Assembly (NCBI GenBank): GCA_023666835.1
Contig: JAMPBJ010000004.1
Coordinates: forward strand, 1-64,000
DNA length: 64,000 bases
Direction: 5' to 3'
From: Bacteroides sp.
GTDB lineage: Bacteria > Bacteroidota > Bacteroidia > Bacteroidales > Muribaculaceae
Part shown: positions 1 to 64,000 of the stretch, in pieces
Numbering within the stretch: position 1 is the first letter of the stretch
How the letters are laid out: the number at the start of each line of letters is the position of its first letter
Translations under genes and position numbers: made by a program
Notes under the pieces: model-generated
The model's input: only the letters and a program-made list of their open reading frames with translations
Databases searched by the model: none
What the model was told of the DNA's origin: nothing

Positions 1-40
1 CAGTAGAGGATAGCGGGTTGGAGTGGGCGTTATTTGGTTT

Positions 41-144
41 ATAAGATTTATACGATTTATAAAACTTATACGAGTTATATGATTTTATAGGGGTGGGGCT
101 AAGGAGTCTACGGAGATTAAGGACTTTAAGGACGCTTAGTGGCG
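41..144. repeat. Two blocks of degenerate 9-bp tandem repeats
   Basis: Positions 41-86 read as five imperfect copies of a 9-10 bp unit close to ATAAGATTT, and positions 100-144 as about five copies of a unit close to TAAGGACTT (TAAGGAGTC, TACGGAGAT, TAAGGACTT, TAAGGACGC, TTAGTGGCG). The two blocks share the period but not the sequence. They lie downstream of the minus-strand gene that ends at 261. The function is unknown. The rest of 1-260 shows no convincing gene. Confidence 0.6.
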
Positions 145-160
145 CTGGAATTTAGCATGG

Positions 161-198
161 GCAGAGCAGCATTAGCGGCACTGTTGTGGCTGCTCCGC
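161..198 (-). terminator. Possible hairpin downstream of the GNAT-like gene
   Basis: GCAGAGCAGC at 161-170 pairs with GCTGCTCCGC at 189-198, 9 of 10 positions, with an 18-base loop. It lies about 60 bases past the stop of the minus-strand gene. There is no good T tract, so a terminator role is only a guess. Confidence 0.3.
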
Positions 199-260
199 GG
201 AGAAGAAGAGAAAGTCCCATCGGCGGTTGATGAGTGGGATAAGTGGGAGATGCCTATGCT

Positions 261-1394
261 TCAAATGCTCTTGCGGTAGGCGCGGCGGCGGCGATGCTGA
301 CGATGGGGGAAGTATTGCCATTGGGCCCGCACGCTGTCGTTGCCCTCGAGTTCGACATTGCTTTCGGCTTCGCGGTATCCCTCCTTATTGAAAATAGGGA
401 TAAGGTCGGCGAATATAATGGCGTTGACACCGCGCGACATATATTCTTTCTTTACCGCTATGAGCAGAAGATCGACCACATCGTTGCGTCCATGAATGCC
501 ATGCAGGAGATGGTACCAACCTGTAGGCCAAAGTTTGCCTCCCGACTTGCGAAGCGCCTGCGACAATGATGGCATGGAGAGACCCAGGGCTACAAGGCGG
601 TCGTCAGAGTCGACAACAACGCTCAGACAGTCGAGCCTGACGATGTCGAGATACTTCTTTATGTAATAATCAATTTGACGCTGATTGAGTGGCGAATAGC
701 CATATAAGGAATCGTAGGCTTCGTTGATCAGATCAAACAGTGCCTGCCCATATTGCTCCTTGATTTTACGTCGGGACGTGAATTTGATAGTGCGCAGGCC
801 ATATTTCTTGCTGACAATATCGGCTATGCGTTGGAATTTCTCAGGCACTTCCTTGGGAACCGTGACGCGATATTCCACCCAATCGACATCTTTAGCATAG
901 CCAAGTCGCTCAAGTTGAACGGGATAATAGGGAAAGTTATAGATCGTGGCCATGGTGCCCATTTCGTTAAAGCCCTCTACGAGCATGCCTTCGTGATCCA
1001 TATCAGTGAATCCCATCGGACCAACCATCTCGTCCATCCCTTGCTCGCGAGCCCAGGATTCGACTTCAGAAAAGAGAGCATCGACAACTTCATTGTCGTC
1101 GATGAAGTCAACAAATCCAAATCGCGCCTCACGTTTGCCCGACCTTGAGTTAACAAGATCGTTGATAATTGCCACGATACGACCAACCGGGCGACAGTCG
1201 CGATAGGCCATGAAAGCCTGTGCACGACAATAGTCGAAAGCCGGATTTTTATCGGGCATCAGGGTCTCGACGTCGTCTGAAATCAATGGTGGAACGAAAT
1301 AAGGAGAATCCTTATAAAGTTCGATGCCGAATTTTACAAACTTTTTCAGCGCACTTTTGGTGGGCTTGATGGCTTCTACAATAATTTCAGACAT
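261..1394 (-). CDS. GNAT-like N-acetyltransferase family protein
   Basis: A 377-residue protein resembling the large GNAT-fold proteins of Bacteroidota annotated as hypothetical or N-acetyltransferase (YghO-like). The N-terminal part (about 1-140) carries a pattern such as GRIVAIIND followed by a phenylalanine-rich GFVDFIDD stretch and VGPMGFTD, typical of this family. The C-terminal half has a second acyltransferase-like region with FADLIPIFNKEGYREAESNVEL near 330-352. It ends in an arginine-rich tail. No signal peptide or membrane segment is visible, so it is probably cytoplasmic. Substrate unknown. It is last in a likely three-gene minus-strand operon with the pseudokinase and a lipoprotein. 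Confidence 0.7.
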   Translation of the reverse strand: MSEIIVEAIKPTKSALKKFVKFGIELYKDSPYFVPPLISDDVETLMPDKNPAFDYCRAQAFMAYRDCRPVGRIVAIINDLVNSRSGKREARFGFVDFIDDNEVVDALFSEVESWAREQGMDEMVGPMGFTDMDHEGMLVEGFNEMGTMATIYNFPYYPVQLERLGYAKDVDWVEYRVTVPKEVPEKFQRIADIVSKKYGLRTIKFTSRRKIKEQYGQALFDLINEAYDSLYGYSPLNQRQIDYYIKKYLDIVRLDCLSVVVDSDDRLVALGLSMPSLSQALRKSGGKLWPTGWYHLLHGIHGRNDVVDLLLIAVKKEYMSRGVNAIIFADLIPIFNKEGYREAESNVELEGNDSVRAQWQYFPHRQHRRRRAYRKSI

Positions 1395-1457
1395 GTGAGT
1401 TCAGCGTGATAAATGGAGAATGGTTTATTATATAATAATGTGTAAACGGGCCAACTT

Positions 1458-2216
1458 TCAACCATGAGCCGGGGCAAGAGTGGAACTGAACCATACGAGC
1501 AGCGCTATCATCAACAGAAGAAATGCAATGAAGGCTATATAAAACCTGTGATCAGACCGATTAGCCAGAGCCATGCGCAACTGATGGACCGACTTGTACT
1601 GCACGTGGCGGTCGCGGGAACTTGCCTTGTCGGCTATGCGACGCAACCGCATCGGAGGATTGTCGATATGATCAAGCACCTCGGAGAGCACCAGCCCGAA
1701 TGAGCGGATGTCCTCCGATGCCTCAGCGGGTGTCAGGTGAGCGCTTTGGTCAAAACCAACGTCGATAAGCTTCAGATTTCCAATATTCTCGGTAAAAATA
1801 ATAGTCCCGGGACGTATGGGGAAATGCACCAGATGGTTGCGCTGTATGTAGTCGATGGCGTCGACCAACTGCGAGCATATCTTGTCGACGTGGTCGGATG
1901 TGATCTTATTGTTGTCGAGAAGTTTGCGAAGAGAATCGCCATATACATCGTCGGTAATGATACACCGACCCAGACCGGGCACGTCCTCATAGTCGTTGAT
2001 CATGACTATGTGGGGATGCGCCAGATTGTAGCGAACGTCAAACTCCTTTTCGATCATGGAGCGAAATCGCGGATCGTCCTTATAGGCAGGCTTGAGGGTC
2101 TTGAGCATCACCCACTTGCCATGTTTTTTTGCCGTATAGACATCGTAGAACTCCTCGCCCCATTCAGGCAGAAGCTCTATGTCGGTCCATTTTTCTGTTT
2201 CGGATTTCGCCGCCAT
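1458..2216 (-). CDS. Protein kinase-like membrane protein, likely pseudokinase
   Basis: A 252-residue protein with a eukaryotic-like Ser/Thr kinase fold followed by one membrane segment near residues 226-245. The ATP-lysine equivalent is visible (K39 in MLKTLK) and a glutamate-containing helix follows. The catalytic loop reads HFPIRPGTI at 131-139 where active kinases have HRDxKxxN, so both the catalytic aspartate and the loop asparagine are missing, and the DFG motif reads DVG at 152-154. There is no clear glycine-rich loop. It is therefore probably catalytically dead or highly divergent, with the kinase-like domain in the cytoplasm. It starts 4 bp after the lipoprotein gene ends, suggesting co-transcription. 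Confidence 0.75.
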   Translation of the reverse strand: MAAKSETEKWTDIELLPEWGEEFYDVYTAKKHGKWVMLKTLKPAYKDDPRFRSMIEKEFDVRYNLAHPHIVMINDYEDVPGLGRCIITDDVYGDSLRKLLDNNKITSDHVDKICSQLVDAIDYIQRNHLVHFPIRPGTIIFTENIGNLKLIDVGFDQSAHLTPAEASEDIRSFGLVLSEVLDHIDNPPMRLRRIADKASSRDRHVQYKSVHQLRMALANRSDHRFYIAFIAFLLLMIALLVWFSSTLAPAHG

Positions 2217-2220
2217 GATA

Positions 2221-2628
2221 TCAATAACGCATATAGGTGAGTTGCTGACCCGTGACTGGATCAGTCAGCACTAATTCAGAAGACCAAACACGGACATAGT
2301 ATTGCCAGTGTTGACCGGGATAGATATAAATATCGAGAACTTGATCTCCATATATAGTCTCATCGACATCCCATGTGAAAGCATATGTAAACCATTCTGG
2401 CGGATAAGCCGTTTTATTGTATTGTACGTATTCACCATTGCCATCATTGTAGAAAGTAAAAAAAGTGACGTCGGCCTCCTGCACCGGCATGCCGTTGATG
2501 GCCACAAGTTCCCAGCTGCCGCGGAGAGGCGACCACCAAACGTATTCATCGTCGCCACACGAAGTAAGCGACACGATCGAAAGGATGGCTATAGTGAAAA
2601 GAAGGGATATTTTTTTGATTTGTGTCAT
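2221..2628 (-). CDS. Small lipoprotein, lipocalin-like size
   Basis: A 135-residue protein with a lipoprotein signal: a basic start, a hydrophobic stretch and the box SLTSC with the lipidated cysteine at residue 24, then CGDDE. The mature part begins LRGSWELVAING, a pattern common in lipocalin-like and META-like small lipoproteins of Bacteroidota, and is rich in aromatic residues and predicted strands. It is presumably envelope-located. It is the first gene of the minus-strand trio, 4 bp before the pseudokinase start, so it may be the extracytoplasmic partner of that membrane protein; this is inference from position only. Confidence 0.65.
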   Translation of the reverse strand: MTQIKKISLLFTIAILSIVSLTSCGDDEYVWWSPLRGSWELVAINGMPVQEADVTFFTFYNDGNGEYVQYNKTAYPPEWFTYAFTWDVDETIYGDQVLDIYIYPGQHWQYYVRVWSSELVLTDPVTGQQLTYMRY

Positions 2629-2656
2629 GATTTGAAGAAAAATCGGTGATAAAGTG

Positions 2657-2664
2657 CAAAATTA
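2657..2664 (-). promoter_or_regulatory. Candidate -7 element for the lipoprotein/pseudokinase operon
   Basis: On the minus strand this reads TAATTTTG, matching the Bacteroidota -7 consensus TAnnTTTG, 29 bases before the lipoprotein start. A good -33 TTTG was not found at the right spacing, so support is partial. It lies back to back with the GH3 gene promoter. Confidence 0.4.
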
Positions 2665-2672
2665 AACATTTA

Positions 2673-2704
2673 TTTCAAGATTATTCATTTTTTAGTTACT
2701 TTTG
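2673..2704 (+). promoter_or_regulatory. Promoter of the GH3-family gene
   Basis: TTTC at 2673-2676 (consensus TTTG), then 20 bp, then TACTTTTG at 2697-2704, matching the Bacteroidota -33/-7 pattern. The gene start is 50 bases downstream. Confidence 0.55.
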
Positions 2705-2753
2705 TTGTTACGATAGATCGCTTTTACGACAAAGCGATCACTATGCATAACCA

Positions 2754-4271
2754 ATGAACCTGACAAAAACAGTCCGACCGATATTCCTGAGGCGGCTACG
2801 CAAAAGCTTGGAAGCCGATGCCGACGTTGAAGCCACCCAGCGCGCCCAACTGCATGAGCTTGTGACACAGGCACGAGGCACGCTGTGGGGGCGCAGTCAC
2901 GGCTACGACCGTATCGGCAGCTATGAAGACTATGTCGAGGCAGTGGCAGTCACTCCATATGAGGAATTGCGCCCGTGGGTCATGAAGATGATAGCCGGCG
3001 ACCGCGACATTCTGTGGCCCGGACTGACGCGACGGTTCGCGCAGTCGTCGGGCACCTCCGACGGCAAGAGTAAATACATACCGATCACCGACAGCTCTCT
3101 TCGCCTCAACCATTACCGCGGAGGCAGCGATGCCGTGGCTCATTACCTCAACAACCACGCCGACAGCCGACTGTTCGACGGGCGCTCGTTCATATTGGGG
3201 GGCAGCTTTGCCAACGAACTTCCGGCCGAAGTGGTTGGGAGTGCCAAGGTCGGAGACCTTTCGGCCAACCTCATCGACGCCATCAATCCGCTCGTCAACC
3301 TCGTCAGAATACCGTCCAAACGCATCGCCCTCATGACGGACTGGCACCGGAAACTTCCGGCGCTCGTCGATGCATCGATAGGCCGGAATGTGACCAACAT
3401 ATCCGGTGTCCCTTCGTGGTTCCTGACCGTGCTGCGTCAGATCCTTGACCGCAGTGGCAAGAGCAGCCTGCATCAGGTGTGGCCCAACCTCGAAGTATTT
3501 TTCCACGGAGGCATATCCTTTGTTCCCTACCGTGAACAATACGATGCCATCATCGACCCGGAGCGCATGCGCTATGTCGAAACTTACAATGCCTCCGAAG
3601 GATTCTTTGCCGTGCAGGATCTGCCCGAAGTATCGATGGGCATGAAGTTGCTTATCGATGCCGGCGTGTTCTACGAGTTCATTCCCATCGACAAGCCGGA
3701 AAGCCGTCCGGTGCCGGCATGGCAAGTGGAGCAAGGCAAGGTCTATGCCATGGTTATCACCGCCGCCAACGGCCTGTGGCGCTATCCGATCGGCGACACT
3801 GTCAGGATAGAGTCATTGTCGCCGCTGCGAATATCGATTGCCGGCCGAACAAAACACTACATCAACGCATTTGGAGAAGAGGTGATGGTCCATAACACCG
3901 ACGCTGCCCTGGCCCGTGCATGCCACCTGTTGGGATGCCGCGTGGAAAACTATACCGCTGCCCCGGTCTACACCACCGACCGCAGCAAAGGCCACCATCA
4001 ATGGCTGATAGAATTCTCGCAACGGCCGGCTGACATAGAGCAGTTTGCCAACACGCTCGACCGAATGCTCACGGAGGAGAACAGCGACTACCAGGCCAAA
4101 CGATCGGGCGACATCTTCCTGTCGCGGCTCACCATCGTCGAAGCCCTCCCCGGACTGTTCGACCGATGGCTCGAATCGACAGGCAAGCTCGGCGGGCAAC
4201 GCAAGGTGCCGCGCCTGAGCAACGACCGTCGACTGATGGACCGTCTGCTCGAACTTAACTCAAACCTATAG
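2754..4271 (+). CDS. GH3-family acyl-adenylate-forming protein
   Basis: A 505-residue protein of the GH3 family, named after plant auxin-responsive amido synthetases, which activate a carboxylic acid with ATP and join it to an amine such as an amino acid. The ATP-binding motif SSGTSDGKSK is at about 98-107, and the second adenylate-forming motif YNASEGFF is near 280. A region GRTKHYINAFGEEVM near 363-377 corresponds to the hinge before the C-terminal domain. No signal peptide. Full length for the bacterial members. The substrate in Bacteroidota is not known. It has its own promoter and is followed by small envelope-protein genes on the same strand. Confidence 0.85.
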   Translation: MNLTKTVRPIFLRRLRKSLEADADVEATQRAQLHELVTQARGTLWGRSHGYDRIGSYEDYVEAVAVTPYEELRPWVMKMIAGDRDILWPGLTRRFAQSSGTSDGKSKYIPITDSSLRLNHYRGGSDAVAHYLNNHADSRLFDGRSFILGGSFANELPAEVVGSAKVGDLSANLIDAINPLVNLVRIPSKRIALMTDWHRKLPALVDASIGRNVTNISGVPSWFLTVLRQILDRSGKSSLHQVWPNLEVFFHGGISFVPYREQYDAIIDPERMRYVETYNASEGFFAVQDLPEVSMGMKLLIDAGVFYEFIPIDKPESRPVPAWQVEQGKVYAMVITAANGLWRYPIGDTVRIESLSPLRISIAGRTKHYINAFGEEVMVHNTDAALARACHLLGCRVENYTAAPVYTTDRSKGHHQWLIEFSQRPADIEQFANTLDRMLTEENSDYQAKRSGDIFLSRLTIVEALPGLFDRWLESTGKLGGQRKVPRLSNDRRLMDRLLELNSNL

Positions 4272-4312
4272 TAACAAACCACTGATTTCGAAATCATATC
4301 AACTCACCAACA

Positions 4313-4939
4313 ATGAAAAGAATACTATTTGCTGCTGCAGCCTTCATGTGCCTCATGGCCGGAACATCTGCCGTCCAAGCCTCAGGAAAAACCGACACCG
4401 AAACCTTGAAGAAAGAGATAGCCGACGGGCGCTACAACTCATTGCTGACCAAATACCTGGCCGGCGAACAACTCTCCCCGGGCGACGCCGCCACAGTATA
4501 CTACGGTTCGGCTCTGCAGCCCCGATTCAATGCTTCGGCCGACACACGCCAGATCATGGAATCGTATGCCACGGGGCAACTCGACAACACCTTCCGCATG
4601 TGTGAAAAAGCTCTTGAATCGGATCCTACCAACCTTGCCGTGCTGTTCAAAGCCTATGCATGCGCCGCCTCATCTAACAATGAAGCAATCAAATCCAAAG
4701 CTCCGGTGATGCAAAACCGCTTGCTTAACATTTGCGATGCCATATTCGCATCCGGCACCGGCGTGCAGGACGCCGATCCATACGTGGTGATCCGCCCGGC
4801 CGATATCGATGAATTCGTGGTCAAATACATGCAACCCACATCGGTGATCGGACGTGCAAAGATCGGTAATCTCGAAGCCGTAAAGGTCAAATTCCAGGAC
4901 ATCCCTGACGACGTGATTCTATACTTCTCAGTCCTCTAA
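4313..4939 (+). CDS. Secreted DUF4919-like protein
   Basis: A 208-residue protein with a signal peptide (about 1-23, ending around VQA-SG). The mature part resembles the DUF4919 family of Bacteroidota: an N-terminal helical region, a central repeat-like helix pair (LDNTFRMCEKALESDPTNLAVLFKAY) similar to a TPR, and a C-terminal strand region ending in ILYFSVL. Function unknown; probably periplasmic. It starts 41 bases after the GH3 stop and is followed 20 bases later by a small membrane protein, so the genes may be co-transcribed. Confidence 0.6.
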   Translation: MKRILFAAAAFMCLMAGTSAVQASGKTDTETLKKEIADGRYNSLLTKYLAGEQLSPGDAATVYYGSALQPRFNASADTRQIMESYATGQLDNTFRMCEKALESDPTNLAVLFKAYACAASSNNEAIKSKAPVMQNRLLNICDAIFASGTGVQDADPYVVIRPADIDEFVVKYMQPTSVIGRAKIGNLEAVKVKFQDIPDDVILYFSVL

Positions 4940-4959
4940 CCAGTCTAACCCTTCCTCCA

Positions 4960-5283
4960 ATGAACGAATACAACACCCAGGGGTCATATCCTCCTCCCTA
5001 TCAGCCTTATCAGCCCGCACCGCAACCGGGTAACAACGCCCTCGGCATTATCGGATTCATCTTCTCACTCATCGGCTTATTCTTCGGATGGTTCCCACTG
5101 TTTGGTCAATTGGCTCTGGTAGGCGGCCTCATCCTGTCGGTTATCGGCCTCTTCTTTCCCGGCAGAGCGCTTGCCGTGGCCGGTCTGATCATCTCGATCA
5201 TCTCGATCATAGGCTATGGCCTCATTGTCATTTTCATCATCGGCCTTGCAAACCTGGGACCGGACTACTATTTGTATTATTAA
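4960..5283 (+). CDS. Small proline-rich membrane protein
   Basis: A 107-residue protein whose first 25 residues are rich in proline, tyrosine and glutamine (PPPYQPYQPAPQPG), followed by two or three closely spaced hydrophobic segments covering about 27-98. This layout resembles DUF4190-type small membrane proteins. The proline-rich head is probably cytoplasmic. Function unknown. It sits between the DUF4919-like gene and the SIMPL gene with short gaps. Confidence 0.65.
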   Translation: MNEYNTQGSYPPPYQPYQPAPQPGNNALGIIGFIFSLIGLFFGWFPLFGQLALVGGLILSVIGLFFPGRALAVAGLIISIISIIGYGLIVIFIIGLANLGPDYYLYY

Positions 5284-5312
5284 CACACGATTAATCAAAC
5301 ACACGAATCTCT

Positions 5313-6014
5313 ATGAAAACATCCTACGTAATCCCCGCGGCCCTCATTGCTGTCGGTCTTCTGCTGCTGGGTCTCTGCATCCGCAGCGGCATCATGTCAG
5401 TCACCTCCAGCCAGCGCACCGTCGAAGTCAAAGGTCTGGCCACACGCGAAGTGAAAGCCGACCTTGTCACCTGGCCAATAGTGTTCAAACAAGTCGGCAA
5501 TGAGTTGCCCCAGGTCTATGCCGCCGTCAGCAACACCAATGACCGCATAGTGGCATTTCTCAAGCAAAACGGACTGACCGACAAAGAGATCAGCATAGGC
5601 GCTCCGACCATGACCGATCTCACCACCGACCGCTACAACACCAACCCGGTGCCGTTCAATTACAGCGTTGAATCCGTGGTGACGGTCAACTCTACTCAAG
5701 TCGACAAAGTGCACGACCTTATACTGCGTCAGGGCGAATTGATGCAACAAGGCATAGCCATATCCAGCGACTATTCCAACCCCATCACCTACGACTACAC
5801 CGGTCTCAACAACATAAAGCCCGAAATGATAGCAGAGGCAACGAAAAACGCCCGCGAGGCAGCCAACAAGTTTGCCGAAGACTCCGATTCGAAGCTAGGC
5901 AAGATCAAGACCGCTTCACAAGGCCAATTCTCCATCAACGACCGCGACCAATACACACCCTACATCAAGGATGTGCGAGTAGTCACCACACTGACCTACT
6001 ACCTCGAAGACTGA
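5313..6014 (+). CDS. SIMPL (DUF541) domain protein
   Basis: A 233-residue protein with an N-terminal membrane anchor or uncleaved signal (about 4-25) and a SIMPL/DUF541 domain after it. The pattern RTVEVKGLATREVKADLVTWPI opens the domain as usual, and the repeated strand-helix units and the C-terminal LTYYLED complete it. The family is often periplasmic and has been linked to oxidative or envelope stress in other bacteria, but the biochemical role is not known. The gene is 29 bases after the proline-rich membrane protein gene. Confidence 0.85.
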   Translation: MKTSYVIPAALIAVGLLLLGLCIRSGIMSVTSSQRTVEVKGLATREVKADLVTWPIVFKQVGNELPQVYAAVSNTNDRIVAFLKQNGLTDKEISIGAPTMTDLTTDRYNTNPVPFNYSVESVVTVNSTQVDKVHDLILRQGELMQQGIAISSDYSNPITYDYTGLNNIKPEMIAEATKNAREAANKFAEDSDSKLGKIKTASQGQFSINDRDQYTPYIKDVRVVTTLTYYLED

Positions 6015-6099
6015 CCTTCAGTTGTCACCAACCCCACAATATCGCGCCTCATGCTGCAAAAAATTCAACTGCATGGGGCGATTTTTCTAAAGAATTTGT

Positions 6100-6107
6100 T
6101 AATTTTG
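6100..6107 (+). promoter_or_regulatory. Candidate -7 element for the yqeY-like gene
   Basis: TAATTTTG matches TAnnTTTG and lies 25 bases before the chosen ATG at 6132. The -33 element is not clear. Its position argues against the upstream in-frame ATG at 6051, which would lie before the promoter. Confidence 0.5.
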
Positions 6108-6131
6108 CAACTGAAAAACAAAGCATTGAAT

Positions 6132-6581
6132 ATGGACTTATTTGACAAAATCAGCAACGATATCAAAGCCGCCATGCTGGCTAAAGACAAAGTGCGCCTC
6201 GAAACACTTCGCGGCATAAAAAAAGAATTTCTCGAAGCCAAGACAGCCAAAGGCTCCGACGGGACACTTGCCGACGATCAGGCCACCAAAATCCTTGCCA
6301 AAATGGCCAAACAGCGCCGTGAAACGGCCGTGATCTACACCGAGCAGAATCGTCCCGAACTGGCCGAAAACGAATTGGCCGAAGCAGCCGTCATCGAGGA
6401 ATATCTGCCCCGTCAGCTCTCCGACGAAGAACTGACCTCCGAGCTGCGCAGGATCATCGAACAGGTTGGCGCAACTTCGCCCAAAGAGATGGGCAAAGTG
6501 ATGGGTGTGGCATCCAAAGCACTCGCCGGTCGCGCCGACGGCAAAGTAATCTCTGCAAAAGTGCGTGAGTTGCTTTCGTAA
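6132..6581 (+). CDS. yqeY: GatB/YqeY domain protein
   Basis: A 149-residue protein of the YqeY family, which shares a helical domain with the C-terminus of the GatB amidotransferase subunit; its role, perhaps in tRNA metabolism, is not settled. The start at 6132 (MDLFDKISND) is chosen over an in-frame ATG 27 codons upstream because the family begins there and a promoter motif lies between. The pattern LRGIKKEFLEAK and the C-terminal GKVMGVASKALAGRADGKVI are family-typical. It is followed 44 bases later by serS, consistent with a tRNA-related context. Confidence 0.85.
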   Translation: MDLFDKISNDIKAAMLAKDKVRLETLRGIKKEFLEAKTAKGSDGTLADDQATKILAKMAKQRRETAVIYTEQNRPELAENELAEAAVIEEYLPRQLSDEELTSELRRIIEQVGATSPKEMGKVMGVASKALAGRADGKVISAKVRELLS

Positions 6582-6625
6582 ACCTTCTACCGCATCGAAC
6601 ATCAACAATTTAACAAGCTATAGAC

Positions 6626-7897
6626 ATGCTTACTCTTCAGCAAATCAAAGAAAACCCCGAATACATCGTGGCACGTCTTGCCGTCAAAGGTTTTGATGGC
6701 AAAGAGCCCATCGACAAAGTGCTCGCCCTCGACGAAAACCGCCGCAAGCTTCAGCTCACCAACGACAACGCTGCCGCCGAGCTCAAGAAATATGCCGCCA
6801 CCATTGGCCAGCTCATGAAGCAGGGAAAAAAAGATGAAGCAGACCAGGCCAAAGCACAGGTGGCAAAACTCAAAGAATCGCAGAAAGAGATCGCCGATCA
6901 GCTTTCAAAAGCTGAAAGCGAGATCCGCGAGATACTTCTCACCATCCCCAACATCCCTTGCGAAATGGTGCCCGAAGGTCGCACTGCCGACGACAACGTG
7001 GTCGAAAAGACCGGCGGCCCGATGCCCGATCTGCCCGCCGATGCCCTCCCTCACTGGGATCTGGCCAAGAAATACAACCTCATCGACTTCGACCTGGGTG
7101 TGAAAATCACCGGTGCCGGATTCCCCGTCTATATCGGCAAAGGCGCACGGTTGCAGCGTGCACTCATCCAGTTCTTCCTCGACCAGGCAGGCAAAGCCGG
7201 ATATCTCGAAATTCAGCCCCCCTACGTGGTCAACGAAGCATCAGGCTACGGCACCGGACAACTTCCCGACAAGGAAGGCCAGATGTACTTTGTCAACGAA
7301 GACCGGCTCTACCTCATCCCCACAGCCGAGGTGCCCGTCACGAACATCTACCGCGACGTGATCCTCTCGGAATCCGAACTCCCCAAAAAGAACTGCGCCT
7401 ACTCGGCATGCTTCCGTCGCGAAGCCGGCAGCTACGGCAAAGACGTGCGTGGCCTCAACCGCCTTCACCAGTTTGACAAGGTTGAGATAGTCCGCATCGA
7501 AAAGCCCGAGAACTCCTACGCTGCACTCGAAGAGATGAAAGACCACGTGCAGGGGCTCCTCGAACAGCTCGGACTACCTTGGCACATACTCCGCCTGTGT
7601 GGTGGCGACATGAGCTTCACCTCGGCCATCACCTTCGACTTCGAAGTCTACTCCGCAGCTCAGAAACGCTGGCTCGAAGTTTCGTCGGTATCCAACTTCG
7701 AAACTTACCAGGCCAACCGACTCAAATGCCGCTACCGTGCTGCCGACAAGAAGACTCAGCTCTGCCACACTCTCAACGGCTCTGCACTCGCTCTGCCCCG
7801 CATCATGGCCGCTCTGCTCGAAAACAACCAGACGCCCCAAGGCATCTTAGTGCCGGAATGTCTGCGCAAATACACCGGCTTCGACATCATCGACTGA
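6626..7897 (+). CDS. serS: Seryl-tRNA synthetase
   Basis: A 423-residue class II aminoacyl-tRNA synthetase that charges tRNA-Ser. The N-terminal long coiled-coil arm covers about 30-110. Class II motif 2 is seen in FRREAGSYGKDVRGLNRLHQ (near 258-277) and motif 3 in LNGSALALPRIMAALLENNQ near 384-403. The length is normal for the family. The stop codon overlaps the start of the following methyltransferase by one base (TGATG), suggesting translational coupling. Confidence 0.98.
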   Translation: MLTLQQIKENPEYIVARLAVKGFDGKEPIDKVLALDENRRKLQLTNDNAAAELKKYAATIGQLMKQGKKDEADQAKAQVAKLKESQKEIADQLSKAESEIREILLTIPNIPCEMVPEGRTADDNVVEKTGGPMPDLPADALPHWDLAKKYNLIDFDLGVKITGAGFPVYIGKGARLQRALIQFFLDQAGKAGYLEIQPPYVVNEASGYGTGQLPDKEGQMYFVNEDRLYLIPTAEVPVTNIYRDVILSESELPKKNCAYSACFRREAGSYGKDVRGLNRLHQFDKVEIVRIEKPENSYAALEEMKDHVQGLLEQLGLPWHILRLCGGDMSFTSAITFDFEVYSAAQKRWLEVSSVSNFETYQANRLKCRYRAADKKTQLCHTLNGSALALPRIMAALLENNQTPQGILVPECLRKYTGFDIID

Positions 7898-8436
7898 TGG
7901 AAAAGAAAACCATACGTGACCTCGGGCGCGATACCATCGACGAGTATCGCGCCCGTCCTAAATTGCCTCTCACCATTGTTCTCGACAACGTCAGGTCGCT
8001 CAACAACATCGGATCCATATTCCGCACATCCGATGCCTTCCTTGTGGATCGCATCATGCTGTGCGGCATCACAGCCACCCCACCGTCGCCCGAGATCCAC
8101 AAGACAGCTCTTGATGCCGAGGACTCTGTCAGTTGGCAATACTTCGATTCGACAATATCTGCAGTCGACTCCCTTCATGCCGAAGGCTACACTATCTGCG
8201 CTCTCGAGCAAGTCAAGGGCAGCGTGATGCTCAACGAATTCAGTCCCAATCCCGATGCTAAATACGCCATCATTGCCGGTCATGAGGTCCACGGCGTCGA
8301 TCCCGAAGTGGTCAACGCAGCCGATATATGCCTCGAAATCCCCCAGTTTGGCACCAAGCACTCGCTCAACGTCAGCGTCTCGACCGGCATAGCCATCTGG
8401 CACTTCTTCACCCACCTATCAACCAACCAGTTATGA
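7897..8436 (+). CDS. SpoU-family RNA methyltransferase
   Basis: A 179-residue SAM-dependent RNA 2'-O-methyltransferase of the SPOUT/TrmH class. Motif 1 is seen in LDNVRSLNNIGSIFRTSDAF (about 30-49), motif 2 in IIAGHEVHGVDPEVV and motif 3 in LEIPQFGTKHSLNVSVSTGI near the C-terminus, which forms the SAM-binding knot. The target (tRNA or rRNA) cannot be told from sequence. The ATG at 7897 overlaps the serS stop; the same frame is open further upstream, but the family start fits 7897. Its own stop overlaps the next gene's start. Confidence 0.9.
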   Translation: MEKKTIRDLGRDTIDEYRARPKLPLTIVLDNVRSLNNIGSIFRTSDAFLVDRIMLCGITATPPSPEIHKTALDAEDSVSWQYFDSTISAVDSLHAEGYTICALEQVKGSVMLNEFSPNPDAKYAIIAGHEVHGVDPEVVNAADICLEIPQFGTKHSLNVSVSTGIAIWHFFTHLSTNQL

Positions 8437-9035
8437 AGCACTCCATTATCATCCTTGCTACCATCATGCTCGCAGCATGCTCATCAAAACAACCTGCCGA
8501 CGACCGCGATACAGCCAACGTCGTTGCCGATCTCATCACCAATCTGACGGCCGACCAATCGGCGGACGATCCTGCCACAGAAGTAGTCGACGAAACTGAT
8601 ATCATCGATCCCGCAATGGTTGAAGCCATCCGTAGCACAGCCATCACACAATACTCCCTTGTCGACGGCACCTCGTTCCGCTCCAATATGGGCTCCGTGC
8701 TCCGCAACCTCGGATTCGACGTTGTGGAGGACAAGAAGGACTATGACGACGATATGGCCACCTACGACATCATCCGCGCAACACGTCCCGGCATCGGAGG
8801 CACCACCACCCTGCATCTCACCAACGGAGAAGACGTGGTATGCACCATTGACTTCGCCAATGCCACCGAACGCGACATCTTCGTCGAATCAATGCAAAAA
8901 GCCGGCTACACTGTCGACGGATCACTCTACTCCCATCCCCGCAACAACACTGCCCTCCCCCGCCTCTACGTCCGCGTCAAAGGCCTCCGCATCAAGCTGA
9001 TCACCCCCTTCGAAATGCTCCCTGCCGACTTCTAA
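8433..9035 (+). CDS. Hypothetical lipoprotein
   Basis: A 200-residue protein with a lipoprotein signal, lipid cysteine at residue 16 (IMLAACSSK), then an acidic, probably disordered stretch of about 50 residues. The rest is a compact domain with patterns such as TATYDIIRATRPG-like and TTTLHLTNGEDVVCTI. I do not recognise a named family. The ATG at 8433 overlaps the methyltransferase stop by 4 bases (ATGA), so it is probably translated from the serS-methyltransferase message. Confidence 0.65.
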   Translation: MKHSIIILATIMLAACSSKQPADDRDTANVVADLITNLTADQSADDPATEVVDETDIIDPAMVEAIRSTAITQYSLVDGTSFRSNMGSVLRNLGFDVVEDKKDYDDDMATYDIIRATRPGIGGTTTLHLTNGEDVVCTIDFANATERDIFVESMQKAGYTVDGSLYSHPRNNTALPRLYVRVKGLRIKLITPFEMLPADF

Positions 9036-9139
9036 TTGCGCCCCCACGACCTCACATCCGTAAACTCTACAATCCGATTTTAGCAACCACGGAATATAAA
9101 ACAACTATATACCTCTATAACATCACATTATTTTACTGG

Positions 9140-9336
9140 ATGGACTCATTTAAACTTTTAATTTATTTACATTTTTAGGGATTTTTCGAGGCGATTTTCT
9201 CGATTGAAGAGGGAGGTAGCGAGCTACGTGACCGATGAAATCAAGGAAAGCGGCCGAAAAAGGCCAAAAAGATGAATAAAAGAATAGTATTGATCTCAAC
9301 TTTTTAACATTCGGTAAAATGTTTAAATGAGTTCAT
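9140..9336. repeat. Long imperfect palindromic element, copy 1
   Basis: The ends are near-perfect inverted repeats: 9140-9155 and 9321-9336 match 15 of 16, the exception being a G-T pair. The interior is also roughly self-complementary, for example GATTTTCTCG against CGATGAAATC. At the centre is a small hairpin GTAGC-GA-GCTAC (9216-9227). The core at 9217-9235 matches 17 of 19 bases of the core of a second element at 50225-50243. No coding capacity. It could be a MITE-like element or a structured RNA. The surrounding 9036-9486 contains no other gene. Confidence 0.7.
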
Positions 9337-9381
9337 AATGTATGATACTCACTTTATCAACCCGCTGACAGCTATTTGTTA

Positions 9382-9458
9382 AGTGTCGCGATTACATTGA
9401 AATACAAGTTAATAAACATAAATATATGTAATCGCGACACTGATTACATATATTTATG
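9382..9458 (+). promoter_or_regulatory. Two mutually exclusive perfect hairpins before a small ORF
   Basis: AGTGTCGCGATTACAT at 9382-9397 is perfectly complementary to 9426-9441 (16 bp). CATAAATATATGTAATC at 9417-9433 is perfectly complementary to 9442-9458 (17 bp). The strand 9426-9433 is used by both, so the two hairpins cannot form together. The second ends 28 bases before the ATG at 9487. The layout resembles an attenuator or switch, though overlapping protein sites or a mobile-element remnant are also possible. Confidence 0.6.
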
Positions 9459-9486
9459 AGATAGCGTTGCTATCATTATCAATACC

Positions 9487-9885
9487 ATGCAACATCTCTT
9501 AGCCGTCATTATCATGATTTTGTGCTGTCTGTGTTCATCGGCGCAGGATGAGGCCGGACGGTATCTTGAGGCTGCCATATTGCTGCCGTCGGATTCGGTG
9601 TATTTCAAATCGGTGCACACGGCCAATGCCAGGGACTGGGGCTATAATGCCTACAATGCCTACGGTAACACAGTGATGGATCTCAACCGATGGGTGTCGG
9701 CAGCGAGCTACTACTTCAACAACCGACCGCGACTGATAGAATTTGAAGGCGGATATCTGTCGCTGACTGGCTGTGACAGCGATCGCCTCGACTCCTTGGC
9801 CTACCACTTCTACCACTGCAAACACCTTGGCAACAACCGAATGGATATCGGCGAAAACGGCGTAGCGTTGCCGCCGATCCTCTGA
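9487..9885 (+). CDS. Small secreted hypothetical protein
   Basis: A 132-residue ORF with a clear signal peptide (about 1-19, ending CSSAQ). The mature part contains an aromatic, asparagine-rich pattern (RDWGYNAYNAYGNT, SAASYYFNN) and a stretch LIEFEGGYLSLTGC. No family is recognised. It follows two overlapping perfect inverted repeats, and base composition and codon use look like real coding sequence. It may be a remnant of a larger secreted protein, since its last residues look abrupt. Moderate confidence that it is expressed. Confidence 0.45.
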   Translation: MQHLLAVIIMILCCLCSSAQDEAGRYLEAAILLPSDSVYFKSVHTANARDWGYNAYNAYGNTVMDLNRWVSAASYYFNNRPRLIEFEGGYLSLTGCDSDRLDSLAYHFYHCKHLGNNRMDIGENGVALPPIL

Positions 9886-9938
9886 TCGACGGCAACGCCG
9901 GGGAAAGTATATATAAAGATAGGTAGGATTGGCACGTC

Positions 9939-10467
9939 TTATCTTATGCAGACCTTCTTACCTGCTATGATGTAGAAGCCTGGGGCGAGAGAGTCGATGT
10001 CGGCCTGGGGTGCGTTGCGCTTGATCATCATGCCCTGGATGTCGTAGATGTCGTTCGGAGCCGTGGTTTCGCTATCCATATCGTAGCCTTCGCCATCGGA
10101 GATGATATCGGTGATTGCCATTGTGCCGCCTACAAATTCGGTGGTAATGGTCGGACCATCGCCATAGAGTGTCACAGCTGTGATGCTGTACTGCTCGTTG
10201 GGATTATGAACGGTTACAATGCCATCATGAAACCGTCCTGGGCACTGTCAGAGATTCCTTTTCTTGCCCCTCGACAAATCCGAGCAAGGTTGCTTGATTG
10301 TTGCCCGGTTGTCCGATCGCTTCCGACAAAAGCCAACGCATATCAGTGATGGTTGCATAGACTGTGTCGCGTTCTACTTGTGCCGCTTTCAGGATCTGAG
10401 ATGTCGTGGCTAATGCAATGAGTGAAAATATCACACGTATCAATTGCAAAGATTTTTTTCCTACCAT
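9939..10467 (-). pseudogene. Frameshifted secreted protein gene with C-terminal sorting-like domain
   Basis: Two minus-strand pieces look like one broken gene. The first starts at 10467 (MVGKKSLQLIRV) with a signal peptide and runs in frame to a stop at 10225. The second frame is open from 10247 to 9939 and ends with IYDIQGMMIKRN then a span ending FYIIAGKKVCIR, typical of the C-terminal, type IX-like sorting domains of Bacteroidota surface proteins. The overlap at about 10225-10247 means one indel would restore a single reading frame of about 175 residues. The gene is also short for a sorted protein, so an internal deletion is possible. A consensus promoter remains upstream. Confidence 0.6.
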
Positions 10468-10652
10468 GTCCTTGAAATTTAAGAGTGATGAAACAATAAT
10501 TTCGGCAACGGGTGCTTGCATGCATTTTGGAGAATAAGATATCTTGTCAAGCAGAGGTGTCGAGAGGTGGCCTTTTTGTCGGCCTTAAAATGTAAAATTG
10601 TAAATAAGAGTGATGAATTTGTGATGAATTTGTTTTCTTTTTGTCGACAATG

Positions 10653-10684
10653 CAAATATATGTCACCAAACAGGCAACATCAAA
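10653..10684 (-). promoter_or_regulatory. Consensus Bacteroidota promoter of the broken gene
   Basis: On the minus strand, TTTG (10681-10684), exactly 20 bp, then TATATTTG (10653-10660): a full match to the -33/-7 consensus. It points towards the frameshifted gene starting at 10467, leaving a leader of about 180 bases. The rest of 10522-10821 holds no gene I can support. Confidence 0.7.
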
Positions 10685-10763
10685 TTTTGTTGTTAAAAGA
10701 GGTTAACAAAGTTACATACTTGTTACATATCTCGCTTTCAATCCATCAACTTCCATACGAAAC

Positions 10764-10794
10764 GAACCCATATGGCCGCCGCCCATATGGGTTC
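10764..10794 (-). terminator. Hairpin downstream of ribF
   Basis: GAACCCATATGG at 10764-10775 pairs perfectly with 10783-10794 around a 7-base loop. It lies 27 bases past the ribF stop (minus strand). The following T tract is weak, so it may also work as an mRNA-stabilising hairpin. Confidence 0.6.
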
Positions 10795-10821
10795 TCCTAT
10801 AATACAGCCCAAAAAGGGGAC

Positions 10822-11721
10822 TCATTTCCACGCTTTTACACGAGCTTCCGCAGCGTCTCGCTCCAACTGCGACTGCAGGGCGTCGATGGTCGGAAACCTT
10901 TGCTCATCTCTTAGCCGTGCGATGAATTTCACCACTATGGTCTGCCCATAGACGTTTGCATCGAAATCAAACAAATGCGCTTCAATTGTCTGACCACCAT
11001 CGCTATCGACAGTCGGACGTGTGCCGATGTTGACCATAGCTCCATGTTCCACACCGTCGGCTGTCACAACACGACAGGCATATACGCCCGCTGCGGGTAT
11101 CAGTTGACGCTTGTCGACCGGACGGATATTGGCGGTCGGAAACCCGATCCGACGCCCGAGCTGTTTGCCTGCCACCACCTCGCCTCGCAGACTGTAGGGA
11201 TAACCAAGCATGACAGCAGCCGATTCGACATCGCCCGTCTGAAGCCTCCGGCGTATGGCCGATGAGCTTATCTTCGAGCCTTCGTCACCGGCCAGCTCCA
11301 AACCATGCACTATGGCGACTCCCGACCCGGAGGCCGCACTGTCATATTCCTCCGGTGATGAAAGGCGGTCAGACCCAAAGCGGTGGTTGAAGCCCATCAG
11401 CAGCGCATCGACACCATAATCCTCATGCAGCATTGTCATGAATTGCCGGGAAGTCAGTCGCTGAAGATCAGGAGTGAATTCAATCGTTATGACTCTTACT
11501 CCATCAAGTTGTTGCAAGGCCTGAAGCCGTTCGTCGGGCGTCATCAACAAAGGTGGAGCCGCCTCAGGCCGGATTGTCTCAAGCGGATGGCATGAAAAAG
11601 TAACCACCGCTGGCTTCAAGCCACGACGCGATGCCTCGGCACACAGTTGACGCACCACATCGCGGTGTCCGCAATGCACGCCGTCAAATGCTCCGATTGT
11701 AGCCATCAATCGATCGCCCAT
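10822..11721 (-). CDS. ribF: Bifunctional riboflavin kinase / FAD synthetase
   Basis: A 299-residue protein that converts riboflavin to FMN and then FAD. The N-terminal nucleotidyltransferase domain has GAFDGVHCGHRDVV (about 9-22, the HxGH-type motif) and ISSSAIRRRL near 150-160. The C-terminal kinase domain has GRRIGFPTANI and PAAGVYACRV. Slightly short at the N-terminus compared with common orthologues; an in-frame stop just upstream rules out a longer version. It follows the HAD phosphatase gene by 15 bases, so both probably share an operon. Confidence 0.95.
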   Translation of the reverse strand: MGDRLMATIGAFDGVHCGHRDVVRQLCAEASRRGLKPAVVTFSCHPLETIRPEAAPPLLMTPDERLQALQQLDGVRVITIEFTPDLQRLTSRQFMTMLHEDYGVDALLMGFNHRFGSDRLSSPEEYDSAASGSGVAIVHGLELAGDEGSKISSSAIRRRLQTGDVESAAVMLGYPYSLRGEVVAGKQLGRRIGFPTANIRPVDKRQLIPAAGVYACRVVTADGVEHGAMVNIGTRPTVDSDGGQTIEAHLFDFDANVYGQTIVVKFIARLRDEQRFPTIDALQSQLERDAAEARVKAWK

Positions 11722-11736
11722 GTCACTCTACAGGTA

Positions 11737-12357
11737 TTATAGACCGGGGTATTGCTTCAGCAGATCGTACATCTCAGTGCCCGGCGCCACATGCAGTGTC
11801 TTGAAACCGATCCGCTCAGCCGCCTCGCAGTTGGCATTCGAATCGTCAAGAAACAGCGTCTCCTCCGGTTTGATACCGTATTTTTCAACCACGGCTTCAA
11901 ATATCTTAGGGTCAGGCTTCATGGCCTTTACTTCGAAACTTGTCACCGTGCCGTCGAAATAGTAATCTATATTGTGTCCCTGCTTGCGGAACTCAGAGGC
12001 TATTTTGCTGTTCCACATGATAGGGTTGGTGTTGCTCAGCACATAGCAGCGAAAATGCTTGTGATACTCTTCAAGTGCATCAAGCCGATTGGTGGGAATG
12101 CCAATCAGAAAGGCGCAGAAGGCGTCGTCGATTTCCTTATCGGTCACGTCACGGCCTATGATGCGGCGGATCTCGTCGTGAAACTGCTCGGGACTTAGCG
12201 ATCCATTTTCTATACCGGCAAACACTCCCGACTGCTCATATTCGCCCAGGAGCGTATCAGCATCTTTCATGCCCAACCGCTCAAACGCTTCCACACAACT
12301 GCGACGCCTTATATTCATGATGACGCCGCCAAGATCGAACAAGAGATTCTTTATCAT
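11737..12357 (-). CDS. HAD-superfamily phosphatase, subfamily IA
   Basis: A 206-residue HAD hydrolase. Motif I reads LLFDLGGVIMN (near residues 5-15), where the first aspartate is the nucleophile and the second position is glycine rather than aspartate, as in the YihX-like and epoxide-hydrolase-like group. Motif II is seen in CYVLSNTNP, the motif III lysine in VKAMKPDPKIF and motif IV in TLFLDDSNANC. Substrate unknown; possibly a sugar or nucleotide phosphate. I chose the start at 12357 because the family begins with this motif; an in-frame ATG lies 16 codons upstream. Located just before ribF. Confidence 0.85.
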   Translation of the reverse strand: MIKNLLFDLGGVIMNIRRRSCVEAFERLGMKDADTLLGEYEQSGVFAGIENGSLSPEQFHDEIRRIIGRDVTDKEIDDAFCAFLIGIPTNRLDALEEYHKHFRCYVLSNTNPIMWNSKIASEFRKQGHNIDYYFDGTVTSFEVKAMKPDPKIFEAVVEKYGIKPEETLFLDDSNANCEAAERIGFKTLHVAPGTEMYDLLKQYPGL

Positions 12358-12472
12358 ATCATTCGGTTTGGTCACGCAAAGATACTCATAATAATTTGAA
12401 ATCATCCCCGATTCGAAACAATTGCATACCGCCGGTTGTATATATTGTAATCCGTTTACCGAAAAAACTAAT

Positions 12473-12504
12473 GTTGAATATTTCGAGGGAATTTATTAAG
12501 TTTG
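12473..12504 (+). promoter_or_regulatory. Promoter of the secreted endonuclease gene
   Basis: GTTG at 12473-12476, 20 bp, then TAAGTTTG at 12497-12504, a good match to TTTG-N20-TAnnTTTG. The ATG is 25 bases downstream. Confidence 0.6.
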
Positions 12505-12529
12505 CAAACTGTTTACTATAATTCATCGC

Positions 12530-14209
12530 ATGAAAACACGTCTACTATATCTCGCCACATGGATGTTGGCTTGCACGGTTTCCGCAATGGCTGAAGCACC
12601 CACAGGCTACTACAATTCATTGGTAGGGAAATCGGAGAGCGACCTCAAAACCGCTGTCTACCAAATCATCAACCCTCACACCCAAGTGTCGAGCTACAAC
12701 AATCTACCATCCTACTTCCGCCAGACCGACGTCCGGCCCGGCACAAGCTACTGGTGGGATATGTACTCCGACATGTCTGTCAACATCAACGGCACATTCG
12801 GCACCTACATGAACCGCGAACACTCGCTGCCCAAAAGCTGGTGGGGCGGCTCGACGACCACCCCGGCGTATGTCGATCTCTACCACCTTTACCCCGCCGA
12901 AGCCAAAGCCAACCAGGCCAAAAGCAACTATCCGCTGGGCGAAATCAAGGCTGGAACGACTCCAACTTTCAATAATGGCGTGTCGATGGTTGGAACAGGC
13001 GTAAATGCGGGCGGCGCAACCTATGTGTATGAACCGGCCAACGAATACAAGGGCGACTTTGCCCGAACATATTTCTACATGGTCACATGCTACCAGTATA
13101 TGAATTGGGTCAAGGACTGGCAAGTTAAAAACGGCATCTACCCCTCTCTTCAGCAATGGTCCATCGACCTGCTGCTAAAATGGCATCGCGCCGACCCCGT
13201 CAGCGAAAAGGAGATCAACCGCAACGAGGCCGTCTACAAGATCCAAAACAACCGCAACCCATTCATCGATGATCCGGATCTGGCTGAATACATTTGGGGC
13301 AACAAAAAAGGTCAGGCCTACAAACTTCCGACGACGGTCGAACCCGGAGGCGATGCCACGCTCTTCACCCCAGTCAACAAAATGACCATCGACTTCGGTG
13401 AAGTGGCCCTTGGCAACTCCATCACTTCGCAACTCATCTTCCGCGGCGAAAACGTTTACGGCACTTTCAGCCTCGGCATCTCGGGCGCCAACAAGTCGCT
13501 GTTCAAGCTCTCGTCTACCACCGTGGTCGGATCCTTGGCCAACAGCACTTCGGGCACCTACGTCACCATTACCTACACTCCAAATGCATTGACTGCCGAA
13601 GGCGCCACACACCAGGCACAAGTCAACATCGAAGACGGCTGCCTCGGGGCCTCAAGCTACCGCGTCTACCTCCTCGGCCAGTGTCTGCCCAAGCCAACTC
13701 TGACACAACTCACCGCCGTCAACCCCACATCGGTTGGTACCGACAGCTATATCGCCCGCTGGGACACTCAGCCGGCCGATGAAGTGGTCGACTACTATGT
13801 TGTTACCGTCAAACGCTACAAAGGCTCCACTGTCACCACCACCGAATACCCTGCCGAAACCGACTCATTGCAGATCGACGGACTCAGCGAAGGGGACTAC
13901 GACACCTACGCCGTGCAGAGCGTACGCCTCGAAGAACGCTCTCCAATGTCCAACTTCATCACCGTCACTCCGGTTGCGGCCATCGAGGACATCATCGCCG
14001 ACCAGCCGTTTGTGGTCGAAACATGCGATGGCTTCATCCGATTCCGCTGCTCCAACACTCAGACCGGAGTGCGCATATACGATCTGGCCGGACGCACCAT
14101 TGCCATCATCCCCGAAGTGACGGACTACATGGAGTATCCCCTACCCTTAGGTGCCTACTTCATAGTGAGCGACGACCACCGGCATCCCATCAAAATTATA
14201 GCCCGCTGA
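12530..14209 (+). CDS. Secreted endonuclease I family nuclease with C-terminal sorting-like domain
   Basis: A 559-residue secreted protein. After a signal peptide (about 1-21) comes an endonuclease I-type domain (about 25-265) with the characteristic NREHSLPKSWW, VDLYHLYPAEAKANQAKSN and NRNPFIDDPDLAEYIWG, i.e. the histidine and asparagine metal-site motifs of this non-specific nuclease family. Two beta-sandwich regions follow, the second fibronectin-like (about 385-490). The C-terminus (GVRIYDLAGRTIAII ... LGAYFI) resembles a type IX secretion sorting domain. It probably degrades extracellular DNA or RNA at the cell surface. It has its own promoter and terminator. Confidence 0.85.
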   Translation: MKTRLLYLATWMLACTVSAMAEAPTGYYNSLVGKSESDLKTAVYQIINPHTQVSSYNNLPSYFRQTDVRPGTSYWWDMYSDMSVNINGTFGTYMNREHSLPKSWWGGSTTTPAYVDLYHLYPAEAKANQAKSNYPLGEIKAGTTPTFNNGVSMVGTGVNAGGATYVYEPANEYKGDFARTYFYMVTCYQYMNWVKDWQVKNGIYPSLQQWSIDLLLKWHRADPVSEKEINRNEAVYKIQNNRNPFIDDPDLAEYIWGNKKGQAYKLPTTVEPGGDATLFTPVNKMTIDFGEVALGNSITSQLIFRGENVYGTFSLGISGANKSLFKLSSTTVVGSLANSTSGTYVTITYTPNALTAEGATHQAQVNIEDGCLGASSYRVYLLGQCLPKPTLTQLTAVNPTSVGTDSYIARWDTQPADEVVDYYVVTVKRYKGSTVTTTEYPAETDSLQIDGLSEGDYDTYAVQSVRLEERSPMSNFITVTPVAAIEDIIADQPFVVETCDGFIRFRCSNTQTGVRIYDLAGRTIAIIPEVTDYMEYPLPLGAYFIVSDDHRHPIKIIAR

Positions 14210-14235
14210 TGCGACCTGCATTATCATAATCGCAC

Positions 14236-14265
14236 ACGAGTGCCGGCATTGGTGTCGGCACTCGT
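14236..14265 (+). terminator. Terminator of the endonuclease gene
   Basis: ACGAGTGCCG at 14236-14245 pairs perfectly with CGGCACTCGT at 14256-14265, followed by CATTTTA. It begins 27 bases after the stop codon. Confidence 0.75.
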
Positions 14266-14277
14266 CATTTTACCATC

Positions 14278-14304
14278 AAGTCTGACATGTCTGACAAGTC
14301 TGGC
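14278..14304. repeat. 9-bp tandem repeat, three copies
   Basis: AAGTCTGAC, ATGTCTGAC and AAGTCTGGC follow each other without spacing, directly after the endonuclease terminator. The period matches that of the repeats at 41-144 though the unit differs. Nothing else is seen in 14305-14400. Confidence 0.65.
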
Positions 14305-14407
14305 CGATCCGTCCACTACCCCAAAAACCTGGGCATCTCCTGTCATTTTGAAAGAATTATGTTGAAAAACATATCTTTTACGACACATTTATTAGAATAA
14401 TTATTAC

Positions 14408-14415
14408 TACCTTTG
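14408..14415 (+). promoter_or_regulatory. -7 element of the Lrp/AsnC gene
   Basis: TACCTTTG matches TAnnTTTG 45 bases before the start codon. The -33 region is not convincing. Confidence 0.5.
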
Positions 14416-14459
14416 CAGTCCAATTCAATCTAATTACTATTTGTCACTCAATTACTCTT

Positions 14460-14918
14460 ATGGGAAAAATCGATAATCTCGACAAAAAAATATTGGGTAT
14501 TGTGATGAACAACGCCAGAATACCCTCGAAAGATGTCGCTGCCGAATGTGGTGTCTCAAGAGCCGCCATACACCAGCGTCTGCAGCGCATGATGGACCTC
14601 GGTGTCATCACCGGTTCAAGCTACAATGTCAACCCCAAGTCGCTGGGCTATCGCACCTGCACATTCATTGGCGTCAATCTCGACCGCGGTGCAATGTATC
14701 GCGATGTAGTCCCCGAGCTTGAAAAGATCCCGGAAATTGTGGAGTGCCACTTCACCACAGGTCCCTATACAATGCTGATCAAACTTTTTGCCCGCGACAA
14801 TGAACACCTGATGGACCTTCTCAACAACAAGATCCAGAACATCAACGGTGTCAGTGGAACCGAAACTCTCATCTCCCTCGACCACTCCATACACCGCAAA
14901 ATTCCTATCGATCAGTAA
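14460..14918 (+). CDS. Lrp/AsnC-family transcriptional regulator
   Basis: A 152-residue regulator. The N-terminal AsnC-type helix-turn-helix covers about 5-60 (LDKKILGIVMNNARIPSKDV, then CGVSRAAIHQRLQRM), and a C-terminal RAM ligand-binding domain follows (about 65-145), including VECHFTTGPYTMLIKLFARD. Such proteins usually form dimers to octamers and respond to amino acids. The target genes cannot be told from here. It has its own promoter and converges on the ECF sigma factor gene. Confidence 0.92.
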   Translation: MGKIDNLDKKILGIVMNNARIPSKDVAAECGVSRAAIHQRLQRMMDLGVITGSSYNVNPKSLGYRTCTFIGVNLDRGAMYRDVVPELEKIPEIVECHFTTGPYTMLIKLFARDNEHLMDLLNNKIQNINGVSGTETLISLDHSIHRKIPIDQ

Positions 14919-14943
14919 TCGCCGATCACATGACATAAAATAG

Positions 14944-14978
14944 TCGGCCGCTCGCTGTATCCCACAGCAGGCGGCCGA
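14944..14978. terminator. Bidirectional terminator between Lrp/AsnC and sigma factor genes
   Basis: TCGGCCGC at 14944-14951 pairs perfectly with GCGGCCGA at 14971-14978, with a further inner GCTGT/ACAGC pairing. It lies between two convergent genes with A/T-rich flanks on both sides. Confidence 0.7.
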
Positions 14979-15036
14979 TATGATTTCTATAGTAATTATT
15001 ATGTTATGTTCTTGGTTGTGAGGGAGGTGACATGTG

Positions 15037-15540
15037 TCAGCAATAGTCGGCAAATCGACGCTGCAACTGCTGGCGAGCATTGAATATGCGACTCTTGACG
15101 GTGCCTACCGGCAGACTCATCGCATCGGCTATTTCATCGTATTTGTAGCCTTGCACATGCATGGTGAACGGTTTGCGGTAAGCTTCCTGTATTTCATTGA
15201 TGGCTGCCGTGATCTCATGGGTGGTGTAAGCGCCCTCCGGAGTGTCAAGGCCACTGTCTTGTGAAAGATTCAGATGATAGTAGTCTTCTGTCCGATCGAT
15301 AACTGTCGATGCCACGATTGCTTTACGGTAATTGTTGATGAATATATTACGCATGATGGTGAACACCCATCCTTTGAAATTGGAATTGTCAACATACTTT
15401 TCGCGGTTGTCGAGAGCCTTTACGGTGGTGTCTTGAAGCAGGTCGAATGCATCATCGCGGTTTGAGGTCAGCATATATGCAAAATTCAGCATATTGGATT
15501 GGAGGCTCATAAGTCGGTTGGTAAAAGCAGCAGATTCCAT
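15037..15540 (-). CDS. ECF-type RNA polymerase sigma factor
   Basis: A 167-residue sigma-70 family factor of the ECF group. Region 2 includes LNFAYMLTSNRDDAFDLLQD then NFKGWVFTIMRNIFINNYRK (core binding and -10 recognition). Region 4 at about 105-160 includes KPFTMHVQGYKYDEIADAMS and GTVKSRIFNARQQL. No anti-sigma gene is adjacent, so it is probably an autonomous factor of the kind common in Bacteroidota. Promoter directly upstream. Confidence 0.93.
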   Translation of the reverse strand: MESAAFTNRLMSLQSNMLNFAYMLTSNRDDAFDLLQDTTVKALDNREKYVDNSNFKGWVFTIMRNIFINNYRKAIVASTVIDRTEDYYHLNLSQDSGLDTPEGAYTTHEITAAINEIQEAYRKPFTMHVQGYKYDEIADAMSLPVGTVKSRIFNARQQLQRRFADYC

Positions 15541-15584
15541 ATAGATAATGCGTTAGAGATTATGAATTATGTTGGTTGACATTG

Positions 15585-15617
15585 CAAATGTAGAAAGAAT
15601 AATACGAACCAAACAAA
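15585..15617 (-). promoter_or_regulatory. Promoter of the ECF sigma factor gene
   Basis: On the minus strand TTTG (15614-15617), 21 bp, then TACATTTG (15585-15592), a full match to the Bacteroidota consensus, about 45 bases before the start codon. Confidence 0.65.
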
Positions 15618-15847
15618 TCTTATGTTAAACAGTGTTAAAATCGTTACACCATTGTTACAGCATTTGTGATACATCTGATTATCAATGTATTTCGACACAC
15701 TTAAAAAACGAACAATTTTGCAACTTTGATTGTATTTTCTTTTCCCATATTTTTGAGTCTGCAGTCAAGCAACTTTTTGTGTCGAAGAATGTTGTATGAT
15801 TCAGAAAGCATCATGGGCGGCAATTTAATATTTTTTTAAGAAAAATA

Positions 15848-15879
15848 TGTGATTAGCCACAAAGAATGCATTACCTTTG
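15848..15879 (+). promoter_or_regulatory. Promoter of the FKBP cluster
   Basis: TGTG at 15848-15851, 20 bp, then TACCTTTG at 15872-15879; the first FKBP start is 29 bases downstream. The rest of the 368-base gap 15541-15908 holds the divergent sigma factor promoter and A/T-rich sequence with no gene seen. Confidence 0.6.
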
Positions 15880-15908
15880 TAGATGTCTAACAATATTATA
15901 ACCGAATT

Positions 15909-16535
15909 ATGGAAAACAAGGAACTTGATAGAATAAGCTACGCTCTCGGACTGAGCATGGGCAACAATTTCCGCAGCAGCGGCATAGAGAAACTCGATAT
16001 CAAAGATTTTGCCGACGGTGTTGCCGCCGTATTCTCCGGCGAGACCCCCAAGATGACCTACAACGAAGCCAAAGCCGAAATCCAGAAATTCTTCACCGAG
16101 ATGGAAGAACGTCAGCGCAAGGAAGCCGAAGCCATGGGCAAGGTCAACAAAGAAGCCGGCGAAGCATTCCTCAAAGAAAACGGCGGTCGCGAAGGCGTAA
16201 AGACCACCGCTACAGGTCTGCAGTATGAGGTGATCGAAGAAGGCACAGGCGCATCGCCCAAGCCCGGTGATGATGTGACCGTTCACTACACCGGCACGCT
16301 GATCGACGGCACAGTGTTTGACAGCTCAGTAGAGCGAGGCGCACCCGCCACATTCGGCGTCACTCAGGTGATCCCCGGATGGGTCGAAGCTCTTCAGATG
16401 ATGAAGGAAGGCGCAAAATGGCGTCTGTTCATTCCCTCGCAGCTCGCCTACGGTCCCAACGGTGCCGGCGGTGTGATCGGCCCGAATGCCACTCTGATTT
16501 TCGATGTTGAACTCCTCAAGGTCAACAGCAAATAA
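15909..16535 (+). CDS. FKBP-type peptidyl-prolyl isomerase, cytoplasmic
   Basis: A 208-residue FKBP of the FklB/FkpA type. The N-terminal helical dimerisation domain (about 1-95) is followed by an FKBP domain (about 100-206). Key active-site positions are all present: HYTG, VFDSS, VIPGW with the pocket tryptophan, and LAYG, ending LIFDVELL. It accelerates proline isomerisation during protein folding. There is no signal peptide, so unlike its neighbours it acts in the cytoplasm. It is the first gene of an array of six FKBP paralogues and has the promoter. Confidence 0.95.
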   Translation: MENKELDRISYALGLSMGNNFRSSGIEKLDIKDFADGVAAVFSGETPKMTYNEAKAEIQKFFTEMEERQRKEAEAMGKVNKEAGEAFLKENGGREGVKTTATGLQYEVIEEGTGASPKPGDDVTVHYTGTLIDGTVFDSSVERGAPATFGVTQVIPGWVEALQMMKEGAKWRLFIPSQLAYGPNGAGGVIGPNATLIFDVELLKVNSK

Positions 16536-16586
16536 TCATTGGCATTTTTGTCGCACCATACAATACAAAACAACGATACGAAAAAA

Positions 16587-17453
16587 ATGATCCGTCGCTG
16601 TCTATTTATAATAATGTGTATGGCCGTCTGCTCAACCGCTTTCGGCCGAGGCTATGAACTGACCCGTCAGGAACGCGACTCCGTGGCCACGGCTCTCGCT
16701 ACAATTTGGGGCGAATATGTCGTGAAAAAGGCCCATAAAGACGGCCCCGATGTCAGTGCAGAATATATGCGCGGACTCGAAGAAGCCCTCAACCTGGCGT
16801 CGAACAACGATGCCTACCTTCAGGGTCTGATGGAAGGCGGCATGATAGCACAACGCCTGCAGCAGGTTGAAAACGTGGGAGGTTTCAAAGTGGACATGGC
16901 TCGCTTCATCACCATACTCAAACGTGCTGAAAAAGGCCGTCGCACCGGCTTCACCCACAAAACGGCTGAAGATTATCTCAACCGCGTGATGACAAAAATC
17001 AGCGAGGACACAAAGGTGGTGGACAACTCCGCAGCTTTCCTCGAAGCCAAATCCAAAGAAGAGGGCATCATCAAGACACCGTCGGGACTGCTTTTTGAAG
17101 TGATCACCGAGGGCGAAGGCGATCAGCCGCTGATGACCGACGAAGTGCTTGTCAACTATGTGGGCACTCTCATCGATGGCCGCGAATTTAACCGCTCCGA
17201 CGAAAGCTCCGGCGCCGCTTTCAAAATCAAGGACCTCATCCCCGGTTTTGCCGAAGGACTCACCATGATGAAACGCGGAGGCACCTATCGCCTTTACATC
17301 CCTGCCGAGATCGGTTACGGCCCGGAAGGCGTGGTCGGTCTGATACCCGGTGGAGCTGCCACGATATTCGACGTTCAGATGATCGACTTCCGCCACCTTG
17401 ATGCCGACGGCAATGTCATTTCGCCTGAAGAGACTCCGGCTTCAGCCGAATGA
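16587..17453 (+). CDS. Exported FKBP-type prolyl isomerase
   Basis: A 288-residue paralogue with a signal peptide (MIRRCLFIIMCMAVCSTAFG). I chose 16587 because it starts the signal peptide; an in-frame ATG 16 codons upstream is not preceded by a family sequence. N-terminal FKBP_N-like helical region about 25-170, FKBP domain about 185-275. The usual active-site FD pair reads FN (REFNRSDES) and the pocket tryptophan is phenylalanine (LIPGF), so activity may be altered. It ends with an acidic tail. Probably periplasmic; 51 bases after the first FKBP. Confidence 0.9.
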   Translation: MIRRCLFIIMCMAVCSTAFGRGYELTRQERDSVATALATIWGEYVVKKAHKDGPDVSAEYMRGLEEALNLASNNDAYLQGLMEGGMIAQRLQQVENVGGFKVDMARFITILKRAEKGRRTGFTHKTAEDYLNRVMTKISEDTKVVDNSAAFLEAKSKEEGIIKTPSGLLFEVITEGEGDQPLMTDEVLVNYVGTLIDGREFNRSDESSGAAFKIKDLIPGFAEGLTMMKRGGTYRLYIPAEIGYGPEGVVGLIPGGAATIFDVQMIDFRHLDADGNVISPEETPASAE

Positions 17454-17478
17454 TCCGTACTGACTAATGAATTGAAAT

Positions 17479-17506
17479 CAAACAAACAAACAAACAAACA
17501 AACAAA
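17479..17506 (+). repeat. (CAAA)7 simple repeat in a leader
   Basis: Seven perfect CAAA units followed by TAAA, located 20 bases before the ATG at 17527. Tetranucleotide tracts in leaders can change length by slipped-strand replication and alter expression; whether this one does is not known. Confidence 0.85.
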
Positions 17507-17526
17507 TAAACACTTAACACAACACA

Positions 17527-18459
17527 ATGAAAAAATTACTTTTGATCGGTAGCGTTGCTCTGCTTGCTATCGGATTTTCAGCTTGTAAAGGAAAAGGCAC
17601 CGGCAACGGCCCCAAAACCTACGGCGACTCCCTTTCTTATTATATGGGTCAGGCTTCAGGCTACGGATTGCTCAACAACCTCAACAACATGCCCGAAGAT
17701 ATGCGCGACAAAGTCAACAAAGACGACTTCCTTATCGGCTTGAAGACCGTACTCGACGCCGACACATCTCGTCAGGACTATCTCCAGGGTCTCGCTTATG
17801 GCCTTCAGCTGTGCAACCAGCTTCTGGAAATGGAAAAAGCCGGCGTTAATTTCGACCGCGAAGTGTTCTTCAAAGAATTCAAAGCCTCTTTCCTTGCCGA
17901 CACCGTAAGCACCGACCAAATGATGCTCCTTAACGAAAAGCTTCAGCCTCTGATGGAACGCGCCTATAACGAAATGATGAAAGCCCGCGTCAAAGAGCAG
18001 GAAGCCTATCAGAAAGCTCTTCAGGAAAAATACGACAAGAACAAAGCCGAAGGCGATAAGTTTGTTGCCGAAGCCATGACGAAAGACAAAGATCTTAAAA
18101 AGACCGAATCGGGTCTCGTCTACAAAGTGACCAAACTCGGCACCGGTGAAGTGGCCAAAGACACCGACAGAGTCAACGTGGTCTACAAAGGCACCAAAAT
18201 CAACGGTGAAGAATTCGATTCGTCAAACGGTCAGGAAGTGGCATTCTCGCCCCGCGGCGTTGTGAAAGGCTTCGGCGAAGCTCTCACCACATTCCCCGCC
18301 GGTTCGCAGGTGACACTCTATATTCCTGCCGAACTCGGCTACGGCAAGCAGGCTCAGGGCAAAATCCAGCCGGGTGAAACCCTCGTATTCGACATCACCA
18401 TCGGCGATGTTGTTAAGCCCCAGGCTCCCGCAGCTCCGGCCGACACCGTAAAGAAATAA
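17527..18459 (+). CDS. FKBP-type prolyl isomerase lipoprotein
   Basis: A 310-residue lipoprotein: signal with box IGFSAC, lipid cysteine at residue 20. N-terminal helical FKBP_N-like domain about 30-185 with a charged, lysine/glutamate-rich helix, then an FKBP domain about 195-300 with VVYKG, EEFDSS, VVKGF and LGYG. The pocket tryptophan is phenylalanine. It probably folds proteins in the periplasm while anchored to a membrane. The short proline/alanine tail ends DTVKK. Its leader holds the CAAA repeat. Confidence 0.92.
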   Translation: MKKLLLIGSVALLAIGFSACKGKGTGNGPKTYGDSLSYYMGQASGYGLLNNLNNMPEDMRDKVNKDDFLIGLKTVLDADTSRQDYLQGLAYGLQLCNQLLEMEKAGVNFDREVFFKEFKASFLADTVSTDQMMLLNEKLQPLMERAYNEMMKARVKEQEAYQKALQEKYDKNKAEGDKFVAEAMTKDKDLKKTESGLVYKVTKLGTGEVAKDTDRVNVVYKGTKINGEEFDSSNGQEVAFSPRGVVKGFGEALTTFPAGSQVTLYIPAELGYGKQAQGKIQPGETLVFDITIGDVVKPQAPAAPADTVKK

Positions 18460-18532
18460 TTGTTTGAAAACCATAACTTGGTGCTACGGCCGAAATCTTT
18501 TGGTCGTGGCACTGAGTGTAATATGTGTTCCT

Positions 18533-19246
18533 ATGAACGGCTCAGCTTCATCATCAGTCAAAAAGCCTCGTCTGGTGTTTCTCACCGGTGCAGGGGTCAG
18601 TGCCGAAAGCGGCATCTCCACGTTTCGCGACAGCGGTGGCCTGTGGGACAAATATCCAGTGATGGACGTGGCAAGCGCCGACGGGTTTGCCCGCAATCCG
18701 GCACTTGTGCATCAGTTCTACAATACGCGTCGTCGCGAACTGCTCGGCGTTGAACCCAACCAGGCTCATCGCGACATCGCATTTCTGCAGCGATGGTATG
18801 ACGTCAGCGTGATTACACAAAACGTTGACAATCTACACGAACGTGCCGGAAGCTCCGATGTGCTCCATCTTCACGGCGAACTGATGAAAGTAAGATCAAT
18901 CCCCCACCCGGAGCGAATCTATGAACTGACACCCGACAATCTCGACACCGACATCGACAGTCGCGACAGCTACGGCGATCCCATCCGTCCACACATCGTT
19001 TTCTTCCAGGAGGCAGTGCCCAACATCGAACCGGCAGCCGAAATTGTCAGCGAGGCCGATGTGCTGGTCATCATAGGGACTTCGATGGCCGTCTATCCGG
19101 CTGCAGGATTGGTCTACTACGCACGTCGCGGGGTGCCCGTCTACTACATCGACCCCAATCCGGCTCCGGTGCCCGACGGCATCACCGTGATCAAGGCCAC
19201 CGCCACCGAAGGCATGAAACAACTTTTGAAAATACTCGTGAAATGA
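18533..19246 (+). CDS. Sir2-family NAD-dependent protein deacylase, zinc-ligand-free
   Basis: A 237-residue class III-like sirtuin, which removes acyl groups from lysines using NAD. Seen: NAD-binding GAGVSAESGI (19-28), TQNVDNLH (95-102), catalytic H114 in HLHGE, and the SIRT5/CobB-type acyl pocket Y63 and R66 in FYNTRRR, suggesting desuccinylase-type ability. The four cysteines that bind zinc in CobB are absent. The start at 18533 is chosen because upstream in-frame starts are TTG only. No signal, so cytoplasmic. Its stop overlaps the next FKBP start (ATGA) in the middle of the FKBP array. Confidence 0.88.
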   Translation: MNGSASSSVKKPRLVFLTGAGVSAESGISTFRDSGGLWDKYPVMDVASADGFARNPALVHQFYNTRRRELLGVEPNQAHRDIAFLQRWYDVSVITQNVDNLHERAGSSDVLHLHGELMKVRSIPHPERIYELTPDNLDTDIDSRDSYGDPIRPHIVFFQEAVPNIEPAAEIVSEADVLVIIGTSMAVYPAAGLVYYARRGVPVYYIDPNPAPVPDGITVIKATATEGMKQLLKILVK

Positions 19247-20118
19247 AAAAATTACTCATAGCGGTCGTAGCCGCCATAGCATGCTCACCATTGGCAGGCG
19301 CACAGAATCCAGATGCCGACTCCCTCGGCTACTATATCGGAGCAACGCAAGGAGCCATGTTCAACCACATGATAGCGTCCGAACAGCCCCAGGCCAATCA
19401 GGAAGCATATAAAAAAGAATTTCTCGACGGACTGGCATCAACACTGCTCGCCGACACTTCGCGTGCGGCCTTTCGTCGCGGCCAGACTGTAGGTTTGAAC
19501 ATAATCGACGAACTCGGCAAAATGAACGTTGCCGGACAGACGGCCAATCTTCAGAAGCTCTACGATGCTTTCGCCCAACTCCTTGGACAAAGCGACGTCA
19601 CCGAACAGCAATATCGGGTTTTCTACGAAAACCTTGCCCGGCTCATGGAGCCAACCCGCACCTACTATCAGCAGCAGCAGGATGCGCGTCGCGCCGAGGC
19701 CGAACGCGCTCAGCGTGAAAGCGTGGAGACCAACATAAAGGCCGGCGACGAATTCATGGCTCGGTTGAAAGCCAACAACAAAAACATCGTGACCACTCCC
19801 TCAGGCCTCGTTTATGAAGTCAACAAAAAGGGAACCGGCCCTACACTTGCCGAAGGACAAGACGCAATGGTGCGCTACACCGGACGTCTGGTCGATGGCA
19901 CACAATTCGACTCTTCGGGCGACAAAGCAATTCGATTCAACCCCAACCAGGTGATCAAGGGCTTCGGCGAAGGTCTGCGACTGATGAACAAGGGCTCGAA
20001 ATACACTTTCTACATTCCCTATCAGCTGGCCTACGGCATGCAGGGTCCTCCCGCAATCGGCCCGGCTCAGACACTCATTTTCGAAGTGGAATGCGTCGAT
20101 ATCCTGCCTGAAAAATAA
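19243..20118 (+). CDS. Exported FKBP-type prolyl isomerase
   Basis: A 291-residue paralogue with a cleavable signal peptide (about 1-20, ending LAGAQ). Helical FKBP_N-like domain about 25-170 including a glutamine-rich helix (TYYQQQQDARR), then an FKBP domain about 185-288 with VRYTG, TQFDSS, VIKGF and LAYG. Most active-site residues are kept except the pocket tryptophan (phenylalanine). Probably periplasmic. The start overlaps the sirtuin stop by 4 bases, implying coupled translation. Confidence 0.92.
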   Translation: MKKLLIAVVAAIACSPLAGAQNPDADSLGYYIGATQGAMFNHMIASEQPQANQEAYKKEFLDGLASTLLADTSRAAFRRGQTVGLNIIDELGKMNVAGQTANLQKLYDAFAQLLGQSDVTEQQYRVFYENLARLMEPTRTYYQQQQDARRAEAERAQRESVETNIKAGDEFMARLKANNKNIVTTPSGLVYEVNKKGTGPTLAEGQDAMVRYTGRLVDGTQFDSSGDKAIRFNPNQVIKGFGEGLRLMNKGSKYTFYIPYQLAYGMQGPPAIGPAQTLIFEVECVDILPEK

Positions 20119-20153
20119 TACTCGAAACAATAATAAACAATCAATAAACTGAC

Positions 20154-21044
20154 ATGAAAACAAAAGTTCTTTTGGCCGGATTATTTCTGGCTGCCGTGTC
20201 GCTCACTTCGTGCAAGGGCGGCGCAAAAGGTGCTGACGCACCCGAACCCAAAACATTCGAGGACTCGGTTGCCATGCTTCAAGGCATCGCATTCGGATCC
20301 GACATGCTTGCCACTTATCAGCAACTTCCCGATTCGGTGAAGGCCAAATTCGACCGCGATAAATTCCTCGCAGGTATCAAACTGATCCTCGATGCCGACA
20401 CAACCGAAGCTTATCAGTCGGGCATTCAGATCGGCCTTAATCTCCTCAATGCTATGCAACAGGGTCGCGTGGCTGGCGTTGACCTCGACCCTAATATGCT
20501 CTACAGCTACTTTGCCGAAACATTTATGGCCGACTCCGTAGATTCTAAAAAGATTGACGGTATGAGGGACAGATTCGAACCGATCATGACCAGATATCAG
20601 GACAAACTTCAGACTTATGCCTACGAATCGCAGATCCGCTATCAGGCTCAGATGCAGAAGATGTTTGACAAGAACGTGGCTGAAGGCACAAAATTCATGG
20701 CCGACCTCAAAGCCAAGGATCCCGAGGTTAAAACCACTGCATCAGGTCTTAGCTATAAAGTTACCAAAATGGGCACAGGCGAAGTGGCTAAAGAAGGTGA
20801 AGTGCCCGTGATCTACACCGGCAAATTTATTGACGGCACCGTGTTCGACTCGAGCAACAACGAAGTGGTTCCGTTTGCTATCGACGGCGTTGTTCCCGGC
20901 TTCAAAGAAGCTCTCACCACCTTCCCCGCAGGCACTCAAGTCACTCTCTATGTACCCTACGATCTTGGCTACGGTGCCAACGGCAGCAGCGTCGTTCAAC
21001 CCGGTCAGACCATGATTTTCGACATGGAGATCTGCGAGAAATAA
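20154..21044 (+). CDS. FKBP-type prolyl isomerase lipoprotein
   Basis: A 296-residue lipoprotein with box SLTSC and lipid cysteine at residue 20. It is close in layout to the lipoprotein at 17527-18459: helical domain about 30-185, then FKBP domain about 195-296 with VIYTG, TVFDSS, VVPGF, and LGYG. The shared stretch EALTTFPAGTQVTLYVP suggests recent duplication between the two. Presumed periplasm-facing folding factor. 35 bases after the preceding FKBP. Confidence 0.92.
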   Translation: MKTKVLLAGLFLAAVSLTSCKGGAKGADAPEPKTFEDSVAMLQGIAFGSDMLATYQQLPDSVKAKFDRDKFLAGIKLILDADTTEAYQSGIQIGLNLLNAMQQGRVAGVDLDPNMLYSYFAETFMADSVDSKKIDGMRDRFEPIMTRYQDKLQTYAYESQIRYQAQMQKMFDKNVAEGTKFMADLKAKDPEVKTTASGLSYKVTKMGTGEVAKEGEVPVIYTGKFIDGTVFDSSNNEVVPFAIDGVVPGFKEALTTFPAGTQVTLYVPYDLGYGANGSSVVQPGQTMIFDMEICEK

Positions 21045-21053
21045 CGAACCGAT

Positions 21054-21974
21054 ATGTCTAAAAGACTATACCGCATATGCTTGACAGCAGCCATGGGCCC
21101 CGTGCTCGTGGCTCTGTCTGCTTGTGGCAGCAGTGGATCGGCCGACGGCGCCGACTCCACCATCGTTGCCACTACATTTGCCGACTCCATTTCCGAGGCC
21201 CTTGGCAATCAGTGGGGTTGCATGCAAAACATCGACTTCCTCTCGCTTGCCGACTACAAGGGCACACGCATTGATGTCGACGACTTCATGGAAGGACTGG
21301 CCGCCCATCTGCGCACCGACATCAACACCGCATCAAAATCCGAAGGCATTGCCAAGGCTTCTGATGTGGCTGCGCAAGTCGACAGCTACGCCGCTGTAGG
21401 CGTTTATCTTTCGCCCGCTAAGGTGGGAGAGGCCATGAAGACGCAACTGATGGCCGACACGCTGACCCGGCAACAGGCCGACGAAATGCAATTTGAATTT
21501 GACCAAAAAATGTCGGTGGTGCAGAATCTGATTCTCGAACGCATGCGCAACGAGCGCCGCCAAGAGATGATACGCGACAACAAATTGCGAAAAGCCAACA
21601 CCGAAGCAGGTCGAAATTTTCTCGAAGAGAAGATGAAAACCGATCCTGAGATCAAGCGCTCCGCATCTGGTCTCGCCTACAAGATCACCGATCCGGGCAC
21701 CGGCGAAAAGATTCCCTCCGGCTCCACCGTTCAGATAGTCTACAGCATGAAAGCTCCCGATGGCCATATCATTGATTCATCACGCAATCAAATAATCGAC
21801 GTGCCACTCGACGACAACATGATCGCCGGCCTGCGCGAAGGCATCGATCTGCTGAGTCTCGGAGGCGAAGGCGTGCTTTACGTGCCTGCTTCACTGGGAT
21901 TTCAACGCGAAGTCGATGGCGTGCAACCGGGTCAGCTCATCATCATCGAACTACAAATCAAAGGATCCAAATGA
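21054..21974 (+). CDS. Degenerate FKBP-like lipoprotein
   Basis: A 306-residue lipoprotein (box ALSAC, lipid cysteine 24). The helical N-terminal domain is kept (about 40-200) but the FKBP domain (about 210-303) has lost most active-site residues: the FD pair reads IID, the VIxxW region reads MIAGL, and the LAYG tyrosine is phenylalanine (LGFQ). It therefore probably lacks isomerase activity and may act as a chaperone or binding partner. Gap of only 9 bases from the previous gene and 4-base overlap with the next. Confidence 0.85.
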   Translation: MSKRLYRICLTAAMGPVLVALSACGSSGSADGADSTIVATTFADSISEALGNQWGCMQNIDFLSLADYKGTRIDVDDFMEGLAAHLRTDINTASKSEGIAKASDVAAQVDSYAAVGVYLSPAKVGEAMKTQLMADTLTRQQADEMQFEFDQKMSVVQNLILERMRNERRQEMIRDNKLRKANTEAGRNFLEEKMKTDPEIKRSASGLAYKITDPGTGEKIPSGSTVQIVYSMKAPDGHIIDSSRNQIIDVPLDDNMIAGLREGIDLLSLGGEGVLYVPASLGFQREVDGVQPGQLIIIELQIKGSK

Positions 21975-22462
21975 AAGCAATAATTCCAATTTTGGCCGCA
22001 GTCATTCTGACTTGCATGCTTCCCAGTTGTAAAAACGGATCGTCGAGCTCCGACGCTGCCGACTCGACTTCTGTCGACGTCAAAATTGACAGCGTGGTCG
22101 ATTCTGCACAGGCCGACACCCTGGCTATGCTTCTTGGCACCCTGGTGGCCAACGATGTTCTGCTCGAGAAAAACCTGAATGATTCGGCACGTGCCGAATT
22201 CGACGCTGCCCAATACGCCGAAGGTGTCGCCATCGCACTGAGCGACAAGAACAAATCAGCTTCATACACATATGGCGTACAGGCTGCCCGCGACCTTCGT
22301 CGACGCGTCGATGAACTTCGCCAATATGGTGTCGACGTCAATATCGATCTTCTGATTCAGGCCATCCGCCAAAATCTTCAGGCCGACAGCATATCGGAAG
22401 CAGACCTCGAACGAGCTAACACTGTCTACAACAACTTGCTTCAACACGTCTACTCCGATTGA
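21971..22462 (+). CDS. Lipoprotein resembling the FKBP N-terminal domain only
   Basis: A 163-residue lipoprotein with box MLPSC and lipid cysteine at residue 20, then a serine/aspartate-rich linker. The remainder matches in pattern the helical N-terminal domain of the preceding FKBPs (YAEGVAIALSDKNKSASYTY, then VNIDLLIQAIRQNLQADSIS) and stops before any prolyl-isomerase domain. It may be a dimerisation partner for the FKBP lipoproteins or a remnant. It overlaps the previous stop by 4 bases and ends the array. Confidence 0.8.
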   Translation: MKAIIPILAAVILTCMLPSCKNGSSSSDAADSTSVDVKIDSVVDSAQADTLAMLLGTLVANDVLLEKNLNDSARAEFDAAQYAEGVAIALSDKNKSASYTYGVQAARDLRRRVDELRQYGVDVNIDLLIQAIRQNLQADSISEADLERANTVYNNLLQHVYSD

Positions 22463-22513
22463 TCAACGTCATTTACACGACGATCAACAATACGGACTTT
22501 CATCATCATACGA

Positions 22514-22539
22514 GGCTCTGCACCTGGCAGAGCCTTTTT
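22514..22539 (+). terminator. Rho-independent terminator of the FKBP array
   Basis: GGCTCTGC at 22514-22521 pairs perfectly with GCAGAGCC at 22527-22534 around a 5-base loop, followed by TTTTT: a textbook intrinsic terminator that separates the FKBP array from the dcw cluster. Confidence 0.9.
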
Positions 22540-22651
22540 CATATCCGTCCCTCCAAATTTACAAATGCAAATATCAACGCGTGGTATTTCAACGCCATTA
22601 CGTCACTAAAAATCAACGCCTTGTCATAGTGTTAATAACTTCCGGCTAAAT

Positions 22652-22679
22652 TTTGTCAAAAAATCACAGTTTAAATTTG
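22652..22679 (+). promoter_or_regulatory. Candidate promoter of the dcw cluster
   Basis: TTTG at 22652-22655 and TAAATTTG at 22672-22679 resemble the -33/-7 pair, but the spacing is 16 rather than about 20. The region 22540-22753 contains no mraZ-like ORF. Confidence 0.4.
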
Positions 22680-22753
22680 TAAACTTTATGTAAATTTCCG
22701 TAACTTTACATCGGTATAAAGCGTCCTTGCACAAAAACAATAAACCATTGGTT

Positions 22754-23668
22754 ATGAACGAAATGCCCGTCTACCACATACCTGCTCTGCTTCCTCAGTC
22801 GCTTGAAGCACTCGACATTCAGCCAGGCGGAGTGTATGTCGATGCCACTTATGGCGGCGGCGGACACTCAAAAGCGATTGTGGAAAAGCTTTCCGAGCAA
22901 GGGCACCTTTATTCGTTCGACCAGGACGATGAAGCGGTCGAAAGAGCCATTTCCGACCCGCGGTTTACGATTGTGTACGGCAACTTCCGATATCTGAAAA
23001 ATTTTCTCCGCTACTATGACGTCAACAGCGTTGATGGCATACTTGCCGACCTCGGCGTGTCGTTTCACCACTTCGACGATTCCAACCGCGGTTTCAGTTT
23101 CAGATTCGATGGAGCCCTCGACATGCGCATGAACCGCCACGCCACAGCATCGGCAGCCGACATTCTCAACGAATACGACGAACAGCGGCTGGCCGATATC
23201 TTCACACTCTACGGCGAACTCAAGCAGGGACGCCGAATGGCTGCCGAAATCGTCCGTCTGCGTCAGCAGGGAAAACCGGTCGACACCGTGAGCGCCCTGA
23301 CTTCCGCCCTGGCAAAATTCATCTCGCCCAACCGCGAGAAAAAAGAACTCGCAATGCTCTTCCAGGCTCTGCGCATCGAGGTTAACCACGAAATGGATGC
23401 CCTCGAGCAGTTTCTCAAACAAAGCGTCGAAGTGCTCCGACCCGGCGGCCGTCTGGCCATCATCACCTACCACTCGCTTGAAGATCGTCTTGTCAAAAAC
23501 TTCATGCGCAGCGGCAACTTCACCGGCCACGTCGAAAGCGACCTGTTTGGTAACGTTCGCACCCCACTCAAGCAACTCACGTCAAAACCGATCGTCCCCA
23601 CCGACGAGGAAATCGAAAGAAATCCCCGGTCGCGTTCAGCAAAACTCAGAGTCGCCACAAAACTTTAA
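22754..23668 (+). CDS. rsmH: 16S rRNA (cytosine-N4)-methyltransferase RsmH
   Basis: A 304-residue SAM-dependent methyltransferase (MraW) that methylates C1402 of 16S rRNA. The SAM motif VDATYGGGGHSKAI is near 25-38, and LADLGVSFHHFDDSNRGFSF near 99-118 is characteristic. C-terminal KPIVPTDEEIERNPRSRSAKLR is family-typical. Start at 22754 chosen because the family begins with a short segment before YHIPALLPQS. It is the first gene of the dcw cluster here; mraZ, which normally precedes it, is absent. Confidence 0.96.
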   Translation: MNEMPVYHIPALLPQSLEALDIQPGGVYVDATYGGGGHSKAIVEKLSEQGHLYSFDQDDEAVERAISDPRFTIVYGNFRYLKNFLRYYDVNSVDGILADLGVSFHHFDDSNRGFSFRFDGALDMRMNRHATASAADILNEYDEQRLADIFTLYGELKQGRRMAAEIVRLRQQGKPVDTVSALTSALAKFISPNREKKELAMLFQALRIEVNHEMDALEQFLKQSVEVLRPGGRLAIITYHSLEDRLVKNFMRSGNFTGHVESDLFGNVRTPLKQLTSKPIVPTDEEIERNPRSRSAKLRVATKL

Positions 23669-23686
23669 CCCAAACATTCGACCATC

Positions 23687-24061
23687 ATGACCTCGACAAG
23701 AAATAAAAGCAACACCGCTGCAAAGACGGAGAATTCATCAAACATTCTCCGCCAGGTGATGTTTGGCAAAATAGTGTCGAGCGACTTCTTCGCCCGCAAC
23801 TGGGTGGCCATGCTGATAATCGTGTCGATGATTCTGGCCTACACCGCCGGAAAATACACATGCCAGACCAAAATGGAGCAAGTGCGCCGACTGACATCCG
23901 AACTCGAGATCGTCAGAGCCGAACGCATCCGCGCCAAAAGCGAATATATGGGCAAAGTCCGTGAATCTGCCATGCAGAAAATGGTCGACGAACTCAACCT
24001 CGGCCTGACCGTGCAGGAATTCCCGCCCTATGTGATCAACGAACAGGAGGAAAAGAAATGA
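23687..24061 (+). CDS. ftsL: FtsL-like cell division protein
   Basis: A 124-residue bitopic membrane protein: a cytoplasmic head of about 40 residues, one membrane segment near 41-60 (WVAMLIIVSMILAYTAGKY), then a periplasmic coiled coil. It matches FtsL of Bacteroidota in size, layout and position between rsmH and ftsI, which is the main support since sequence is poorly conserved. It acts with FtsQ and FtsB in the divisome. Its stop overlaps the ftsI start by 4 bases. Confidence 0.8.
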   Translation: MTSTRNKSNTAAKTENSSNILRQVMFGKIVSSDFFARNWVAMLIIVSMILAYTAGKYTCQTKMEQVRRLTSELEIVRAERIRAKSEYMGKVRESAMQKMVDELNLGLTVQEFPPYVINEQEEKK

Positions 24062-26127
24062 AAAGAGAAAACCGCAAAAACATTCTTTTCCGCTACGGCC
24101 TGATCATATCCGCGATCATATTGCTGTCCATAGTCATCATCTATCGCCTGATGGACAACACCATGTTTTCGGCCGACAAGTGGAATGCCAACGCTGAAAA
24201 GACCCTCTCCAAGCTCGACACCATCATGCCGGTGCGAGGCGACATCCTCGGATGCGATGGCACTGTGCTGGCCACAAACATGATCATCTACACCCCGATG
24301 ATCGATTTTCGCGTGCCGAAATTCAACGAAAAGCTCTATCGCGATAGCCTCAACCGCCTGTGCGACAGCATGGCCAAGCATTTCCCGGTGCGCGACAGTG
24401 ATGGTTGGAAAGAATACCTGTCGAAACCGCTTGCCAAAAAGAAAGAAAATCGGCCACGTGCCTTCCCCGTACTCCGAAAAATTTCATACGACGACAGTCA
24501 ACTGCTGAAAACGTTCCCCTTCTTCAACCAAAAGAAACGCTATTCGGGACTCCACATCGACAGCGAACTGGCTCGTGTGCGCCCCTATGGCGAGATGGCA
24601 CGTCGCAGTATCGGTGCCGTTGGCGAAACCGACGACGACCGTCGTCGCCGTGGCATCTACGGCCTTGAAAAGTCGCTTGACTCCCTGCTTGCAGGCACTC
24701 CGGGCATTTCAAAGAAAGTGCGCCTGACCAATGCAATTGTCGACTGGGCCGACCGCGAGCCCATCGATGGCTACGACGTGATGACCACCATCGACATCAA
24801 GATGCAGGACATCGTGGAAAACGAGCTCAACAAAGTGCTCGAAGTATGCAAAGCCGATTGGGGCACAGCAATCATGATGGAGGTGGGGACCGGCGACATC
24901 AAAGCAATAGCCAATCTCGAATACGACATAAAACGAGGCTACTACATCGAAAGCCAGGACTACGCCGTCAACCGCTACGAACCAGGGTCAGTGGTCAAAA
25001 CTCTCTCGCTGATGATAGCAATGGAAGATGGTCGCGCACCGTCGCTCGACAAGGTGTACACCACCGGCGGATCATTCAAGATCAGCGGATTTTCAACATC
25101 TGATTGCTCCAAGAGCGACACACTGTCGCTGCGTCGCGCCCTCGAGATATCTTCGAACATCGTGATGTCGAAAATGATTCTCGAAGCCTACGGCGATGAT
25201 CCGGGCCGCTTCTACAGCCGCATTCGTCGCTCAGGATTCCTTGACCGCTTCAACACCGGCATTGCCGGTGAAGTGCCGCCGCGCATCGATTCGCTTGCCA
25301 AAACCAACAAGCTTTCGCTCACGCGCCAGAGCTTCGGCTACGGCACAGAAATATCTCCCCTCTACACCTGTGCGCTCTACAATGCCATAGCCGGCGGAGG
25401 CCGCTTTGTGCGCCCGCGTCTTGTCAAAGGTCTGCGAGGCAACGGCGTCGACACTATATTCGACGTCAGCTACGTGCGCGACCGCATATGCTCCGAAGAG
25501 ACTGCCCGCGAACTCCGCGACATGCTCCACCGGGTGGTGTGGGGTCCGCGCGGCACTGCCCGCTCAGTGCTCAAGAGCGACAAAGTGGAGATTGCCGGCA
25601 AGACCGGCACCGCCAACATTATCGTTGACAAGAAATATGCCAAAGGCGTCAACCGACTTGCATTCTGCGGGTTCTTCCCATACGACAATCCACGCTACAC
25701 ATGCATGGTGCTGATATCATATCCCAAAGAGACATGGATCAGCCCGGCCACAACCAGCGGACGTGTAGTGAAAAACATTGCAGAGGCAATGTATGCCCGC
25801 GGCATGCTGGGCAACAATTCCGACTTCCGCTCCGCCGGATCGAAAGTGGGCGACCACCCGACCTACTACGGTTCGAACGACGACCGCATGAAGAAAGCCA
25901 ACAAAACCATCGGTGCACCTACGATGGCCACTCTCTCCAAGCCCCACCGGGTGAAATCCGGTGTGCCTGATGTGGTTGGCCTCGGCCTTCGCGAAGCCAT
26001 CAGAGACCTCGAGTCGGCCGGCTACAACGTCAGCTTCACCGGCACCGGATACGTGTCGGGCCAACTTCCCACCGCAGGTACGCCCTCAAAACCGGGCACC
26101 ACGGTCAACCTTGTGCTTCGCGAATAA
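24058..26127 (+). CDS. ftsI: Division transpeptidase FtsI (PBP3) with PASTA domain
   Basis: A 689-residue class B penicillin-binding protein that crosslinks septal peptidoglycan. N-terminal membrane segment about 11-30, dimerisation domain, then transpeptidase domain with SxxK serine S311 (PGSVVK), SSN at 365-367 and KTG at 515-517. A PASTA domain occupies about 630-689 (VPDVVGLGLREAI), usual for Bacteroidota and Firmicutes but not for E. coli FtsI. Position after ftsL supports division rather than elongation. Confidence 0.96.
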   Translation: MKRENRKNILFRYGLIISAIILLSIVIIYRLMDNTMFSADKWNANAEKTLSKLDTIMPVRGDILGCDGTVLATNMIIYTPMIDFRVPKFNEKLYRDSLNRLCDSMAKHFPVRDSDGWKEYLSKPLAKKKENRPRAFPVLRKISYDDSQLLKTFPFFNQKKRYSGLHIDSELARVRPYGEMARRSIGAVGETDDDRRRRGIYGLEKSLDSLLAGTPGISKKVRLTNAIVDWADREPIDGYDVMTTIDIKMQDIVENELNKVLEVCKADWGTAIMMEVGTGDIKAIANLEYDIKRGYYIESQDYAVNRYEPGSVVKTLSLMIAMEDGRAPSLDKVYTTGGSFKISGFSTSDCSKSDTLSLRRALEISSNIVMSKMILEAYGDDPGRFYSRIRRSGFLDRFNTGIAGEVPPRIDSLAKTNKLSLTRQSFGYGTEISPLYTCALYNAIAGGGRFVRPRLVKGLRGNGVDTIFDVSYVRDRICSEETARELRDMLHRVVWGPRGTARSVLKSDKVEIAGKTGTANIIVDKKYAKGVNRLAFCGFFPYDNPRYTCMVLISYPKETWISPATTSGRVVKNIAEAMYARGMLGNNSDFRSAGSKVGDHPTYYGSNDDRMKKANKTIGAPTMATLSKPHRVKSGVPDVVGLGLREAIRDLESAGYNVSFTGTGYVSGQLPTAGTPSKPGTTVNLVLRE

Positions 26128-26194
26128 TCTGACACAGATCAAACATCAATATATAATAACAGAACAAAACCCACCACGCAATAAAACATAGATT

Positions 26195-27652
26195 ATGAAA
26201 TCACTGTCCGACCTCCTTTCGGCAATTGCAGTCGAAGAAATCATTGGTAGCGATTCGAAAGAAATCACCTCCATAGAGTGCGATTCACGCAAGATCAAAC
26301 TCGGCTCTCTGTTTGTGGCCATCAGAGGCTACAACGTCGACGGCCACAAATTCATTCCGCTGGTCACTCTGGCCGGAGCTTCGGCCATCGTATGCGAGGA
26401 ACTGCCCGAGCGACTGGAGTCATCAATCACCTACATCCGCGTGGCCAACACTTCGGTGGCACTCGGCTATCTCGCCTCGCAGTGGTGGGGCAACCCTTCT
26501 CGCAAACTGAAGCTGGTAGGCGTCACCGGCACCAACGGCAAAACCACCACTGCCACACTTATCTATGAGATGGCACGTATGATGGGCTACAAGGCCGGTC
26601 TGCTTTCCACTGTTGCCAACTATATAGAGGACGAGCGCATCCCCGCCACTCAGACCACTCCCGGAGCACTCGAACTCAACGAACTGCTCCATCGCATGGT
26701 TGTGGCCGGTTGCACCTACGCCGCTATGGAGGTCAGCTCTCATGCTGCCCATCAGCACCGCATTGCCGGACTGACATTTGCCGGAGGTATCTTCAGCAAC
26801 CTCACCCGCGACCACCTCGACTATCATGAGACAGTCGATGCCTACATAGCCGCTAAAAAAATGTTTTTCGACCAACTCTCGAAAAACAGCTTCGCTCTTA
26901 TCAACGCCGACGACCGTCACGGTTCGGTGATGGTGCAGAACACCATGGCAAAGGTCTATACCTACTCCCTTCGCCAACAGGCCGACTTTATGACCAAAAT
27001 CGTGGAAAGCCGTCTCGACGGCATGCTTCTGTCGCTCAACGGACGCGAAGTTGAGGTGCTGTTCACCGGACGATTCAACGCCTACAATCTGACGGCCGTC
27101 TATGGCGCGTCGGTGCTTCTCGGATGGGATGTGGATGAAATACTGCGCAACATGAGCCGACTCGTCCCCGTTGCCGGCCGCTTCCAGACCATTCGTGGCG
27201 GTCAGAACATCACTGCAATCGTCGATTATGCTCACACGCCCGATGCGCTGGTTAACGTGCTCGACACGATCCGCGACGTTGTCGGTGCCGACGGCCGCAT
27301 CATCACCGTGGTAGGCGCCGGAGGCAACCGCGACAAAGGCAAGCGCCCGCAGATGGCCCGCGAAGCAGCCCTGCGTTCACAGGTACTTGTGCTCACGTCC
27401 GACAACCCACGCAACGAAGAACCTGCCGACATCATACGCGACATGCGAGCCGGTCTCGACTTCGCCACCGATTGCCGGGTAGTTGAAATCGTCGACCGTC
27501 GCGAAGCCATCAGCAAAGCACTGACATCGGCTGAAGCCGGCGACGTGGTGCTGATAGCCGGCAAGGGTCATGAAGACTATCAGGAGATCAACGGTGTCAA
27601 GCACCACTTCGACGACCGCGAAGTTGCAACCGAAATACTCAACCAACTCTAA
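26195..27652 (+). CDS. murE: UDP-MurNAc-tripeptide synthetase MurE
   Basis: A 485-residue Mur ligase adding meso-diaminopimelate to UDP-MurNAc-L-Ala-D-Glu. The ATP loop GVTGTNGKTTTATL is near 109-122. The DNPR motif (403-406), typical of the meso-DAP specific enzymes, is present, so the peptidoglycan is predicted to be DAP type. Domain order is the usual N-terminal UDP-binding, central ATPase and C-terminal domain. 67 bases after ftsI. Confidence 0.97.
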   Translation: MKSLSDLLSAIAVEEIIGSDSKEITSIECDSRKIKLGSLFVAIRGYNVDGHKFIPLVTLAGASAIVCEELPERLESSITYIRVANTSVALGYLASQWWGNPSRKLKLVGVTGTNGKTTTATLIYEMARMMGYKAGLLSTVANYIEDERIPATQTTPGALELNELLHRMVVAGCTYAAMEVSSHAAHQHRIAGLTFAGGIFSNLTRDHLDYHETVDAYIAAKKMFFDQLSKNSFALINADDRHGSVMVQNTMAKVYTYSLRQQADFMTKIVESRLDGMLLSLNGREVEVLFTGRFNAYNLTAVYGASVLLGWDVDEILRNMSRLVPVAGRFQTIRGGQNITAIVDYAHTPDALVNVLDTIRDVVGADGRIITVVGAGGNRDKGKRPQMAREAALRSQVLVLTSDNPRNEEPADIIRDMRAGLDFATDCRVVEIVDRREAISKALTSAEAGDVVLIAGKGHEDYQEINGVKHHFDDREVATEILNQL

Positions 27653-27664
27653 ACAGTCACAATC

Positions 27665-28924
27665 ATGCTTTACTATCTGTTTGAGGTATTGAGAGAATAT
27701 GGAGTCCCGGGCGCACGCCTGATGGACTATATCACCTTCCGTTCGGGAATGGCTTTGTTGCTTGCTCTGCTGATAGCTCTCGTGTTTGGCAAACGCATAA
27801 TCGAAAGACTGCAGCTGATGCAGGTAGGCGAAATAGTGCGTGACCTCGGGCTGCAGGGTCAGACAGAGAAAAAAGGCACACCCACAATGGGAGGTGTCAT
27901 CATCATACTTTCCATACTCGTGCCGTGTATCCTGATCGGCAATCTTTCGAACGTCTACATGGTGCTGATGATCGTGGCCACCGTTTGGCTGGGCATCCTT
28001 GGCTTTCTTGATGACTACCTGAAACTCAAGCGCCATAACAAGGACGGCATGAGCGGCAAGTTCAAAATCATCGGTCAGGTGGGCCTCGGCCTGCTTGTGG
28101 GTCTGACCATGTGGTTCAGCCCCAAAGTTGTGATGCAACCCAACGCCGAAATCACCGAACCTACACCTACCGAAATCGAAATTACCCATACCGACCATAG
28201 CATCAAAGCTCCGCAGACCACAATACCCTTCGTCAAGAACAACAACTTCGACTATACTTGGCTCACCGAGTGGATGGGCGACCACGCAGCAACAGGCGGC
28301 TGGATCGCTTTTATCCTCGTAACAATCTTCGTGGTAGCCGGTACTTCCAACGGTGCCAATTTGACCGACGGACTCGACGGACTCTGCACGGGCACTTCGG
28401 CAATAATCGGTGTGGCCCTTGCCATAATGGCATATCTCGGCGGCCACATAGGCTATTCGGCCTACCTCAACATCATGTATATACCTGACAGTGCTGAACT
28501 TGTGGTGTTTATATCGGCCTTCATCGGTGCACTGATCGGATTCCTGTGGTACAATACATACCCGGCACAGGTGTTTATGGGCGACACCGGTTCGCTCACC
28601 ATCGGTGGCATCATAGCAGTGTTTGCCATCCTTATCCGCAAAGAGCTGCTCATCCCGATCCTTTGCGCCATTTTCTTCATCGAAGACCTTTCGGTGATCA
28701 TCCAGGTGTTCTACTTCAAACTCACCAAACGTCGCACAGGCACAGGCCGTCGCATATTCAAAATGACTCCTCTCCACCACCATTTCCAGAAGGAGGGAAA
28801 GGGAAGCGAGTCGCTGCTGACATGGCCTCAGCAACCCATCCACGAATCGAAAATCGTCACCCGCTTTTGGATCATCGGAATTCTTCTGGCCATCGTGACC
28901 TTCGTCACACTCAAAATCAGATAA
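27665..28924 (+). CDS. mraY: Phospho-MurNAc-pentapeptide transferase MraY
   Basis: A 419-residue polytopic membrane enzyme that makes lipid I from UDP-MurNAc-pentapeptide and undecaprenyl phosphate. Diagnostic motifs: LGFLDDYLK, ANLTDGLDGL, MGDTGSL and HHHFQKEG. It is longer than E. coli MraY because of an insertion of about 50 residues before ANLTDGLDGL (starting after MQPNAEITEP), which is usual in Bacteroidota. Confidence 0.97.
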   Translation: MLYYLFEVLREYGVPGARLMDYITFRSGMALLLALLIALVFGKRIIERLQLMQVGEIVRDLGLQGQTEKKGTPTMGGVIIILSILVPCILIGNLSNVYMVLMIVATVWLGILGFLDDYLKLKRHNKDGMSGKFKIIGQVGLGLLVGLTMWFSPKVVMQPNAEITEPTPTEIEITHTDHSIKAPQTTIPFVKNNNFDYTWLTEWMGDHAATGGWIAFILVTIFVVAGTSNGANLTDGLDGLCTGTSAIIGVALAIMAYLGGHIGYSAYLNIMYIPDSAELVVFISAFIGALIGFLWYNTYPAQVFMGDTGSLTIGGIIAVFAILIRKELLIPILCAIFFIEDLSVIIQVFYFKLTKRRTGTGRRIFKMTPLHHHFQKEGKGSESLLTWPQQPIHESKIVTRFWIIGILLAIVTFVTLKIR

Positions 28925-28939
28925 ATCTCATCAACAGCA

Positions 28940-30307
28940 ATGAAATCAAACGATAAAAAACGCATTGTAGTACTCGGCGGCGGCGAAAGCGGTGTCGGTG
29001 CAGCCATTCTTGCCAAAGATAAAGGCATGGACGTGTTCCTGTCCGACATGGGCTCGATAGCACCAAAATACCGCGACATGCTTCAGTCCGAAAACATAGC
29101 TTGGGAAGAAGGACATCACACGGCTGAACTCATACTTAATGCCGACGAAGTGGTGAAAAGTCCGGGCATACCACCGACAGCTCCTATGATGAAAGCTATT
29201 GTCGAGCGCAACATTCCGGTAATCTCCGAAATTGAATACGCCGGACGATTCACCGATGCAAAAATGGTATGTATCACCGGAAGCAACGGCAAGACCACCA
29301 CTACTATGATGACCTATCACATACTGCGCGATGCCGGCATCAATGTCGGTCTGGCCGGAAATGTAGGCAAGAGCCTGGCTTTGCAGGTGGCTCGCGAGCC
29401 CCACGACGTATATGTGATCGAATTGTCGAGTTTCCAGCTCGAAAACATGTACGACTTCAAAGCCAACGTGGCTGTGATGCTCAACATCACCCCTGACCAC
29501 CTCGACCGCTACGACTACAAGATGCAGAATTATATAAATGCCAAATTCCGCATCCTCAACAATCTGACTGTCGACGACGCATTCATCTTCTGGCAGGACG
29601 ACCCCGTGATACAGGCCCAGATGCGCCGCATCAGCACCGAGGCAACACTTTATCCCTTTGCCGAACACCGCCACGATGGAAGCCGGGCATATGTCGACGA
29701 AAGCGACCGGGTGGTTTTCGACACTCCCGACACATCGCTGACGATGCCTCGAAGCGAACTGTCGCTCCACGGACTCCACAACCTGTACAACTCAATGGCA
29801 GCAGGTCTGTCGGCTTGCTTGCTGAACATACGCAAAGACGACATACGCCGTGCACTCAGCAACTTCGAAGGCGTCGAGCACCGCCTTGAATTCGTGGCCG
29901 ACATCGACGGCGTGCGCTACATCAATGACTCCAAAGCCACCAACGTCAACTCCTGCTGGTATGCCCTTGAATCGATGCACGCAGCCGAAGAGCCCAACGT
30001 TGTGCTAATTTTAGGCGGCAAGGACAAAGGCAACGACTACACCGAGATCGAACAACTGGTGAAAGACAAAGTCAAAGCCATCGTATGTATGGGCAAAGAC
30101 AACGCCAAACTTCTCGACTTCTTCAGCAGCAAAGTGGCTTCGATAGCCGACACCCATTCGCTCGATGATGCTTTGGCCGCAGCACGTGGCTTCGCCTCAA
30201 CCGGCGACACCGTGTTGCTCTCGCCCTGTTGCGCCAGCTTCGACCTCTTTCATTCCTATGAAGAACGCGGCACGCTCTTCAAGGAAGCCGTCAAAGCTCT
30301 CCGCTAA
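28940..30307 (+). CDS. murD: UDP-MurNAc-L-Ala:D-Glu ligase MurD
   Basis: A 455-residue Mur ligase adding D-glutamate. ATP loop ITGSNGKTTTTMM near 110-122; the N-terminal domain starts with a Rossmann-like IVVLGGGESGVGAA. The central histidine-containing NITPDHLDRYD and the C-terminal NDSKATNVNS are typical. Cytoplasmic. Sits between mraY and ftsW in canonical order with short gaps. Confidence 0.97.
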   Translation: MKSNDKKRIVVLGGGESGVGAAILAKDKGMDVFLSDMGSIAPKYRDMLQSENIAWEEGHHTAELILNADEVVKSPGIPPTAPMMKAIVERNIPVISEIEYAGRFTDAKMVCITGSNGKTTTTMMTYHILRDAGINVGLAGNVGKSLALQVAREPHDVYVIELSSFQLENMYDFKANVAVMLNITPDHLDRYDYKMQNYINAKFRILNNLTVDDAFIFWQDDPVIQAQMRRISTEATLYPFAEHRHDGSRAYVDESDRVVFDTPDTSLTMPRSELSLHGLHNLYNSMAAGLSACLLNIRKDDIRRALSNFEGVEHRLEFVADIDGVRYINDSKATNVNSCWYALESMHAAEEPNVVLILGGKDKGNDYTEIEQLVKDKVKAIVCMGKDNAKLLDFFSSKVASIADTHSLDDALAAARGFASTGDTVLLSPCCASFDLFHSYEERGTLFKEAVKALR

Positions 30308-30375
30308 TCTCGCCATCTCATACTCTCTAAAATAAATCAATCCTCAAACTCTCTTCAAAACCACTACCCACCAAC

Positions 30376-31719
30376 ATGGAATCAGATTCCTCAACGATCA
30401 TCAACCCCATACAGTCAGCCGCTCCGGCAGTTCAAACCGATGCAGCCAGCGATGCGCCCGTAGCCAAAGGCGACAAGCACATCTGGGGCATCTACATATT
30501 CCTCATACTGATTTCGGTCATCGAACTCTACAGCGCTTCGTCGCGCGAGGTGTCGACGGCCGGACTCGGCGTCTACGGCACTATAGTGCGTCACGTCATT
30601 CAGCTGTTCATGGGCCTTTGCATCATCTATTATCTTCAGAAAACCCACTATCGCAAGATTCTCAAATGGGTGATACCGTTCACGCTGCTCAGCGTAGCGC
30701 TGATGGGCTACACCATGTTTTTCGGTGAGGTCGTCAACGGAGCCCGACGTAATTTCCATCTGATGGGCATCTCCATTCAGCCATCTGAACTTTTGAAGAT
30801 ATCGGCGGCCATGATGACCGCTCTGATCATGTCGCGCACCCAGGTAAAAGGAGGCGGCGTGTCCAACAAGGGTATTATCTGGAGCGCGGCAGTCATATTG
30901 CTCTTTTGCGCCATGCTTGCCCCTCAGGGGTTGACCAACACGTTGCTTCTGATCAGCATCAGTATGTCGATGATGATAATCGGAGGAACACCATTTCGCA
31001 AAGTGGGCTACGTGATCGTGGTCTATGTCGCATGCTTCTCCCTTTATGTGGGAGTCCAGATGATCAGACACGCCCATGCGGCCAATGCTACAAAAACCGA
31101 ACAAACCGACGGCACGGCAAAAGAGGAAAAATCTGATCCACGTTTCGTCACATGGATAACCCGTCTGACCAATTTCGGCGACTCCAAACCCAAATATGAA
31201 CAGGAAATGACGAGCGACAACCAGCAGGAAATGCTCGGCTACATGGCTCAGGCCCACGGCGGAGTGTTCGGCGTAATGCCCGGCCACAGCCGCGAAACGT
31301 CGCGTCTGCCCCTTGCATTCACCGACTATATCTACTCGATCATCGTGGAAGAGATGGGGCTGATAGGCGGACTCTTCGTACTGGTACTCTACCTGTGGCT
31401 ATTGGGGCGAGCAAGTGCCATAGCCTCACGATGTTCGCGTGCCTTCCCTGCTTTGCTTGTCATAGGCATGGCTCTGACCATTGTGTTCCAGGCTCTGTTC
31501 CACATATGCATCGTCACCGGCGTCATACCGGTTTCCGGTCAGCCACTACCTCTGATATCAAAGGGTGGATGTTCGATTCTTGTCACCTCAATAGCATTCG
31601 GCATAATGCTTAGTGTCAGTCGATTCGCAGTAAGGACAGGAGCCAAGAACAAAGAAATACGTCAGGAAATCGACTCACTGCCCGAGGACATGCGAGCCGA
31701 CAATCCTTCGCAACTGTAA
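30376..31719 (+). CDS. ftsW: SEDS peptidoglycan polymerase FtsW
   Basis: A 447-residue polytopic membrane protein of the SEDS family, the septal glycan polymerase partner of FtsI. Seen: PSELLKISAAMM, the extracytoplasmic loop with HSRETSRLPLAFTDYIYSII, and PVSGQPLPLISKGGCS near the end. A cytoplasmic N-terminal stretch of about 40 residues precedes the first membrane segment. A large loop near 235-285 is rich in charged residues. Confidence 0.95.
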   Translation: MESDSSTIINPIQSAAPAVQTDAASDAPVAKGDKHIWGIYIFLILISVIELYSASSREVSTAGLGVYGTIVRHVIQLFMGLCIIYYLQKTHYRKILKWVIPFTLLSVALMGYTMFFGEVVNGARRNFHLMGISIQPSELLKISAAMMTALIMSRTQVKGGGVSNKGIIWSAAVILLFCAMLAPQGLTNTLLLISISMSMMIIGGTPFRKVGYVIVVYVACFSLYVGVQMIRHAHAANATKTEQTDGTAKEEKSDPRFVTWITRLTNFGDSKPKYEQEMTSDNQQEMLGYMAQAHGGVFGVMPGHSRETSRLPLAFTDYIYSIIVEEMGLIGGLFVLVLYLWLLGRASAIASRCSRAFPALLVIGMALTIVFQALFHICIVTGVIPVSGQPLPLISKGGCSILVTSIAFGIMLSVSRFAVRTGAKNKEIRQEIDSLPEDMRADNPSQL

Positions 31720-31745
31720 ATATATATATATATATATATATATAT
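31720..31745 (+). repeat. (TA)n simple repeat between ftsW and murG
   Basis: About 12.5 uninterrupted TA units in the 65-base gap after the ftsW stop. Such tracts can vary in length and are easily melted; effect on murG expression is unknown. Confidence 0.85.
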
Positions 31746-31784
31746 CGACAACTAAACAGTCATAACCATTTGCAATAACAACAC

Positions 31785-32921
31785 ATGAGCAAACAACATA
31801 AATCAGAAACCGAAATAAACCGTCCGATGCGAGTGCTCGTCAGCGGCGGTGGCACCGGCGGACACATATTTCCGGCCGTGGCCATAGCCAATGCCGTACG
31901 TCGTCGCCATCCCGACGCCGAAATTCTGTTTGTCGGAGCACTCGGACGCATGGAAATGGAACGAGTACCCGCCGCCGGCTACGAAATCGTAGGCCTTCCC
32001 ATCGCCGGTTTTGACCGTCGCCGAATCTGGCGCAACTTTGCCGTGATGGTCAAACTGATCAGAAGCATGCGCAAGGCGCGCAAGGTGCTCCGCGAATTCA
32101 AGCCCGACATAGCCATTGGCGTGGGAGGCTATGCAAGCGGTCCGATGCTCAAGGAAGCTCAGCGACGCGGCATTCCCACTCTGCTGCAGGAACAGAACTC
32201 CTATGCAGGAGTGACCAACAAACTTCTCGCTCGCAAAGCCAAAGCCATTTGTGTGGCATATGAAGGCATGGATCGCTTCTTTCCGGCCGATAGCATCGTG
32301 ATGACAGGTAATCCCGTACGCTACGAGATAGCCACTGCCGACATGGATCGTCGGAAAGCCAAAGCCAAACTCGGCTTCGACCCCGACCGCAAACTGCTTG
32401 TGGTGGTAGGTGGTTCGCTCGGAGCCTGCACCATCAACGACAGCATCGGTGCATCCCTCGACAAAATCACCGATCACGACATACAGATTCTGTGGCAGAC
32501 CGGCAAACTCTACGCCGACGAATGTGCTGCCACAGCCTCAGGCAAAAAAGACGTCAAAGCCATGGCTTTCATATCCGACATGGCCACAGCCTATCGCGCC
32601 GCCGACCTGATAGTGGCCCGCGCAGGAGCAGGCACCATATCCGAACTGCAACTGCTCGGTCTTCCGGCCATACTCGTGCCCTCGCCCAATGTAGCTGAGG
32701 ACCATCAACGCAAAAACGCCCAGGCGCTCGTCGACCATGACGCGGCAGTGATAGTGCTCGATGCCGACGCACGCACCCGACTCGCCGACACCGTGATCGA
32801 TCTTATGGCCGACAGCGATCGCCGCGACCGGCTGGCTGATAACGTCGGCAAGATGGCTCTTCGCGGTAGCGATGAGGCCATTGTCGACACCATTGAACGT
32901 GTACTTTCCAATCTCGATTGA
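31785..32921 (+). CDS. murG: UDP-GlcNAc transferase MurG
   Basis: A 378-residue GT-B glycosyltransferase that converts lipid I to lipid II at the inner face of the membrane. The first loop VSGGGTGGHIFPAVAIA (near 19-35) and the donor-site motif ARAGAGTISELQLLGLPAIL are diagnostic. An alternative start at 31827 would remove a 14-residue polar head; I keep the longer form because it follows the intergenic gap without other signals. The stop is followed immediately by the murC ATG. Confidence 0.96.
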   Translation: MSKQHKSETEINRPMRVLVSGGGTGGHIFPAVAIANAVRRRHPDAEILFVGALGRMEMERVPAAGYEIVGLPIAGFDRRRIWRNFAVMVKLIRSMRKARKVLREFKPDIAIGVGGYASGPMLKEAQRRGIPTLLQEQNSYAGVTNKLLARKAKAICVAYEGMDRFFPADSIVMTGNPVRYEIATADMDRRKAKAKLGFDPDRKLLVVVGGSLGACTINDSIGASLDKITDHDIQILWQTGKLYADECAATASGKKDVKAMAFISDMATAYRAADLIVARAGAGTISELQLLGLPAILVPSPNVAEDHQRKNAQALVDHDAAVIVLDADARTRLADTVIDLMADSDRRDRLADNVGKMALRGSDEAIVDTIERVLSNLD

Positions 32922-34286
32922 ATGAAGCAGAAGAAAAACATATATTTCGTAGGCGCAGGCGGCATAGGCATGGCTGCCCTCGAACGCTATTTCCTCTCCA
33001 AGGGCTACAACGTCGGCGGATACGACCGCACCCGCACTGCCCTGACCGATGCTCTGACAGCTGAAGGCGTGAAGATCACATTCGACGATTCAGCCGAAGC
33101 TATAACCGAAGAATTTCGCAATCCGGCCGACACGCTGGTGGTCTACACTCCGGCAGTACCTGATTCGCATCCCGGTCTGACCTACTTCCGCGCCAATGGA
33201 TTTGAAGTGGTCAAACGCGCTGCAGTCCTTGGCCTTGTCACCCGCGGCAGCAAAGCACTGTGCTTCGCCGGCACTCATGGCAAGACCACAACATCATCGA
33301 TGGCTGCCCACGTGCTTCACAGCTCTTCGGCCGGGTGCAATGCATTTCTTGGGGGTGTACTCCGTAACTACGGCAGCAACTTTCTGCTCGACCCGAATTC
33401 CGACATTTCGGTAGTTGAAGCCGACGAATATGACCGTTCATTCCACCATCTGCGCCCCATGGTAGCCGTGGTCACATCAACAGATCCCGATCATCTCGAC
33501 ATATATGGCACAGAAGAAGCCTATCTTGAAAGCTTCGCACGATTCACCGAACTCATTGCCGACGGAGGTGCCCTTATCAAGCACACCGGACTGAAAATGC
33601 GCGAACGCGTGTCGTCCACGGTCAAAGTCTACACCTATTCGCGCGACGAGGGCGACTTCCATGCAACCAATATCCGCCACACCGACGGCGACATCATCTT
33701 CGACCTTCTGACCCCCGACGGCACCATTGCCGACATCAAGCTCGGAGTACCCGTCGAAATAAACATCGAAAACGCTATCGCATCACTTGCCGCAATATGG
33801 GCCGCCGGACTGCTCGAATGCGATAACGCCCGCAGCGCAATGGCCTCGTTCATGGGGCCCAAACGCCGCTTCGAATCGTGGCTTCGCACGCCTGACCACG
33901 TGGTGATCGACGACTATGCCCATCATCCCGACGAACTGCGTAACTCCATCCGCTCCGTCAAGGCACTCTATCCCGATCGCCGCCTGACCGTGGCTTTCCA
34001 GCCTCATCTCTACAGCCGCACACGCGACTTTGCCCCACAATTTGCTCAAGCACTGTCGGAAGCCGACAGCGTCATACTGCTCGACATCTACCCTGCCCGC
34101 GAACTTCCGATCGAAGGCGTCACTTCGGGCATTATATTCGACCGAATCACTTCGCCCAAGAAGGTGATGACCACCCGCGATGAACTTCCCCGCGCCGTTG
34201 CCGACGATGATCCGGAGGTGCTTCTAACAGCCGGTGCCGGCGATATATGTGACAAACTTCCCGAAATAGTAGAAATTCTCAAGTAA
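32922..34286 (+). CDS. murC: UDP-MurNAc:L-Ala ligase MurC
   Basis: A 454-residue Mur ligase that adds the first amino acid, L-alanine, to UDP-MurNAc. N-terminal IYFVGAGGIGMAALERY; ATP loop AGTHGKTTTSSM near 113-124; VVEADEYDRSFHHLRP and DDYAHHPDELRNSI are family hallmarks. Starts directly after the murG stop with no gap, so translation is probably coupled. Confidence 0.97.
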   Translation: MKQKKNIYFVGAGGIGMAALERYFLSKGYNVGGYDRTRTALTDALTAEGVKITFDDSAEAITEEFRNPADTLVVYTPAVPDSHPGLTYFRANGFEVVKRAAVLGLVTRGSKALCFAGTHGKTTTSSMAAHVLHSSSAGCNAFLGGVLRNYGSNFLLDPNSDISVVEADEYDRSFHHLRPMVAVVTSTDPDHLDIYGTEEAYLESFARFTELIADGGALIKHTGLKMRERVSSTVKVYTYSRDEGDFHATNIRHTDGDIIFDLLTPDGTIADIKLGVPVEINIENAIASLAAIWAAGLLECDNARSAMASFMGPKRRFESWLRTPDHVVIDDYAHHPDELRNSIRSVKALYPDRRLTVAFQPHLYSRTRDFAPQFAQALSEADSVILLDIYPARELPIEGVTSGIIFDRITSPKKVMTTRDELPRAVADDDPEVLLTAGAGDICDKLPEIVEILK

Positions 34287-34302
34287 CAGTCCCTCAACCG
34301 GA

Positions 34303-35250
34303 ATGGCCGACAAAATCAGCATAAAACGTTCATGTCTCTTCGCCGCTCTGACCGCAGGTGTGGTGATCTACTTGGGCATCATGGCCTTTGTGGCATCATC
34401 GATGGCCGGCACACGCAAATGTACCGGAGTGACCATTGTGGTTCACGATACGGCACAATACCGGTTTGTGACTCCCGAAGAATTGAAGCTCGAACTCGGC
34501 AACCTGCCGAAGAGAGCCAAGAGCATACCACTGAGCAGCATCAACACCGACTCGCTTGAACGTGCACTGGCTCGATTTGACAAAATAGAAAGCGTCAGCG
34601 TCAATATCCTGTCCGACGGCCGGCTGCTCATCGATGTAGTGCCCATGAAACCGGTGGCCCGCATATTCGACACATCCGGCGAATCATACTACATCAACCG
34701 AAGCGGCAAACGCATCAAGGCCGACGCCCGATATCACCTCGACGTGCCCGTGATCACCGGCAATTTCGAAGGCGACTTTTCACCGGTGTCGCTCATACCA
34801 TTGGTGGACTATATCAACTCAGATTCACTGCTGACCAACTTTGTGTCGATGATCAAGGTGGATTCACCGACCGACATAATCGTCGTCCCATCGATACGCG
34901 GCCACGTCATCAACCTTGGCGACACTCTCAACTACGCCGACAAATTCCGACGCGTCAAGACGATGTATCAGCGTGTGATGAACGTCAGAGGCTGGCAGCT
35001 CTACGACACCATTTCAGTGAAATGGGACGACCAGATAGTGGCCACGCGCCGCGACAAGACGCTCCACGAAGCCGAGCTGGTGGCCGAAACAACAAATGCC
35101 GAAGACGTCGATGTTTCGACAATGCTGAGCGGCCATGACGTGGCGCCTGGCCAATCGTTGCCCAACCGTCCGGTTAAAAACGAAAAGCTGATACCGGGAC
35201 GCACTATTCCGGCCTCGCGCTTGGCCGACCCACCAACCCTGACACCTTAG
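34303..35250 (+). CDS. ftsQ: Cell division protein FtsQ
   Basis: A 315-residue bitopic protein. Short cytoplasmic head, one membrane segment near 12-32, then a periplasmic POTRA-type region (RFVTPEELKLELG to VDVVPMKPVARIFD-like, about 55-125) and a beta domain with ISVKWDDQIVATRRD. The C-terminal tail of about 60 residues is polar and probably disordered. Role: bridge in the FtsQLB divisome complex. Assignment rests on position between murC and ftsA as well as on layout. Confidence 0.88.
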   Translation: MADKISIKRSCLFAALTAGVVIYLGIMAFVASSMAGTRKCTGVTIVVHDTAQYRFVTPEELKLELGNLPKRAKSIPLSSINTDSLERALARFDKIESVSVNILSDGRLLIDVVPMKPVARIFDTSGESYYINRSGKRIKADARYHLDVPVITGNFEGDFSPVSLIPLVDYINSDSLLTNFVSMIKVDSPTDIIVVPSIRGHVINLGDTLNYADKFRRVKTMYQRVMNVRGWQLYDTISVKWDDQIVATRRDKTLHEAELVAETTNAEDVDVSTMLSGHDVAPGQSLPNRPVKNEKLIPGRTIPASRLADPPTLTP

Positions 35251-35271
35251 AAAACAAATAAAATTCACGAT

Positions 35272-36621
35272 ATGGAAGAAAAAAACATTATAGTCATTGA
35301 GATAGGCAGCTCCAAAGTGAGAGGCGCTATCGGCACCTACAGCAGCTCGGGTGTGCTCACCGTCAATGCTGTGGAAGAAGAATCGATGCTCGAATGGGTG
35401 CGCCACGGTGTGGTAAGCAACGTCGAGGAAGTGGCAATGCTGGTCAACCGCATCATACGCAAGATCGAAAACCGCGTGTCGCCGCGCAAGGTCGAATCGG
35501 TCTATGTCGGCATCGGTGGCCGTTCGTTCTGCTCAGTGTCGCGCGATGTCGAAATGCAGTTTGCCGACGATATTGAGATCACCGAATCGATCATCAACGA
35601 CCTGATCTCAGAAGCGGCCAGCTCAACATTTGCCGACCGCGAGCTACTTCAGGTGATACCTCGCGAATTCTATGTCGACAACAAGAAGGTCAACCGCCCC
35701 AAAGGCACCGTTGGCCACAAAATACGCATGTCGGCCAACCTGATCGTTTGCCGCCCAAGCTACAAGCGCAATATTGAGCGCCTGTTCAACGACAAACTCA
35801 AAATCAAGGTCAACGACTATTTGGTGCGCCAGATTTCGATGGGCGACGTTGTGTTGACTTCGGAGGAGAAACGCCTCGGTTGTATGCTCGTCGACTTTGG
35901 AGCCGAAACCACCACTGTTTCGATCTACAAACACGGCTGCCTGCAGTATATGGCCACTCTGCCGATGGGTTCGCGCAACATCACCCGCGACATCATGGCG
36001 CTGAATTATCTCGAAGAGAAAGCCGAGAAGCTCAAACGCGAAGTGGGCAATGCCAGTCCACACTCCAATCACGCATCGGCAGGATTCCTGCAGCGCGGCG
36101 ACGTCGACTTCGATGAAGTCAACACATATGTGTCGCACCGCGCCAACGAGATCATAGCCAACATACACAAGCAACTGGAATATGCCGGCTTCAACTACGA
36201 ACAGCTCACCGGCGGTCTCATCGTGGTGGGTGGCGGTTCGCGTCTGGCCGGATTCAACGACTGTCTGGCACAGCGCATGGCCATGCCCGTGCGTATCGGC
36301 AGCATCAATGTGGCCGAAATCCGCATCCCCGACAGCCGTATTTCACCCACAGGCTCTTGCGACGTGGTTTCTGTGCTGTACTGCGCAGCTGTCAACGACG
36401 GTGTAGACTGCCTGTCGACTCCGGAAGAAGCTCCGAAAGAAGTTGTAGAGATCACTGAAACCGTAGTTGCAGAAAAACCGGTTGAAACTCACAATGAACC
36501 TGAAGAGAAACCGAAGGAGACTGAACCCGCACGAAAATCCAACTGGTTTACAAAACTTCAGGACATGGTGTCGAAAGTGATGACCGAAACCGACGACGAT
36601 TCGGATTTCGACGACGATTGA
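35272..36621 (+). CDS. ftsA: Cell division protein FtsA
   Basis: A 449-residue actin-like protein that ties FtsZ to the membrane. The phosphate-binding region IEIGSSKVRGAI lies at the start and LVDFGAETTTVSIY near 204-217. The C-terminus has an acidic, glutamate/proline-rich linker and then an amphipathic stretch (SNWFTKLQDMVSKVM) that should bind the membrane, followed by an unusual aspartate-rich end (DDDSDFDDD). 21 bases after ftsQ. Confidence 0.95.
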   Translation: MEEKNIIVIEIGSSKVRGAIGTYSSSGVLTVNAVEEESMLEWVRHGVVSNVEEVAMLVNRIIRKIENRVSPRKVESVYVGIGGRSFCSVSRDVEMQFADDIEITESIINDLISEAASSTFADRELLQVIPREFYVDNKKVNRPKGTVGHKIRMSANLIVCRPSYKRNIERLFNDKLKIKVNDYLVRQISMGDVVLTSEEKRLGCMLVDFGAETTTVSIYKHGCLQYMATLPMGSRNITRDIMALNYLEEKAEKLKREVGNASPHSNHASAGFLQRGDVDFDEVNTYVSHRANEIIANIHKQLEYAGFNYEQLTGGLIVVGGGSRLAGFNDCLAQRMAMPVRIGSINVAEIRIPDSRISPTGSCDVVSVLYCAAVNDGVDCLSTPEEAPKEVVEITETVVAEKPVETHNEPEEKPKETEPARKSNWFTKLQDMVSKVMTETDDDSDFDDD

Positions 36622-36699
36622 TCAAATCTCATCAAACTTTCACCCCATCAAAAACGTAAATAAAAATTAGATAATCCCATTCAACGACAGAACAACAAT

Positions 36700-38010
36700 A
36701 TGGACGACAATCTGGATATAGACGCATTCGCCGAGCAATTCAACACCAACACACCGATTGAACAAAACGACATCATGGTGGTGGGCGTAGGCGGCGGTGG
36801 CGGCAATGCCGTCAACCACATGTATCGCGAAGGCGTGGAAAATGTCACCTTCGTAGTGTGCAACACCGACCGCATGGCCGTGGAAAACTCACCGGTGAAA
36901 AACAAAGTGGTCATTGGCGACGGCCGCGGAGCCGGCAACCGTCCCGAAAAGGCACGCAACTTCGCCGAAGAAGACATCGACAAGATCGAAGCAATATTCA
37001 ACAATAAGGCACGCATGGTGTTTGTCACCGCCGGCATGGGTGGTGGCACCGGCACCGGAGCCGGCCCTGTAGTGGCCCGTGTAGCCAAAGAAAAAGGCCT
37101 GCTGACAGTAGGCATCGTCACAATTCCCTTCGTGTTTGAGGGCCGCACAAAGATCAGCAAGGCACTCGACGGAGCACAGGAGATGTCGAAATATGTCGAC
37201 GCTCTTCTGATCATCAACAACGAGCGCCTGACTGAGATCTATCCCGACCTCGACTTCTTCAACGCATTTGCCAAGGCCGACGACACACTTTCAACAGCCG
37301 CACGTTCGATATCGGAGATAATCACCACCCACGGATATATCAACCTCGACTTCGAGGATGTGGACACTACGCTGCGCAACGGCGGCACGGCCATCATATC
37401 GACCGGCTACGGCGAAGGCGACCACCGCGTGACGAAAGCATTGGAAAACGCACTGAAATCGCCGCTGCTCAAAAACCGCGACATCTACGGATCGAAGCGA
37501 CTGCTGATCAATCTCTACATGTCGCGCGACGAAGAGGGCTCGGCCATGTCGATGGTGGAAGTCAACGAGCTGCGCGACTTCGTGTCGGCCATTGATTCGG
37601 AAGTCGATGTGATTTGGGGTGCATCGGTCGACAACTCTTTGGGCAACAAAGTGAAAATCACCATCCTCGCATCGGGTTTCGATGTGACCATCCGCGACGA
37701 AGGCACCGAAACACTTGACTTCGGACGTCCTACTGACACTACGAGCAGTAAACCTCCCAGAGGCACCACCGACAAGGAGCAGCAGATCACCGACGAGTAT
37801 GGTCCGAAGTTCGCGAATTTCAACACCAACTATGTGATTCTCTCACCGGAGCAGATGGACAATGATGCAGCCATCGACCTGTTTGAACAGCACCCGGCAC
37901 TCAACCGCCCGCGCACGATATCCGAGCAGTTCAAAAACGGACTCAAAACTCCGGTTCAGAACACCGACGACAAACCCTCGACATCGACAGGCAACGTGAT
38001 CAGCTTCTGA
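36700..38010 (+). CDS. ftsZ: Cell division GTPase FtsZ
   Basis: A 436-residue tubulin homologue that forms the division ring. GTP-binding GVGGGGGNAVNHMY near 28-41 and the tubulin signature GGGTGTGAGP near 112-121 are intact, and NNERLTEIYPDLDFFNAFAKAD follows. The variable C-terminal linker starts after about 330; the end (ISEQFKNGL, then a polar tail to GNVISF) differs from the E. coli-type tail peptide, with the HPALNRPRT stretch a possible equivalent. Confidence 0.97.
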   Translation: MDDNLDIDAFAEQFNTNTPIEQNDIMVVGVGGGGGNAVNHMYREGVENVTFVVCNTDRMAVENSPVKNKVVIGDGRGAGNRPEKARNFAEEDIDKIEAIFNNKARMVFVTAGMGGGTGTGAGPVVARVAKEKGLLTVGIVTIPFVFEGRTKISKALDGAQEMSKYVDALLIINNERLTEIYPDLDFFNAFAKADDTLSTAARSISEIITTHGYINLDFEDVDTTLRNGGTAIISTGYGEGDHRVTKALENALKSPLLKNRDIYGSKRLLINLYMSRDEEGSAMSMVEVNELRDFVSAIDSEVDVIWGASVDNSLGNKVKITILASGFDVTIRDEGTETLDFGRPTDTTSSKPPRGTTDKEQQITDEYGPKFANFNTNYVILSPEQMDNDAAIDLFEQHPALNRPRTISEQFKNGLKTPVQNTDDKPSTSTGNVISF

Positions 38011-38035
38011 TCAACCGCCCTACACTATTAACACA

Positions 38036-38068
38036 AGAGGCTGCGCTTCACAATGGAGCGCAGCCTCT
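38036..38068. terminator. Strong bidirectional terminator after ftsZ
   Basis: AGAGGCTGCGCT at 38036-38047 pairs perfectly with AGCGCAGCCTCT at 38057-38068. It sits between the convergent ftsZ and Bax inhibitor-1-like genes and closes the dcw cluster. Confidence 0.85.
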
Positions 38069-38094
38069 AGTTGTGTATTGATGGATCGTGTGGA

Positions 38095-38805
38095 TCAATC
38101 GCGGGAGTTGCCGAAGAAACGGAGCAGATAGAGGAAGAGGTTGATGAAGTCGAGGTAGAGATTGAGAGCTCCGATGGTGGCAAGCTTGCCAACTGTCTCC
38201 ATAGGACTCATCTGCGCCAAGCGTTTGATCTGCTGGGTGTCCCATGCAGTGAGGCCGATAAAGATGAGCACACCGGCGCCGGAGATGATCCATTCGAGCG
38301 TGGTGCTCTTGAGGAAGATGTTTACCAGCGACACAATGATTAAACCAAAGAGACACATGATCAGTATCGAGCCCCATTTTGTGAGATCCTGCGATGTGAA
38401 ATATCCGTAAACACTCATGGCGCCGAATACGCCTGCAGTGATAAAGAAGGTCTTGTAGAGTGAATCAGGGGTATAGACAAGCATAACCGGAAACACCATC
38501 AGACCCATGCAGATGGAAAACAGGAAGAATAGGAGAGTAGCTGTGGAAGAGCTGATGCGGTTGATACCGCCCGATACGCCGAACACGATGAGCAGGCCCA
38601 CAATGGCGGGAAGCCACATGGTCCAGCCGGAGCTGAGGAAGAATCCATAAATGGCAGGGGTGGTGGCTGCGAAATATGCAGTCAGAGCTGTCACGATGAG
38701 AGCGAGTGTCATTTTGAGATAGACACGCTTCATGACCATCGACACCTTGGTATCGATGTCGAAAGATTGCTGATAGGAATAAGGATCCTGATAGTTGTTG
38801 TTCAT
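38095..38805 (-). CDS. Bax inhibitor-1/YccA family membrane protein
   Basis: A 236-residue protein with seven hydrophobic segments and a short polar head rich in asparagine and tyrosine. The ending NLYLDFINLFLYLLRFFG is highly characteristic of the family, as is AWDTQQIKRLAQ before it. Members are calcium-leak or pH-sensitive channels in some systems; the role in Bacteroidota is not known. Located last in a long minus-strand run after argS. Confidence 0.92.
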   Translation of the reverse strand: MNNNYQDPYSYQQSFDIDTKVSMVMKRVYLKMTLALIVTALTAYFAATTPAIYGFFLSSGWTMWLPAIVGLLIVFGVSGGINRISSSTATLLFFLFSICMGLMVFPVMLVYTPDSLYKTFFITAGVFGAMSVYGYFTSQDLTKWGSILIMCLFGLIIVSLVNIFLKSTTLEWIISGAGVLIFIGLTAWDTQQIKRLAQMSPMETVGKLATIGALNLYLDFINLFLYLLRFFGNSRD

Positions 38806-38868
38806 ATCGTAATATTTGTTTTTAGAGTCAATTATATTATTTGACTGAATTAAGGAGAATAGGTTTAA

Positions 38869-40656
38869 CTACATACGTTCGGGCACGCGGATGCCGAGAA
38901 GGCTCATGGCCGATTGAATCACGCGGGCAGTGCACTCGGAGATGGCCAGACGCAGTGCGCGGAGTTCGGGATCTTCCTCTTTGAGGATTGAGCAGTCGTG
39001 GTAGAACGAATTGTATTCCTTCACCAAATCGTAGGCATAGTTGGCGATGAGCGAAGGGCTGTAGTTGGCACCGGCAGCTGCTACGACCGAAGGATAATCA
39101 GCCAGACGTTTGATCACGGCAGTTTCGCGTTCACCGGGCTTGACTCCGATATAGCCTGTGGTTGCCATGCCGGCTTCAGCGGCTTTGCGAAGCACCGAGC
39201 GGATGCGGGCATAGGTATACTGGATGAAAGGACCTGTATTGCCGTTGAAATCGATGGTTTCCTCGGGGTTGAACACCATGTTTTTTCGCGGGTCAACCTT
39301 GAGAAGGAAATACTTGAGGGCTCCAAGACCCACCATTTCGGTGATGTCGCGGATCTCCTCTTCGGAGCATCCGTCGAGTTTGCCGAGCTCAGCGCTGACG
39401 GCGCGGGCCGTGTCGACCATTTCGTCCATAAGGTCGTCGGCGTCGACCACGGTGCCTTCACGGCTTTTCATCTTGCCGTTGGGCAGTTCGACCATACCGT
39501 AGGAGAAGTGAACCAGATCCTTGCCCCATTTGAATCCGAGGCGGTCGAGCAGGAGCGATAGCACTTGGAAATGATAGTTCTGCTCGTTGCCTACCACATA
39601 TATCATTTTGTCGATGGGATAGTCGATATAGCGGAGTTTCGCTGTGCCGATATCCTGGGTCATGTAGACGGAGGTGCCATCGGAGCGCAGAAGCAATTTG
39701 TGGTCAAGACCTGCATCAGTCAAATCGGCCCACACCGAACCATCGTCCTTGCGGTACATGAGACCCTTTTCAAGGCCTTCGAGCACTTTTTCCTTTCCTT
39801 CGAGATAGGTATTACTCTCGTAGTAGATCTTGTCGAAATCAACGCCCATGCGCTTGTATGTTTCGTCAAATCCGGCATATACCCAACTGTTCATCATGGC
39901 CCAAAGTTCTCTCACTTCGGGATCTTTAGCCTCCCAGGCGCGGAGCATGGCACGGGCTTCCTGCATGAGCGGAGAAGCTGCTTCGGCTTCTTCTTTGGTC
40001 ATGCCTTCGGCCATAAAGGCGGAGAGTTCCTCTTTGTAGTGTTTGTCGAAAAGCACATAGAAATCGCCGATCAGATGGTCGCCTTTTTTACCGGTTGACT
40101 CGGGTGTGGCACCATCGCCCCACTTTTTCCATGCGAGCATCGACTTGCAAATGTGGATGCCGCGGTCGTTGACAATGTTGGTTTTCACCACGCGATTGCC
40201 ACAAGCCTTGAGAATTTCCGACAGCGAATATCCGAGAAGATTGTTGCGCACGTGACCAAGATGAAGCGGTTTGTTTGTGTTGGGCGATGAGTATTCGACC
40301 ATCACAAGGGGAGATTCGTCGGTGGCTGTTTTTATGCCGTAGTTGCTCTCCGACTGGATATGATTGAGCACCGTTGACCAAAATGATGGCTCGATGACAA
40401 TATTGAGGAAGCCTTTGATCACGTTGAAACGATCGACTGCAGGTTCATTGTCGACAAGCCATTGACCTATCTCGGTGGCCACGTCCTCGGGGCGCTTGCG
40501 CGCTGCCTTCACCCAGGGGAACACAACAACCGTGAGGTTGCCCTCAAATTCTTTTTTTGTGGTTTCGAGTTTGATGCCGGCGGGATCAACTTCAAGTCCA
40601 TAGAGATCTTTCAAGGCCTTGGATATGCCGGATGCTATGATATCGTCGATTGACAT
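38869..40656 (-). CDS. argS: Arginyl-tRNA synthetase
   Basis: A 595-residue class I synthetase charging tRNA-Arg. The HIGH motif appears as HLGH in SSPNTNKPLHLGHVRNNLLG (about 123-142) and the KMSKS loop as KMKSREG near 400. The N-terminal additional domain (about 1-110) and C-terminal DALR anticodon-binding domain, ending in SLLGIRVPERM, are both present. Normal length. Confidence 0.98.
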   Translation of the reverse strand: MSIDDIIASGISKALKDLYGLEVDPAGIKLETTKKEFEGNLTVVVFPWVKAARKRPEDVATEIGQWLVDNEPAVDRFNVIKGFLNIVIEPSFWSTVLNHIQSESNYGIKTATDESPLVMVEYSSPNTNKPLHLGHVRNNLLGYSLSEILKACGNRVVKTNIVNDRGIHICKSMLAWKKWGDGATPESTGKKGDHLIGDFYVLFDKHYKEELSAFMAEGMTKEEAEAASPLMQEARAMLRAWEAKDPEVRELWAMMNSWVYAGFDETYKRMGVDFDKIYYESNTYLEGKEKVLEGLEKGLMYRKDDGSVWADLTDAGLDHKLLLRSDGTSVYMTQDIGTAKLRYIDYPIDKMIYVVGNEQNYHFQVLSLLLDRLGFKWGKDLVHFSYGMVELPNGKMKSREGTVVDADDLMDEMVDTARAVSAELGKLDGCSEEEIRDITEMVGLGALKYFLLKVDPRKNMVFNPEETIDFNGNTGPFIQYTYARIRSVLRKAAEAGMATTGYIGVKPGERETAVIKRLADYPSVVAAAGANYSPSLIANYAYDLVKEYNSFYHDCSILKEEDPELRALRLAISECTARVIQSAMSLLGIRVPERM

Positions 40657-40695
40657 AGGTTCTGATTAGTTTATTATAAACAATATGCAAAGTTA

Positions 40696-41988
40696 CTATT
40701 TTTTAGCCAACTCCTCAAACAGTTCGATGAACTTGCAGGCCACGGCGTGTGATGAGAACCGCTCTCCCACCTGGTCATGCAGGCGGTTTCGGTCGGTGTT
40801 GGCGTTGAGTGCCCAGATTATGCCGTCGGCAAAGTCGTCGATATCCTTGTAGCGTGCTATGTAGCCATTGACTTTATGGTCAACGATGTCGGCCTGACCG
40901 CCGCGCCCGAAAGTCACGGGTAGCGCTCCGGCAGCCTGTCCTTCGATCAGCGTGCCGGGCAACGTCTCGTAGTGGGATGTGGAAATAACCACTGATGTGC
41001 GGGCATAAATGTCGCGCAAAATGCGGTCGTCGGTGATCGGTCCGAGAACTACGTGAGGGAATCGGAGATTGTCGAATATAGATCGGTCGCGGATGCTTCC
41101 GAAGAACACTGCAGTGGCTCGACGTGCCACCTCGGGATGATTGTCAAACAGATGGTTGAGGCTGTCGATCGCTATATCAAGACCCTTAATGGAGTCGTCG
41201 AGACGGGCAGCGCCCATGAGAATGATCTCGGTGTTCGACGGCAATTTGGGGAGTTCAAGCTGCGGAGATGTATAGAATGATTTTATGGGGAAGGCATTGG
41301 GGATCACGCGCAGATCACGGTCGCACATCAGCCCGCTCTCGCGGCAACATTTAGCAAGCCAACTGCTGACTGCCACAAACGTAATGGGCACGTTGTCGTA
41401 GAGATGTTTCTTGCGACGCCACACTTTGTGCGAAAGATCGTTGTCGCCGTTTCCGGTCAGGAACTGGCAATGGCCGCATTCCTTTTTATAGGCTCGACAG
41501 TCGAGGGCATGGTGGCATATTCCGGTAAGGTTCCACATGTCATGCATCACCCACACGATCGGTTTTCCCATGCGTCCTATTTTTTCGATTTCGCGCAGCG
41601 ATACGAAGCCCTGGTTTATCCAACTCAACACCACAACATCTGCGTCGCGGACAAGTGGATGCTTGCTGACGGGCAGACCGGTGTTGGCTATCGACACCTT
41701 GAAGAGATTTTCGCGCGAGAAGCCGTTGGACATGGCAATGCGCAGACGTTCGGTCATGAACTCCCATCCGCGACGCAGACGATTCACCTTGACGCCTTCG
41801 ACGCATTTGTCGTCGCTCAACCGATAGAACACCAGCATGCGTGCATCGATACCCTCGCCATTGAGAGCCTGCACGAGTCGGCGCGTGACGACGGCCGCTC
41901 CGCCGAGGTTGTCACTATTGCTGAGAAACACCACTTTTAAAGGGCGTTGTGTCGGTTGCTGGCCGGTGGTTGCGGATGTCTGGTTCAT
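40696..41988 (-). CDS. GT4-type glycosyltransferase
   Basis: A 430-residue GT-B fold glycosyltransferase of family 4 type. N-terminal FLSNSDNLGGAAVVTRRL is the acceptor-side start, CRAYKKECGHCQFLTG is a cysteine-rich segment common in a Bacteroidota subgroup, and ETLPGTLIEGQAAGALPV near the end is the donor-binding EX7E-type region. Likely adds a sugar to a surface polysaccharide or lipid-linked glycan in the cytoplasm. It overlaps the DUF389 gene by 4 bases and lies close to a flippase gene. Confidence 0.88.
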   Translation of the reverse strand: MNQTSATTGQQPTQRPLKVVFLSNSDNLGGAAVVTRRLVQALNGEGIDARMLVFYRLSDDKCVEGVKVNRLRRGWEFMTERLRIAMSNGFSRENLFKVSIANTGLPVSKHPLVRDADVVVLSWINQGFVSLREIEKIGRMGKPIVWVMHDMWNLTGICHHALDCRAYKKECGHCQFLTGNGDNDLSHKVWRRKKHLYDNVPITFVAVSSWLAKCCRESGLMCDRDLRVIPNAFPIKSFYTSPQLELPKLPSNTEIILMGAARLDDSIKGLDIAIDSLNHLFDNHPEVARRATAVFFGSIRDRSIFDNLRFPHVVLGPITDDRILRDIYARTSVVISTSHYETLPGTLIEGQAAGALPVTFGRGGQADIVDHKVNGYIARYKDIDDFADGIIWALNANTDRNRLHDQVGERFSSHAVACKFIELFEELAKK

Positions 41989-43358
41989 TTTTTGTTCTTT
42001 ATGTCGAGTGTGATGATGTCGATATTAGGTAAATTGAGTCGAGCTTCAAGATATTCTTTCAATCGTATCCGTTCGGCCGGGGTGATGACATGGTCGTGAC
42101 CCACGAGCGCCACGTTGACTGTGTCGTAAGCCGACTTTTCTATATTGTAGACCCGGTTGCAGCTGAGTGAAAGCTCGGTGATCTGCGGAAAAACGACCTT
42201 AAGTTCGGGAGCTATTTCGGCACTTTTGCCGGCAATGGCCGAGCGTAGCCGGCTCTGCAGTGAATCTATTTCGTTTTTCTGCTTTTCGATAGTGGCTTGA
42301 GCGGAAGCATACACTGCTTTCATCTCATCGGTTGCCTCCTTGCTCAGTGCCGCCGGAGCGGATGCAAGTGTGCCCTGCATTATCTTCAGTTCTGCACCTT
42401 GCAGGTCGTAGAATTTCAGGCGCGCATCGAGGGCTCGGGTGAGCGAGTCGATCGGCATCGGCTGACCAAACAGTGTCATGGATATGATTTTGCGCCCGTT
42501 GTCGATATAGGCGCGGTTGCTGATCACCTGGGCGTTGGGAAACACACACTCATGGGCGATGAAATTATTTGCATCCATTTCAAACTGATTCTGACGATAC
42601 ATGTTGATCGTCAGCCAAATACTTGGCAGCATGGTCAGTATGGCAAGTGTGTAGACAATGCGGCGCACACGGCGAGAGCGCTGATTATCGACATCGTCCG
42701 CCGATTTGTAGCCGAGCAGTTTGATACCGATAAACGTAGCGAAGGCAATATATATCGAATTGATTATAAACAGATAGAATGCTCCGAAAAAGTAACTGAG
42801 CTGCCATGTGGCAAGACCGTAGCCGGCAGTGCACAGCGGAGGCATAAGGGCGGTGGCGATGGCTACACCAGGTATGACGTTGCCCTTGCTGCGCGAACCG
42901 ATGGCAAGGATACCCGCGCCACCGCCAACGAAGCCAATCAGCACGTCGTATATGGTAGGAGATGTGCGTGCCAACAGCTCACTGTGCCCTTCTCCTACAG
43001 GAGAAATGAGGAAGAACAGCGTGGAAGCTACGACCGAAAACAATGCCGCCATGACAAGATTGCGCAAAGCCACTTTTATCAGGCTGAAATCCTGAATGCC
43101 AACACCTAAACCGATGCCAATGATTGGCCCCATCAGCGGAGATATGAGCATGGCGCCAATGATCACAGCCGTGGAATTGGTGTTGAGTCCCAGCGATGCG
43201 ATGAGAATGGCCAACACAAGGATGAATATGTTGGTGCCTCGAAACGAGACATCGTCGCGTATCGACTGCTCCGCTTCTTGCTGAGGCACAAGCTGCGACC
43301 TAATGGTGAAGTAGTTGCGCAGGAAATTGGTAATCTTTGTGGCTGCGTTTTGTGTCAT
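41985..43358 (-). CDS. DUF389 (TIGR00341-like) membrane protein
   Basis: A 457-residue membrane protein. The DUF389 core is in residues 45-220 with several hydrophobic segments and NTNSTAVIIGAMLISPLMGPI, which is typical. The C-terminal half is soluble: a helix rich in glutamine and glutamate that could form a coiled coil (about 320-375), then a short mixed domain with a late VTPAERIRLKEY segment. Function unknown. It overlaps both neighbours (flippase and glycosyltransferase) by 4 bases, suggesting tight co-translation. Confidence 0.88.
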   Translation of the reverse strand: MTQNAATKITNFLRNYFTIRSQLVPQQEAEQSIRDDVSFRGTNIFILVLAILIASLGLNTNSTAVIIGAMLISPLMGPIIGIGLGVGIQDFSLIKVALRNLVMAALFSVVASTLFFLISPVGEGHSELLARTSPTIYDVLIGFVGGGAGILAIGSRSKGNVIPGVAIATALMPPLCTAGYGLATWQLSYFFGAFYLFIINSIYIAFATFIGIKLLGYKSADDVDNQRSRRVRRIVYTLAILTMLPSIWLTINMYRQNQFEMDANNFIAHECVFPNAQVISNRAYIDNGRKIISMTLFGQPMPIDSLTRALDARLKFYDLQGAELKIMQGTLASAPAALSKEATDEMKAVYASAQATIEKQKNEIDSLQSRLRSAIAGKSAEIAPELKVVFPQITELSLSCNRVYNIEKSAYDTVNVALVGHDHVITPAERIRLKEYLEARLNLPNIDIITLDIKNKK

Positions 43359-44860
43359 CGACGGGAATGTGGAATGAGTGAACGGAAAGTTGCGGCGTTA
43401 AGTTTGATCTTCTCTACTTTAACAACTATCAGCATATAAAAGATCAGTAGCAGTGCACGCACAGCGAAATTAATAATATCGGACTGAACGGCTATGAGCA
43501 ACGACACACACCACAAGACCATTGCAACTGCGAAATAGAACACCAGTCGGCCTACGTGGTAGTTGATCGGATAGTATCGCCGGGCCACGACATAGCTTGC
43601 AGTCATCATCACAAAATAGCAGGAGAAAGCCGCCCAGGCACAGCCCATGTAGCCAAACACAGGCACGAGTAGCCAGTTCATGAACAGCGTGACCAACAGC
43701 CCTGTGAGCGTGAACCACATGCCCCATTGAGTGCGGTCGGTCAGTTTGTACCACACCGAAAGGTTGAAGAACACACCGGTGAAAAATTCAGCTATCATGA
43801 TGATGGGCACCACAGCCAGTCCCTCCCAATATTTGGGCGAAATAAAATAACGGACAATGTCGAGATAGAACATCACCACCAGAAATATGGCAAGAGCGAA
43901 TATGACGAACCATTTCATGGCGTCGCTGTAGCTCTGCTTTCCACTGCTCCCCTTCTCCTTGCTCTGGGCAAAGATAAATGGCTCGTAGGCGAAACGGAAA
44001 GCTTGAATGAACATGACCATGATGATGGCAATCTTGTAGTTGGCGCCATAGACGCCGAGTTGCTGCATGGCAGTGGCTCGATCGGCAACCAGTGTCGGAA
44101 GCAATATCTTGTCGATGGTCTGGTTCATGATGCCGGCCACGCCGAGTATGAGAAGCGGATAGCTGTAGGCAAGCATTTCGCGCCAGAGCGTGGAATTGAA
44201 ACGCCATCGAAATCCGCGGAGCTCCGGCATGAGGAGAACCAGATTCAATATCGAAGTGATGAAATTGGCAAGAAATATGTAGCCAACGCCAAACGAAGGA
44301 TCGTAGAACCACGAGATGGTACCGGGATATCGACTCCATAGCCAGGGGCACACTACGATAAAGAATATGTTGAGTGCGATATTAAGGCCGATATTGATGA
44401 GTCGCAACAGGGCGAACCTCATCGGGCGCTTGCGGAATCGCAGATAGGAGAACGGAATGGCAGTGAATGCGTCGAGCGCTACCGTGGCAGCCATAAGCCA
44501 CACGTAGGAATAATGTGTGCCGCATTTCAGAAGGTCGCTCAACGGATGCAGACACACAAGCACTCCGGCCATGAACACCGTGGAACTGACGCCCAGTGAT
44601 ATCAGCGCTGTGGAGTAGACCTCCATCGGATCAGTGTAGCGTTCGTGGTTGGCAAATCGGAAAAATCCGGTTTCCATGCCATAGGTGAGAATAACCAGCG
44701 CAAGAGCCACGAAAGAGTAGATATATGTCACCAGACCATACTCGCTTTCGGGAAAACAAATGGTGTAGAGCGGCACCAGGCACCAATTGAGAAAGCGCCC
44801 GATGATGCTGCTGACACCATAAATGGCGGTGTCCTTTGCCAAACTTTTTACTCCGGCCAT
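43355..44860 (-). CDS. Polysaccharide flippase (Wzx/MurJ-like superfamily)
   Basis: A 501-residue protein with 12-14 hydrophobic segments, opening with KDTAIYGVSSIIGRFLNWCLVP, the usual start of polysaccharide-biosynthesis flippases of the MOP superfamily. Predicted to move lipid-linked oligosaccharides across the inner membrane. Sited next to a GT4 glycosyltransferase, with a DUF389 gene between them overlapped by 4 bases on each side. Specific substrate unknown. Confidence 0.85.
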   Translation of the reverse strand: MAGVKSLAKDTAIYGVSSIIGRFLNWCLVPLYTICFPESEYGLVTYIYSFVALALVILTYGMETGFFRFANHERYTDPMEVYSTALISLGVSSTVFMAGVLVCLHPLSDLLKCGTHYSYVWLMAATVALDAFTAIPFSYLRFRKRPMRFALLRLINIGLNIALNIFFIVVCPWLWSRYPGTISWFYDPSFGVGYIFLANFITSILNLVLLMPELRGFRWRFNSTLWREMLAYSYPLLILGVAGIMNQTIDKILLPTLVADRATAMQQLGVYGANYKIAIIMVMFIQAFRFAYEPFIFAQSKEKGSSGKQSYSDAMKWFVIFALAIFLVVMFYLDIVRYFISPKYWEGLAVVPIIMIAEFFTGVFFNLSVWYKLTDRTQWGMWFTLTGLLVTLFMNWLLVPVFGYMGCAWAAFSCYFVMMTASYVVARRYYPINYHVGRLVFYFAVAMVLWCVSLLIAVQSDIINFAVRALLLIFYMLIVVKVEKIKLNAATFRSLIPHSRR

Positions 44861-44917
44861 TTCTTTGATGATTGTTTAAAACCTGAGTGATGAATGTCAA
44901 AAACAATGCGGTCGATG

Positions 44918-45958
44918 TCAATCAAACAGACTGCCTTCCTGCGACGGACGCACATGTCCAAGATGGACATAGGCAAGCTCGGTCACCTCACGCCCACGCG
45001 GAGTGCGCTTGATGAATCCCTCCTTGATCAGGTAAGGCTCGTAGACTTCTTCAATCGTGCCGGGATCTTCGCCAAGAGCTGTGGCAATGGTACCGAGACC
45101 GACAGGACCGCCTTTGAATTTGGTTATGATAGTTGTCAGAATCTTGTTGTCAATTTCGTCGAGACCATAGCGGTCGATGTTGAGAGCTTCGAGGCCGTAG
45201 CGGGCAATCTCCGTGTCGATAGTGCCTGATCCCTTGACCTGAGCAAAATCGCGGATACGGCGCAGAAGCGCATTGGCTATACGGGGCGTGCCACGGCTTC
45301 GCAGTGCAATCTCCCGGGCAGCATCGGCAGTGCATTCGACATTGAGCAGACGAGCCGAGCGCAGAATGATGCCCTGGAGCACCTCATGGTCATAGTATTC
45401 CAGATGGCAGTTGATGCCGAATCGGGCTCTCAGCGGTGATGTCAGCAATCCGCTGCGGGTGGTCGCTCCCACGAGAGTGAAGGGCGAAAGCGACAACTGC
45501 ACGCTGCGCGCGCCCGGACCCTTGTCGATCATGATGTCGATACGATAGTCCTCCATGGCGGAGTAGAGATACTCCTCCACAACGGGGCTCAAGCGGTGGA
45601 TCTCGTCGATGAACAGCACATCGTTTTCCTCAAGCGAAGTCAGTATACCTGCCAGATCGCCAGGTTTGTCGAGCACCGGGCCGGAAGTCACTTTGAATCC
45701 CACGCCAAGCTCATTGGCTATGATATTGCTGAGGGTAGTCTTTCCGAGCCCGGGAGGACCGTGAAGGAGAAGATGGTCGAGAGCCTCACCACGCATTCGG
45801 GCTGCTGCCACGAACACCTTGAGGTTTTCAACCACCTTGTCCTGTCCGCTGAACGAGTCGAAATGCGACGGGCGAAGCGCTTTTTCTATCTCACGTTCGC
45901 GCTCCGGCATCGCAGCTCCCTCGCGGGCCGACCGTATGTCGAAATCGTCAGGTGTCAT
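44918..45958 (-). CDS. ruvB: Holliday junction branch-migration helicase RuvB
   Basis: A 346-residue AAA+ ATPase. Walker [10 protein letters not shown] near 66-74, Walker [11 protein letters not shown] near 117-126, sensor/arginine-finger region [18 protein letters not shown] near 165-182, and a C-terminal winged helix. It drives branch migration with RuvA, which is not in this window. 3 bases after the DUF4254 gene. Confidence 0.98.
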
Positions 45959-45961
45959 CGG

Positions 45962-46582
45962 TTAATCCTCAAGGGTCTTGCCCGACTGATAGAGCACGGG
46001 ATTGGTGGCCGGATCGTTGTACATCTTCATCTGGCGATACACCTTCATGTATTTGCGACCCGCTTCAATGTCGTCGAGGAGCTGGTTGATGGCTGTGGTC
46101 AGATCGGTCAGCTGCTCGCGGAGCACCGCCAGTTTTGCACCGCATTTGGCCAGATGTGCTGCATCGGCATCAGTGCGGTTGGTCTCGACCTCCATGTGGT
46201 AGATCTTCAGAGCCAGAATCGACAGGCGATCCAAAGCCCAGGCAGGACTTTCGGTATTGATGGTAGCATCGGCCTTCACCTCCACGTCGGCATATTTATC
46301 GCGGAAGTAGCTGTCGATCTGTTCGACCATGTCGGTACGCACTTGGTTGGAGCGGTCGATGCGGCGTTTCAGAGCCAAAGCTTCTACCGGATCAATCTCC
46401 GGATCGCGTATGATGTCTTCGAGATGCCATTGAACGGCATCCACCATATTTTTTTCGAAGAGCGTGTGTTCGAATGTTCCTTCCTCGTAGGGATTTGCTA
46501 CCTTGGCATCCACATCATCGGTGATGTGGTAGGCCTCTGTGGCCTGACGGAACACGTCGTAACATCTGTCGGCTTGTTTCAT
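45962..46582 (-). CDS. DUF4254 family protein
   Basis: A 206-residue soluble, mostly helical protein matching the DUF4254 family of Bacteroidota, with the pattern LFEKNMVDAVQWHLEDIIRDPEID and the heptad-like helix near 140-170. Function unknown; family members are often beside glycosyltransferase or LPS genes, which also applies here (ruvB, then flippase and GT4 genes downstream). Confidence 0.85.
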   Translation of the reverse strand: MKQADRCYDVFRQATEAYHITDDVDAKVANPYEEGTFEHTLFEKNMVDAVQWHLEDIIRDPEIDPVEALALKRRIDRSNQVRTDMVEQIDSYFRDKYADVEVKADATINTESPAWALDRLSILALKIYHMEVETNRTDADAAHLAKCGAKLAVLREQLTDLTTAINQLLDDIEAGRKYMKVYRQMKMYNDPATNPVLYQSGKTLED

Positions 46583-46609
46583 ATTGTGTAGTGTTTTTTG
46601 TCGGGGGGG

Positions 46610-47923
46610 TTATTTGAGATATGGTTGTTCGGCAGGAAAGCGGCCGCCGTCCTCGCCTATGAGATCAATGTAGGCTTTGCGCACATCGGTCCAACGGTAG
46701 TACGGGCCATCGACAGGAGTGGCCGGGAGAGTCACCTCGCGCTCATTGAGCAAGGCTTTTACCAGCACTTCATCGTCAGTATAAGGGCGTCCGATCGGAC
46801 GATAAAATATCATCTGAATGTTTGCGCCCATCGGTATGATTTCGTAGTTGCGCCAATAGTCGGTGACTTTGGTCAGATCGTCGATCTGAGTGCCAAGGCT
46901 GTCAAGATCCATCAGTGTAGCCATGGGAGCAACCACCACCTCGTGGCCAAACCGAAGATTGGCGCCGGGGGCAGAGCGATGGATCATGGAGTCGGCGCTG
47001 TCGATCCAGTCGCGCATCAGATAGCGTTGGCGCATAGGACCGGTGCCGTCGGTGAGAGCTGTGCGGCCGTAGCGCAGAAACCATTCGGCATTGTCATGAC
47101 GCCATTTGTCTTGTAGCTGACGGTCGGTGAAGAGATCATACAGGGTGGGCTGGCCATAATGGCTCTGAGCATTGGATGTGATGCGAAACAGCGAGTTGAA
47201 CAGTTCCTTGGAGTTAATGCTGTCGGCCACATATTGCGGATCGTCGACCAATTGGAGCACAAATGCATCGTAGTCGATATGGAAAGCCGAATCGACCGGT
47301 GCCATGGCTGCTGAATAGGCCGCATCGTGAATACGGTTGGCCACTGTATCGTTGAAATTGAGAATCCTGACGGTGCTTTTCGAAGCATCGCTTGTCACAT
47401 CGAGCGACGGGTTGAACGCCATCATCTCCATAAGTTCGTTTTCCATCGAAAGGATGCAACGCACCACATCGGTGGAGCGGGCGTTGACCTTAGCCTCACC
47501 ACTGAAGATTTCAGGGAAATTGGCTATCATACGCTTGGCAATGCCGCGATGCTGGTCGGCACCAAGCTGTGTCAGTTCGCCGTCATGGCCTCGGGCCTCC
47601 ATCTCGATTTTGCGTAGATGTTCCATCAGTTCCGCTCCACGTGGTGTCAGTTTACCGGCTTTTTCTGCACCATGGAGCAGAAATATCGGCTGAGTGTAGA
47701 CCCACTGGCCGATGTGCCAGCGACTGCCGTGGCGACCGTAGTGCTCCATGTGAAACGGTTCGTAGCCTGTCGGTGTGGCCGTTAGTTTGGGCAACTGCAG
47801 TTCGGGATACGGATAAGCGTAATAGTTGCTTGCCGTGCGCCGATTGTCCATAGTGGGCTCAGCTGCTCTCAGCACAGCGGCAGCAAAAATAAGCACAAGC
47901 AACGATAATATCAGTCGTTTCAT
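46610..47923 (-). CDS. Secreted histidine-type phosphatase (MINPP/phytase-like)
   Basis: A 437-residue protein with a signal peptide (about 1-20). Catalytic RHGSRW motif near 63-68 holds the phosphohistidine site, and the second catalytic region reads LRFGHEVVVAPM near 325, HE instead of HD, as in multiple inositol polyphosphate phosphatase (MINPP)-type enzymes. Probably periplasmic or surface, releasing phosphate from phytate-like or other phospho-substrates; the substrate is inferred, not shown. 27 bases before the DUF4254 gene. Confidence 0.8.
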   Translation of the reverse strand: MKRLILSLLVLIFAAAVLRAAEPTMDNRRTASNYYAYPYPELQLPKLTATPTGYEPFHMEHYGRHGSRWHIGQWVYTQPIFLLHGAEKAGKLTPRGAELMEHLRKIEMEARGHDGELTQLGADQHRGIAKRMIANFPEIFSGEAKVNARSTDVVRCILSMENELMEMMAFNPSLDVTSDASKSTVRILNFNDTVANRIHDAAYSAAMAPVDSAFHIDYDAFVLQLVDDPQYVADSINSKELFNSLFRITSNAQSHYGQPTLYDLFTDRQLQDKWRHDNAEWFLRYGRTALTDGTGPMRQRYLMRDWIDSADSMIHRSAPGANLRFGHEVVVAPMATLMDLDSLGTQIDDLTKVTDYWRNYEIIPMGANIQMIFYRPIGRPYTDDEVLVKALLNEREVTLPATPVDGPYYRWTDVRKAYIDLIGEDGGRFPAEQPYLK

Positions 47924-47959
47924 GGTCGTGGAGTGATTTGAGATGACAGCAATCGATGA

Positions 47960-50047
47960 TTATTTGCGGCTTGGACGGGCTTCAGTGTTGTATTCTTCGG
48001 CCTTGGGCATGCGCTTGGCCACTTCCTCATAGAGACTGTGGATGTCAAGCGAACCTTTGTCGGCAGCCTTGGTCATCAATCGGCGATGCGATTTTGCCTG
48101 ACCTGTGCCTTTGGCTTTCCACATCATGTCGACAGCTTTAAGCGCTTCGCTGTTTTTGCAACGAGATTCGACGGCAAAATAGTCGTTGTTGACAATCTCG
48201 TCGATCGATCCGGCCACAAATGCGCCATAAAGAGCTTTGTATTTATCGCTGCGAAGTCGGTCTTCTTTCCATACTTTGTTGTCGTTGAGGTAGTCGATGT
48301 CGGCTTGTTCGTCGGCAGTAGGCGTGGTGACGGCCTGCGCTGCGTCGACAACCTGACCGCCATCAGTCGTTGTCACCATGGTGGCGGAGTCACCGGTCAG
48401 CTCATTTCCAAGATTATCGTCGTGTGAACCTCCACAGCTGCTGAACATCTTGATGATACCCCAAAGAACCAACAGGGCTACCACTGCTATGGCGGCATAT
48501 TTGCCATATTTCTTATAGTCAATCTCGATGGTTCTTTCTTTTTCTTCGCCTTTGGTCACATTGGCAAATTCAGGAGCTTTGATCTCAGGCTTTTCGTCTT
48601 CCCAGATAGCTGTGGGTGCTTTCTGAAATTCGGGAGCCACGGGACCGTTGGATACAGCTGCTGCAGGCTTTTTGGCTTCGGGCGCAGGTGATTCTACCGG
48701 CGCTTTTACAGGCGTGGCGGGAGCTTCGGCCTTCACTTCAGCCGGTGCGGCGGTGCGGACCGGCTCCGATACCGGTTCATCGAACGGCAGAGTGGCCTCA
48801 GCGCGGGTACGTGCCGAAGGCGTTGCGTCGTAGGTTGGTTTGACGTCGATGTTGTAAGTTTCGGGCGATGATCCCATCAAGCGGTGGGCGCGGAAACCAT
48901 GGAAACGTCCGGCGCGGAGCTGATTGTATTCCGGAGTATTCTTTTCGATGTTTACACGATCCTCAATCACGCGTCCTTCGCCAAAGTCGAGACGAAGAAG
49001 AATGTCGCGCGATTCGGGTTCAAGCACTATGGCCAGCGGGATGGATTCTTCCAGCATTTCGGGGGTGAATGTCTGGCTGTAGGTGCTGTAGTTGGTCGAC
49101 GACACAGTGATTTTCACCTTACCGTCCTCGAAGTCGGTGTTCGAGACTTCGAAGCCCTCGTCGGTGCGGCTTGCAGTGCGGTCGTTGATGAGAATGGTAT
49201 ATGTGTTGATCGGAGAGCCACCAAGCGACACCACGGTATAAGGTACACGACGACGGAACACAATGCCGGCGTGGAGTGCATTGTTGACTATCAAAGCCGG
49301 GCCGTTGATGCGGACGTAGCGGTTGGTTGTGCCTACCTCAAACATCACCGACACCGGATCGAATCCCTGGCTGCTGTAGGTCACTTTCAAATGGTCGGAG
49401 AAGTTGACGCTCTCGGCCGATGCTGTCACGCCTTCGGGACAAATGACGAGCAGAGCCTTGTCGACGGGCGAAGTGATCTGAGGCAATTCTTCGCCCGACA
49501 CCATCAAGACGCTCGACGGCACAACAACGACGCCGCGATAGCGGTTGTAGGCCTCCTGGCGGGGAAATCCGATAATGTTGGTCAGTTCGCCTGCCGAGGC
49601 ATAAGTGCGGCAGCAAACGCCACCGGTGGCCGGAGTGCCCCAGGCATCGAATTCGCTGCGGAGCGGTTCCTCAACAAATCCGGCTTCGGATGCCATGCGG
49701 TCAACGCTCTCGGTGGTGAGAGCCTCGCCTTCGGTCACACGGCCTTTGATGGCCGAGATCAAGTTGATCACCGATCGGCCGGAAAGTATGGCATCGCGGT
49801 CGACCAGAAGCGTGATGGTCATGATCGGCTGACCGGCAAGGCCATCGAGCATGAAAAAGGTATAGGCACGCTTGTTGCCGGCGGGCCACATCAGGTAGCC
49901 TTCGTCGAGGCCGGTGAAGTGTGAAGCGAGTCCGCTGAGAGCCGGCAATTGCACGGCCGGCGCTCCTTCGGTCAGAAAATCCACTGCGGGTTGTGCTCCT
50001 TCGGCTATGTTGACAGCGACATCGATATAGGGATATTTTGTACTCAT
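47960..50047 (-). CDS. Large membrane protein with soluble beta-rich head, unknown family
   Basis: A 695-residue protein without a signal peptide. Residues 1-400 look like a beta-rich soluble region, including YVRINGPALIVNNALHAG and PINTYTILINDRTAS, patterns that resemble a PEGA- or Ig-like module. Residues about 400-500 are proline, alanine and glutamate rich and probably disordered. One membrane segment lies near 513-532 (YAAIAVVALLVLWGIIKMF), then a charged C-terminal domain of about 160 residues with lysine-rich helices. I do not recognise it as a named family. By orientation the N-terminal head is likely cytoplasmic and the tail outside. Confidence 0.6.
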   Translation of the reverse strand: MSTKYPYIDVAVNIAEGAQPAVDFLTEGAPAVQLPALSGLASHFTGLDEGYLMWPAGNKRAYTFFMLDGLAGQPIMTITLLVDRDAILSGRSVINLISAIKGRVTEGEALTTESVDRMASEAGFVEEPLRSEFDAWGTPATGGVCCRTYASAGELTNIIGFPRQEAYNRYRGVVVVPSSVLMVSGEELPQITSPVDKALLVICPEGVTASAESVNFSDHLKVTYSSQGFDPVSVMFEVGTTNRYVRINGPALIVNNALHAGIVFRRRVPYTVVSLGGSPINTYTILINDRTASRTDEGFEVSNTDFEDGKVKITVSSTNYSTYSQTFTPEMLEESIPLAIVLEPESRDILLRLDFGEGRVIEDRVNIEKNTPEYNQLRAGRFHGFRAHRLMGSSPETYNIDVKPTYDATPSARTRAEATLPFDEPVSEPVRTAAPAEVKAEAPATPVKAPVESPAPEAKKPAAAVSNGPVAPEFQKAPTAIWEDEKPEIKAPEFANVTKGEEKERTIEIDYKKYGKYAAIAVVALLVLWGIIKMFSSCGGSHDDNLGNELTGDSATMVTTTDGGQVVDAAQAVTTPTADEQADIDYLNDNKVWKEDRLRSDKYKALYGAFVAGSIDEIVNNDYFAVESRCKNSEALKAVDMMWKAKGTGQAKSHRRLMTKAADKGSLDIHSLYEEVAKRMPKAEEYNTEARPSRK

Positions 50048-50148
50048 CAGTCTGTTGTATACATTGGTTCTAATTTCTGCAAAGATAATAAATATTTAAT
50101 CTAATTTTCACACAGCGATATCAAAATGTGCTGCTGATGATACAATAA

Positions 50149-50308
50149 GACCCCATATCATAAAATTTTTATGTCTTAGGGGTCGCAGCCTTGGAGATAT
50201 TTTTGACTTGCAGACTTAGGAACATAGCGAGCTATGTGACTGAGCCAAAGGACTAAAAGAACACAAGGATGCGACCCCAAATACATTAAAATTTTATGAG
50301 ACGGGGTC
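50149..50308. repeat. Long imperfect palindromic element, copy 2
   Basis: Outer arms 50149-50174 and 50283-50308 are inverted repeats with few mismatches, starting GACCCC and ending GGGGTC. Inner arms GGGGTCGCAGCC (50179-50190) and GGATGCGACCCC (50267-50278) also pair. The centre has the hairpin CATAGC-GA-GCTATG (50223-50236), and 50225-50243 matches 17 of 19 bases of the element at 9217-9235, while the outer arms have a different sequence. TAA flanks both ends, a possible target duplication. The 50048-50404 gap holds this and a terminator, no gene. Confidence 0.7.
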
Positions 50309-50340
50309 TAAATGTTAACTGTTAACGGATCAAAAGAAAG

Positions 50341-50371
50341 AGAGTCGCACCTCCGTGGTGGAGATGCGACT
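50341..50371 (-). terminator. Terminator of the surface-lipoprotein operon
   Basis: GAGTCGCACCTCC at 50341-50353 pairs with 50359-50371 with one mismatch around a 5-base loop. On the minus strand it is followed by a T-rich run. It is 33 bases past the stop of the last gene of the operon. Confidence 0.8.
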
Positions 50372-50404
50372 CATGATTATTGGTTGTCAGTGGAATCGTC
50401 GGGA

Positions 50405-53161
50405 TTAATTTTCCCAGGCGATGTTCCAGATCGAAACGCGGTCTTTGTTGCCCGACGCACCCGATACGCAGTCGTTGACGATTTCGATGGTGAAGTCGCC
50501 GCTGACGCTCACTGCCCATTCAAATGTGTAGACTTCAAATTTGGTGATCGAAGTGAGCTCGACAGTCTTGGTCTGCACAACTGTGCCACCCTGCTTGATA
50601 TTGACGGTGAATGTGCACTTGGTATCGGTGAAGGCAAAGCCGTAGTTGAAGGTCAGCTTGCTGAGACCGCCTGTCAGAGTGGGCGATACGAGCGAACCGG
50701 GAGCCGAAGTCTTGCCGTTGAGACACACAGCGCGAACGTCGGAGCCACCGATGAACTTGTAAGTGGGGTTGCTGTCCTTATCACCGCCCGACTGGATGGC
50801 TGCATTTGTAGCAACCCAGCCCTCAGCAGTTGTGTATGTTGAGTAGGCGCTGTTGGCGGTCAGGGTATTGATATCGGAGGTGTTGCTGCCCGAAACCGGA
50901 GGATTGACCGGATCGGTAGTGCCACCGCCCTGCGAGCCACCGCCGCCGGGGAAGTTGGCGTCGGCCGTTGTGGTGATCGAGCCTGTGCCGTTGATGGCGA
51001 TGTTCTTGATCTCCCATGTGCCGGAAGCACCGTCGGCGCTGGTGTAGCAGAAGCCGAGCTTAATCTTCTTGCCGGCGTAGGCCGATAGATCGATGTTGCC
51101 TGAGCTTACAAATGTCCAGTTGGCGTTGGTCGACCATGTGGGGATGGTCAGCGTCTGCCAGTTGCCGCCGTCAACGCTGACAGCGAGCTTAACCTGCTGC
51201 TTGGCCACGTCGAGCGAGGGGAATTTGTTGACCACGTGGTCGAATGTCAGCACGGGGTTCTGACATGCAGAGAGGTCGAGAATCGGCGACATCAGCCATG
51301 ATTCGGAAGCATAAGAAGTGCCGTTGGCATAGGCCGAGGCTTTCATGTAACCGTAGGTTTCATCGAGTTTCCAAATGTAGGTGAGTGCTGAAGGCATGTT
51401 GACGTTGTGGATCACGAACTGTCCCTGACCGTTGGCAAATGTCTCTTCAAACAGAGCGTTGCCCGGATTGGGAGTGTCGCCACCCGAAGCACCGTCGAGT
51501 TTGTAGTTGCTGGTTTCCTTCACACCGGCCACGAGGAAGTACTTGGCCAATGTGCCATAGACGCTGCACTTCTTGCCCAGGTTGCCGGGGTTGTCCATCA
51601 GGTTGAGGGCTGTGCGGGGAGCTGTCTGCTTAACGAGCTGCACGGGCACGCACTTGGTGTAGTCGGTTTCGTCGGGAGTAGTGGCGATGAGAATATTGGA
51701 AGCCGAGGTAGCGGGAACTGTGAAGAGGGCGCCATCGAGAGCCTTGTCGGGGATGTAGCCCACGATGTAGCCGCTAACCCACTGGCCTGTTTCGTTGACA
51801 TCGGCACCCTTGGCGAGAACCTGGGTCGGGTTGTAGGGAGAATCTTCCGTGCCGTTGCCGTTGGGAATAGCATCACCTTCAGCACCGGGAATGGTCACAC
51901 CTTCGATGCGGAATTCGTTGGCTGCGCCTGTGTTGGACAGGAAGGCATTCATGCCGAGCGACTGACCCGGAGTGGCGAGCACCCAGATCTGCTTGAGATA
52001 GTTTTCAGGCACGTCGCGCAGGTTGCCGTATTCGCGCAGAGGCGAACCTTGAGGCAAGCTGATGAGCATGCAGTCTTCGAGGCTGTTGCTTTCGGGAGTC
52101 TGGCCGATGATGAGGTTGTTGGAGAGCTCGGCGTCAGCACCCCAAATGATGTCGGAAGCCGATTCAACGGTTTCTGTTCCGGAGCGGAGCGAGCCTACGA
52201 TATAACCGGTGTACCATGCAGACACGGCAGTGCCGTTCTTAACCATATCGATGGCGTCGAGCACGTCGTAGGGGTTGTTTTCAGTGCCCTTGGGCAGAGT
52301 GGGATCGCCGAAGTTGAGTAGATCCTCGGGGGAACGAAGGAGGAGCTGCCACTGTAGAGTGCCACCCGATTTGTAGGTGGAGAGGATGCCCACCACGTCG
52401 CCGCTTTCGGCAGGGAGCTTGAGGCTCCAGAAGTTGGAGTAGCCCGAGGTGCGCACGATGATGGAGTTGCCGTTGGCATCTTTCAGGGTGCGGTTGGTAG
52501 TGACTTTTGAAGCGTCGCAGAACGATTTCTCACCGCCGTCTTGGAAGTACACATTGTTGAGGCGCACCAGCTGGCTCTGATATTTCTGAAGGTCGGCAGT
52601 GCCGTTGCCAAGCTGACCGAGGTCAATGGTAAGGGTGTCGATCTTCGAAGGAGCGGGAAGTCCGTTGAGTTGGGTGTGCTGCTTGAAAAACTCCAGAGGC
52701 ATGAAGGTTGCCTGCCAGCCATAGGCTGCCGAATAGTCGGGGAAACCGAGCTGCTGAAGAGTGGAGTATTTACCGATATACATGTCGGTCAGATCGACCA
52801 CAATCTCCTGGCCGATGCGATACTCGTTGTAGAGCGAGTTGGCATTGATCGACATTGTCAGAGCGCCTGTGGCGTCCTGAATCATGAGGTTTTTGTAGAT
52901 GTTGCCCGAAGCATCGGAGCTGATCACGCGACCGGCAATGATCACGTGATCGCCGTTTTGCGCGAGACGAATGGTGTCGATATAATTATCGGCATCATTC
53001 CAGAATTCGGCCTTGACGTCGGCAATGGTGGTGTTAGGCTGAAGGGTGGCAACAGGCACATTCATGGCAGGATCGTTGAAATCGTCCTGACACGAGGTCA
53101 TTGTCCAGCCCGCCAACAGTGCAGTCAGCATCAGCCCAACATATGATTTGATTTTTTTCAT
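50405..53161 (-). CDS. DUF5689-containing surface lipoprotein with DUF6359-like repeats
   Basis: A 918-residue lipoprotein (box TMTSC, lipid cysteine 24). Residues about 40-290 match a DUF5689-like domain (HVIIAGRVISSDASGNIYKN). Two DUF6359-like modules follow, each with a GTExxPYxx start and GYIVG motif (around 295-440 and 445-570). A choice-of-anchor J-like domain is seen near 580-730 (LMSPILDLSACQNPVLTFDHV), then a proline/glycine linker and a C-terminal beta domain. It is last in a three-gene operon with a TonB-dependent receptor and a related lipoprotein. Likely surface-exposed; ligand unknown. Confidence 0.78.
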   Translation of the reverse strand: MKKIKSYVGLMLTALLAGWTMTSCQDDFNDPAMNVPVATLQPNTTIADVKAEFWNDADNYIDTIRLAQNGDHVIIAGRVISSDASGNIYKNLMIQDATGALTMSINANSLYNEYRIGQEIVVDLTDMYIGKYSTLQQLGFPDYSAAYGWQATFMPLEFFKQHTQLNGLPAPSKIDTLTIDLGQLGNGTADLQKYQSQLVRLNNVYFQDGGEKSFCDASKVTTNRTLKDANGNSIIVRTSGYSNFWSLKLPAESGDVVGILSTYKSGGTLQWQLLLRSPEDLLNFGDPTLPKGTENNPYDVLDAIDMVKNGTAVSAWYTGYIVGSLRSGTETVESASDIIWGADAELSNNLIIGQTPESNSLEDCMLISLPQGSPLREYGNLRDVPENYLKQIWVLATPGQSLGMNAFLSNTGAANEFRIEGVTIPGAEGDAIPNGNGTEDSPYNPTQVLAKGADVNETGQWVSGYIVGYIPDKALDGALFTVPATSASNILIATTPDETDYTKCVPVQLVKQTAPRTALNLMDNPGNLGKKCSVYGTLAKYFLVAGVKETSNYKLDGASGGDTPNPGNALFEETFANGQGQFVIHNVNMPSALTYIWKLDETYGYMKASAYANGTSYASESWLMSPILDLSACQNPVLTFDHVVNKFPSLDVAKQQVKLAVSVDGGNWQTLTIPTWSTNANWTFVSSGNIDLSAYAGKKIKLGFCYTSADGASGTWEIKNIAINGTGSITTTADANFPGGGGSQGGGTTDPVNPPVSGSNTSDINTLTANSAYSTYTTAEGWVATNAAIQSGGDKDSNPTYKFIGGSDVRAVCLNGKTSAPGSLVSPTLTGGLSKLTFNYGFAFTDTKCTFTVNIKQGGTVVQTKTVELTSITKFEVYTFEWAVSVSGDFTIEIVNDCVSGASGNKDRVSIWNIAWEN

Positions 53162-53192
53162 ATCCTATATATTAATAATGTGTGGATCTGGA

Positions 53193-55319
53193 TTAGTTAA
53201 CTTTCTCGTAGAGGGTGGGCATGGTGCCGGTCTCGGTTGAGTAGCATCCATAGGAAGTGTAGTTGGCGGAGTACTGAATCCACTTGCTTGTGGAGACATT
53301 GGTGATCTTGGCTGCACCGGTGCTGTCGAAAGTGATGGTGAACACGCTTCCGTCGACAGCCGTGTCGGAGAAGTTAAAGCTGTTATATGAGCCGGTCTGG
53401 TAGAGATAACGCTTGTCCGACATCTGGATGGTGTAGCCACCTGTTGTTGAAGTGATGGTGAAGGCATTTTCAGCTGCGGCCTGGATGACATCGCCGCTGA
53501 TGGTGGCAGCGTCGACGTTGAGATAGCCGTAGTTGGCGGTATTGAGTTTTGCCATCTTGCCATCGGCTACGAGCAGATAGGTCTTGCCCGAAGTGATGCT
53601 GGTCACTTTCTTGTATTGGTTGGTGGTGACAGGAGTGTTGTTGCCCTGAGCGCCCATCACATAGTCGGAGGTAGATTTGATACCGGCCTGACCGAAGTAT
53701 TTCTCAAGGTTGCCTTTGAGCGTCACTTGCTTGCCGAGAAGGTCGGCGTGGTCCACGAGGTTGAGCGCTGTGCGCACGTTGCCGGCAGGAAGCTGCACGG
53801 GCACGCAGTTGGCAGCGTTGGTCTCGTTGGGGGTGGCTGCGATGAGGATGTTGGTGTTGAGCGAGAAGGGAGCTGCAAATGCTGCATCAGAGATCGACTT
53901 GTCGTTGACTGCGCCTACGATGTAGCCGGTCACCCATACGCCTGTGCCGGTTGCACCGCCGATCACTTGTGAGCAATCGAAAGGCTTATCGGCCGATCCG
54001 TCGCCCGGACCTTCGGGGTTGGAGGGATTGTCGGGAGTGGTAGTACCGCTGTCGTCGCCGGTTGCGCCCCATGTGTAAGCAGTGGTGGTCTTAATACCGG
54101 AGGCTCCGAAGTAGGACTGGAGGTCGCCCTTGATGGTCACTTGCTTGCCAAGATTGTCGGCGTGATCCTTGAGGTTAAGAGCCGAACGAACGGCGCTGCC
54201 TGAAGTCAGCTGTACGGGGATGCAGTTGGCCACGTTGGTTTCGTTGGGCGAAGCGGCGATGAGGATGTTGGAAGCTACGGTGGCGGGAGTGGTGAAATGT
54301 GCACCGTCGGCCAACACCTGACCTTCAACCCAACCTACGATATAGCCGGTCACCCAAACGCCCGAGCCTTCAGCTCCTGCAAGAACACCACCCACGGTGA
54401 AGGGCTCTGCGGCTGTGCCTTCGCCTTCCATCTCGGGAGCATAGCTTTCACCGCCAAAGTCAGTGCAGTCGTCGGGAGTGCGGAAAAGGAACTGCCATGT
54501 GCCGTTGTAATATCCGAGGATACCAACGACATTGCCGTGGCCGGTGGGGAGCACCTGGTCGCAGAAGTCGGATTTGTTACTGTTGCGCACGAGCAGACGG
54601 TTGCCGGCCTTGTCGATCAAATAGCGGTTGACTGCTGTCGATGAGCTGCCGGTTTCACCCCAGTTGAGGCTGCCACCGCCAACGAACGACACGTCTTCGA
54701 TTCTGACGATCTGGCTTTGATATTTCTGCTGGTCGGCCACCGATTTGAAACCGTTGATTTCAGCAATGGTGACATCAGTGATGGTGATAGCCGATGGATC
54801 GGGCAGACCGTTGAGATAGGTGTGGCTGAGGAATTCGGTCGCAGCCATCTTTGAAGTCTGGGGAGTGCCGTTGTAGTCACCGGCCGTACCGATCTGGAAG
54901 AGTCCGGCATACTTGCCTGCGTAGAGCTCAGTGACATTGATATACATCTCTTCGCCCACTTTGTACTTGGTGTTGAGGTCGCTCAGGCCGTCGTTGCTCG
55001 ACGTCAGAGTGGCTATGGTGATGGCTCCGGTTTCGTCCTGGAGCATCAGGTTCTGATAGATATTGCCACCCTCATCGGAGGCAATGATGCGTCCGCCGAG
55101 TATGATGTCCTCGCCGTCGTCATTCTTGCCCACCTGGGTGCAATAGTTGTTTTCGGTCGACCAGTATTTGGCCTTGAAGTCGGCAATTGTCATATTGGCG
55201 CGAACGTCGGTGGTCGGAATCGACAATGGGGGCACGGCGAGATCTTCGTCGCATCCGGTCATCACCGTTGCCGATACCGCAAGAGCCATGGCTGCCAACA
55301 ATGATTTGTATAATTTCAT
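53193..55319 (-). CDS. DUF5689-containing surface lipoprotein, paralogue
   Basis: A 708-residue lipoprotein with box TVMTGC (lipid cysteine 23). Its N-terminal DUF5689-like domain (about 40-290) parallels that of its downstream neighbour (IADFKAKYWSTENNY, GGRIIASDEGGNIYQN). Two DUF6359-like modules follow with GVWVTGYIVG in each, near 310-420 and 450-560, which are closely alike, showing internal duplication. The C-terminal domain has a repeating pattern (YLLVADGKMAKL, RYLYQTGSYNSF) suggestive of a beta-trefoil, but this is not certain. Second gene of the operon. Confidence 0.78.
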   Translation of the reverse strand: MKLYKSLLAAMALAVSATVMTGCDEDLAVPPLSIPTTDVRANMTIADFKAKYWSTENNYCTQVGKNDDGEDIILGGRIIASDEGGNIYQNLMLQDETGAITIATLTSSNDGLSDLNTKYKVGEEMYINVTELYAGKYAGLFQIGTAGDYNGTPQTSKMAATEFLSHTYLNGLPDPSAITITDVTIAEINGFKSVADQQKYQSQIVRIEDVSFVGGGSLNWGETGSSSTAVNRYLIDKAGNRLLVRNSNKSDFCDQVLPTGHGNVVGILGYYNGTWQFLFRTPDDCTDFGGESYAPEMEGEGTAAEPFTVGGVLAGAEGSGVWVTGYIVGWVEGQVLADGAHFTTPATVASNILIAASPNETNVANCIPVQLTSGSAVRSALNLKDHADNLGKQVTIKGDLQSYFGASGIKTTTAYTWGATGDDSGTTTPDNPSNPEGPGDGSADKPFDCSQVIGGATGTGVWVTGYIVGAVNDKSISDAAFAAPFSLNTNILIAATPNETNAANCVPVQLPAGNVRTALNLVDHADLLGKQVTLKGNLEKYFGQAGIKSTSDYVMGAQGNNTPVTTNQYKKVTSITSGKTYLLVADGKMAKLNTANYGYLNVDAATISGDVIQAAAENAFTITSTTGGYTIQMSDKRYLYQTGSYNSFNFSDTAVDGSVFTITFDSTGAAKITNVSTSKWIQYSANYTSYGCYSTETGTMPTLYEKVN

Positions 55320-55368
55320 ATTCTTGTTGATTTATCTGAATTATGATTTTGTACTGATTAATGTGAGC

Positions 55369-58122
55369 TTAGAATCGCAATCCAACATTGACAAACACCT
55401 TAATACCCTGAGCGAAGTAGTACTTGTTGGGGTATTTCAGACGGTTGAAGTCAGTGTAGTCGAAACGACCCTGCTGATAACCATAGGTCATGATATTCTT
55501 CTTGTTGAGAATGTTGTCGACGTTGACGTTGATGTTTAGGCTCATCGAGCGGTTGAGATAGATCAGTTTGCCAACGGATGCATTCAGAGTGAAAGCATTG
55601 TTGAGTTTGTCCTCGGCAGTGATGTCGCGCACGGCTTTCTCGAGCTCGGCAGCATCGGGATAGGCTGTCCAGAGATCGGTGAGGGCTTCGTGACGGATCG
55701 GGCTGAGGTTAACATATGCATTGCCCATCCATGATGCGTTGATGTTGAAGAACCACATATGGGGAGCAGCCCAGTCAAGACCTACGTTGAAGGCAGTCTG
55801 GGGAGTGCCGCCGATATGGTAATTTTTGATATAAACGGTGGTTGCGGTATCGGGCGCCATGCCGTTTTCATAGCTGCGCACACCGGTGGGATTGTTTTTG
55901 TAGCGGTAGCTTGCAATTGTACCGGCAGCAGTGGCAGTAAGGCTCGGGGTGATCTTGAAGGCCATACCGAATTCGATGCCCTTGTAGTTTTGCTTCACGC
56001 CTTTGAGCACGTAGTTCATGAATGTGGAGTACTGGTCATCATAGTACGATGAACGTTCGGTCATGTCGTACATGTCGGTGTAGAATGCTCCGATTGATCC
56101 GCGGAAACGACGATAGTTCCAGTTGTAGGAGAGGTCAACCGACACAATGCGTGTGCTGGTCAGACCGTCGATAGCGTCGTCTTTGATACGCGGCGAAATG
56201 TAGGCGTATTCAAACAGAGGAGCCATCGTGGAGTATTCGCCGTGGAGCGAGAGGAAGTTGCGACCGTTGAACTTGTAGGTTGCACCGGCTTTGATGGCAC
56301 CGTTGTCGAAGCGGTGAGTGACGCCTTTGCCATAGGAGTTCTGAGGAGCGCGGCCATTGCGCATCTTACCGTCGCGCTGGAACTGGGTGTAGCTCATTTC
56401 AACGCCATAGTTGATGTCCCATTTCGGCAGGGTGATCATGTTCTGGATCCATGCTTTGGCCTGGATGGCGTTGATGTAGTAGTTGTAGCCGAACGTATCG
56501 CCGTCGGTCACCTTGCGGTTGGGATCGTTGAGGTTGTTCTGCAATAGTTCGGGATTGTCGGGGTAGTCGCGTTCGGAAAACTGGTCGATATCGAGCCAGA
56601 ATTCGCCTCCGAGAAGATCACGGATGGTCTTGTAGTAGTGGGCGCGGGTGTAGTTGGCGGAAACACCGGCCTGCAGGCTCATCTGCTCGTTCAGCTGGTG
56701 GTTGAGCACCGAGTTGAATATGAAGTTGAGCTGATTGCTGTGGCGGTTTTCCAGGATGTAGGTCGAACCTTTCTGGGTGCCGTCGGGGTTGAGACGGTTG
56801 GCCTCGTTGTTGAGGTAGTTGGTCTGATACATGGCATCCCAGTCGAGCTGACGGAAAGCAGTGGTGTGCCACAGATCGGTATAGAGATCGTAGGCCTGCT
56901 GATCGTCGGAGTAGTAAGAGGGAAGATAACGGTAGTAGTCGGGTCGCGGGTCGCGGGCATTGTACCAGTTGAGGGCCGACGACGAGTAGTTGACCGAGCG
57001 GAACGCAAAACCGGTGTTGAGCGATGTTCCTGCTTTCGGTTTCCAGATCCAGTTGAGGATTGCTGTGGGGTCGAAAGTTTCCACGATCTTGGAGCTGCGT
57101 TTCTTGCCGTCCTGATAGCCCCAGTTGGGGTTATAGAGATTATTGTCAGCCAGGTCGTAGGCTTCGAGATAGGTAGCAGAGTTGGTGGCACGCTGAGTGG
57201 GAGCACCGAAGGTGGTCAGCGTCAGCGAGTGGCGAGAGTTGAATTGTTTTTCAACCGACAGGAAGTAGCCTGCCGAGTTGTAGAATGTGCCGGGGATCAC
57301 ACCTTCGTTGGCGTAGCGGCCGATGGCACCTACAGTCACACCCCATCCGTGCTTGTTGATGCCGGTGGAGTAGAGCAGCATGGCACGCAGCATGTAGGCA
57401 GCGTTGGTATAGGCCACAGAGCCGTTGAATCCCGATGCATAGTTTTCGGTGATGGTGTTGATGTTGGCACTTCCACCGATGTTGCCGAAACCATAGGTTG
57501 AGGCACCCATGCCGAGGGTGTTGGTGCGGTTGCGGAATGCGCGGTTCATGCCACCGAGGGTCGAATAGTTGAAGCGGCCGCGGGCAAGATCGTTGAACGG
57601 AATGCCGTTGATGTAGGTGGTGTTGAGATAAGAGTCATAACCACGCATGCGGAAACGCATCACCGAGAAGTTGTAGTTGGAAGCGTTGTAGTACACGTTG
57701 TCGGATGCTCCCGAAAGCACACCCACCGATTGGGCATTGCCTTCTTCGTCTTCGAGGGCATTCTGATCGAACAGAATTTCCTGGCGTGCTTCGGAGAAAG
57801 CTTTTTCAGCACTCTGGACACCGGCCACGCGGAGCACACCAAGGTTTGAATCTGAGCCTTCGTAGATCACGAGAGGCTGGTTCAGATCATTGTAGCCATA
57901 GGCGGCAACGATAATCACATCATTGCCCGGCTTCACATCGCTGATACTGAAACCTCCGTCAGGACCGGTCAACACGACTGTACCCTGATCGTTGAGCATG
58001 ACAGCTGCACCCTGAACGGGAGTGCCTGTCGAGGCATCGACTACCTTTCCGGTAACAACCTGTTGAGCCAGAAGAGGGAAAGTCGCTGTCAGCAACATTA
58101 GCAAAAACAGTTTAATTCTCAT
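55369..58122 (-). CDS. TonB-dependent outer membrane receptor with carboxypeptidase-like regulatory domain
   Basis: A 917-residue outer membrane protein. After the signal peptide (about 1-20), a carboxypeptidase-like regulatory domain (VVTGKVVDASTGTPVQGAAV, about 20-95) precedes a plug domain (RMRGYDSYLNTTYINGIPFN) and a large beta barrel that ends in the aromatic FVNVGLRF expected of outer membrane proteins. It is the first gene of an operon with two surface lipoproteins, but they are not SusD-like, so this is not a standard SusCD pair. Substrate unknown. The DUF5689 lipoproteins may be partners. Confidence 0.9.
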   Translation of the reverse strand: MRIKLFLLMLLTATFPLLAQQVVTGKVVDASTGTPVQGAAVMLNDQGTVVLTGPDGGFSISDVKPGNDVIIVAAYGYNDLNQPLVIYEGSDSNLGVLRVAGVQSAEKAFSEARQEILFDQNALEDEEGNAQSVGVLSGASDNVYYNASNYNFSVMRFRMRGYDSYLNTTYINGIPFNDLARGRFNYSTLGGMNRAFRNRTNTLGMGASTYGFGNIGGSANINTITENYASGFNGSVAYTNAAYMLRAMLLYSTGINKHGWGVTVGAIGRYANEGVIPGTFYNSAGYFLSVEKQFNSRHSLTLTTFGAPTQRATNSATYLEAYDLADNNLYNPNWGYQDGKKRSSKIVETFDPTAILNWIWKPKAGTSLNTGFAFRSVNYSSSALNWYNARDPRPDYYRYLPSYYSDDQQAYDLYTDLWHTTAFRQLDWDAMYQTNYLNNEANRLNPDGTQKGSTYILENRHSNQLNFIFNSVLNHQLNEQMSLQAGVSANYTRAHYYKTIRDLLGGEFWLDIDQFSERDYPDNPELLQNNLNDPNRKVTDGDTFGYNYYINAIQAKAWIQNMITLPKWDINYGVEMSYTQFQRDGKMRNGRAPQNSYGKGVTHRFDNGAIKAGATYKFNGRNFLSLHGEYSTMAPLFEYAYISPRIKDDAIDGLTSTRIVSVDLSYNWNYRRFRGSIGAFYTDMYDMTERSSYYDDQYSTFMNYVLKGVKQNYKGIEFGMAFKITPSLTATAAGTIASYRYKNNPTGVRSYENGMAPDTATTVYIKNYHIGGTPQTAFNVGLDWAAPHMWFFNINASWMGNAYVNLSPIRHEALTDLWTAYPDAAELEKAVRDITAEDKLNNAFTLNASVGKLIYLNRSMSLNINVNVDNILNKKNIMTYGYQQGRFDYTDFNRLKYPNKYYFAQGIKVFVNVGLRF

Positions 58123-58193
58123 AAATTTTTAAGGTTAGTTATTTGGTTTATATTCTCTATTTTTGGCTATATTTTTGACTTCATACAAGCCTC

Positions 58194-58201
58194 CAAAATT
58201 A
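58194..58201 (-). promoter_or_regulatory. Candidate -7 element for the TonB-dependent receptor operon
   Basis: TAATTTTG on the minus strand, matching TAnnTTTG, about 72 bases upstream of the receptor start. No clear -33 element at the right spacing. The rest of the divergent 58123-58455 gap holds the promoter of the transporter gene and A/T-rich sequence. Confidence 0.4.
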
Positions 58202-58337
58202 AGCATTTTTTTGCAATCATTCACGATTTTATCACATATTTATATACGCGGGAGGCGTTTTTTCGACATTTGATGCGGTATTTTGGCATTCGAATATCGA
58301 CGCCAAAACATAGCCTCAGATTTTTTTGTTAAATATT

Positions 58338-58369
58338 TTAGAATTTATCGGATTTCTCATATATCTTTG
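58338..58369 (+). promoter_or_regulatory. Promoter of the Na/Pi cotransporter gene
   Basis: TTAG at 58338-58341, 20 bp, TATCTTTG at 58362-58369, resembling TTTG-N20-TAnnTTTG. The ATG is 87 bases downstream. Confidence 0.5.
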
Positions 58370-58455
58370 TAGACGGAAAAATAGTTGTTTTCCTCTCTAT
58401 ATTGACAACCCGTTTTAACATTACAAGGATCGAGCGATCCAAATAACCAAACAAG

Positions 58456-60276
58456 ATGAACTACAGTTTTTTAGATTTTCTGGGTTTGATAGGAGCCGTC
58501 GGATTGTTTCTCTACGGCATGAAAGTGATGAGTGAGGGTCTGCAGAAAGCCGCGGGCGATCGTCTGCGCAACATCCTCTCGTCCATGACTCGCAACCGCT
58601 TCACCGGCACTCTGACCGGTTTCTTCATCACTGCTCTGATCCAAAGTTCGTCGGCTTCGACCGTGATGGTTGTCAGCTTCGTCAACGCCGGATTGATGAC
58701 TCTCGCACAGTCGATCGCCGTCATCATGGGTGCCAACGTCGGCACAACGTTCACGGCATGGATCATAGCCCTGTTTGGTTTCAAGGTCAACATATCGGCA
58801 TTCGTGCTGCCGCTCATCGGCCTCTCGGTGCCGCTGCTCTTCAGCAAGAAAAGCCGCACGAAGTCGATCGGCGAGTTCCTCGTCGGCTTCGCATTCCTGT
58901 TCATGGGTCTCGACTTGATCAGCACCTATGTGCCCGACCTGCAGAGCAACCCCGAAATGTTTGCATTCCTGCAGTCGTATTCCGACATGGGATTCGGCTC
59001 AGTGCTCATATTCGTACTCACCGGCATATTGCTGACGGCCATAATCCAGTCGTCGGCTGCCACGTTTGCAATCACCCTCATCATGTGTTCGAAAGGCTGG
59101 ATACCGTTCAACCTTGCATGTGCCATCGTGCTCGGTTCGCATATCGGCACCACGGCCACCCCGCTTCTGGCATCGCTCAGCGGCAACGTGGCCGCCAAGC
59201 GCACGGCCATGGCCCACTTGATGTTCAACGTGTTTGGTGTGGCATGGATGCTGTGTGTGTTCAACCCGTTTGTCGAGCTGTCATCATGGATCACCGAATC
59301 GATCGGACAGGGCGACCCCAACCAGCTTTTCGGATTCGTCAACCACATCCGCGAAACAGATCCTACGACCTACAATCATCTGTTCGATAAGACAACACTG
59401 AGCGACACATCGGCAGTGGCCAAAATTGCCACGCTCCAGATGAGCGTATCGTTCGGCATGTCGATATTCCATACGGTGTCGAACCTCATCAACCTCTCCA
59501 TCATGATATGGTTCACCAATCTGTATGTCAAACTGGTAGAGAAACTCGTTCCGGCCAAGCACAAAGAGGACGAGGAATTCCAGCTCAAGTTCATATCCGG
59601 CGGTCTGCTGAGCGCATCGGAACTCAACCTGACCCAGGCTGAAAAAGAAATCTACGTCTACGGCGAACGCGTGCAGCGCATGATCGACATGGCGCAGAAA
59701 CTCACCCATACCAAGGGCGAAAGCAACGATTTTGTGGAGCTGTATTCGCGTCTTGAGAAATATGAGGATATATCCGACCGCATGGAGATTGAGATAGCCC
59801 ACTACCTCAACCGATGCTCCGAAGGACGTCTGTCGAACGAAGGCAAGCTCAAAATCGCCGCAATGCTGCGCATTGTCAGCGAAGTGGAAAGTATAGCCGA
59901 CTGCTGTCTGGGCGCCGGCAAGATCCTGGTTCGCAAAAACCAGGCTTCGGTGCAGTTCAACAAAGAGATCGAAAGCAATATCGACCAGATGTTTGATTAT
60001 GTCAAGCAAGCCATGTCGAGCATGCTCCAGCTGCTTCGCGACCCGGATCACGTGCGTGAAAATGAAATCATCGTGTCCTACAACAAGGAGCGCGAGATCA
60101 ACAACTATCGCAACACGCTGCGCACAACCAACATCGAAAACATCAACAACCGACTTTACGAATATCAGGCCGGCATTTACTACATGGACCTCATTTCCGA
60201 CCTCGAAAAAACGGGCGACTACATCATCAACGTGGTCGACACGATCAAGGACCAAGTGCGTAGACTCAACTCGTAA
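58456..60276 (+). CDS. Na/Pi cotransporter family protein with PhoU-like domain
   Basis: A 606-residue protein. The membrane domain (about 1-360) carries the two inverted QSSS-type motifs IQSSSAST and IQSSAATF, the substrate-binding repeats of the NptA/SLC34 family. The C-terminal soluble region (about 390-606) is a helical PhoU-like domain. Predicted to import phosphate with sodium, with the PhoU part regulatory. It lies apart from other phosphate genes except the histidine phosphatase about 10 kb away, which may not be related. Confidence 0.93.
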   Translation: MNYSFLDFLGLIGAVGLFLYGMKVMSEGLQKAAGDRLRNILSSMTRNRFTGTLTGFFITALIQSSSASTVMVVSFVNAGLMTLAQSIAVIMGANVGTTFTAWIIALFGFKVNISAFVLPLIGLSVPLLFSKKSRTKSIGEFLVGFAFLFMGLDLISTYVPDLQSNPEMFAFLQSYSDMGFGSVLIFVLTGILLTAIIQSSAATFAITLIMCSKGWIPFNLACAIVLGSHIGTTATPLLASLSGNVAAKRTAMAHLMFNVFGVAWMLCVFNPFVELSSWITESIGQGDPNQLFGFVNHIRETDPTTYNHLFDKTTLSDTSAVAKIATLQMSVSFGMSIFHTVSNLINLSIMIWFTNLYVKLVEKLVPAKHKEDEEFQLKFISGGLLSASELNLTQAEKEIYVYGERVQRMIDMAQKLTHTKGESNDFVELYSRLEKYEDISDRMEIEIAHYLNRCSEGRLSNEGKLKIAAMLRIVSEVESIADCCLGAGKILVRKNQASVQFNKEIESNIDQMFDYVKQAMSSMLQLLRDPDHVRENEIIVSYNKEREINNYRNTLRTTNIENINNRLYEYQAGIYYMDLISDLEKTGDYIINVVDTIKDQVRRLNS

Positions 60277-60374
60277 AAACCCGGAACACGTACCCCGATA
60301 GGGCACAAAACATTGGCCTGTTCTCGCAAAACGAATGCAATTCAGTGACAATTGCAATACAATTAGCATTTGAT

Positions 60375-60406
60375 ATTGTAAATTGAATTGCTTGTTTATA
60401 TATTTG
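60375..60406 (+). promoter_or_regulatory. Promoter of the response regulator gene
   Basis: ATTG at 60375-60378, 20 bp, TATATTTG at 60399-60406. The chosen ATG is at 60445, 38 bases further; an ATG at 60388 would lie inside the promoter. Confidence 0.55.
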
Positions 60407-60444
60407 CTTACACCAGGATTAGACCATACTTCCCATTCTCACAA

Positions 60445-61158
60445 ATGTCAGCACCCGAACAGAAGAATAAGCCCACTAAAGGCAAGCTGCTAATCGTCGA
60501 CACCGACACGTTGTCGTCAGAACTTTTGCAGCTGCGTTTCGAGACCGAAGGATATCAATCCGATATCCTGACCGACGGTCGTGCGGCTTTCGATCGCGAT
60601 CTGACAGTATATAATCTCATACTGGTCGACCTGATGAACCAGCCGTTCGACGGACTGAAGTTCACCCGAAGCATCAAGATCAACGATGAGTTCTTCAACA
60701 TCCCGGTCATCATCGTTTCGGCCGTCGACGAAGAAGACAAGATCGTGGCCGGATTTGATGCCGGTGCCGACGACTACATCATCAAGCCATTCTCTACCCG
60801 TGAGTTGATAGCTCGCGTCAACTCCATCATACGCCGCCAGTCGCTCCGATCAATCAAGCGCAGCAACAAACTGCTCGAATATGAAGGACTTAAACTCGAC
60901 TTGACGGCCGGATCCGTATCGGCCGACGGCGCACAGCTGTCGCTGTCACGAATCGAGTTTGTGATTCTCGCCATGTTTATGCGTAACCGCAACTCGTTCT
61001 TCGATCGTAGCGAGATACGCCACGAAGCCTGGGAAGACGACTCCGAAATTTCCGACCGTGCGGTCGATACCAACATTTCACGCCTGCGCAAAAAGATCGG
61101 CACCTACGGCCGTCACATCGTCAATCGTCAAGGTTTCGGCTATGGATTCATCGACTGA
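60445..61158 (+). CDS. OmpR-type response regulator, orphan
   Basis: A 237-residue two-component response regulator. Receiver domain about 14-130: acidic pair D19/D21, phosphoacceptor D62 (ILVDLMN), K114 in YIIKPF. DNA-binding winged helix (about 150-235) with ISDRAVDTNISRLRKKIG. The start at 60445 fits the promoter and family length; the in-frame ATG 19 codons upstream is not used. No histidine kinase gene is adjacent, so its partner is elsewhere. Its stop lies inside the rnhB start region (17-base overlap). Confidence 0.92.
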   Translation: MSAPEQKNKPTKGKLLIVDTDTLSSELLQLRFETEGYQSDILTDGRAAFDRDLTVYNLILVDLMNQPFDGLKFTRSIKINDEFFNIPVIIVSAVDEEDKIVAGFDAGADDYIIKPFSTRELIARVNSIIRRQSLRSIKRSNKLLEYEGLKLDLTAGSVSADGAQLSLSRIEFVILAMFMRNRNSFFDRSEIRHEAWEDDSEISDRAVDTNISRLRKKIGTYGRHIVNRQGFGYGFID

Positions 61159-61792
61159 TCAATCAACGGCTTCAAAGCACCATACACAGGAAAAAAGACT
61201 CCCCTCAGCCTATACTGTCGGCACACTTGAGGCCGGATGCGACGAGGCCGGGCGCGGCTGTCTGGCAGGTCCGGTGGTGGCTGCTGCCGTTATTCTCCCA
61301 CCCGATTTTTCGCACCCCTGGCTCGACGACTCAAAAAAACTCACCGAGCGTCGCCGCGAACAGCTTCGCCCCATCATCGAAAGCGAGGCCATAGCATGGG
61401 CCGTGGCCGAAGTGTCGAACACCGAAATCGACAGCATCAACATACTCAATGCCTCCATTCTGGCCATGCATCGCGCTCTTGACATGCTGACGGTCAGACC
61501 CACTTCAGTGATAGTCGACGGCAACCGATTCAAACCCTACGGCGATTTGCCCTGGACCACTTTTGTCAAAGGCGACGGACGTTTCGGCAACATTGCGGCA
61601 GCATCAATTCTCGCTAAAACCCACCGCGACCAACTGATGCGCGAATTCCACGACCGATATCCTCACTACGGATGGGACATCAACAAAGGCTACCCTACAA
61701 AAGCTCATCGCCACGCCATTGAACTACATGGCCCGACCGAGCTTCACCGCATGTCGTTCAAACTGATCGACAATCAGTTGACTCTGTTTTAG
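61142..61792 (+). CDS. rnhB: Ribonuclease HII
   Basis: A 216-residue enzyme that cuts RNA in RNA/DNA hybrids. The motif CDEAGRGCLAG (D34, E35 catalytic) and the later VIVDGNRF and AAASILAKTHRD stretches are diagnostic. The start at 61142 (MDSSTDQST) overlaps the response regulator coding sequence by 17 bases and gives a 25-residue leader before the conserved core; a later start is possible. Normal length. Confidence 0.95.
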   Translation: MDSSTDQSTASKHHTQEKRLPSAYTVGTLEAGCDEAGRGCLAGPVVAAAVILPPDFSHPWLDDSKKLTERRREQLRPIIESEAIAWAVAEVSNTEIDSINILNASILAMHRALDMLTVRPTSVIVDGNRFKPYGDLPWTTFVKGDGRFGNIAAASILAKTHRDQLMREFHDRYPHYGWDINKGYPTKAHRHAIELHGPTELHRMSFKLIDNQLTLF

Positions 61793-61821
61793 AGCCTGTC
61801 CCATAATATATGTCAGGCTCT
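61791..61821. terminator. Bidirectional terminator between rnhB and a convergent gene
   Basis: AGAGCCTG at 61791-61798 pairs perfectly with CAGGCTCT at 61814-61821. The stem overlaps the rnhB stop on one side and the stop of the minus-strand gene on the other. Confidence 0.75.
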
Positions 61822-62849
61822 TAGAGGTATACGTAGATCTCGATTTTATACGAATCCTTCTTTCTGTAGTCAGTGGCTTCTTTAAGACTGACATTGATTC
61901 GTTTGCCCTGTTTTTCCAGCGTGGCGAAGAGAATAAAGTCCGTCTCCGAAGCGAAATTGGGATATTTCTTTGGATCAAGCGTTATGAGCGTATAGCCCAA
62001 ATCTTTTAGTTGCTTAATCACACTCTTGGTCCTCTTGACCATCTCTTGCTGCGATGTTTCGGTTTTCTTTCCGTAGCAATACATATTGTAGCGCCACAGT
62101 TTGCCCTTCTTGTACCATGACGACATGCCACGTACGGGCATTCCTTCAAAAATATACGGTATCGTAAAACCTTCGCGATTATCAATCGAAACAAGATCGT
62201 TTGGATTCACCAACCCGGGTTTGTTGGGCCAGCCGGCCGCGCCCAGTGCTTTCAATGTAGATGAAACCGTTTTGCAACTTGTAATGCTAAGAAAACCGAA
62301 AGGATGATCCAAAAAATCATTTATAGTCAACGTCTTCAGTGATGCGGACTGACTCTTAGGAGTGGTAGTGGCAGAGGCCGATGAAGGAATGGTCAATGTG
62401 CCCTTGGCATATTCTTTTTTCAATGATTGGAAATCGTTAAGGAATTTGGTGTCACCTCTCTTGTTTTCCACCTTGAATTCAATTTCTTCATTCTTGTTGT
62501 TAATGTATGCTATGGAACACACAGTGCCATTACTATTGGCATACAGAATAAAAACCGGATTATTGTTTTGATTGTACATGACCACGGCACCGTTTAGTAT
62601 ATTCTGATTTGATGATTTTATTTCATGCACCGATGATATTTTTGACTCTCGCAGAATTTCATCCTTGATTTGTGCATTTTGCATCACACCTTGTTTAATT
62701 TTTGCCATATTGCCATCGAAGGTAAAAGTCCAGTCAATAGCCATATTGACATCCATTTTGACCAATACAAACTCGTATGATTTTGCCTGAGAGGCAAATG
62801 CACCGATAAAAATCAATGCCATCAACAATACAATGCGTCGCAGTTTCAT
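61821..62849 (-). CDS. Secreted hypothetical protein
   Basis: A 342-residue protein with a signal peptide (about 1-22, ending SQAKS). Two parts are seen: an N-terminal region of about 125 residues with a VKMDVNMAIDWTFTFDGN stretch, then a serine/threonine/alanine-rich linker near 155-170, and a C-terminal region (about 172-342) with LTINDFLDHPFGFLSITS, GFTIPYIFEGMPVRGM and a final strand YKIEIYVYL. No family recognised. Convergent with rnhB. Confidence 0.6.
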   Translation of the reverse strand: MKLRRIVLLMALIFIGAFASQAKSYEFVLVKMDVNMAIDWTFTFDGNMAKIKQGVMQNAQIKDEILRESKISSVHEIKSSNQNILNGAVVMYNQNNNPVFILYANSNGTVCSIAYINNKNEEIEFKVENKRGDTKFLNDFQSLKKEYAKGTLTIPSSASATTTPKSQSASLKTLTINDFLDHPFGFLSITSCKTVSSTLKALGAAGWPNKPGLVNPNDLVSIDNREGFTIPYIFEGMPVRGMSSWYKKGKLWRYNMYCYGKKTETSQQEMVKRTKSVIKQLKDLGYTLITLDPKKYPNFASETDFILFATLEKQGKRINVSLKEATDYRKKDSYKIEIYVYL

Positions 62850-62880
62850 TTCTTATCTATACTTATGTAGTTAATCAAGA

Positions 62881-62906
62881 AGTGGCAGGCAATCTTGCCC
62901 GCCACT
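62881..62906 (-). terminator. Hairpin downstream of frr
   Basis: AGTGGC-A-GGC at 62881-62890 pairs with GCC-C-GCCACT at 62897-62906, nine pairs with one mismatch. It lies 44 bases past the frr stop on the minus strand. Confidence 0.6.
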
Positions 62907-62950
62907 CTTCATATACTGATTATCAGCTTTTATTTTTAATATATTGAATA

Positions 62951-63508
62951 TCAGACTGTCAGGATCTCTTTTTCCTTGGCGGCAAAGAGGTCGTCGATCT
63001 TCTTCAGGTATTTGTCGTGAAGTTTCTGGGCTGATGCTTCGGCGTCTTTTTCAACGTCCTCGGGCATACCTTGTTTCACGGCTTTTTTCAGACCATCGAT
63101 GGCATCGCGGCGTGCGTTGCGCACCGATACTTTTGCATTTTCTGCTTCGGCTTTCGACTGTTTGACGAGCGATTTACGACGTTCCTCTGTCAACGGCGGG
63201 ATCGACAGACGGATCACTTCACCATTGTTTTCAGGTGTGATGCCGAGTTCTGAATTGATGATAGCCTTTTCGATTTCCTTGAACATCGATTTCTCCCAGG
63301 GAGTGATGGCAATGGTACGTGCATCGGGCACCGACACATTGGCCACATTGCTAATGGGCACTGCGCTGCCATAATATTCGACACGGATGCCGTCAATGAG
63401 TTTCGGATTTGCCTTGCCGGCGCGGATGTGCGACAATGATTCGTCGAGATAAGCCACGGCCATCTCCATTTTTTCCTCAGCGGGATTGAGATAATCTTTA
63501 ACTTCCAT
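62951..63508 (-). CDS. frr: Ribosome recycling factor
   Basis: A 185-residue protein, full length for the family, that splits post-termination ribosomes with EF-G. The start at 63508 ([13 protein letters not shown]) is chosen over one 9 codons upstream because of the length match. Patterns: [20 protein letters not shown] and EEVRLSI-like [19 protein letters not shown] near 104-122. Downstream of pyrH by 53 bases, the usual pairing. Confidence 0.97.
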
Positions 63509-63561
63509 ATGATTGTTTGTTTTTTTGATTGTCAAAGTAATATTAGCGTCAAGGATGAAGA

Positions 63562-64000
63562 TTAATAAACCACCGTGCCGATAGGTTTGCCTTCAACCAC
63601 CTTGGCGAGATTGCCCACAGTGTCCATGTCGAACACCACGATAGGGAGATTGTTTTCCTTGCACAGTGCTGTAGCCGTCAGGTCCATGACGCGCAAACCG
63701 CGTGCAAGCACTTCATCGTAGGAAATACGGTCGAATTTTGTTGCCGATGGATCTTTTTCGGGATCAGCGGTGTAGACTCCGTCGATACGCGTACCCTTGA
63801 ACATTGCATCGGCTTTGATTTCAACACCACGCAGAGCAGCTCCAGTGTCGGTGGTGAAAAACGGATTGCCCGTTCCTCCGGCCATGATAGCCACCACGCC
63901 CGCTTCAAGAGTTTCGATGGCTCGACGGTTGCTGTAGTGTTCACCGATGGGAAACATGTTGATGGCCGTCAACACCTTTGCGGGCTGACCAATGGCTTCG
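63562..64000 (-). CDS. pyrH: Uridylate kinase PyrH, 3' part
   Basis: The C-terminal portion of UMP kinase, which makes UDP from UMP; the N-terminus lies beyond the window edge. Seen: [20 protein letters not shown], the phosphate/nucleotide site, [17 protein letters not shown] and the C-terminal [18 protein letters not shown], all typical. It continues to the window edge in frame. Adjacent to frr, as in many bacteria. Confidence 0.96.

Follow-up and report, generated by a model that had tools for sequence, protein, structure and literature searches.

The window analysed here, a stretch of 64,000 nucleotides of Bacteroides sp. (GenBank assembly GCA_023666835.1, contig JAMPBJ010000004.1, positions 1 to 64,000, forward strand), carries an array of plus-strand genes encoding FKBP-type proteins, which we designate A to G and which are arranged in the 5' to 3' order A, B, C, sirtuin, D, E, F, G. 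The array opens with A (15909..16535), a cytoplasmic FklB/Mip-type FKBP with a single N-domain and no signal sequence (FKBP_N 89 bits, FKBP_C 110 bits). The next five FKBP-type genes, B to F, encode exported proteins with an N-N-C architecture, i.e., two N-units followed by one C-domain: B (16587..17453) is a secreted FKBP altered at one scored isomerase site residue (D37 to N), C (17527..18459) a lipoprotein and D (19243..20118) a probably secreted protein, both with all scored site residues intact, E (20154..21044) another lipoprotein with an intact set, and F (21054..21974) a lipoprotein with a degenerate isomerase site (FKBP_C 32.8 bits). A SIR2-family sirtuin gene (18533..19246 from its ATG; PF02146, 139 bits, E = 1.8e-40) is placed between C and D. 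The array ends with G (21971..22462), a lipoprotein with two N-units (FKBP_N 21.1 bits), for which no FKBP_C domain was reported in the Pfam scan. The first-pass annotation of this DNA described six consecutive FKBP paralogues; six FKBP_C genes are indeed present, but they are not consecutive, as the sirtuin gene lies between the third and the fourth. Its description of G as a lipoprotein related to the N-domain only agrees with the match to FKBP_N alone.

A search of the genome (1.79 Mb, 11 contigs, 79% complete) with the FKBP_C profile at E <= 0.001 returned six matches, all located within the array, while the FKBP_N profile at E <= 1 returned seven, the seventh being G. Proteins A to F all score above the curated Pfam cut-offs for both FKBP_C (110 to 32.8 bits against 21.1) and FKBP_N (89 to 32.6 bits against 22), and G falls slightly below the latter. 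In the case of B, the family searches were run from position 16590 and the start was taken as the ATG at 16587, not the TTG at 16539. In two relatives, another locus encodes an additional FKBP whose 131 residues leave no room for an N-domain; its absence from the genome of the window may simply reflect the incompleteness of the latter.

Typical sirtuins carry a zinc site. In the sirtuin of the array this site is probably absent, because no cysteine is found from the ATG at 18533 onwards and 13 of the 15 listed sirtuins are wholly devoid of cysteine; as for the remaining two, the sirtuin of locus L141 has one cysteine, and both cysteines of the window's frame precede this ATG.

The doubled N-terminal domain of B to G is not mentioned in the first-pass annotation. 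In C, hhalign aligns two successive stretches, of 52 and 65 residues, with the N-domain of A (95.8% and 93.8%, respectively) and with one another at a probability of 95.4%, whereas six control stretches from the same proteins gave 0.1–25.4%; neither this result nor its controls depend on the counting of units by models. The unit models were built from the same homologues in which the units were counted, so that the within-family counts are not independent; with this restriction, they detect two N-units in all six window proteins B to G (in G at residues 46–93, 14.8 bits, and 98–158, 42.1 bits) and one in A. Among the other FKBP-bearing non-A proteins of the loci compared, 119 of 132 have two units, 10 have one and three have four. 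The A-type proteins never possess two (0 of 80; one unit in 50, none in 30), and in proteins sampled at the level of the order two units occur in 4 of 32, one in 11 and none in 17. For Escherichia coli, one unit was counted in FkpA and none in FklB or SlyD. To judge from these profile comparisons, the N-domain is tandemly duplicated in B to F (N-N-C), and G consists of N-N alone. Among solved structures, the family profile matched FkpA best (1q6u, 1q6h), followed by two wheat FKBP entries and then by Mip-type proteins. With a G-based profile, FkpA and Mip-type chains made up seven of the ten listed matches; the other three were weaker, namely 9his_I (E 0.003, involving the signal-bearing first 59 positions), 9i5t_h (0.16) and 7mbz_E (0.65).

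The first-pass assignment of one cytoplasmic, two exported and three lipoprotein FKBPs is in line with our data: A has no signal, B and D look secreted, and C, E and F carry a lipobox. It was also suggested that these forms would serve different compartments; this is supported, as for C to G the presence or absence of the lipobox follows gene position in relatives (C 4/4, E 2/2, F 3/3, G 3/3, D 0/4). The situation of B is less clear, as its relatives are unflagged in L021 and L026, have over-long reading frames in L014 and L037, and a further B-group protein, from L019, is flagged as a lipoprotein. D holds an ambiguous 'AIAC' motif that was taken as a lipobox by the regular expression. All four D orthologues examined are without that cysteine, and D is, therefore, better called secreted.

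As for the orientation of the lipoproteins, surface exposure of SusG requires acidic residues after the lipid cysteine, according to PMC6222051. None occurs within six residues of this cysteine in C, E, F or G (in C the residues that follow are KGKGTG), while a SusD-like start of the same genome, the one readable of two matches, has two. Since acidic residues are absent from the former and present in the latter, C, E, F and G probably face the periplasm, an orientation rule that comes from other Bacteroidota. Across the family, the regular expression selected 53 proteins as lipoproteins (among the window proteins it included D but overlooked F and G); 3 of the 53 have two acidic residues, and one of these three is the L014 orthologue of G.

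We scored ten positions which we take to be the FKBP12-type isomerase site (FKBP12 numbering); they were mapped by motif, with the allowed letters set by us and with A outside the table. All ten are kept in C, D and E, nine in B and four in F. Among 141 proteins, 79 have ten acceptable residues, 102 deviate at one position at most, and 11 show four or more deviations. In L014 and in L037, one array member has six site changes and another one nine. An N-only gene is present in 7 of the 65 complete arrays sampled irrespective of size, two of the seven (L091, L098) being near-copies. Between L014 and L037, dN/dS (computed with our own script) amounts to 0.117 and 0.110 in the two degenerate genes and to 0.158 in G, where a contig end limits the comparison to 103 codons; the values of A to D are 0.065–0.089 and that of the sirtuin is 0.048. 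For two N-only pairs from elsewhere we obtained 0.099 and 0.092, and for a neighbouring full-length FKBP 0.102. With values of 0.09–0.16, purifying selection acts on degenerate as well as N-only genes in relatives, where selection keeps them. The worn or missing enzyme part of F and G suggests that the cell benefits from holding alone.

In the trees, the N-only proteins fall in three clusters and the N-only state requires three changes (the bootstrap range is also 3), so that loss of the catalytic domain may have occurred repeatedly. A single N-only clade is not rejected by the AU test (p = 0.348 with all 8 rows, 0.179 with 7 rows), for which reason we claim neither one origin nor several. The larger tree comprised 100 of 141 rows that passed the filters, and the smaller one 48 rows including 8 of the 10 N-only proteins, after removal of two near-duplicates; the N-only matches of L099 and L128, which are truncated at contig ends, did not enter the trees.

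To place the array among its relatives, we used the best 80 of 537 confirmed stretches, found through their similarity to A and labelled mostly as Muribaculaceae, Porphyromonadaceae, Bacteroidales or Bacteroides, with a few odd labels and with the last three outside the family. Together with the window and L014, L021 and L037, which were added by hand as known to be large, the census covers 84 arrays (L069 and L070, from one MAG, are counted separately), 16 of which lack a complete 3' end and were not counted further. In the 68 complete ones, the number of FKBP-type genes, N-only genes included, is one (1 array), two (29), three (28), four (5), five (2) or seven (3). The arrays of seven are that of the window plus two of those added by hand, L021 (G033) and L014 (G018), and the largest of the other 65 arrays has five; L037 (G022) resembles L014 but runs off its contig. 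The window, L021 and L014 share the layout of A, two FKBP genes, sirtuin, three FKBP genes and an N-only gene. At the place of E, however, L014 has a gene that by the tree is not an E orthologue and that has lost 9 of the 10 site residues, so the order of catalytic and degenerate members varies. In the trees, each of B, D, E, F and G clusters with its counterparts from other species, and the group of C is weak. The first-pass annotation had proposed a comparison of array size in related genomes, and this comparison finds the array conserved in relatives. Elsewhere in the order, outside the family, 6 of 20 loci (L043, L045, L046, L048, L049 and L051) have an A-like gene with one or two more FKBP genes next to it; an Lrp gene is nearby in four of the six and a sirtuin in three. 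Such small clusters indicate that the array arose mostly by lineage-specific expansion from an older set of two or three genes.

The gaps between the genes are small, in array order 51, 73, 73, -4, 35, 9 and -4 bases (the sirtuin gene and D, like F and G, overlap by 4 bases), and are followed by 264 bases to rsmH. A copy of TAnnTTTG, which we take to be the Bacteroidota-type promoter motif, is located on the plus strand at 15872..15879 and starts 37 bases 5' of the ATG of A; with a second copy further upstream, there are two 5' of A. On the plus strand of region 14400–24100 the motif occurs eight times against an average of 1.4 in mononucleotide shuffles; four copies fall inside array reading frames and none in the gaps between array genes. 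Downstream of G, a plus-strand hairpin of 10 pairs followed by a T run (22512..22536) resembles an intrinsic terminator. The terminator that had been placed at 22514–22539 has, thus, a counterpart in this hairpin, the best of nine found, but as many (9.8) are expected in shuffles of the region. The small gaps, the TAnnTTTG copies lying 5' of A and in no gap, and the terminator-like site after G make it plausible that the array forms one transcription unit, as previously suggested. A sigma-70-type match at the end of A (16507–16536) counts mildly against a single transcript; it comes from a scan with a model not made for this phylum, which gave 20 sites against 8.5 expected. The divergent neighbour of A on the minus strand (15037..15540) encodes an ECF sigma factor (Pfam Sigma70_r2/r4_2) and is a possible regulator of the array. 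Of 35 loci compared at the family level, some of them stopping close to A, 5 have an ECF sigma factor gene next to A.

Among the closest known systems are Mip-type chaperones. According to PMC4114562, Mip-like proteins are V-shaped dimers joined via their N-domains. For FKBP22 of Shewanella, PMC3179164 describes the isolated N-domain as a dimer with no foldase activity, which binds reduced alpha-lactalbumin with a KD of 3.4 uM, comparable to the 2.2 uM of the whole protein, while the C-domain alone shows no such binding. The same text describes the engineered NNC-FKBP22, a monomer whose peptide activity is comparable to that of the parent, but which binds substrate 6.5-fold more weakly and is a poor protein foldase. 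With its tandem N-domain before one C-domain, NNC-FKBP22 is organized as B to F; yet, it is man-made and contains a flexible linker, whereas B to F are natural, common in related loci, arranged in paralogue arrays and partly lipidated. A to F also share the order FKBP_N then FKBP_C (PF01346 and PF00254) with E. coli FkpA and FklB (FKBP22) and with Mip, from which B to F differ in having two N-units per chain, F in its degenerate site and G in having no FKBP_C.

We consider it moderately probable that, beside the cytoplasmic A and the sirtuin, the array encodes in the exported proteins B to G an expanded periplasmic, mostly outer membrane-tethered set of single-chain holdases and isomerases, with catalytic members towards the 5' end and holdase-only members at the 3' end. 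In this model, A, the sirtuin and the Mip/FkpA-derived B to G are probably expressed from one transcript; B and D would be secreted, and C, E, F and G probably tethered to the outer membrane on its periplasmic face. By analogy with the engineered protein, the two N copies probably pack together into an intramolecular pseudo-dimer, giving a monomeric N-N-C chain. In B, C, D and E, N-N would hold unfolded clients while the C-domain isomerises their prolines, and F and G would act as holdases only or as partners of other members, the likely clients being proteins bound for the outer membrane. Given the weaker binding of NNC-FKBP22, the N-N-C form is not obviously a better chaperone; we speculate that this may be offset by having a number of these proteins anchored together at the outer membrane. 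The genome also encodes parvulin-type (SurA/PpiD-like) proteins, with three matches in two reading frames, and OmpH/Skp-family proteins, with four matches, so the array is not the sole folding aid. The earlier proposal of a dedicated envelope folding system is weakened by these genes and by the mostly lineage-specific nature of the expansion.

A simpler reading would be gene dosage, in which the array consists of tandem duplicates of one envelope FKBP that raise the level of a single activity and share out no tasks. The single architecture common to B to F would suit it, as would the variation in array size (one to five FKBP-type genes in the 65 complete arrays sampled irrespective of size). 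However, we regard it as unlikely, because B, D, E, F and G cluster by type and not by species, the lipidation of C to G follows position, and the non-isomerase members are under selection in relatives. That F and G are decaying duplicates on their way to becoming pseudogenes appears very improbable: the frames, lipoboxes and position are retained in L021 and L014, dN/dS is 0.110–0.158 for the degenerate genes and G between L014 and L037, and N-only genes recur in complete arrays not picked for size, which weighs against what decay would explain, namely the loss of 6 of the 10 scored site residues in F and the rapid change of G, which at 40% identity to its L021 counterpart has diverged more than any other gene of the array (46–91%).

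The exported FKBPs could also be the isomerases of the Bacteroidota BAM complex, of the BamJ/BamK type. PMC12578637 describes BamJ and BamK, from the same phylum as the array, as peptidyl-prolyl isomerase lipoproteins, and the NCBIfam BamJ model (NF053689) scores A at 117.4 bits, above its cut-off of 100, and B to F at 22.7–93.7 bits, below it, with no match to G reported. Yet, A, the sole protein above the cut-off, has no signal sequence, which likely makes this score a source of misnaming. According to the same paper, BamH to BamK bear an acidic surface-export signal and BamJ and BamK lie outside the cell in the complex, whereas C, E, F and G are without this signal; moreover, B to F show the Mip/FkpA domain order with the N part doubled. 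On these grounds, membership in BamJ/BamK was rejected, and we find this reading improbable. Similarly doubtful is the possibility that the N-N proteins are assembly partners, with G and F forming mixed oligomers with C, D and E via their N-units and setting the number of catalytic arms instead of holding clients alone. The N-domain is the dimerisation domain of Mip-like proteins (PMC4114562), and G has the same units and closes the same gene run; on the other hand, the doubled units may satisfy their own interface.

Returning to the periplasmic holdase/isomerase set, we tentatively extend it to an evolutionary proposal, which we hold with clear reserve: single-chain Mip dimers (N-N-C) may have arisen naturally in Muribaculaceae and in turn given rise to N-N lipoproteins free of the isomerase; a single operon would then encode a graded, outer membrane-tethered team ranging from isomerase-holdases to pure holdases, with N-N as a self-standing, ATP-independent periplasmic holdase. 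Among the open-licence papers listed by our searches, those on FKBP and Muribaculaceae being judged by title and opening of the abstract, we found no description of N-N as such a holdase, and the listings for FKBP paralogues or operons in Bacteroidetes and for the tandem N-domain fusion contained none of such arrays. The split between holding and prolyl isomerisation in Mip-type chaperones has so far been studied via engineered fragments and fusions. Evolution appears to have made the same cuts and fusions, with active N-N-C, worn N-N-C and N-N alone in one gene run of a bacterium from the gut, and these natural proteins make the need for the isomerase directly testable. If the lipoproteins do face the periplasm, the array would complement the isomerases exposed at the surface in the Bacteroidota BAM complex, described only recently, with a folding set in the periplasm.

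The FKBP array of the window encloses a sirtuin gene (18533-19246) whose product contains no cysteine, counted from the ATG onwards; as 13 of the 15 sirtuins listed are cysteine-free over their whole length, the protein is probably of the zinc-free type. In the related locus L068, the gene immediately 3' of the sirtuin (12469-13005) encodes an N-only protein, i.e., an FKBP_N-type helical domain without the FKBP_C isomerase domain, and occupies the position held in the window by the FKBP gene D; perhaps it represents an independent loss of the isomerase domain. We found that relatives possess a second group of N-only lipoproteins with a C-terminal stretch of its own, the members of which close two- or three-gene arrays (L075:11609-12151, L091:12215-12769, L098:10472-11026, L121:12081-12620, L127:12354-12887 and L136:11615-12175).

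As for gene A (15909-16535), it encodes a cytoplasmic FKBP without a signal, despite scoring 117.4 bits, above the cut-off of 100, with the NCBIfam model of BamJ, an isomerase lipoprotein of the Bacteroidota BAM complex. The match of this model to a signal-less protein is likely a trap for annotation. A divergent ECF sigma factor gene (15037-15540) adjoins the array, and an ECF sigma factor gene neighbors A in 5 of the 35 family-level loci read; the array may be regulated by this adjoining factor.
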